Of a stretch of 26,206 bases of DNA, positions 1-26,206 are shown piece after piece; position 1 is the stretch's first letter; every line of letters begins with the position of its first letter. Source of the DNA: a virus. The notes under the pieces are model-generated. The model made no database searches and was not told the origin of the DNA. It saw nothing but the letters and a program-made list of their open reading frames with translations. The stretch covers positions 1 to 26,206 of IMG/VR virus record IMGVR_UViG_3300020465_000083. One strand, given 5' to 3'. Both the position numbers and the translations under genes were made by a program.

Positions 1-132
1 CATGGCGATGGTAGGGTTGGAGTATATGCGGAGGATAAGGACATCTATACTCTCTTATTCCAGAAAAATTTTTTGGATTATTTTGTCCGAAAAGCATTTA
101 GCGATAGGGTGGAACACTACACGGAGGAATAG
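1..132 (+). CDS. 3' end of an unidentified upstream gene (partial)
   Basis: Frame 1 is open from the first base of the window and stops at TAG 130-132, giving 43 residues that read like a real protein (aromatic and charged, with KDIYTLLFQKNFLDYFVRKA near the middle). The stop shares a base with the GTG start of the next gene (TAGTG), the coupled arrangement used throughout this window, and no other frame here gives a convincing protein. I do not recognise the family. It lies upstream of the terminase block, so it may be the last gene of the preceding module. Its start lies outside the window. Confidence 0.6.
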   Translation, partial: HGDGRVGVYAEDKDIYTLLFQKNFLDYFVRKAFSDRVEHYTEE

Positions 133-332
133 TGGTAGGAGTAAAGAAGAAGAAGTTAAAGAGGGATATGACACCTCAGGAGCTACACCAAAACAAAAGG
201 GGAGGACTTATAGGGCCGTGTCGTATATGCGAAAGGTCTGTGCATCAAGGAGATAGCTTTATTATTACTGGTGGTGATATAATACTTTGTACACCATGTT
301 ACGAGAAAAGGATCAGTAAGCGTGCAACTTAA
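132..332 (+). CDS. Small CxxC/CxxC zinc-ribbon-like protein upstream of TerL
   Basis: This 66-residue protein has a very basic N-terminus (a run of four lysines at residues 5-8) and two Cys pairs, C30-x2-C33 and C53-x2-C56, about 20 residues apart. That spacing is typical of a small zinc ribbon; zinc binding is inferred. The GTG start at 132 overlaps the previous stop and has GGAGG at 123-127 only four bases upstream. An in-frame ATG at 168, after GAGGG, is an alternative start giving 54 residues with both Cys pairs intact. The end overlaps the TerL start by 11 bp, so the two are probably co-translated. The gene sits where many phages keep the small terminase subunit, but it is much shorter than usual TerS proteins and shows no obvious HTH. 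Its function is unknown; nucleic-acid binding is a reasonable guess. Confidence 0.75.
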   Translation: MVGVKKKKLKRDMTPQELHQNKRGGLIGPCRICERSVHQGDSFIITGGDIILCTPCYEKRISKRAT

Positions 333-1842
333 ATACAAACCAGATGGTGACACCTTGAAAACCTTTATGAAAGATGATTCGTTCTTTCGTGGGCTTCGTG
401 GTCCAGTAGGTTCTGGCAAATCTGTAGCATGCTGCATAGAAATGTTTAGGCGTGCCTTACTACAAAAGCCATCGGAAGATGGAAAACGGCGCAGCAGATG
501 GGCAGTTATAAGGAATACTAACCCACAATTACGCACAACAACTATAAAAACATGGCTTGACTGGTTTCCTGAGAATGATTGGGGAAACTTTAGATGGTCT
601 GTTCCCTTTACACACCACATAAAAAAAGGCGATTTAGATGTTGAGATTATCTTTTTAGCCCTAGATAGACCAGAAGATGTGAAGAAACTGCTATCATTAG
701 AGCTAACTGGTATATGGGTGAACGAGGCAAGAGAGATTCCTAAGTCTATTATTGATGCGTGTACTATGAGAGTGGGTAGATACCCCTCTATGAAAGATGG
801 TGGACCATCATGGTATGGAGTTATATGTGATACCAACGCTCCAGAAGAAGATCATTGGTGGGCTATCATGGCTGGTGACTCTATAGTACCAGAACATATA
901 TCACGAGAAGAAGCATTAATGTTAGTGAAGCCTGATAACTGGGCATTTTGGAATCAGCCAGGAGGTATGATTGAAGATAAGAATGAGGAGAATGAGATTA
1001 TAGGCTACAAATCTAACGATAAAGCAGAAAACAAAAAGCATTTAACCCCAGAATACTACAATAATATAGTTAATGGTAAGACTAAATCTTGGATAGACAT
1101 CTATGTTATGAACCGATTAGGTAGATTAGATGATGGTAAGCCAGTATATCCAGACTTTAATAAGCTCATTCATGTAGCAGAAGAACATATACCAGTAGCA
1201 AATGGTAATACAGTCTATGTAGGTATGGACTTTGGATTGACTCCAGCTGCCGTATTTGCCCAAAAAATTCGCGGAAGATGGCACATCTTAAAGGAAGTTG
1301 TGTGTATTGACATGGGTATCGTACGCTTTGCTGAGCTAATGCGACAAGAGATTGCACAGAATTATCAGGGTTGTGACCTACAAATGTGGGGTGATCCAGC
1401 TGGTGATTTTAGAGCGCAAACTGATGAGAGTACACCATTCCAGATAATGAGAGGAGCTGGAGTACAAGTCTATCCAGCACCTAGTAATGATGTAAGTCTA
1501 AGGTTAGAGTCTGTTAACGCTGGACTAACTCGTATGCTTGAGGGCCAGTCTGGAGTAATCATAGATAAAAGATGTAAGGAACTTATAGCTGGGTTTGATG
1601 GTGGCTATCACTATAGAAGATTACAAGTAACAGGACAGGAAAGATACCAAGAAAGCCCTAACAAAAATAGATTCTCCCATGTGCATGATGCTTTACAATA
1701 TCTGATGCTAGGATCAGGAGAAGGGCGAAGCATAACACATGGGGGAGCATTAAGAAATGCCTTTCAAGCAAAAGCATCTTTTAATCCATTTGATAAACAA
1801 AGAGCTAGAAAAAAAGAAAAAAGTTTCTGGAGTAAGTTTTAA
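322..1842 (+). CDS. terL: Terminase large subunit (packaging ATPase and nuclease)
   Basis: This is the motor that pumps phage DNA into the prohead and cuts it, docking on the portal encoded downstream. The 506-residue length is normal. The ATPase domain has a Walker A motif GPVGSGKS at residues 27-34 and a Walker B-like strand GIWVNE ending in the probable catalytic Glu135. The C-terminal RNase H-like nuclease has its expected acidic positions at VGMDFGLTPA (Asp303), WGDP (Asp358) and HVHDALQYL (Asp456). The start is GTG 322, inside the end of the previous gene, with AAAGGA about 10 bases upstream; no better ATG lies near Walker A. Arginine codons here include several CGT and CGC, whereas genes from about 10 kb on use almost only AGA, and the region looks less AT-rich. 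No recognisable small subunit is adjacent. Confidence 0.96.
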   Translation: MQLKYKPDGDTLKTFMKDDSFFRGLRGPVGSGKSVACCIEMFRRALLQKPSEDGKRRSRWAVIRNTNPQLRTTTIKTWLDWFPENDWGNFRWSVPFTHHIKKGDLDVEIIFLALDRPEDVKKLLSLELTGIWVNEAREIPKSIIDACTMRVGRYPSMKDGGPSWYGVICDTNAPEEDHWWAIMAGDSIVPEHISREEALMLVKPDNWAFWNQPGGMIEDKNEENEIIGYKSNDKAENKKHLTPEYYNNIVNGKTKSWIDIYVMNRLGRLDDGKPVYPDFNKLIHVAEEHIPVANGNTVYVGMDFGLTPAAVFAQKIRGRWHILKEVVCIDMGIVRFAELMRQEIAQNYQGCDLQMWGDPAGDFRAQTDESTPFQIMRGAGVQVYPAPSNDVSLRLESVNAGLTRMLEGQSGVIIDKRCKELIAGFDGGYHYRRLQVTGQERYQESPNKNRFSHVHDALQYLMLGSGEGRSITHGGALRNAFQAKASFNPFDKQRARKKEKSFWSKF

Positions 1843-1922
1843 TGCACCTATCGTACTTTGACATATTCGGTATTGCTGCGTTAATATCTCTATTATTAAA
1901 TTATTGGATAGGTAAAAAATGA
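1842..1922 (+). CDS. 26-residue single-TM microprotein between TerL and the next gene
   Basis: A 27-codon frame runs from ATG 1842 (sharing its A with the TerL stop, TAATG) to TGA 1920-1922 (overlapping the next start, ATGA). GGAG at 1829-1832 lies nine bases upstream. The peptide starts with a short polar segment, has a hydrophobic stretch FGIAALISLLL around residues 9-19, and ends in W-I-G-K-K, the profile of a one-pass membrane peptide with a positive C-terminus. Being coupled at both ends and having a ribosome site argues that it is translated. No family is recognised. A role in the membrane (lysis timing, superinfection effects) is only a guess; it could also serve simply to carry ribosomes to the downstream gene. 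Confidence 0.55.
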   Translation: MHLSYFDIFGIAALISLLLNYWIGKK

Positions 1923-2176
1923 GTGAGTCATTATTAAAAAGATTAAAACTTAGTGGATATAATAAACCAAAAAAAACACCTGGGCATAAAACTAAATCAC
2001 ATGTAGTCTTAGCTAAAGTAGGGGATGTAATAAAAACAATTAGGTTTGGTCAACAAGGAGTGTCAGGCGATAAAGATAATACTGCAAGAAGCAGATCATT
2101 TAAAGCAAGGCACGCAAGCAACATAAAGAAAGGAAAATTGTCCGCAGCTTACTGGGCAAATAAAGTGAAATGGTAA
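1919..2176 (+). CDS. 85-aa basic conserved-type phage protein, function unknown
   Basis: This is a small, strongly basic protein rich in Lys, Arg and Ser. The central part reads VVLAKVGDVIKTIRFGQQGV, and the C-terminal part has a run ARSRSFKARHASNI followed by SAAYWANKVKW. From memory this pattern (FGQ-x-GV, then an Arg/His-rich helix, then AAYWANKVKW) recurs in small proteins near the packaging genes of marine podoviruses; no function is established that I know of. The start overlaps the preceding microprotein stop (ATGA), with only a weak AGG upstream, so coupling probably drives its translation. The charge suggests DNA binding or a packaging or head role, which is inference from position between TerL and portal. 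Confidence 0.85.
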   Translation: MSESLLKRLKLSGYNKPKKTPGHKTKSHVVLAKVGDVIKTIRFGQQGVSGDKDNTARSRSFKARHASNIKKGKLSAAYWANKVKW

Positions 2177-2177
2177 C

Positions 2178-2294
2178 ATGAGTTTATTAGCAAACATAAA
2201 AAAAAGACAAAGAAAAGGTATTTCTAGGTCAAAGAAAAAAACAACAATAAGTAAAAAAGCATACTCTCAAATGAAGAAGGGTTGGAAAAAATAA
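2178..2294 (+). CDS. 38-aa very basic small protein
   Basis: An ATG at 2178, one base after the previous stop, opens a 39-codon frame ending at TAA 2292-2294. Roughly two fifths of the residues are Lys or Arg, in clusters such as KKRQRKG and SRSKKK, and it ends in a KKGWKK tail. No transmembrane segment or Cys is present. Small proteins with an S-K-K-A-Y-x-x-M-x-x-G-W type C-terminus are, as I recall, found in this position in other marine podoviruses, which supports this being real. The ribosome site is weak, so translation probably depends on coupling to the 85-aa gene. A nucleic-acid-binding or head-filling role would fit the charge, but nothing in the sequence proves it. Confidence 0.65.
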   Translation: MSLLANIKKRQRKGISRSKKKTTISKKAYSQMKKGWKK

Positions 2295-2300
2295 TGGAAT

Positions 2301-2309
2301 GTGCGTTGC
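2301..2309 (+). promoter_or_regulatory. GTGCGTTGC element, copy 1 (before the portal block)
   Basis: The 9-mer GTGCGTTGC lies in the short gap after the 38-aa gene, 44 bases before the next start. Identical copies occur at 5549-5557 and 16502-16510, all on the + strand and all at module boundaries. Flanks differ between copies. It could be the core of a phage RNA polymerase promoter or another regulatory site; see findings. Confidence 0.45.
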
Positions 2310-2353
2310 TCATATTCTATTTACAAATACCAATGCAATAAGGATGAAAAAAT

Positions 2354-2557
2354 ATGTGTATAAAAACACCAAAGCCACCAAAGGAAAGTCAAGACGCAAA
2401 AGCAGCAAGAGCAGCCCAACTAAAGGGAGAGCTAGACGAGCGTACTAGACTTAAGACTGAGTCAACTGAAGCAGAAAGATTATTGCAATCTGGGTTCGGT
2501 AGGCGATCGCTTATTAGTGGATTGAGTGGGGGTAGAGGCTATCCTCTAGGCTCATAG
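2354..2557 (+). CDS. 67-aa small protein preceding the portal gene
   Basis: The protein starts with Met-Cys and a Pro/Lys-rich segment (MCIKTPKPPKES), followed by a helical, highly charged part with many Ala, Glu, Arg and Lys, and ends GRRSLISGLSGGRGYPLGS. A Cys-Pro-rich start plus a Gly/Arg-rich tail ending near GGRGY is, from memory, a common pattern in short proteins upstream of podoviral head-tail connector genes. Its role is not established; it may be a minor virion or assembly protein. The ATG at 2354 has AAGGA ten bases upstream. A frame beginning at 2344 inside the same region encodes a shorter, low-complexity basic peptide and was rejected. It ends four bases before the portal gene. 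Confidence 0.8.
   Translation: MCIKTPKPPKESQDAKAARAAQLKGELDERTRLKTESTEAERLLQSGFGRRSLISGLSGGRGYPLGS
2533..2548 (+). promoter_or_regulatory. Small hairpin upstream of the portal start
   Basis: A perfect 6-bp inverted repeat, TAGAGG (2533-2538) and CCTCTA (2543-2548) with loop CTAT, lies at the 3' end of the 67-aa gene, 12 bases before the portal ATG. A purine-rich GAGTGGGGG runs just before it, and the downstream AGG at 2548-2550 may be the actual ribosome site. It could tune portal translation, or be chance within coding sequence. Confidence 0.35.
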
Positions 2558-2560
2558 ACT

Positions 2561-4096
2561 ATGGTAGATAATGTAAAACAAATACTCGAAAGGTATAGTA
2601 AAGCGGAGGCTACTAAACAATTATGGACTACAACCTTTGAAGAATGTTATGAATATGCACTACCACAAAGAGAAAGTTTTTATCAAGAATCTCAAGGTGC
2701 AAATAGACATGACAAAATTTTTGATGAAACAGCTGTAGTAGGTGTACAAGAATTTGCATCAAGACTACAAGCTGGAATTGTTCCAAACTTTGCCAGATGG
2801 GCTGACTTAGTAGGAGGACAAGAAGTTCCTGAGGAGGAAAGATTAGATGTTAACAAAGCTCTCGATGATGTTACAGAATATGTATTTGAAGTTCTGCAAA
2901 ATTCCAACTTTAATCAAGAAGTACATGAAAGCTTCTTGGACTTGGCTGTTGGAACAGGTTGCTTACTTGTGGAAGAAGGTGACGCACTTAACCCTGTCAA
3001 CTTTACAGCAATTCCGCTCCCTCATATCTGCTTGGACACAGGACCTCAAGACGATATTGATACGATATATAGGAAAAGATTAGTTCGCTGCAAAGACCTT
3101 ATGGTTGCATATCCTGATGCAGACCTATCATCTCAAATGAAACAGAGTATGATAGATAATCCAGACAAAAAAATTAATATTATTGAAACAGTATATAGAG
3201 ATTACTCTGTATTGCCTGATGAAAAATATCATTATTGTGTAGTAATTAAAGAAGAAAAGCGTAAGATAGTACACAGAGAAATGAATGGTAATGGCTCTAA
3301 TCCATATATTTGTTTCCGTTGGGGTAAATGTGCTGGAGAAGTATATGGTCGTGGACCATTGATGAACGCTATGGCAGCAATTAAGACTACCAATCTAACT
3401 GTGGAGATGATATTAGAAAATGCTCAAATGGCTATCTCGGGTATATACCAACTGGAAGATGATGGTATTGTTAATACAGATACAATACAGTTATTGCCGG
3501 GTACTGTCATACCTAAAGCACCAGGCTCGTCTGGACTCCAGCCGATCCAAAATGCTGGTGACTTTAGAATATCTGATATTATTTTGTCGGATATGCGTAA
3601 CAACATTAAGAGAGCTTTATACAATGATATGCTGGGCGATCCGAACAGAACCCCAGCCTCTGCAACAGAAATTGCAGAAAGAATGGCAGACCTTTCAAGA
3701 AGAATTGGATCAGCCTTTGGAAGATTACAAGCAGAGTTGGTTACTCCAATCCTACGACGAGTTATACATATACTTAAAAAACAGGGTAGAATAGAAGTAC
3801 CACAAATTAATGGCAGAGAAATTAAAGTAGTAAGTATCTCTCCATTAGCACAAGCACAGATGCAAACAGATATTGCATCAGTAGATAGATTTTTAGAATT
3901 AGTCATGGCTAGGTTTGGACCACAGATGTTACCTATGTTAGTTAAAGGTGATGAGGTTGCTAAATTCTTAGCTAAAAAATTCTCTGTGCCAGAGGATTTG
4001 TTAATGACTGATGCTGATAGACAGCAAGTTTTACAACAGGCACAACAGATGGGAGCTATACCAAATGACGAAACAACAGAAGATATTGGGTCCTGA
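2561..4096 (+). CDS. Portal / head-to-tail connecting protein (T7 gp8-like)
   Basis: The portal forms the ring at the unique capsid vertex through which TerL packages DNA and to which the tail attaches. At 511 residues it is close to T7 gp8 (536). Segments typical of the head-tail connector family are visible: ECYEYALPQRESFY near residues 28-41, LQAGIVPNFARWADL near 68-82, WGKCAGEVYGRGPLMNAM near 255-272, then TASEI-like PASATEIAERMADLSRRIG and a helical Gln-rich C-terminus. It is followed directly by the Bbp19-like and scaffold genes, the usual order in podoviral head modules. The ATG at 2561 has no strong ribosome site, only AGG ten bases upstream, and lies just after a small hairpin. Its last 32 bp overlap the next gene. 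Confidence 0.95.
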   Translation: MVDNVKQILERYSKAEATKQLWTTTFEECYEYALPQRESFYQESQGANRHDKIFDETAVVGVQEFASRLQAGIVPNFARWADLVGGQEVPEEERLDVNKALDDVTEYVFEVLQNSNFNQEVHESFLDLAVGTGCLLVEEGDALNPVNFTAIPLPHICLDTGPQDDIDTIYRKRLVRCKDLMVAYPDADLSSQMKQSMIDNPDKKINIIETVYRDYSVLPDEKYHYCVVIKEEKRKIVHREMNGNGSNPYICFRWGKCAGEVYGRGPLMNAMAAIKTTNLTVEMILENAQMAISGIYQLEDDGIVNTDTIQLLPGTVIPKAPGSSGLQPIQNAGDFRISDIILSDMRNNIKRALYNDMLGDPNRTPASATEIAERMADLSRRIGSAFGRLQAELVTPILRRVIHILKKQGRIEVPQINGREIKVVSISPLAQAQMQTDIASVDRFLELVMARFGPQMLPMLVKGDEVAKFLAKKFSVPEDLLMTDADRQQVLQQAQQMGAIPNDETTEDIGS

Positions 4097-4337
4097 TGGA
4101 TATGAAAGAAGTAAGAAAGATAATGAATTGTTAAATGATTTATTAACTACTACTTTTGGAACACCACATGGAATCGAAACACTTAAATATTTAAAATCAA
4201 TAACAACAGAAAGAGTAGCTGGACCAGAAATAAAAGCTGATGCTTTGTTTCATTTAGAGGGCCAGAGGTTTTTAGTTGGTGTTATTGAAACAAGAATAAG
4301 ACAACATCAAGCAACACAGGAGCAAACAAATGAATGA
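4065..4337 (+). CDS. Bbp19-like small phage protein
   Basis: A 90-residue protein with the pattern of the phage Bbp19-like family: a helical, charged N-terminus, then F-G-T-P-H-G-x-E-T-L-x-x-L, and later HLEGQRFLVGVIETRI near the C-terminus, where many relatives have an EGRR-plus-helix motif. Family members sit between portal and capsid genes in podoviruses; no biochemical function is established that I know of. I choose ATG 4065 because GGGAG at 4051-4055 lies nine bases upstream; an in-frame upstream TTG/ATG region at 4011 would only lengthen the overlap with the portal gene. It overlaps the portal end by 32 bp and the scaffold start by 8 bp, so translation of all three is probably linked. 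Confidence 0.75.
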   Translation: MTKQQKILGPDGYERSKKDNELLNDLLTTTFGTPHGIETLKYLKSITTERVAGPEIKADALFHLEGQRFLVGVIETRIRQHQATQEQTNE

Positions 4338-5106
4338 TGAATCTTTAGTAGAACCACAAGTAGTAGAAGAAACAACGGAGTCTGGCGATCTCCCTCCCAC
4401 CCAATCTGCACCAACCGAAAGCCAGACTCCAACCAAACCAGATCATGTACCAGAAAAATTTTGGAAAGATGGAAAGCTAGATGATTTATCTTTAGCTAAG
4501 TCATATACAGAATTAGAAGGTATGATTGGTAAAAGAAAAGATGACTTTAAAGAAGAACTGGTAGGTGAACTTAAAGCAGAACAAATGAAGGATAGACCAG
4601 CAGATGAAAATGCTTATACAATTCCAGAAATAGAAGGATTCACACAAGAAGATATACTTGCTAATCCTATGTTAGACTGGTGGAAAAAGACAGCATTTGA
4701 ACAGGGATTTAATGATGAACAATTCCATGAGGGCATAAAACAATTTGCACAATCTAATGTAATAGAAGTTGATTTAGCTCAAGAAAAAAGTAAACTTGGT
4801 GATAATGCTGAGGCAAGAATAGATAGCGTAACTAAATGGGCTTCAACTAATTTTCAGAATGAAGAACTTGATATTGTTGTAGAGTTAGGAACAACTGCTT
4901 CTGGTATAAGATTTTTAGAAAGATGTATGGGTATGGGTGTTAGTAGTGTTAATACTGCTGATGCAGTAGCCAAAGGAACAGGACAACAAACTATTAGTGA
5001 CTTAAGATCAATGATGAACGATCCTAGATATTGGGATTCTAATAAAAGGGATGAAGCTTTTGTTGCAGAAGTTAACGAGGGTTTTCAAAAGTTAGGTGGT
5101 AATTAG
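4330..5106 (+). CDS. Capsid scaffold / assembly protein (T7 gp9-like)
   Basis: This is the internal scaffold that guides capsid assembly and then leaves the prohead. The 258-residue protein is acidic and mostly helical. It has a disordered-looking N-terminus rich in Glu, Thr, Pro and Ser, then the family's marker PEKFWKDGKLD at residues 41-51, followed by SYTELEGMIGKR. The C-terminal helix contains RDEAFVAEVNEGFQKL, the kind of segment that contacts capsid subunits in related scaffolds. The ATG at 4330 has AGGAG at 4318-4322, seven bases upstream. It overlaps the previous gene by 8 bp and the next by 11 bp. Unlike T7, the capsid gene is not immediately next; a gp13-like gene intervenes. Confidence 0.92.
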   Translation: MNDESLVEPQVVEETTESGDLPPTQSAPTESQTPTKPDHVPEKFWKDGKLDDLSLAKSYTELEGMIGKRKDDFKEELVGELKAEQMKDRPADENAYTIPEIEGFTQEDILANPMLDWWKKTAFEQGFNDEQFHEGIKQFAQSNVIEVDLAQEKSKLGDNAEARIDSVTKWASTNFQNEELDIVVELGTTASGIRFLERCMGMGVSSVNTADAVAKGTGQQTISDLRSMMNDPRYWDSNKRDEAFVAEVNEGFQKLGGN

Positions 5107-5584
5107 TATATTTAGACCTGACTTACAGCTAGTTACAGAACTAGCTGACAATCTAACTAACGAAGATATTGCAGAATGTGAGTTACTTGGATGCACACCT
5201 TTAGAGGCGTGTGTCCAGGCGCTAGAAGAACATCAACAAGATATATCATGGGTAGCTGTAAACAAACATGGACCTATGATGATGTGGGGAATATTTAGAG
5301 ATACACCTCCTGTTAACAACAAGATGTATAAAAATGCTGGTAGAATATGGCTTTTAATGTCTAACAACATGAATAAAAAAGAAAAGTTTATATTCTTAAG
5401 AGAGTCAAAAACATGGGTAGAAGTCTTTAATACACACTTTGATTTGATATTTAACATAGCAGATTCAAGGAGAAAAGGTCTAAAGAAGTTTTTACTCTAC
5501 CATAAGTTTGATATTATAGACTTAGAAGATGACAACCGTATGTATTTTGTGCGTTGCGTGAACAATCAAGAAATAATTAATTAG
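5096..5584 (+). CDS. Acetyltransferase-fold protein resembling T7 gp13 (DUF2833 type)
   Basis: The 162-residue protein resembles the T7 gp13 / DUF2833 family: a short N-terminus with a D-L-x-L-V-T type start, an acidic helix ending in GCTPLEACVQAL, a strand pair around WVAVNKHGPMMMWGIFRD, then GRIWLLMSNN, a long KKEKFIFLRES helix, a segment ending FNIADSRRKGLKKFLLYHKF, and a last strand around MYFVRCV. This is a degenerate GNAT-like fold. T7 gp13 is needed for proper virion assembly; enzymatic activity is not shown. The GTG start at 5096 overlaps the scaffold stop by 11 bp, with GAGGG about 13 bases upstream; no ATG is available. It sits between scaffold and capsid, not after the tail tube genes as in T7. 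The GTGCGTTGC element lies within its last codons. Confidence 0.72.
   Translation: MVISIFRPDLQLVTELADNLTNEDIAECELLGCTPLEACVQALEEHQQDISWVAVNKHGPMMMWGIFRDTPPVNNKMYKNAGRIWLLMSNNMNKKEKFIFLRESKTWVEVFNTHFDLIFNIADSRRKGLKKFLLYHKFDIIDLEDDNRMYFVRCVNNQEIIN
5549..5557 (+). promoter_or_regulatory. GTGCGTTGC element, copy 2 (before the capsid gene)
   Basis: The same 9-mer as at 2301 and 16502, here inside the last 12 codons of the gp13-like gene, where it reads V-R-C, and 136 bases upstream of the capsid ATG. The position matches where T7 has its strong capsid promoter. Its function is inferred from recurrence and placement only. Confidence 0.42.
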
Positions 5585-5693
5585 TGTTAACTGCCCAAAG
5601 GTAAATGGCCAACCCTATTCCTTAGGATAATTGGAATCAGTACTCTAGGATAACAGGAGGTATTTTATTAACTCTAACTAAAGGAGAGTATTT
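5585..5693 (+). promoter_or_regulatory. Capsid gene leader with duplicated TAGGATAA and two ribosome-site-like sequences
   Basis: This 109-bp gap has no gene. TAGGATAA occurs twice, at 5623-5630 and 5646-5653, exactly 23 bp apart. A perfect AGGAGG at 5655-5660 is not followed by any ATG, GTG or TTG at usable distance. A second site, AAAGGAG at 5680-5686, sits correctly before the capsid ATG at 5694. The upstream one may be a ribosome standby site for this highly expressed gene, or a remnant. I saw no good sigma-70 promoter; GATAAT at 5626-5631 has no matching -35 hexamer. Confidence 0.4.
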
Positions 5694-6521
5694 ATGGCAT
5701 TATCCATAGATCAAGCGTTTATTACGCAGTTCGAGAGTGAAGTCCACCTTGCTTATCAAAGAGCTGGTGCTAAGCTCAAAAACACAACTCGCCAAGTCAA
5801 TAATGTAACTGGTTCAACTGCACGATTCCAAAAAATCGGTAAAGGCGAAGCTGTTACTAAATCAAGACATGCAGAAGTAACAAGCATGGACCTCACACAT
5901 ACTAATGTTGATGTCACATTGTCTGATTATTATGCAGCTGATTATATTGACACTCTTGACCTACTCAAGACAAACATTGATGAAAGACAAGTAGTCGCTA
6001 CTAATGCTGCAAACGCATTAGGAAGAAAGACTGATGACCTTATCATTTCTGCTCTTGATGCTGGTAATGGTACAACAATCGCTGCTGGTTCAGCTGGTTT
6101 AACAAAAGCTAAAGTATTAAATGCTTTTGTTTCCATGAATGAATCAGACATCCCTGATGACGGACAAAGATACTTTGTAGTGTCACCAGAAGGATGGGCA
6201 GACTTGTTGGCTATTGACGAATTTGTTAACACAGATTATGTCAAAGAGGCTGAGCAACCTTTCCCAAGTGGTTTTACACAGAAAAAATGGCTAGGATTTA
6301 ACTTTATGATCCATTCAGCATTACCTATTTCTACTAATGATAGAAAATGTTTTGCTTACCATAAATCTGCTATCGGAACTGCAACAGGATCGGATGTTAG
6401 AACAGAAGTGAATTACATTCCAGAAAAAGTTAGTAACCTTGTAACCTCATATATGTCAATGGGATCGATTGCTGTCGATACTACTGGCATTATTGAAGTC
6501 GTTATAGACGAATCGGTATAG
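5694..6521 (+). CDS. Major capsid protein
   Basis: The shell-forming protein of the head, probably with an HK97-type fold like all known tailed-phage capsids (established knowledge; not derived from the sequence). The 275-residue protein begins MALSIDQAFITQFESEVH. It has the features of the podoviral capsid family found in marine phages: an N-terminal Q-F-x-x-x-V-H-x-A-Y-Q helix, an early strand region (VTGSTARFQKIGKGEA), a D-L-x-K-x-x-I-D-E-R-Q spine helix near residues 89-100, a P-E-G-W-A-D-L-L segment near 164-171, and a C-terminal strand (YIPEKVSNLVTSYMSMGS). The ATG at 5694 has AAAGGAG seven bases upstream. Codon use includes more CTC, CTT and ATC than its neighbours, as expected for a heavily expressed gene. 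There is no sign of T7-style frameshifting at the end. Confidence 0.9.
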   Translation: MALSIDQAFITQFESEVHLAYQRAGAKLKNTTRQVNNVTGSTARFQKIGKGEAVTKSRHAEVTSMDLTHTNVDVTLSDYYAADYIDTLDLLKTNIDERQVVATNAANALGRKTDDLIISALDAGNGTTIAAGSAGLTKAKVLNAFVSMNESDIPDDGQRYFVVSPEGWADLLAIDEFVNTDYVKEAEQPFPSGFTQKKWLGFNFMIHSALPISTNDRKCFAYHKSAIGTATGSDVRTEVNYIPEKVSNLVTSYMSMGSIAVDTTGIIEVVIDESV

Positions 6522-6530
6522 GAGTAAAAC

Positions 6531-6776
6531 ATGGCTTTATCATCAAGTGAATTGAAAAAAGTCGGTGGTGCTTCACCAGCTATTTGGTATTACAAATCAG
6601 CTGATGCCGTTGGCACTATATCCGGCTCTGGTTATTTTAACGATGTTACTACTAATCTGAAACAATTTGATATTATTCTTGTTGTTTCGGCTACTGGTGG
6701 TACTGCTGCTGTTGATGTACTAACTGTATCATCAACTACTGGCAATACAACTGTAACAACTACTGCTTTAGCATAA
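6531..6776 (+). CDS. Small capsid-associated (decoration-like) protein
   Basis: An 81-residue protein rich in Ser, Thr, Gly, Ala and Val, with no long helix and no TM segment. A short N-terminal region (ELKKVGGASPAIWYYKSAD) leads into a probable beta-rich domain with GSGYFNDVTTNLKQFDIILV and an alternating V-x-V-x-T C-terminus. Small proteins with a Y-F-N-x-x-x-x-x-L-x-x-x-D-I pattern directly after the capsid gene are common in marine podoviruses and are usually taken to be decoration or minor structural proteins; that role is inferred here. The ATG at 6531 has GGAG at 6521-6524, six bases upstream, nine bases after the capsid stop, so the two are probably made together. It is the last gene before the 6787-6819 hairpin. 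Confidence 0.75.
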   Translation: MALSSSELKKVGGASPAIWYYKSADAVGTISGSGYFNDVTTNLKQFDIILVVSATGGTAAVDVLTVSSTTGNTTVTTTALA

Positions 6777-6782
6777 CCTAAA

Positions 6783-6819
6783 AAGGATAGGGGTAGTGAG
6801 CGTTCGCAGCTACCCCTAT
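6783..6819 (+). promoter_or_regulatory. Stable hairpin between a ribosome site and the tail tubular A start (also a possible terminator)
   Basis: A perfect 10-bp inverted repeat, ATAGGGGTAG (6787-6796) and CTACCCCTAT (6810-6819), encloses 13 bases that can add GC/GC pairs around GTTC. AAGGA at 6783-6787 immediately precedes it and ATG 6827 follows eight bases after it. No other ribosome site lies near this ATG. Folding would leave seven bases (6820-6826) between the ribosome site and the start. The position after the capsid block also matches the T7 late terminator, but the trailing TATAATT is a poor U-tract. Confidence 0.62.
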
Positions 6820-6826
6820 AATTAAC

Positions 6827-7453
6827 ATGACAACAACAACATCAACTCCCTCAGGGAGTGACATAGACATAGCCTCAAGAGGATTAGTTCTAATCGGTGC
6901 ATCACCGATTTCGTCGTTTTCTGGAACAACAACTGAATCCCAAGTAGCACAGAATCTGTATGAAGATATTGTAAGAACAGCTCTCACACAGACACGATGG
7001 AGGTTTGCCTCAAACATAACACAGTTATCAAGACTAACAGAAGCTCCAATAGATGACGATAGATATGATGCTGCTTATACAATTCCACAAGAATCAATTA
7101 TGATACATGGCGTTACTGTTAATGGTAACCCAATACAATACGAAATATTTACAGAGAAGTTATTCTGTAATGCTGGTGTTAATGACAAAGTTATAGCTGA
7201 ATATACATACAGACCAGACACAAGTACATTTCCACCATACTTTATTACAGCATTACAATTCCATTTAGCATCTGTCTTTGCTGGAGCAATAGCAGAAGAT
7301 GAAAACAAATCAGCACTTTTTGAAGAAAAAGCACAAAGACAATATCTATTAGCAAGGAATGTAGATGCTCAACAAACTACATCTGAGAGATTAAGAATGG
7401 ATAGGTATGCTAAGTTTAGAGGTAACTCACGGACACTTGCTAGGAGATTCTAA
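6827..7453 (+). CDS. Tail tubular protein A (T7 gp11-like)
   Basis: This protein forms the adaptor ring joining portal to tail nozzle. The 208 residues match the family (T7 gp11, 196). The N-terminus has the usual A-S-R-G-L-V-L-I-G-A-S-P-I-S-S-F, then QVAQNLYEDIVRTALTQTRWRFA near residues 43-65, a middle Y-T-I-P-Q-E strand, D-K-V-I-A-E-Y-T-Y-R-P-D, and a C-terminal helix (ITALQFHLASVFAGAIAED) followed by a basic tail ending LARRF. The ATG at 6827 is the first possible start in frame. There is no ribosome site at normal linear distance; the nearest, AAGGA, is on the far side of a hairpin. A second hairpin lies at codons 7-11. The stop overlaps the next ATG (TAATG). Confidence 0.94.
   Translation: MTTTTSTPSGSDIDIASRGLVLIGASPISSFSGTTTESQVAQNLYEDIVRTALTQTRWRFASNITQLSRLTEAPIDDDRYDAAYTIPQESIMIHGVTVNGNPIQYEIFTEKLFCNAGVNDKVIAEYTYRPDTSTFPPYFITALQFHLASVFAGAIAEDENKSALFEEKAQRQYLLARNVDAQQTTSERLRMDRYAKFRGNSRTLARRF
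6845..6859 (+). promoter_or_regulatory. Short hairpin just inside the tail tubular A gene
   Basis: ACTCCC (6845-6850) and GGGAGT (6854-6859) form a 6-bp stem with loop TCA, 16 bases after the A of the ATG. Its CTCCC arm could also pair with the AGGGG arm of the larger hairpin upstream (6789-6793), so the two structures may compete. It encodes T-P-S-G-S and may be coincidental. Confidence 0.35.
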
Positions 7454-9978
7454 TGGCTAAAAAGATAAAATTTGTACAAACAGATTTTACTGTAGGCGAA
7501 TTGGATCCTCGTATGAAAGCAAGGACAGACATTCCAGCTTATTCTGCTGGATGTAAGAAACTTAGAAATGCTTTATTAACATCACAAGGATCAGTATTTA
7601 GGAGGCCAGGCACTCTACATTGGGATGAATTAACTGGTACTACTACTCATGCTAGAGTAGAACCATTTGTATTTAATGAAACACAAGAATATCTTTTCTT
7701 ATTTCAAATAGGTAAGATTGTTGTTTATGATGTAACAAGTCAAACACCTATATCAACTATATCAACATATACAGATGGATCAACAACTCCTACTATACCT
7801 ATTACCGCAGACAATATACATGAGTTTACATACGCCCAACAAGCCGATACATTTATTTTTACCCATGAATCATTTAATCCTATTGTAGTAGAAAGAGTAA
7901 GCTCATCTTCATTTACTGCAAAGAAATTAGAATTTAAGAAATCATCTAATGTGACAGAATATACTGATAGTGGAATAACGAGAGTATTGCATGAAATTTA
8001 TCAACCATACTCTAAGCTGGCTCTAAGCGATACGACCATTAAACCTAGCTCCAATAGTGGTCTAATCGACTTAGTAGCCAGCGTTAATACATTTAGCAGT
8101 GATTGGCACGGAGAGTCAATACTGTGGCATGGAAAAGAAATAGAACTTATATGGGATAATTCAACAAGTACAGCAACTACTATAGGTGGACAAGTTAAAG
8201 ATGTATTAGAAATTAAATTAGGTTTAAATCCATTTAGGTCTACTGCTGGACAAAACTCTGTAGAAATTACATTAGTTAATCATGGCTTTAAAGCTGGTGA
8301 TGTTATTACATTAAGTGGTTTTGCTGGAGAGCCTGGGCTTATACAAAGAGCTGGATTAAATGGATCATATCAAATTAGGAGAGTAGTAGATGATGATCAT
8401 TTTGAAATTGGAACAGACTCAATAACCAATGCTACACAAATATTGTCTGGTAGTGGTATTGGATTCTTTTTACCAGCTGGTGTTACATGGAATCCTACTG
8501 GTGGATATAGTGTAGGTAACAGCCCTACAACTAATTGGGCAGTATACAACGCATCACATGAAGTAACTGGATATACTGGCAACACAGCCAATACTGATCC
8601 TAATGGTAATGGGTCCAGAGATTTTGGTGGTGCTGGTATTAAAATAACTGGAGCTAATATGCCTCCATCAAGAGAATGGAAAGAACAATCTTTCTGTTCA
8701 AGAAATGGTTACCCAAGAGCAATAACATTCCATCAAAATAGATTATGGTTTGGAGGAACAATAAACCAACCTGATGCTGTATTTGGTTCACAGTCAGGAG
8801 ATTACTATAACTTTGATGTGGGTAATGCTGCGGACAATGATAGTGTCCAAACTATTGTAGCATCAAATCAATTAAACGAAATATATCATATTGTGTCAAA
8901 TAAAGGATTAGAAATACTTACAAGTGGTGGAGAGTTTCTTGTTATACAAGATGCTGGTACTCCTCTCACTCCAACGAATATTCAAATCGAAAGGATGACA
9001 GGCTATGGATCAACACGAACTAATCCTCATATATGTAATGGTAACACTTTTTATGTACAAAGGAATGGTAGAACTGTTAGAGATTTGGAAAGAGTATCTG
9101 CTGGAGCTTTTGCACCAAGAGATGTTTCCATACGGTCTAGCCATCTTATTAATACTCCTATCGATATATGCAGCTTCGGTGGTTCTGATACCAGACCTGA
9201 GGAATATATTTTCTTCATAAACACAGATGGTACTGTGGCTGTATGTCATACTGTTTTATCTGAATCTATACTTGGATGGGTACTATGGGATGCGTCAGGA
9301 CAAACACCTAGTACCGATGGTCACTTAGATAAAGTTATGTCTATGTGTGCTGTTAACGAAAATATATTTTGGGTTACAAATAGAAACAATGTTATCTCTT
9401 TAGAAAAATTTACAAACTTTGATGAAGTAAACCCTATAAATGAATGTCATTTAGATGGTGCTGTAGCTGTGCAAGTAGCAAGTGATCAAACTATATCTAA
9501 TATACCAGCTCATTTTTACAACAAAACTGTTCATGTAATAAAAGATGATGGAAGTTATAGAGGAACTCAAACTGTATCAGGAACAGGAACATTAGATGCA
9601 AGTTTATTAAATCTAAAATATGAAGTTATTGATGGAGTTATCCATCAAGATAGGGCATATATAGGATATTCATATTTTATGAACTTGGAAACTATGCCAG
9701 TAGATTTTCAATATCCAGGCAGTGAATTAACTGGCAACATGAGGAGAATAACAAGAGTAAAAGTAGAAACTGAGGGAGCATTGTCAATGTCTGTTAATGG
9801 TAGAACATTATTTAACAGGACTACTGCATCTGGCCTTATACAACAGGACCCAGCTAGAGTAGATGGCAAACAGGATTTTAGATTGTTAGGTTATTCTCAG
9901 GACCCAACAATTCAAATAACACAGACATTACCAGCATCATGTGGAGTAATGCAATTAGTAAGTGAGGTAACAGTATAA
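7453..9978 (+). CDS. Tail tubular protein B / nozzle (T7 gp12-like)
   Basis: The distal tail nozzle, a hexamer that carries the fibres and opens for DNA release. The 841-residue length is near T7 gp12 (794). The N-terminus reads FVQTDFTVGELDPRMKAR, then KKLRNALLTSQGSVFRRPGT, both hallmark segments of this family. Later hallmarks are PRAITFHQNRLWFGGT near residues 417-433, DAVFGSQSGDYYNFD, a TSGGEFLV strand and a QPTNIQ-like PTNIQIERMTGYGS. Around residues 265-300 there is an inserted-looking small domain (VEITLVNHGFKAGDVITLSG) that resembles modules seen in tail proteins. The ATG overlaps the previous stop, with AGGAG at 7442-7446, six bases upstream; the stop overlaps the next ATG. The gene is intact with no frameshift. 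Confidence 0.94.
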   Translation: MAKKIKFVQTDFTVGELDPRMKARTDIPAYSAGCKKLRNALLTSQGSVFRRPGTLHWDELTGTTTHARVEPFVFNETQEYLFLFQIGKIVVYDVTSQTPISTISTYTDGSTTPTIPITADNIHEFTYAQQADTFIFTHESFNPIVVERVSSSSFTAKKLEFKKSSNVTEYTDSGITRVLHEIYQPYSKLALSDTTIKPSSNSGLIDLVASVNTFSSDWHGESILWHGKEIELIWDNSTSTATTIGGQVKDVLEIKLGLNPFRSTAGQNSVEITLVNHGFKAGDVITLSGFAGEPGLIQRAGLNGSYQIRRVVDDDHFEIGTDSITNATQILSGSGIGFFLPAGVTWNPTGGYSVGNSPTTNWAVYNASHEVTGYTGNTANTDPNGNGSRDFGGAGIKITGANMPPSREWKEQSFCSRNGYPRAITFHQNRLWFGGTINQPDAVFGSQSGDYYNFDVGNAADNDSVQTIVASNQLNEIYHIVSNKGLEILTSGGEFLVIQDAGTPLTPTNIQIERMTGYGSTRTNPHICNGNTFYVQRNGRTVRDLERVSAGAFAPRDVSIRSSHLINTPIDICSFGGSDTRPEEYIFFINTDGTVAVCHTVLSESILGWVLWDASGQTPSTDGHLDKVMSMCAVNENIFWVTNRNNVISLEKFTNFDEVNPINECHLDGAVAVQVASDQTISNIPAHFYNKTVHVIKDDGSYRGTQTVSGTGTLDASLLNLKYEVIDGVIHQDRAYIGYSYFMNLETMPVDFQYPGSELTGNMRRITRVKVETEGALSMSVNGRTLFNRTTASGLIQQDPARVDGKQDFRLLGYSQDPTIQITQTLPASCGVMQLVSEVTV

Positions 9979-10397
9979 TGGCTAATCCACTTTATTTAAT
10001 AGCAGCTGGTGTTAGCGCTTTTGGTATGTTGTATTCTGGCAAAGCAGCAAAAGCACAAGCCAAACAACAAGCATACGAATTAAAAATACAAGAACAAAAT
10101 GAAATACTTAATTCTGTTATGGAAGAAAATGCTATTGTAAATGAAAACCAAAAAGTTATAGAACAAAATCTTGCAGTAATGCAAGGCGGTGAATCATCAT
10201 TAGTTGCTACAGATGAAATTATAAAAAAACAAAAACAAGATGTTCAAGTAACTCAAACAAAAAGTTTGTTAAAAAGAGATGCCTTAATAAGAGGAGGTAA
10301 AGCTGCTTTACAAGCTGGAAAGATGAGTCAAAGAGCATCATACATTGGTGCTGCTGGATCATTAATTAGTGGCGGTGCTAAATATAAGGATAGTTAA
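9978..10397 (+). CDS. Internal virion protein B (T7 gp14-like)
   Basis: In T7, gp14 is the ejected core protein that forms a pore in the outer membrane during infection. This 139-residue version (T7: 196) begins with a hydrophobic, probably membrane-inserting segment (LYLIAAGVSAFGMLYSG), followed by an Ala/Lys/Gln-rich helix, a long amphipathic coiled region full of Glu, Asn and Gln (residues 30-65), and ends with a small-residue stretch (YIGAAGSLISGGAKY). This arrangement of Gly/Ala hydrophobic ends around a helical centre is typical of gp14-like proteins in divergent podoviruses. Order supports it: directly after tubular protein B and before the two large core proteins. The ATG overlaps the upstream stop (TAATG), with GAGGT nine bases before it. 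Confidence 0.8.
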   Translation: MANPLYLIAAGVSAFGMLYSGKAAKAQAKQQAYELKIQEQNEILNSVMEENAIVNENQKVIEQNLAVMQGGESSLVATDEIIKKQKQDVQVTQTKSLLKRDALIRGGKAALQAGKMSQRASYIGAAGSLISGGAKYKDS

Positions 10398-10399
10398 TA

Positions 10400-12820
10400 G
10401 TGATAAAAAGAGGAAAAAGATTTAACTCAAGCGTAGGCAATATATCTGTTGTTAATAGTGGTGCTGGTTTACAAGGTGCTGATGCAGTTGGCAGACAAAT
10501 ATCGGCTGTTGGAGAAGTGCTTACAAGTATAGCAGACAGTAGAAGCAAAGGTTCTGATAGTTTGGGTTCGCAATATGTTAAAACTTTAGGAGAAATACAA
10601 AGTGGTGTTATAATATCAGGAGCTGATCCAGAGTCTGCACAAGCTATGACAAATGATTTAACAGCCCAATACGATTTTAATGAAAACGAATCAGCTAGAA
10701 TATACTCAGCATTATTAACTAATGCCAATCAATTACAAGACAAAAAAGCATTAGCTAATGCAGAAATAAATAGTAATAAATTTGTTAACGATACATTCAG
10801 TAGAATATTTTTAGAAGGAAACAGAGTAACACCTAATGATCCAGATTATGAAAGTGAGTTAGATGCATTTGCAAACTTAAATTGGAGAGAATGGATAAAC
10901 GATCCTAATAATACAAAAGGCATAAAACCAGAAAATTTAGATTTTGTTATTCAAAATATGGAACAAAAAGCTACAAATTTAGTAATGCAACAAAAGACAA
11001 AACTTGCAAATCATCAACTAGACATAGCTGAAAGAACAGAAATAAACAAATTAGAAAGAGAGTATGGATATGAACTAGCTAAGAATTATGAATATGGAGG
11101 GCTATCATATACTTTTCAATCTTTCCTTGAAGATGATAAACGGTTAGATGCATTATCTACAAAATCTGGTAAGAATTACACTCCATTAAATATTGTTCAA
11201 CAAAATATACAATCTTTAGGTGGACATATTATAGATAGCATTAGGTATGATGCAACTGGCAAAAAAAATAATTCTGATGATATAGCATTGGAATTAGGAA
11301 AGTGGGTATCTTTGTTAGAAACAGGACAAGGATCAGTTACAATAAGTGGAAAAGATTTAGAAGGAAACGACACAAATATAATTTTAGATAAAAACACTAT
11401 TGGCAGATATATACCAGATGATGCAAGAAAATCTCTTGCCATAATGATAGAAGATTTAGAGGGTAAAGAATTTTCTGGTCAAGATGGTCTTACAATTTTA
11501 AATAATGCAAATCATTGGAACAATGAAGGCCAACCAATGAAATTTATAAGCGATTCTGCTTTAGGTAAAGTTAACACTTATGTTGGTTTACAATTTGAAG
11601 AATTTGATAAAAATATAGCATTAAGCCCTGAGGAAAATATAGGACATAAGTTAGCATTTGCAAGTAATGTAATGATAGATTTAGGTCAAGCGCCAGAAGA
11701 AATAACTAGCACTCTATATAACCTAATGCTAACCAGTCCTGAGTTAGCATGGCAAGTAGCTGGATTAATAAACAATGCAGATTTACAAAGAGTTGGTCCT
11801 TTAAATTTTGAAGGCCCAGATGCTGATGAATTATTAAGATTAAAAGACGCAATCATTCATGAAGAAATGATATTTGGAACTGACCTAAACGAAAAATATA
11901 ATACAATAATAAATCAAACTATAAACAAAGATCAAAGTTTAACAGTTACTCTTAGTGATGGCGACCAAGTAAAAATAAGTACATTGTTTAACCGAACATT
12001 AAAAGATGACAAACAAAACGATTTGTATGATCTTTTTAACACAGGAAGTACTTACGGTGCAGAACAATATTGGAATAGAGTTGCAGTCAAGTTAGGTTTT
12101 GGTGAAACTATGTTAAAAAACTGGATGGGAGTTTTTGGTTATAAAGGTGTAAATGCTGGACAAGAAAAAGCGTTAGTACAAGCATTAGCTGCAACACCTG
12201 GATTTTTAGGTTACATGGAAAATTATGTAAACCAACAAGTAAGAACATTTATGTCTCAAAATGGAGAGTTAGAACAGTTTACTTTTGATCGTTTACAGAA
12301 AGTTGCACAAGATGGGCTTACAGAGTTTGCTAATAATTTTACTCATGATAGTTACAGCTTATATCCATTTACACACAAAGCTCATTCTGCTCAGCCAAAT
12401 AATAATTTTGGCTATGACATAAGAACAGAGGAATTTAATGCTGTAAACGAAGCCCAGCTAAAAGGTAGTGGTTATGATAACTTAAAGGCAACAGATTTAA
12501 AGTATATGTTTGTTGAAAGTAGAGTAGTAGAGATAGAGCGTAATGGAAAAAAAGTGCCACAATTAGTAAATAGGTATCAAGTATTTAAACAATCAGAAAA
12601 TGATGCGATGGCAGTAGAGCTAAGAGATAATAAGCATCAACCTATAATTGTCGAACCATTAATATCACAAGATTGGGTAGAATCAAATGTTTTAACTGAT
12701 AAAGAAATGGCAGCAAAAAGAAGACGAGAGATAGAAAAAGAAAATGAGAATTGGATTAATTTCTTAAAATTAATGTCACCAAAAGCTGCTGAACCATACA
12801 CAATTATACCTGAAGCGTAA
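10400..12820 (+). CDS. Internal virion protein C (T7 gp15-like)
   Basis: A large, mostly helical and hydrophilic protein of 806 residues (T7 gp15: 747) that in T7 forms part of the internal core and, once ejected, the periplasmic channel. The N-terminus (GKRFNSSVGNISVVNSGAGL, then a long helix) and the bulk of acidic, Asn/Gln-rich helices fit gp15-like proteins, which are very divergent; the call rests mainly on length, composition and position between gp14-like and gp16-like genes. I saw no lysozyme, peptidase or transglycosylase motif in it. The start is GTG 10400 with AAGGA ten bases upstream, two bases after the previous stop. The codon choice is strongly AT-rich (AGA, TTA, ATA). Confidence 0.78.
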   Translation: MIKRGKRFNSSVGNISVVNSGAGLQGADAVGRQISAVGEVLTSIADSRSKGSDSLGSQYVKTLGEIQSGVIISGADPESAQAMTNDLTAQYDFNENESARIYSALLTNANQLQDKKALANAEINSNKFVNDTFSRIFLEGNRVTPNDPDYESELDAFANLNWREWINDPNNTKGIKPENLDFVIQNMEQKATNLVMQQKTKLANHQLDIAERTEINKLEREYGYELAKNYEYGGLSYTFQSFLEDDKRLDALSTKSGKNYTPLNIVQQNIQSLGGHIIDSIRYDATGKKNNSDDIALELGKWVSLLETGQGSVTISGKDLEGNDTNIILDKNTIGRYIPDDARKSLAIMIEDLEGKEFSGQDGLTILNNANHWNNEGQPMKFISDSALGKVNTYVGLQFEEFDKNIALSPEENIGHKLAFASNVMIDLGQAPEEITSTLYNLMLTSPELAWQVAGLINNADLQRVGPLNFEGPDADELLRLKDAIIHEEMIFGTDLNEKYNTIINQTINKDQSLTVTLSDGDQVKISTLFNRTLKDDKQNDLYDLFNTGSTYGAEQYWNRVAVKLGFGETMLKNWMGVFGYKGVNAGQEKALVQALAATPGFLGYMENYVNQQVRTFMSQNGELEQFTFDRLQKVAQDGLTEFANNFTHDSYSLYPFTHKAHSAQPNNNFGYDIRTEEFNAVNEAQLKGSGYDNLKATDLKYMFVESRVVEIERNGKKVPQLVNRYQVFKQSENDAMAVELRDNKHQPIIVEPLISQDWVESNVLTDKEMAAKRRREIEKENENWINFLKLMSPKAAEPYTIIPEA

Positions 12821-12823
12821 AAG

Positions 12824-15800
12824 ATGCCAATAGTTGATCCAAATACTGAAACAGAAGATATTATATTACATGATATAACCACTCAAAAAGTTCAAACTAC
12901 AGAAGAACGCATAGAAGAAGAAAGAGAATATGGTTTTTTTGGAAGGTTTGGTTATGATGTTAGTTTGCTTTGGCAAACTTTACCAATAGATGAATTAAAA
13001 CATCATAGAGAAAGAGATGCTTTAGCTGCTGAACATGGAATAGACACAAACTTTGATTGGTACTCTAATGCAGTTCCAGAGCTAAGAGATGATTATGCTA
13101 GTTATCTGTACAGCGCTAGAAATATTCAAGAGCTAAAATCTATGGAAGATAATTTATATGAAAACTTAAACGCAAAAGCAGAAATAGCAGAATACAGTTT
13201 GCCTTATCAGTTTTTATTATGGGGTACATCACTTGCTCAAGACCCCTTAATATTTATGAACCCAGCTAAAAATGTAAGACCTGGAGCTGGTATAATAAAA
13301 AATGCTGCATCTATGGGAGCAAGAACAACAGCTTTAGTTGCTCCGTTTGAATTAGCTAGAATAGCTCTTGATCCAACATCAAATATGGATGAATTAAAAT
13401 ACACATTAACTGGATCATTTTTATTTGGAGGTGCTTTAGGTCCAATAGTAGGTAAATATAAAGGTTTTAGAGAAAGAAAAAGAACAGTAAAAGAAATAGA
13501 TAAAATAATAGATAATGCTTTTGATGAGATAGATTACATAGCCAGTACTCCATCAAGAAAAATATTTACTGATGCTTCTGGAGCAAGAATTAGAGGGAAA
13601 AAAATGGAAGAAGTTCCAGTCGACACAGATTGGAGAGATAGTACTTTAAGAATACCTGATGAATCAAAAAAAGTTACACAAGCAGTAAGAAATGTTTTAA
13701 AATATCCACTAGGATTAGAAAGATCATGGTTAGATGAAAGTTTTGATATTGTAAAATCTTTAGTAAAAGATGGAATAATAACAACAAGAGCTGGTAACGA
13801 GCTTATAGATCAAGTATTAGAGTTAAGCGGAGATAGTTCATATATTTTAAATAGAACACCAGAGGGCCAAAGCCCATCAGTTAGCTCAAGATACCAAAGT
13901 AATTACGGTGGAGAAATTCACAATGTAAGACATTTTATACAAAGAGCATTTAGAAATATAAACGGATTGGCAGAAAGTAAAGCGCTTGATGCAGCTGGAG
14001 ATTTTGATGCTGGTATACAAACAAGAAGATTATCTGATTTCTTTAAAAGAAAAACTGGCAGAGGAACAAGATCATTAATAGAATGGCATACTTTAAAAGA
14101 ATTAATATCATTAGAAACTGCATACCCAACTAAAAGCGTTGATGAATTTATTAATGAATATGGAGCAAGATTAAATACAACAAATCCAGAAGAAATCACA
14201 AGAATATTTAAGGAAGTAAAAAAATCAGCTAAAGACTACAGTACAATTTACAATAGATTCTATAAAGATTTATTTGATAACGGACTAATTGACAATGCAA
14301 AAGTGTTAGATGACCTTATAACAAGACTAGAAAAACAATTAACTGTGTATGAAAAAAGATTAAAGAAATTTGAAGCTATGCCTAATAGTAAAGGTCGTAC
14401 TGCTGCTATTAAAGATACAAAAGAAATGATAGCAAAAAGAAAAGGTGAGCTACAACTACAAAGAAAAAGTTTGAATCAAAAAAAAGGTGACTATAAATCT
14501 AAAGGTCAAAAAAATTATATGCCATTGATATATGATCCAGATTTAATTAGACCTATAAGAGGTTGGGTAGAAAAAGAAATAGCAAAAACATTAGATGTTG
14601 GTGATGATTTAAAACCAAGAGCAATAAGAGCAAAAGAAATAGTAGACAATATGTTAAATGAGGGCGCTGGTCATTTTGATAATACAGGAGGTAGAGGTCG
14701 AGGAGGAACTAAATATTTAATGAAAAGATCATTACAGTTGCCAAGAAGTGTAATAAAAAAAATTGCGATATTAGATGCAGAAGTTTTATTCAGAAATTAT
14801 TACAGGAAAATAGCTCCTAGAATAGAACTAGCAAAATCAAGTGGTGTAAAAGGTGATGTAAGTTTATATAAATGGATAGATAGAATCGATGAAATAACAA
14901 CAGACGCTATGTCAAGAGCAAAATCAGCAAAAGATATAGAAAATATTAGAATTAGAGGCATTGTACTAAAACAAAACATTCATGATATGCGTGATGCCTT
15001 ATTAGGTAACTTAATTACAGACTCACAAAGCAAAAGATTTGATGCTAAATTATCAAGAGATTTAAAAAACTTAGCTGCATCTTCTGTCGCTGGTGGATTT
15101 GCTTTAAATAGTTTTGCTGATATAGGAAATATACTTGGTAGAGCTGGTTTAGGAGATACATGGGCTGGATTATTAAGAAAATATACAAAACTAGGAACAG
15201 TAGATGGACTTGATAATAATAAAGAAATGTTAGTAAGGTGGGGTATATTAAATGAAATGGCTATGTCTAGCGTTGGAGCTAGGTTTATAGGTGATGATGG
15301 ATTGTACCCTACTCATTGGGCAAATAAACTTAGTGGCGCCTTTAGTAAGGGCTTAGATAAAATGGGTAATGAAATACATAAGTATAGTGGGTTAGGACCA
15401 TTAACAGTTTGGTTAAAATCATTAGCTGGAAATATATCACAACAAAGCATTATAGCTAGAGCAAGAGTTATAGCTAATAATGCTACTAAATTAAAAAACG
15501 GAAAATATAAAATTAATCCAGCTGACAATGTTGATTATGATATTTTATCATCATTAGGTTTTGATCTAAAGGATATAATAAAATTAGGATTAAATACTGA
15601 TGATGTTGGGTATAAAAACATAAAAATAAATGGTGTTGAACAAAAAGATTTATGGGAAATAAATACACAAGTTTGGAAAGATCAAGAACTTGCAAACAAA
15701 TTTGGTCATGCTGTATGGGCTGAAACACAAATGACTGTTATGACTCCACAAATGGCACAAAGACCTGGCTGGTTAATGGGTGTATGGAGAGGTTTCCCTC

Positions 15801-16498
15801 ACTCAAAAATGTGGGCTAAAAGAATTGCAAATAAAAGTAAACTTTATGATGAAGTATCTAAAGATTTAAAAAGAGCTTATGAAAGTAATGATAAGTTATT
15901 AATAAGAAAAGCAGAAGATAAATTTGACCAATTACATAAAGAAATGACATTAGGCCCAAGACATTATGCTCCTTTAGTTTCTAATATGTTTCAATTCTTT
16001 AATTTTGCTGTCGCTGCTGCTCAAAAAATTACATACCAATACACACAAGGATCACATAGGCATAAATTTCAAGGCTTAACAGCTGTATTTGCTTTAGCTT
16101 ATGTTTCTCAATGGGCAAAAAATCCTGAGTATTTTGAAAGTTTAACTTTAGATCAGCAGTTATATAAAGCTACTGAATATGCTGGTGTTACATCTTGGAT
16201 TCATAACGCAAATACTTATGTCGAGCAAATATCTCCACTCTTTATAGATGATGGTCTTAGCGCTAGAGATGCTTTTGGTGTTGAACCTTTAATAGATACT
16301 GATGATGTAACTGGACAAGCTCTAAGATCAGCTGGTACTCCATATCATCATGTAAGAACAACATACGATGTATTATTTAGAAATGATGAGTTTAGCAATA
16401 GAGAAATAAATAATAAAATAAGGTCTATGATACCTTTTATGAACTTACCTTACACAAAACCATTTGCTAAAAAAATACAAAGATGGATGGAGGATTAA
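12824..16498 (+). CDS. Internal virion protein D (T7 gp16-like), no visible lytic transglycosylase domain
   Basis: The largest core protein, 1224 residues (T7 gp16: 1318), expected to be ejected and span the periplasm and inner membrane. Matching features: an N-terminal FGRFGYDVSLLWQTLP segment, a small-residue hydrophobic region around 130-210, a coiled basic stretch at about 500-560, a block QKNYMPLIYDPDLIRPIRGW with GRGRGGTKYLMKRSLQLP, and a C-terminal region with hydrophobic FQFFNFAVAAAQKITYQYTQG and ALAYVSQWA. T7 gp16 starts with a peptidoglycan-cutting domain of about 150 residues; here the N-terminus lacks the expected E-S-G-type catalytic region, so this version is probably purely structural. 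The ATG at 12824 has only a weak purine-rich sequence upstream and lies 3 bases after the previous stop. Confidence 0.85.
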   Translation: MPIVDPNTETEDIILHDITTQKVQTTEERIEEEREYGFFGRFGYDVSLLWQTLPIDELKHHRERDALAAEHGIDTNFDWYSNAVPELRDDYASYLYSARNIQELKSMEDNLYENLNAKAEIAEYSLPYQFLLWGTSLAQDPLIFMNPAKNVRPGAGIIKNAASMGARTTALVAPFELARIALDPTSNMDELKYTLTGSFLFGGALGPIVGKYKGFRERKRTVKEIDKIIDNAFDEIDYIASTPSRKIFTDASGARIRGKKMEEVPVDTDWRDSTLRIPDESKKVTQAVRNVLKYPLGLERSWLDESFDIVKSLVKDGIITTRAGNELIDQVLELSGDSSYILNRTPEGQSPSVSSRYQSNYGGEIHNVRHFIQRAFRNINGLAESKALDAAGDFDAGIQTRRLSDFFKRKTGRGTRSLIEWHTLKELISLETAYPTKSVDEFINEYGARLNTTNPEEITRIFKEVKKSAKDYSTIYNRFYKDLFDNGLIDNAKVLDDLITRLEKQLTVYEKRLKKFEAMPNSKGRTAAIKDTKEMIAKRKGELQLQRKSLNQKKGDYKSKGQKNYMPLIYDPDLIRPIRGWVEKEIAKTLDVGDDLKPRAIRAKEIVDNMLNEGAGHFDNTGGRGRGGTKYLMKRSLQLPRSVIKKIAILDAEVLFRNYYRKIAPRIELAKSSGVKGDVSLYKWIDRIDEITTDAMSRAKSAKDIENIRIRGIVLKQNIHDMRDALLGNLITDSQSKRFDAKLSRDLKNLAASSVAGGFALNSFADIGNILGRAGLGDTWAGLLRKYTKLGTVDGLDNNKEMLVRWGILNEMAMSSVGARFIGDDGLYPTHWANKLSGAFSKGLDKMGNEIHKYSGLGPLTVWLKSLAGNISQQSIIARARVIANNATKLKNGKYKINPADNVDYDILSSLGFDLKDIIKLGLNTDDVGYKNIKINGVEQKDLWEINTQVWKDQELANKFGHAVWAETQMTVMTPQMAQRPGWLMGVWRGFPHSKMWAKRIANKSKLYDEVSKDLKRAYESNDKLLIRKAEDKFDQLHKEMTLGPRHYAPLVSNMFQFFNFAVAAAQKITYQYTQGSHRHKFQGLTAVFALAYVSQWAKNPEYFESLTLDQQLYKATEYAGVTSWIHNANTYVEQISPLFIDDGLSARDAFGVEPLIDTDDVTGQALRSAGTPYHHVRTTYDVLFRNDEFSNREINNKIRSMIPFMNLPYTKPFAKKIQRWMED

Positions 16499-16501
16499 TA
16501 A

Positions 16502-16510
16502 GTGCGTTGC
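16502..16510 (+). promoter_or_regulatory. GTGCGTTGC element, copy 3 (before the tail fibre gene)
   Basis: The third identical copy of the 9-mer, in the 44-bp gap between the core protein and tail fibre genes, 32 bases upstream of the fibre ATG. This position corresponds to the T7 promoter ahead of gene 17. The gap otherwise contains AAGGA (16526-16530) and AGG (16535-16537) as ribosome sites. Confidence 0.47.
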
Positions 16511-16542
16511 AATAGAATAAACATTAAGGAAAGTAGGTCATT

Positions 16543-18765
16543 ATGGCAATAAGTGTATCAGATACAAGTCCAAGAGTAGAATATACTGTTGGCACATCAT
16601 CACAAACTGTATTCTCAGTACCGTTTGCTACTGAACAAGCTGCGGATATTAAAGTTTTTGTGAATGATGTAGAGGCTACACAAGTAGCTTCTCTATCAGG
16701 ACAGACAGGAACAGCATACATATTAAATAACATAGGTACTGCTAGTTCTACTACTATTGAATTTGCCACAGCACAAAGTAATGTGACCGTTGACATAATC
16801 AGAGATACATCTATATCAAGAACAAGTGACTACAACACAGGAGGGTATTTTGATATTGAGGACCTCAATGTTGAGTTATCAAGGGTAACAAGAAACTTAC
16901 AAGACTTGGAGTTAAAAGTTGATCAATCTATTTCAGCACCTATACAAGAGGGTACGCCAGGAGATTTACCTACTGCGACTTCAAGGGCTGGAAAGCTCTT
17001 GGCTTTTGACTCATCTGGTAATGTCACCACTAAAACATCTGCTATTACTGAGTATCTTGGAGCTTTTACAACTGATTTAACTAACAGGCCAGACGGTACT
17101 GCATTAGAAACTGGTGATTTATATTACAATACAACAGCTTTAGAAACACGGATATGGACAGGCACAGCATGGGATTTGGTATTTGGTAGGGTTCAACCTA
17201 TATCAACAACATATACTTCTTCTGGTCAAACGACATTAACTCTATCAGCAAGACCTAGTAGTGTCTTGTCCATATTAGTTATTATTGATGGTGTATTACA
17301 GAATGTTAATAACTATACATTGTCTGATAATGTTATAACATTTACAACTGCTCCGCCTACTGGTGCGTCTATTGAAATAAGAGATTTTTCCTCAACAGTA
17401 TCATCTGGTTCAGGAACTATTATTGATTTATCTGGTACAGAAATAACTCAAGCTAATATAGATTTAGATAAACTACTTGCTGACTTAGCTGCTGCAACAA
17501 ATAAAATAGATACATCACAATTATCTTCATCACTACAAGATCAAATATCTAATATTACTACAGTAGATGGCAGAGTCTTGGTTCTTGAAAACATTATTAC
17601 ACAAAATGGTGTGCAAATTATTACGGATCAAGGAACTAAAATAACTGCGCTAGAAACATTAACATCATCATTAGACAATACTGTTAATGGTTCTGCATCT
17701 ACATCATTAACATCAAGGGTAGCTGCTTTAGAATTATTACAAGTGCAAGGTACTGGTAGTATAACATTAGACTTAAATAGAATTACTAATCTTGAGTCAC
17801 AAGTATTTGAAACAGATGGAACTACAAGAAGATTAGCTACACTTAATGAACACAATTCATTAAACGCTACTGTAAGTACACTTAATGGTACTACAACATC
17901 TCATGCTACACGATTAAATAGTTTAGAATCTATTGTAACTGGTGGTACTGGTAACAGAGTACTGGCTACAATATCAGAATTAAATGCTGTAAGCACAACT
18001 GCTGCATCTGCAAACTCTACAGCACAAGCCCAAGCTGCAACAGTTACACAGTTAAGTACAACAGTAGGTAATAACACAACATCAGTATCTACTAACACTT
18101 CAAGCATTAATGGAATACAAGGCAAGTACTCTGTTAAAATTATGACTAATGGTTATATTGGTGGCTTTGGATTAATTTCAAGTGCTAATGAAGTAGGTGG
18201 ATCAACTACATCTTTTGCTATTAATGCTCAAAAGTTTTATATGGTTGATAGAAATGGTAGTGCTAATCCTAGTACAGTATTTGAGGTTGTTGGTGGAACA
18301 TTTAATATTCGTGATGCTGTTATTGATTCATTACAAGCTAATAAAATTAGAGGAGATGTTAATAAAAACCAAGTAGCAGAAACATCTGGTTCATCATCTT
18401 TAACATCTTCTTATGTATTAAAACTTACTTGTGATTTACCAGCACCAGATAATACAGGATCAACAGCAGAGGGCCATGCTGCTATGGCTTTTGCTAGTTT
18501 ATATTTCAGCAGTACATCTGATGGTATATATGGAAAACTAACTGCATGTACATTAACAGGAAGCACAGAGGGTACTGAGTATGTATTACATGATATATAT
18601 GAAGATTGGTATGTATCTAATATGCACCTTAATGCTAGAATACCATCACAAATATCTGCAACAGGAAAGACAACAAGTGCAATTAGATTTAAACTATATG
18701 CTAAACATGATGGAACTGCCTGTAGTTTAACAAAAGCTAACATACTTGCTTGGGGATTAAGATAA
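16543..18765 (+). CDS. Tail fibre: T7 gp17-type anchor fused to a lambda J-like (DUF1983) region
   Basis: The 740-residue protein probably forms the trimeric fibre. Residues 1-125 match the T7 gp17 N-terminal anchor that binds the nozzle: VEYTVGTSSQTVFSVPF, then VDIIRDTSISRTSDYNTGGYF and EDLNVELSRVTRNLQDLE. Residues 224-284 look like a repeat of the same beta-sandwich type (TTLTLSARPSSVLSILVIID). A long coiled-coil follows (about 310-525). Residues 527-605 (GKYSVKIMTNGYIGGFGLIS, later STVFEVVGGTFNIRDAVIDS) match the central-fibre DUF1983 domain best known from the lambda host-specificity protein J. The last 135 residues are a beta-rich tip without recognised motif, probably the receptor-binding end. 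The stop overlaps the next ATG. The GTGCGTTGC element is 32 bases upstream of the start. Confidence 0.9.
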   Translation: MAISVSDTSPRVEYTVGTSSQTVFSVPFATEQAADIKVFVNDVEATQVASLSGQTGTAYILNNIGTASSTTIEFATAQSNVTVDIIRDTSISRTSDYNTGGYFDIEDLNVELSRVTRNLQDLELKVDQSISAPIQEGTPGDLPTATSRAGKLLAFDSSGNVTTKTSAITEYLGAFTTDLTNRPDGTALETGDLYYNTTALETRIWTGTAWDLVFGRVQPISTTYTSSGQTTLTLSARPSSVLSILVIIDGVLQNVNNYTLSDNVITFTTAPPTGASIEIRDFSSTVSSGSGTIIDLSGTEITQANIDLDKLLADLAAATNKIDTSQLSSSLQDQISNITTVDGRVLVLENIITQNGVQIITDQGTKITALETLTSSLDNTVNGSASTSLTSRVAALELLQVQGTGSITLDLNRITNLESQVFETDGTTRRLATLNEHNSLNATVSTLNGTTTSHATRLNSLESIVTGGTGNRVLATISELNAVSTTAASANSTAQAQAATVTQLSTTVGNNTTSVSTNTSSINGIQGKYSVKIMTNGYIGGFGLISSANEVGGSTTSFAINAQKFYMVDRNGSANPSTVFEVVGGTFNIRDAVIDSLQANKIRGDVNKNQVAETSGSSSLTSSYVLKLTCDLPAPDNTGSTAEGHAAMAFASLYFSSTSDGIYGKLTACTLTGSTEGTEYVLHDIYEDWYVSNMHLNARIPSQISATGKTTSAIRFKLYAKHDGTACSLTKANILAWGLR

Positions 18766-19223
18766 TGCCAAAATATACAGAAGAACAAATAAGAGAAAGA
18801 GAAGAAAAAGTAGCACAGGAAATGGAACAAGCAGAAAAAGAAACTGCTGCTCAAGACGAAGCCTATGCTCAACTACTATTAGACCAACAAGCAAGGTCTG
18901 ATTCTGAATCTGATGGTTACTATATACAAGTACTAGGTGATAACGAGTATGGAACACAAATGGGTCCAGATAAAATAGATGATTCTTATGAATTAATTAT
19001 TCCTTTTGTTGGACAAGTAAGTAAAGGTTATGAATTATATGTAGCAAGGAATGATGCTGGTGTTCTTGAACAAAGAATAAGAGAAGAAGATTTAGATTAT
19101 TCTGGTAAAAGAAGAAATGAATATCCTAAACTAGCAGAACAATTAGATATGATATACCACGACATAGACGCATGGAGAGAAACTATAAAAGAAATAAAAG
19201 AAAGGAATCCTAAAGGAGAATAA
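18765..19223 (+). CDS. Fibre-accessory protein with an XkdW-like C-terminal motif
   Basis: A 152-residue hydrophilic protein. The first 50 residues are a highly charged coiled-coil (many Glu, Gln and Lys); the middle is a beta-containing region (GYYIQVLGDNEYGTQMGPDK); the C-terminus reads EYPKLAEQLDMIYHDIDAWR followed by ETIKEIKERNPKG. The P-x-x-x-x-Q-L-D-x-x-Y-H pattern followed by a Lys-rich helix ending near PK is common at the ends of phage tail proteins and resembles the XkdW family. The placement between two fibre genes suggests a fibre assembly or attachment role, which is inference. ATG 18765 overlaps the fibre stop (TAATG) and has GGGGA eight bases upstream; an in-frame TTG at 18750 is a less likely start. 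Confidence 0.75.
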   Translation: MPKYTEEQIREREEKVAQEMEQAEKETAAQDEAYAQLLLDQQARSDSESDGYYIQVLGDNEYGTQMGPDKIDDSYELIIPFVGQVSKGYELYVARNDAGVLEQRIREEDLDYSGKRRNEYPKLAEQLDMIYHDIDAWRETIKEIKERNPKGE

Positions 19224-19225
19224 CA

Positions 19226-22200
19226 ATGGCTATAACTACAGTACATGGAAGAATGGTAACAGATGGTTCTATCGGAACTGATGACTTAGATGGTAGCTCT
19301 GTAAGTACAGGCTTTAGCGGAGTTACTAAAGTAGACAATGGTGATGGTACTCTTGATATTGTTTTTGCTGCTGTAGGAGGAGCTACATATACTATTGTAA
19401 CCCCTGACTTAACTGGACCAGCTGGACCTACTGGTGGTGCTGGAGCAACAGGAAGTACTGGAGCAACTGGAGCGCAAGGACCAGCTGGACCTACTGGTCC
19501 GACTGGACCAGCTGGTACATCTGGTATTACTGTTACAGGATTTTCTTCTACATCTAATAACGATTACACAGAAACTATTACTTTAACTTTCTCTGATAGT
19601 AGTACGCATAGCTTTACATCACAGAATTTAAGAGGTGCTACTGGCGCTACTGGTGCTACTGGACCTCAAGGTGCTACTGGAAACACAGGACCTACAGGAA
19701 ATACTGGACCGACAGGGAATACCGGGCCTCAAGGTTCTATTGGTAATACTGGTGCAACTGGTACATCTATTACAGGAATTAGCTTAACTGATAATGGTGA
19801 TGGAACTTACGACATAGTACATAGTATGTCTGCTGGTTCTAATATTACAGTAACAAGCCCTAACTTAACTGGACCTACTGGAGCAACTGGTCCACAAGGT
19901 GCAACAGGAAATACTGGACCTCAAGGTATTCAGGGTATTCAAGGTGAAACTGGAGCTACTGGTGCAACTGGAGCTACTGGACCAGCTGGACCAATGGCAA
20001 ATCTTGTTGAAGATACAACTCCACAATTAGGTGGTAACTTAGATTTAAATGGTCATGAAATTTTAGATCTCCCAGCATCAGGAGGTGTAGCAACATTAGT
20101 AGCTGATGGAGCTATTACTGCTGGTAAGCCTTGTATATTAACTGCTGCTGGAAAAGCAAAACAAATAGTAGAAACAGGAAATACTGTAACAGAGGGTTTT
20201 GGAACAACATCAAACTTTGCGAGTAGCAATATAAATTATACAGCACCAACAATAGCTCAAATAGGAACAAATAAGGTTGCTTTTGCTTATCGTGATAATA
20301 GTAACAGTAATTATGCAACTGTACAAATTGGTGAAGTTAATGGTTCTACGAATGAAATTACATGGGGTTCAAAAACTGTAGTAGATAGTAACTCTATTGA
20401 TCTTTCTGGTATTGCTTATGATACAAATACAAGCACTTTAGCGGTACTTTATGGAACAACATCTTGGGTAGAAATTAAAGGCGCAACAGTTTCAGGTACA
20501 ACGCCAACTTTTGGAAGCAGTAAATCCTTATCAGCATTTGGTACTAACAAAGGTTGGGCTTTGCAATATGATCCAGATAATCAAAAAATAACAGCATTTT
20601 TGACAGGAACTTCAAGCGCAACAAATAGACTTAGATGTTATGACATAACAGTTAATGGAACAGCAACTCCTACTGAAAATTATTATTCAGAAGATGGTGG
20701 TTTAGATGCTTGGTGGGCAAATGTAAATTATATTGCATCAGTTTATGATACTAATACTAATGTTTGGTTAATTACTAATGGTTATGATAGTTCTACAACA
20801 TCAAGATATTTTGTTGTTACAAATAATGGTTCAGCTTTTACAAGGAATGAAGTAACTCAAACATTAGCAAACTATGGTGGTTATGCAAATCTTGCTTTTG
20901 ATAGCACAAATAATAAAGTTGTTCTTGCTTACAAAAACTCAAGCGGTACAATGAATGTTGTTAATTTAACAATGTCTGCAACAAGTTTTACTGCTGGATC
21001 AGTTACAACAACAACATTAGCAAATGAAGGTGGTTCTGTTTGGGTATCATACGATCCATCAGGTCAAAGAGCTGTTATATTTTCAGGAAAAGCTGCTGCT
21101 GTTGGCGCTAATTATGGTGTATATTCTAATGATGGTACAACCTTAACCGAAGTTTCAACAGGAAACTTTGGTAGCACAACTCAAGATTATTGGGCGCAAA
21201 GAGGTGGTGTACTTCAAACAGCTATGACAGATTTATCTAATAATCCTATTGTTTTAGCTATGGGTACAGGCGGATCAGACAGTTTTGCAGGAGCTTTTTC
21301 AGTAGCACAAAATGCTGTAACAAATCTTGATAACAATTATATAGGACTTGCTTCATCAACAGCATCAGACGGACAGAATGTAGATATTAACTTAACAAAT
21401 AGTATTAACACTTCACAAAGTGGATTAACTATTGGCGATGATTATTTTTCAAATGGTGCTGGTGAGATTAATAAGTTTATAAGCACTTCAACATCAGGAG
21501 CTGTAACAGAAGTCTATAGTTCTGAAACAGCATTGAATGATCCATCAGAAAAAGTAACTGTAGTATCAGATGGCAATAATACTTTTTTAATGGTTTATCA
21601 AGGCACATCTTTATATACAACGATACAAGCTGGAACAATGTCAGGAACAACTATGACCTGGGGAACAGCACAAGTATTTGAAAGCACAGATACTAGTGGT
21701 TGGTCGGCATGGTGGGATAGCTACAGAAGTTGCTTTGTTGTTGTTGCAAGAGGCGCAACAAGCAACAATCATATTAGAGGTAAAACAATAACTGTATCTG
21801 GACAAGCTATAACTATAGTGAATAGTAGCGAGACGACTGTATTTGGCAATAGCTACGCTCAAAGTTCAATGGTCGGTGGTTATGATAGCACAGCTCAAGT
21901 TGGCTTTGTTGTGAATAGCAGAGGAAATAGTCCAACAAAAACATCAGTTATTGTTGTTTCAGTAGATAGCTCAAAAAATATTTCATGGGGTTCAGAAGTA
22001 ACAAGTAACGATAGGATATATTATGCCTCACAATTTGTGCATGACTCAAGTGGTAATGGTAATGTTTCTGTTATTGGAGCTACTTATAATTCTTCAACAA
22101 CTGCTGAAGTAAATTCAACTCAAGCGTATGTCATTACTATATCTGGAACAACTCCAACTATTAAAACTCCTGTAGTGTTAAATGCTTCAGCATACAAACA

Positions 22201-24184
22201 TGGATATTCTGTTTATGACGCTTCAGCTAATAAAACAATTTGTATTTATGATGACGCTACTAAAGTATATTACAATGTGTGTTCAATGAGTTCTGGAACA
22301 CTTACAGCAGGCACACATACAGAAATTGCTACAGGAAGTATATCAAGTGATACTCAAGATTATGCTTATTGTGGTTGTTATGATCCTTTTACTCAGCAAA
22401 TTGGAATAGTTTATGGTGATAGCTCTAATTATTATTATTTAAGATCAGGTAAAGTAAGCGGAACATCAATAACTTGGTCAGATGCACAAGCAGTTGATCC
22501 ATCAACAGTAAATAAAGATATTAATTTAGTTAATGCTAATTCAACAGATAGTAATGTTTTGGTTCTTTATTGGGTTAACAGTGATAGCGCATTTAATACT
22601 TGGACAATGGGAAGTGCAGGAACAACAACTTATACTCAAACTGATTCTCAATACATTGGCGAAGCTATATCATCAACATCTTTATTATTAAAAGATACAC
22701 CAACTGATATTGTATTTGGTAAGGCAGATAGTGATATTAGTAAAGGTCGTTCTGTTGTTGTTGAAGCTGATGGAGATTTTAAACAAGTATCTGGAGCAGT
22801 ATCAACTGGTAGCGAAGCGACAACGAGCTATATGGAAGTTCACTCAACTTGCGGAGATGTTTTTGGTATAGCATCAGATGGAGCTGGTACAATGTGTGTG
22901 GTATTTAGAGGTACAAGTAATTATATTCAAGTATCTAAAGGCACATTAGCTGCTGATCACAGTATAGCTTGGGCCACTCCTGTTACTATGAGTACTGTGT
23001 ATGGTAATAGCTGTTCAGTATATTATGACAAAACAAATGAATTTTTTGTTGCTAACTTCCAATCTTATAGTGATTGGTATTCTTATCGCGTAACAGGAAG
23101 TGGTAACACAACAACAGTTACTAATACACATAGTACTTCTTATGGTACTAGTACTGGTGTTACTCAACAAGCAGCTGCTTATAGTGAATCAGAAAGTTGT
23201 GGCATAGTGTATTTAGGTAAACAAACTGGTAAAATAGGAACGCTTACATCAAGTCAAGCAGCAGCATCAGGTAGTGGTTATCGCAGTGTATCAGGTCTTG
23301 TTGGCAGTACTGGAAGTGATTCTCAATTTCTTGGAATGGACTACGATCAAACTACTGATGTTGGCGTAGCTTGGTGGAGAGCAGAAGCTAACTCTGACTA
23401 TCCAACTGTAAGAGCTTTTACTGTATCAGGTTCAGGTAATGGTTCTGTAACTTTAGGAACAGCTGTTGTTTTAGAAAGCACAGGAACAAATGCTTATGGT
23501 GGTGTTGCTCTTAATGGTACTGAGGGATTAGCTGTATGGAAAAGTAGCTCAACTGAATTAAGACAAAACTCTTTTACATTATCTGGTACAACAATTACAA
23601 AAGGAACAGCTGGAGCAGTAGCTAGAGATGGTTCAGAAGAATACTATGTTGAGGGAACACAACTACTAACATATAACCCCATGTCTGATAGATATTATTT
23701 TGCTTACAATAATTCTGCTGATAACTATGATGTTATGTTAAAAGAATTACAGAACTCAAGCGGAACAGTATCAGTAACAAATACAATTAAAGTCTTTGAT
23801 GCTTCAAATAATCAAAACTATTATTGGAATGTAAAGTATGTAGGTAACACAACAGCAGGTAGAGAAAATCAACAAGCTTATATGTTGATGCTTGGTAAAG
23901 AACATGGTGATGATGCTGGAACATTTGGTTATGCTCCAGCTTATACAAGTAGCACTAGTAATTTAACTACTGAAAATTTTATAGGTTTTGCTGAAGCTAA
24001 TGCAACAGCAAATGGAACATCTAAAGTTAGAATACATGGAATAAATCCTAATCTTACTGGACTTACCCCTGGACAAACTTTATATGTAACAGCTAATGGC
24101 GATTTATCTGAAACTGCTGAGACAGGTACAGTCGTGGAAGCTGGTAAAGCAATCTCGGCAACACAACTATTAGTAAGAGGATAA
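19226..24184 (+). CDS. Giant collagen-like and beta-propeller tail fibre/adhesin
   Basis: At 1652 residues this is the largest gene in the window. Residues 29-256 alternate three copies of a small beta module (D-N-G-D-G-T-x-D-I-V, ending near N-L-T-G or D-L-T-G) with three Gly-X-Y collagen stretches at about 64-97, 136-181 and 215-256, mostly Gly-X-Thr triplets. Then comes a fibre-type segment (TPQLGGNLDLNGHEILDLPA), and three long repeated modules of roughly 410-440 residues. Each is built of short strands with motifs such as YDPDNQKITAFL, FDSTNNKVVLAY and CYDPFTQQIGIVY, as in beta-propellers. The modules are separated by a linker beginning Y-I-G-x-A or F-I-G-F-A at about 705, 1141 and 1583. 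The C-terminus (GLTPGQTLYVTANGDL, then AGKAISATQLLV) is a module common in marine phage fibres. AAGGAG lies seven bases before the ATG. Confidence 0.85.
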   Translation: MAITTVHGRMVTDGSIGTDDLDGSSVSTGFSGVTKVDNGDGTLDIVFAAVGGATYTIVTPDLTGPAGPTGGAGATGSTGATGAQGPAGPTGPTGPAGTSGITVTGFSSTSNNDYTETITLTFSDSSTHSFTSQNLRGATGATGATGPQGATGNTGPTGNTGPTGNTGPQGSIGNTGATGTSITGISLTDNGDGTYDIVHSMSAGSNITVTSPNLTGPTGATGPQGATGNTGPQGIQGIQGETGATGATGATGPAGPMANLVEDTTPQLGGNLDLNGHEILDLPASGGVATLVADGAITAGKPCILTAAGKAKQIVETGNTVTEGFGTTSNFASSNINYTAPTIAQIGTNKVAFAYRDNSNSNYATVQIGEVNGSTNEITWGSKTVVDSNSIDLSGIAYDTNTSTLAVLYGTTSWVEIKGATVSGTTPTFGSSKSLSAFGTNKGWALQYDPDNQKITAFLTGTSSATNRLRCYDITVNGTATPTENYYSEDGGLDAWWANVNYIASVYDTNTNVWLITNGYDSSTTSRYFVVTNNGSAFTRNEVTQTLANYGGYANLAFDSTNNKVVLAYKNSSGTMNVVNLTMSATSFTAGSVTTTTLANEGGSVWVSYDPSGQRAVIFSGKAAAVGANYGVYSNDGTTLTEVSTGNFGSTTQDYWAQRGGVLQTAMTDLSNNPIVLAMGTGGSDSFAGAFSVAQNAVTNLDNNYIGLASSTASDGQNVDINLTNSINTSQSGLTIGDDYFSNGAGEINKFISTSTSGAVTEVYSSETALNDPSEKVTVVSDGNNTFLMVYQGTSLYTTIQAGTMSGTTMTWGTAQVFESTDTSGWSAWWDSYRSCFVVVARGATSNNHIRGKTITVSGQAITIVNSSETTVFGNSYAQSSMVGGYDSTAQVGFVVNSRGNSPTKTSVIVVSVDSSKNISWGSEVTSNDRIYYASQFVHDSSGNGNVSVIGATYNSSTTAEVNSTQAYVITISGTTPTIKTPVVLNASAYKHGYSVYDASANKTICIYDDATKVYYNVCSMSSGTLTAGTHTEIATGSISSDTQDYAYCGCYDPFTQQIGIVYGDSSNYYYLRSGKVSGTSITWSDAQAVDPSTVNKDINLVNANSTDSNVLVLYWVNSDSAFNTWTMGSAGTTTYTQTDSQYIGEAISSTSLLLKDTPTDIVFGKADSDISKGRSVVVEADGDFKQVSGAVSTGSEATTSYMEVHSTCGDVFGIASDGAGTMCVVFRGTSNYIQVSKGTLAADHSIAWATPVTMSTVYGNSCSVYYDKTNEFFVANFQSYSDWYSYRVTGSGNTTTVTNTHSTSYGTSTGVTQQAAAYSESESCGIVYLGKQTGKIGTLTSSQAAASGSGYRSVSGLVGSTGSDSQFLGMDYDQTTDVGVAWWRAEANSDYPTVRAFTVSGSGNGSVTLGTAVVLESTGTNAYGGVALNGTEGLAVWKSSSTELRQNSFTLSGTTITKGTAGAVARDGSEEYYVEGTQLLTYNPMSDRYYFAYNNSADNYDVMLKELQNSSGTVSVTNTIKVFDASNNQNYYWNVKYVGNTTAGRENQQAYMLMLGKEHGDDAGTFGYAPAYTSSTSNLTTENFIGFAEANATANGTSKVRIHGINPNLTGLTPGQTLYVTANGDLSETAETGTVVEAGKAISATQLLVRG
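19414..19992 (+). repeat. Collagen-like Gly-X-Y coding repeats in three blocks
   Basis: Three blocks of GGN-NNN-NNN triplets encode Gly-X-Y: about 19414-19513, 19633-19767 and 19867-19992, separated by two short beta modules. Recurring units such as G-A-T, G-P-T, G-N-T and G-P-Q dominate. The near-identical triplets could let blocks expand, contract or recombine with other phages. The first block has mixed G-P-A and G-P-T; the second is dominated by G-N-T-G-P-T; the third includes G-I-Q-G-I-Q. Confidence 0.9.
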
Positions 24185-24188
24185 TAAT

Positions 24189-24488
24189 ATGACACAAGTA
24201 TTAACATGGAACAGCTCTAAAAATACAGATGATACTGTATATGAAGATATAGCTATCTACCAATTCTCAGATGATACTATCGTTGAGATCGGAGATAATC
24301 AAACTGTTATTAAAGACGCAAGTGGTAATGAACAGTTAATTATTTCTGATGTTAACACATCTAATGTTAATCACTATACAGATGTACCTGATCCTGAATC
24401 AGAATACTTTGGGTATAAGTGGTTTTATACAGCAGATGGATGGGTATTAAATGAGAACTGGGTTGATCCTAGAATTGAAGAAGAATAA
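24189..24488 (+). CDS. 99-aa acidic protein downstream of the collagen fibre, function unknown
   Basis: The protein is acidic and beta-rich in appearance: IAIYQFSDDTIVEIGDNQTV and GNEQLIISDVNT suggest short strands, and the C-terminus is aromatic and acidic (GYKWFYTADGWVLNENWVDP, then RIEEE). There is no signal peptide, TM segment or Cys. The aromatic W-F-Y-T-A-D-G-W-V-L-N end is reminiscent of small tail-associated modules, but I do not recognise a family. GAGGA at 24178-24182 lies six bases before the ATG and the previous stop is four bases upstream, so it is very likely expressed with the fibre. A fibre tip, chaperone or accessory role is inferred from position only. Confidence 0.8.
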   Translation: MTQVLTWNSSKNTDDTVYEDIAIYQFSDDTIVEIGDNQTVIKDASGNEQLIISDVNTSNVNHYTDVPDPESEYFGYKWFYTADGWVLNENWVDPRIEEE

Positions 24489-24490
24489 TT

Positions 24491-24697
24491 ATGGCTGGTT
24501 TATCTCCTGTTGAACAAGGTAAATTACTTGAGGCTGTTAATAAACTGACAGACCAAGTAGAGGACTTGAACAAGAGATTACAGAACATGGAGCTACAAGT
24601 AGCAAGAGGTAGAGGCCTGTTGTTCGGAATTATTTTTGCAGCTGGTGGATTATCAGCTGGCATTACAAATTTTTTAACTAAACTTGGAGGAAATTAA
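24491..24697 (+). CDS. Coiled-coil plus C-terminal TM protein (XhlA-like, putative lysis protein)
   Basis: The 68-residue protein has an N-terminal helix with heptad spacing (LLEAVNKLTDQVEDLNKRLQ, about residues 12-31) followed by one hydrophobic segment (LLFGIIFAAGGLSAGITNFL, about 43-62). This layout matches the haemolysin XhlA-like family of phage and prophage membrane proteins that act with holins. It is followed directly by a lipoprotein and then a three-TM holin gene, so a lysis role is likely. The ATG at 24491 lies two bases after the previous stop with only a weak GAAGAAG upstream, suggesting coupled translation. Alternatives are a pinholin-type holin or an inner-membrane regulator of the holin downstream. 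Confidence 0.75.
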   Translation: MAGLSPVEQGKLLEAVNKLTDQVEDLNKRLQNMELQVARGRGLLFGIIFAAGGLSAGITNFLTKLGGN

Positions 24698-24841
24698 ATG
24701 AAGTATGCACTATCCCTTATAATTTTATTTGGAATAACTGTATCTGGTTGTGCGTCTAGCCACATTGGAGTCAATGCTCAGCTACCATCAGACCAGAATA
24801 TCTCTATTGAGATAAAAACTACTACTGAAAATGATAGTTAG
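24698..24841 (+). CDS. 47-aa lipoprotein, possible outer-membrane spanin (o-spanin)
   Basis: ATG 24698 has GGAGG at 24686-24690, seven bases upstream, and the frame runs 47 codons to TAG. The N-terminus is a short signal peptide: MKYA, a hydrophobic core LSLIILFGIT and a lipobox V-S-G-C with Cys18 as the lipidation site, so the mature protein is only about 30 residues (CASSHIGVNAQLPSDQNISI then a Thr-rich end). Short phage lipoproteins in a lysis cassette are usually o-spanins of the Rz1 type, which meet an inner-membrane partner. The 101-aa TM/coiled-coil protein at 25385 could be that partner, though the order is reversed compared with Rz/Rz1 and the genes do not overlap. Confidence 0.72.
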   Translation: MKYALSLIILFGITVSGCASSHIGVNAQLPSDQNISIEIKTTTENDS

Positions 24842-24885
24842 TTCTCTCGCTTGAATAGAAAGCCATACAGAAAGATTTAAACTCT

Positions 24886-24954
24886 ATGACCTTATACTAT
24901 ATAGACATACCTAACTTCTTTTCTACGCTCATTTATGGGATTAATTTTTCATGA
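24886..24954 (+). CDS. Possible 22-aa leader peptide coupled to the holin gene
   Basis: In the 109-bp gap after the lipoprotein gene, an ATG at 24886 opens 22 codons ending at TGA 24952-24954, which overlaps the holin ATG at 24951 (ATGA). The peptide is aromatic and moderately hydrophobic (MTLYYIDIPNFFSTLIYG). No ribosome site precedes it, so it may be chance; the overlap is the only support. The gap also holds TATACT at 24893-24898 without a convincing -35 box. I saw no terminator in this gap. Confidence 0.25.
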   Translation: MTLYYIDIPNFFSTLIYGINFS

Positions 24955-25385
24955 TTGCCCTGTTCGGATCAGCACTTGGTTTCTTTTCCAGTACAATTCC
25001 ATCTGTATTAGGATTTTTTGAGAAACGCCAGGCACATCGTCAGCAGTTGGCTTTACTTGAAGCACAGTCCAAACATAAAATTAATATTGCTAACGCTCAA
25101 GCCGACATAGCAGAGGCAGAAAATATATATAAGCATGACCAGACACTAGCTACTAACTCTGCTGGTTGGGTTACTACATTCTCAGCTACATGCAGACCAG
25201 TCATTACATATCTGTTTTTGTTTTCTTACCTTACTGCAAAATCAATTACTATATGGCAAGCATATACTAGTGGGGTAGAGCTGCATGAAAACTTACACAT
25301 CATCTATTCAGATTTCGATGAGGGTATGGTATCTTGCATCATTGCTTTCTGGTTTGGTCAACGAGCTATGATGAGGAGAAAATAA
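24951..25385 (+). CDS. Three-TM holin (gene-transfer-agent type)
   Basis: A 144-residue membrane protein expected to form holes in the inner membrane at lysis. It resembles the 3TM holin family named from gene transfer agents: an N-terminal hydrophobic segment (residues 1-22), a long basic coiled helix (EKRQAHRQQLALLEAQSKH and an Ala/Glu-rich part), then SATCRPVITYLFLFSYLTAK, whose S-x-x-C/T-R-P-V-I-T-Y is the family signature, and a C-terminal segment DEGMVSCIIAFWFGQRAMMR. The start at 24951 has GGGA ten bases upstream; it may also be reached by coupling from the small upstream frame. The stop overlaps the next ATG (TAATG). No endolysin gene is adjacent, so the muralytic enzyme must be elsewhere in the genome. 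Confidence 0.82.
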   Translation: MIALFGSALGFFSSTIPSVLGFFEKRQAHRQQLALLEAQSKHKINIANAQADIAEAENIYKHDQTLATNSAGWVTTFSATCRPVITYLFLFSYLTAKSITIWQAYTSGVELHENLHIIYSDFDEGMVSCIIAFWFGQRAMMRRK

Positions 25386-25690
25386 TGGCGATGAAAGTAT
25401 CAGACTCAAGTGTAATATCTATACCATTAAGAAATCTTGTAAGCCTTATAGCTGGTAGTTGTATAGCTGTGTATGGTTACTTTGGTTTAACTGAGAGATT
25501 AAATTTTCTTGAGCATGAATTAGAATTAAAGAATAAAGATATAGTTCTTAACTCAGAGTTCAGAGTTAAATGGCCTAGAGGTGAGTTTGGTGCGCTTCCA
25601 GATGATGCACTTCAAGACATGCGGATTGAGCAACTGCAAGAAGAAGTTAGTAAACTTAAGGAGCAAGTAGATGAAATCAGTAAAGATTGA
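25385..25690 (+). CDS. TM plus coiled-coil protein, possible inner-membrane spanin partner
   Basis: A 101-residue protein with one TM segment near the N-terminus (about residues 17-35: NLVSLIAGSCIAVYGYFGL), a charged helix (LNFLEHELELKNKDIVLNS), a conserved-looking central block EFRVKWPRGEFGALPDDALQ and a C-terminal coiled-coil (EQLQEEVSKLKEQVDEISKD). From memory the WPRGE-L/F-GALPDD block is frequent in marine phage proteins of unknown function. The topology matches an i-spanin, and the upstream lipoprotein could be its partner; this is inference. I use ATG 25385 because it overlaps the holin stop and has GAGGAGA seven bases upstream; longer frames from 25334 lie inside the holin gene. The next gene overlaps its end by 20 bp. 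Confidence 0.8.
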   Translation: MAMKVSDSSVISIPLRNLVSLIAGSCIAVYGYFGLTERLNFLEHELELKNKDIVLNSEFRVKWPRGEFGALPDDALQDMRIEQLQEEVSKLKEQVDEISKD

Positions 25691-25868
25691 TAAAGACACA
25701 CAGACTTACATAATCCCATCTGGTAATAAGCTAAGAGTATGTATAGATCATGAGTCTATATGGAAAGACATGACAGTTAATGCGTATATTAATTTAATAT
25801 GTGGATGTCTTGATGCTATCCAAGAAATAAGACGAGAAGAAAAACTTTGTAAATGTTGTAAGGAGTAA
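25671..25868 (+). CDS. 65-aa Cys-rich protein, function unknown
   Basis: The protein starts MKSVKIDKDTQTYIIPSGNK, continues with LRVCIDHESIW, a helix NAYINLICGCLDAIQEI and a C-terminal EKLCKCCKE. Cys residues in L-I-C-G-C and L-C-K-C-C could bind zinc, but their spacing is not a known finger. It begins 20 bp inside the previous gene, with a strong AAGGAG at 25658-25663 seven bases before the ATG, so it is clearly translated. It ends three bases before the metallophosphoesterase gene. I do not recognise a family; neither membrane nor virion features are seen. Confidence 0.78.
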   Translation: MKSVKIDKDTQTYIIPSGNKLRVCIDHESIWKDMTVNAYINLICGCLDAIQEIRREEKLCKCCKE

Positions 25869-25871
25869 ACA

Positions 25872-26206
25872 ATGTCACGCAACCCACTAACAGCCGATGA
25901 GTTATTAGAAGTATTAGAAGCAGACAATGAACATAAGAGCAGACATGATGCTGCTAAATCATTAGGTCTAAGCTATGCTACATTCAATGCACGATTATAT
26001 TGTGCAAGAGAAAGGTTACCGGACTTAACTAAAGAACCTGAGTTTGAAGTACCAGACCTACCGTCTGAGGAATTACCTATTGAAGAATTGATTGAGTATA
26101 AACGAAAAAGATTTCGTACAAGAAAGAAAGCTACTGATGCTCATGAATGGGTAGATGTTAAAGTAAATATTGATGGACCAGTAGGTATACTATGGATGGG
26201 TGATCC
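25872..26206 (+). CDS. HTH plus metallophosphoesterase protein (5' part; continues beyond the window)
   Basis: ATG 25872 has AGGAG at 25861-25865, six bases upstream, and the frame stays open to the window end (111 complete codons). The N-terminus contains a helix-turn-helix-like segment (HDAAKSLGLSYATFNARLY, about residues 27-45) followed by an acidic linker (PEFEVPDLPSEELPIEELIE), a basic patch (YKRKRFRTRKKA) and then VNIDGPVGILWMGDP. That last beta strand ending in G-D-P is the normal start of a calcineurin-like metallophosphoesterase domain, where Asp is the first metal ligand and a D-x-H motif is completed just outside the window. Phage proteins with this HTH-linker-phosphoesterase layout are common in marine podoviruses near the lysis and packaging genes; substrate and role are not established. 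A DNA-processing role is inferred. Confidence 0.72.
   Translation, partial: MSRNPLTADELLEVLEADNEHKSRHDAAKSLGLSYATFNARLYCARERLPDLTKEPEFEVPDLPSEELPIEELIEYKRKRFRTRKKATDAHEWVDVKVNIDGPVGILWMGD

Follow-up and report, generated by a model that had tools for sequence, protein, structure and literature searches.

In phage lambda, the CII activator acts at sites of the form TTGC-N6-TTGC around the -35 region, and the controller (C) proteins of restriction-modification systems act next to or over the -35 hexamer. In T4, both the late promoters (TATAAATA) and the middle promoters (with the MotA box) are short words used by the host RNA polymerase. The 10-bp word described here, which we followed from a single IMG/VR virus record of 26206 bases (the whole of it is called the window below), shares traits with each of these systems. 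As with CII, the regulator proposed here would be a small phage HTH activator of the early region acting at an asymmetric TTGY site over a poor sigma70 -35. However, the TTG spacing is 7 here and 10 in CII, the core (TTGTGCGTTG) has unconserved flanks and is not TTGC-N6-TTGC, and the genes under its putative control are late structural blocks instead of repressor or integrase genes. C.AhdI and C.Esp1396I have an XRE fold of about 80 residues, close to the model of our candidate protein, although the boxes of C proteins are palindromic and their genes reside in restriction-modification loci. With the T4 promoters the element has in common that a short, asymmetric, single word stands before co-regulated phage genes that the host RNA polymerase would read, but the word is a different one, and homologues of gp55, gp33 and MotA were not identified here.

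The window has 35% G+C and is a fragment that stops short of the early genes. It is related to the Pelagibacter phage EXVC031P Hodr (portals 65% identical), and profile searches found T7-like structural genes in it, namely a PF12236 portal, a PF05396 scaffold and a PF19821 capsid (Table 1). The first-pass annotation had reported a 9-mer, GTGCGTTGC, in three exact plus-strand copies and nowhere else on either strand. Our recount agrees: the copies lie at 2301-2309, 5549-5557 and 16502-16510, there are no exact copies on the minus strand, and the one-mismatch variants, at 2105 and 25879, are both on the minus strand. The word had also been presented as commoner than chance would have it, which holds as well, as three plus-strand copies stand against an expectation of about 0.015 (0.01-0.02 with order 0-3 models of the window). 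Taken alone, this count says little: repeated 9-mers are common in 26 kb, and the plus strand of the window has 653 different ones in three or more copies, of which 19 contain at least six G/C. A 1652-residue collagen-like structural protein (Gly-X-Y repeat) encoded at 19226-24184 gives rise to many of the recurring G+C-rich 9-mers. As seen from relatives, the conserved unit is a 10-mer, [TA]TGTGCGTTG, which begins two bases upstream of the 9-mer.

Table 1. Coordinates in the window of the three element copies, the neighbouring genes and the predicted promoter hexamers.
Feature	Position	Strand	Basis or setting
Late-unit element copy 1, ATGTGCGTTG	2299..2308	+	Ahead of pre-portal ORF and portal gene; same place in relatives
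Proposed -35-like hexamer TTGCTC, over the element	2306..2311	+	Predicted; register taken from terS sites
Possible -10-like hexamer TACCAA	2328..2333	+	Predicted, weak; conserved in window clade
67-residue ORF, first gene after copy 1, ahead of portal	2354..2557	+	ORF map
Portal (head-tail connector) gene	2561..4096	+	PF12236, 1.7e-101
ORF with copy 2 in its C-terminal codons	5096..5584	+	GTG CGT TGC in frame
Late-unit element copy 2, TTGTGCGTTG	5547..5556	+	Within 3' end of ORF 5096-5584, 147 nt upstream of capsid start codon
Major capsid gene	5694..6521	+	PF19821, 4.6e-70
Late-unit element copy 3, AAGTGCGTTG	16500..16509	+	43 nt upstream of fibre start codon; -42/-43 in most relatives too
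Tail fibre gene	16543..18765	+	Weak T7 tail fibre match, PF03906, 0.0059, under cut-off

The three copies do precede the portal, capsid and fibre genes, as had been proposed, but copy 2 is not intergenic. It is read in frame as Val-Arg-Cys, 27 bases short of the end of its ORF. A gap of 59 bases separates a 38-codon ORF (about 2178-2294) from the 67-residue ORF that follows, and copy 1 falls within it; copy 3 lies in the interval that divides the fibre gene from a 1224-residue gene (16498 to the fibre start). The pre-capsid gene also differs among relatives in how it ends. In those without the motif it continues into a conserved C-terminus (QPVLNDLGP-like); in those with the motif it ends soon past the word (window 5547-5584), and a similar, RPVLSD-like sequence then follows in another frame before the capsid gene.

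Portal and capsid searches yielded 157 loci, of which 141 (1.57 Mb) are not close relatives of the window. The gene strand of these distant loci has 48 copies of the 9-mer where 2.9 would be expected, the opposite strand has none where 3.1 would be, and the copies occupy the same places as those of the window within unrelated flanks. Late-unit boundaries account for 184 of the 201 non-redundant exact cores. The word lies +4 to +8 or +53 to +93 past the terL stop, -155 to -140 from the capsid start (67 of 156 sequences have the core there, exactly or with one mismatch, compared with none for either the reverse complement or the reversed word in the same capsid windows), and usually -42/-43, sometimes -54 to -59, from the fibre start. 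Among the relatives named lineage C below, there is an extra site 55-90 nt upstream of terS and often another ahead of the following ORF. The flanks had been described as not obviously conserved, and the aligned relatives agree: at 84 sites, information is near zero outside a 10-11 bp core, exceeding 0.4 bit only at the preceding base, the following base (C or A) and a few downstream positions. At the coding capsid copy, the Arg codon is CGT at 44 of 44 non-redundant sites and the Val codon GTG at 40 of 44, counts that arise partly by construction, as sites were picked at 9 or more of 10 core matches. Motif loss at the same boundaries in close relatives had been named as grounds for refutation; exact copies were found at the portal and/or capsid boundaries in 10 of 16 such loci, and G004 and G005, both close relatives, carry one-base variants of the word.

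Comparison of these genomes shows that two deep lineages of marine podophages keep the 10-mer where the portal, capsid and fibre blocks begin, and that lineage C also has it where the terS block begins. Because the unit is held at fixed gene positions while its flanks have diverged, it is very probably a conserved cis control element of late transcription units. A chance repeat, for which the abundance of recurring 9-mers might speak, can for practical purposes be dismissed in view of the strand-specific enrichment (48 against 2.9), the boundary cores and the fixed gene distances in relatives. A boundary or recombination linker for module exchange would account for the direct orientation and for the location at module boundaries. 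It is nevertheless highly improbable, since one copy is coding with its synonymous positions conserved, 10 bp is too short for homologous exchange, and the distances to start codons are fixed. Among the titles of an open-access library, no phage paper matched the word, and no paper on the isolates compared here was found there.

The portal and terL trees resolve three lineages: A, the window clade, with the motif; B, the Hodr clade, without it; and C, with the motif. Within lineage C, the word is missing at essentially all boundaries of G006, G040 and G043, is replaced by the changed words TTGTACGTTG, ATGTACATTG and TTGTGACTTG in G042 and G047, and reads TTGTGAGTTG at two of the sites of G048 and G046. 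That several boundaries lost or changed the word together would fit a trans-acting reader common to them, although parallel losses are few. Motif-less relatives yielded no replacement motif, and they have no gap able to hold one behind terL or ahead of the fibre gene. The isolates MEP301, Vibrio 416E50-1, SI2 and Baldr show no comparable set of sites, and neither do alphaproteobacterial prophages with 42-50% capsid identity.

Several observations on the relatives themselves were made along the way. Capsid relatives at 42-50% identity (L457-L518) lie in alphaproteobacterial assemblies, several on contigs of 0.2-2.5 Mb (Micavibrio, Roseomonas, Roseococcus), which suggests a prophage family akin to these phages in alphaproteobacteria, without the word. 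NC_023841.1 (L434), deposited as 'Dunaliella viridis virus SI2' with an algal host listed, has a capsid 34% related to those of these podophages, and SI2 is probably a bacteriophage. In OQ414635.1 and OQ414636.1 (L004, L435), the Hodr record has EXVC032PBaldr_ tags and the Baldr record EXVC031PHodr_ tags, so the locus tags seem to be swapped between the two public records.

The word had been read as a possible core of a promoter for a phage RNA polymerase. What is strongly supported in this proposal is a short regulatory word ahead of portal, capsid and fibre, found at the same sites in distant relatives; its attribution to a phage polymerase is not supported. T7-type promoters likewise occur in multiple copies ahead of capsid and fibre genes, and the structural genes here are T7-like. 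However, none of 13 motif-bearing records of 26-37 kb matched the single-subunit RNA polymerase profile (PF00940), with T7 as control scoring 9.9e-110, and the ORF maps of G001 and G009 revealed no RNA polymerase candidate. In addition, the conserved stretch is 10-11 bp and not about 20 bp, and the 10-bp word compares with about 23 bp for T7-type promoters. A T7-type promoter was therefore rejected, and we regard a T7-like phage RNA polymerase promoter as very unlikely indeed. In G001 and G009 the ORFs outside the structural genes are small and include YqaJ-like, ERF-like, SSB-like, RusA-like and HTH proteins (some of these names come from sequence inspection only). Early genes of this kind (YqaJ-type nuclease, ERF-like, SSB, HTH) together with the lack of a phage polymerase suggest that the host RNA polymerase reads the late genes. 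A sigma54-like -24/-12 arrangement was dropped, there being no conserved GG 10 bp upstream.

How the word might fit into a host promoter is best seen before terS in lineage C. There the core is followed in register by ACA, giving TTGTGCG-TTGACA at 20 of 20 sites, compared with TTGACA at 0 of 127 cores elsewhere, and terS regions that have no core carry plain promoters (TTGACA-N18-TATAAT in G001-G003, TTGACA-N17-TATACT in Hodr). In each of the four classes of sites, a -10-like hexamer scores above 95% of the shift null at +30 to +32, a weak signal given that other positions are also high and that the sites are partly homologous. Ahead of the DnaA_C gene of G001-G003, TTGTGCGTGG stands directly past a terminator hairpin and T-run and is followed by TGCTATAAA at +27 to +35. 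The terS fusion, the -10-like signal and this DnaA_C site suggest a -35 hexamer that opens with the last TTG of the core, with TTGTGCG as an abutting activator site. Against this model, the 127 non-terS cores have no TTGACA, and copy 3 of the window has no -10 at the predicted position. The fibre sites in general fit it poorly, because transcription begun at +42 would fall on their start codon, 42-43 nt from the core start, and give a leaderless message despite a good ribosome-binding site. In G012 and G044, the Cro-like genes are preceded by the word TTGTGCGTTT at about the fibre-site distance and have no ribosome-binding site, which fits a leaderless message. In the terS region, most lineage C genomes have a pair of G runs, each about seven long (GGGGGGG-N5-8-GGGGGGG), downstream of the terS promoter and ahead of the start codon (L178:16180-16200 and equivalents); these paired runs are perhaps a packaging site or a transcript start.

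An element acting at the RNA level in the late mRNA leader, as a protein-binding site or a processing or translation signal, would explain why the word is always on the sense strand, why it lies 25-45 nt upstream of the ribosome-binding site at most sites, and why the start codon is just 42-45 nt away at the fibre, Cro-like and DnaA_C genes, a spacing that suits a leader. Leaders after terL also fold slightly better than shuffles (mean z -0.75), but there is no folding signal at the fibre, terS and capsid sites (mean z -0.14, 0.27 and 0.10), and an RNA hairpin downstream of the core was rejected as a weak signal in one site class only. The in-register TTGACA at terS also speaks against a leader element, as does the copy of G001-G003, since the transcript would begin at the core itself where this abuts the terminator. 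We consider an RNA-level role unlikely.

A self-sufficient single-element promoter as in T4 late genes, in which the 10-mer would be recognised by a phage specificity factor and transcription would begin immediately behind it, would agree with the absence of anything else strongly conserved around the core and with how close the start codons of the fibre, Cro-like and DnaA_C genes are. It is quite improbable, as no sigma-like gene common to all motif-bearing genomes was found and terS sites combine TTGACA with a -10-like signal. There is likewise a small chance that, in a phage family that has no polymerase of its own, the word is a previously unrecognised stand-alone 10-bp late promoter, used by host core RNA polymerase with a phage specificity factor and with the start right after it, which persisted through the divergence of genes and flanks but disappeared or changed across whole genomes in several branches.

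The enrichment, the fixed gene distances, the empty flanks, the kept synonymous positions and the TTGACA fusion at terS together favour an activator site. The best explanation, which we hold with about even confidence, is that the element is a DNA-level activator/-35 site of late promoters for the host RNA polymerase. The host enzyme would transcribe the late genes, the element would fill the -35 region of weak sigma70-type late promoters, and the -35 hexamer would open with the last TTG of the core, a weak -10 following after about 17-19 nt. From its site at TTGTGCG, an activator encoded by the phage could then keep the polymerase there and turn on all late blocks together. With less assurance, we would take this activator to be a small XRE/CII-like HTH protein of the early operon, its gene being outside the window.

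A gene-content comparison found no gene family present in all motif-bearing and in no motif-less genomes. A short XRE protein (for example L162:3595-3882 on the plus strand and L178:11800-12060 on the minus strand) is encoded in 13 of 13 motif-bearing genomes, and 7 of the 11 genomes that lack the motif have a homologue. Its recognition helix in lineage C has the form C-x-x-S-[LF]-[IV]-[HQ]-K in 12 of 12 motif-bearing genomes compared with 0 of 5 with the motif lost or changed (Fisher 1.6e-4, uncorrected for relatedness and reflecting about three independent events); the helix differs in G006, G040, G042 and G047, and the protein was not found in G043. Members of the family match PHROG 4836, a CII-like regulator, in 9 of 11 cases (best 1.9e-07), and the model (pLDDT 86) resembles HipB, C.AhdI/C.Esp1396I and P22 c2 (best E 0.0057). 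Three findings weigh against this protein as the reader. Homologues exist in motif-less genomes; in lineage A the recognition helix is GLVGKWE or GLVSKWE, unlike that of lineage C, while the core is nearly the same and slightly relaxed; and XRE proteins usually bind palindromes, whereas the core is not palindromic. We name this small early-operon XRE/CII-like HTH protein only tentatively as the reader of the word, although it is the best candidate.

A late regulator of another kind could be the DnaA-domain-IV (PF08299) protein, if the core were its binding site. TGTG is common to the core and the reversed DnaA box (TGTGGATAA), and the protein is encoded in eight motif-bearing genomes (all five window-clade relatives together with G009, G013 and G033) and in none of the 11 motif-less relatives. 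The DHT/DHS signature is preserved in it, solved structures of DnaA with DNA match it, and in G001-G003 the word stands ahead of its own gene. The second half of the core is CGTTG where the DnaA box has GATAA, however, and between the DnaA box consensus TTATNCACA and the reverse of the core, CAACGCACA, only CACA is common. The protein is also absent from G008, G012, G044, G041, G028, G037 and G048, seven motif-bearing genomes with full site sets, and it was rejected as a general binder on this ground. That the word serves this protein is decidedly improbable. In the window's relatives its gene (L162:6802-7440, plus strand) overlaps the 3' end of a convergent metallophosphatase-like gene (L162:7067-8104, minus strand) by about 370 bases; despite the overlap, comparison of G001 with G004 shows the protein to be conserved in its C-terminal part.

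A Cro-like HTH protein of 67-73 residues was likewise rejected as the binder; it is encoded in 9 of 13 motif-bearing genomes, is absent from the window clade, and fits the palindrome TGCA-N4-TGCA better. This 12-bp palindrome is enriched in G012 (7 against 1.0 expected) and G044 (9 against 0.7 expected), and it is found immediately past several cores and also ahead of the Cro-like gene (L178:12212-12231, L178:144-155; L396/L397 of G044). In lineage C genomes it is probably the operator of the Cro-like protein.

For podophages that have T7-like structural genes and no RNA polymerase, namely Hodr-like and related marine phages, the word offers a testable handle on late-gene timing, and it singles out one small protein as a candidate regulator. 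Across a large uncultured group it tags the late transcription units and splits lineages with the system from those without it, and it could be used as a cheap genomic marker for late genes in fragments like the window.
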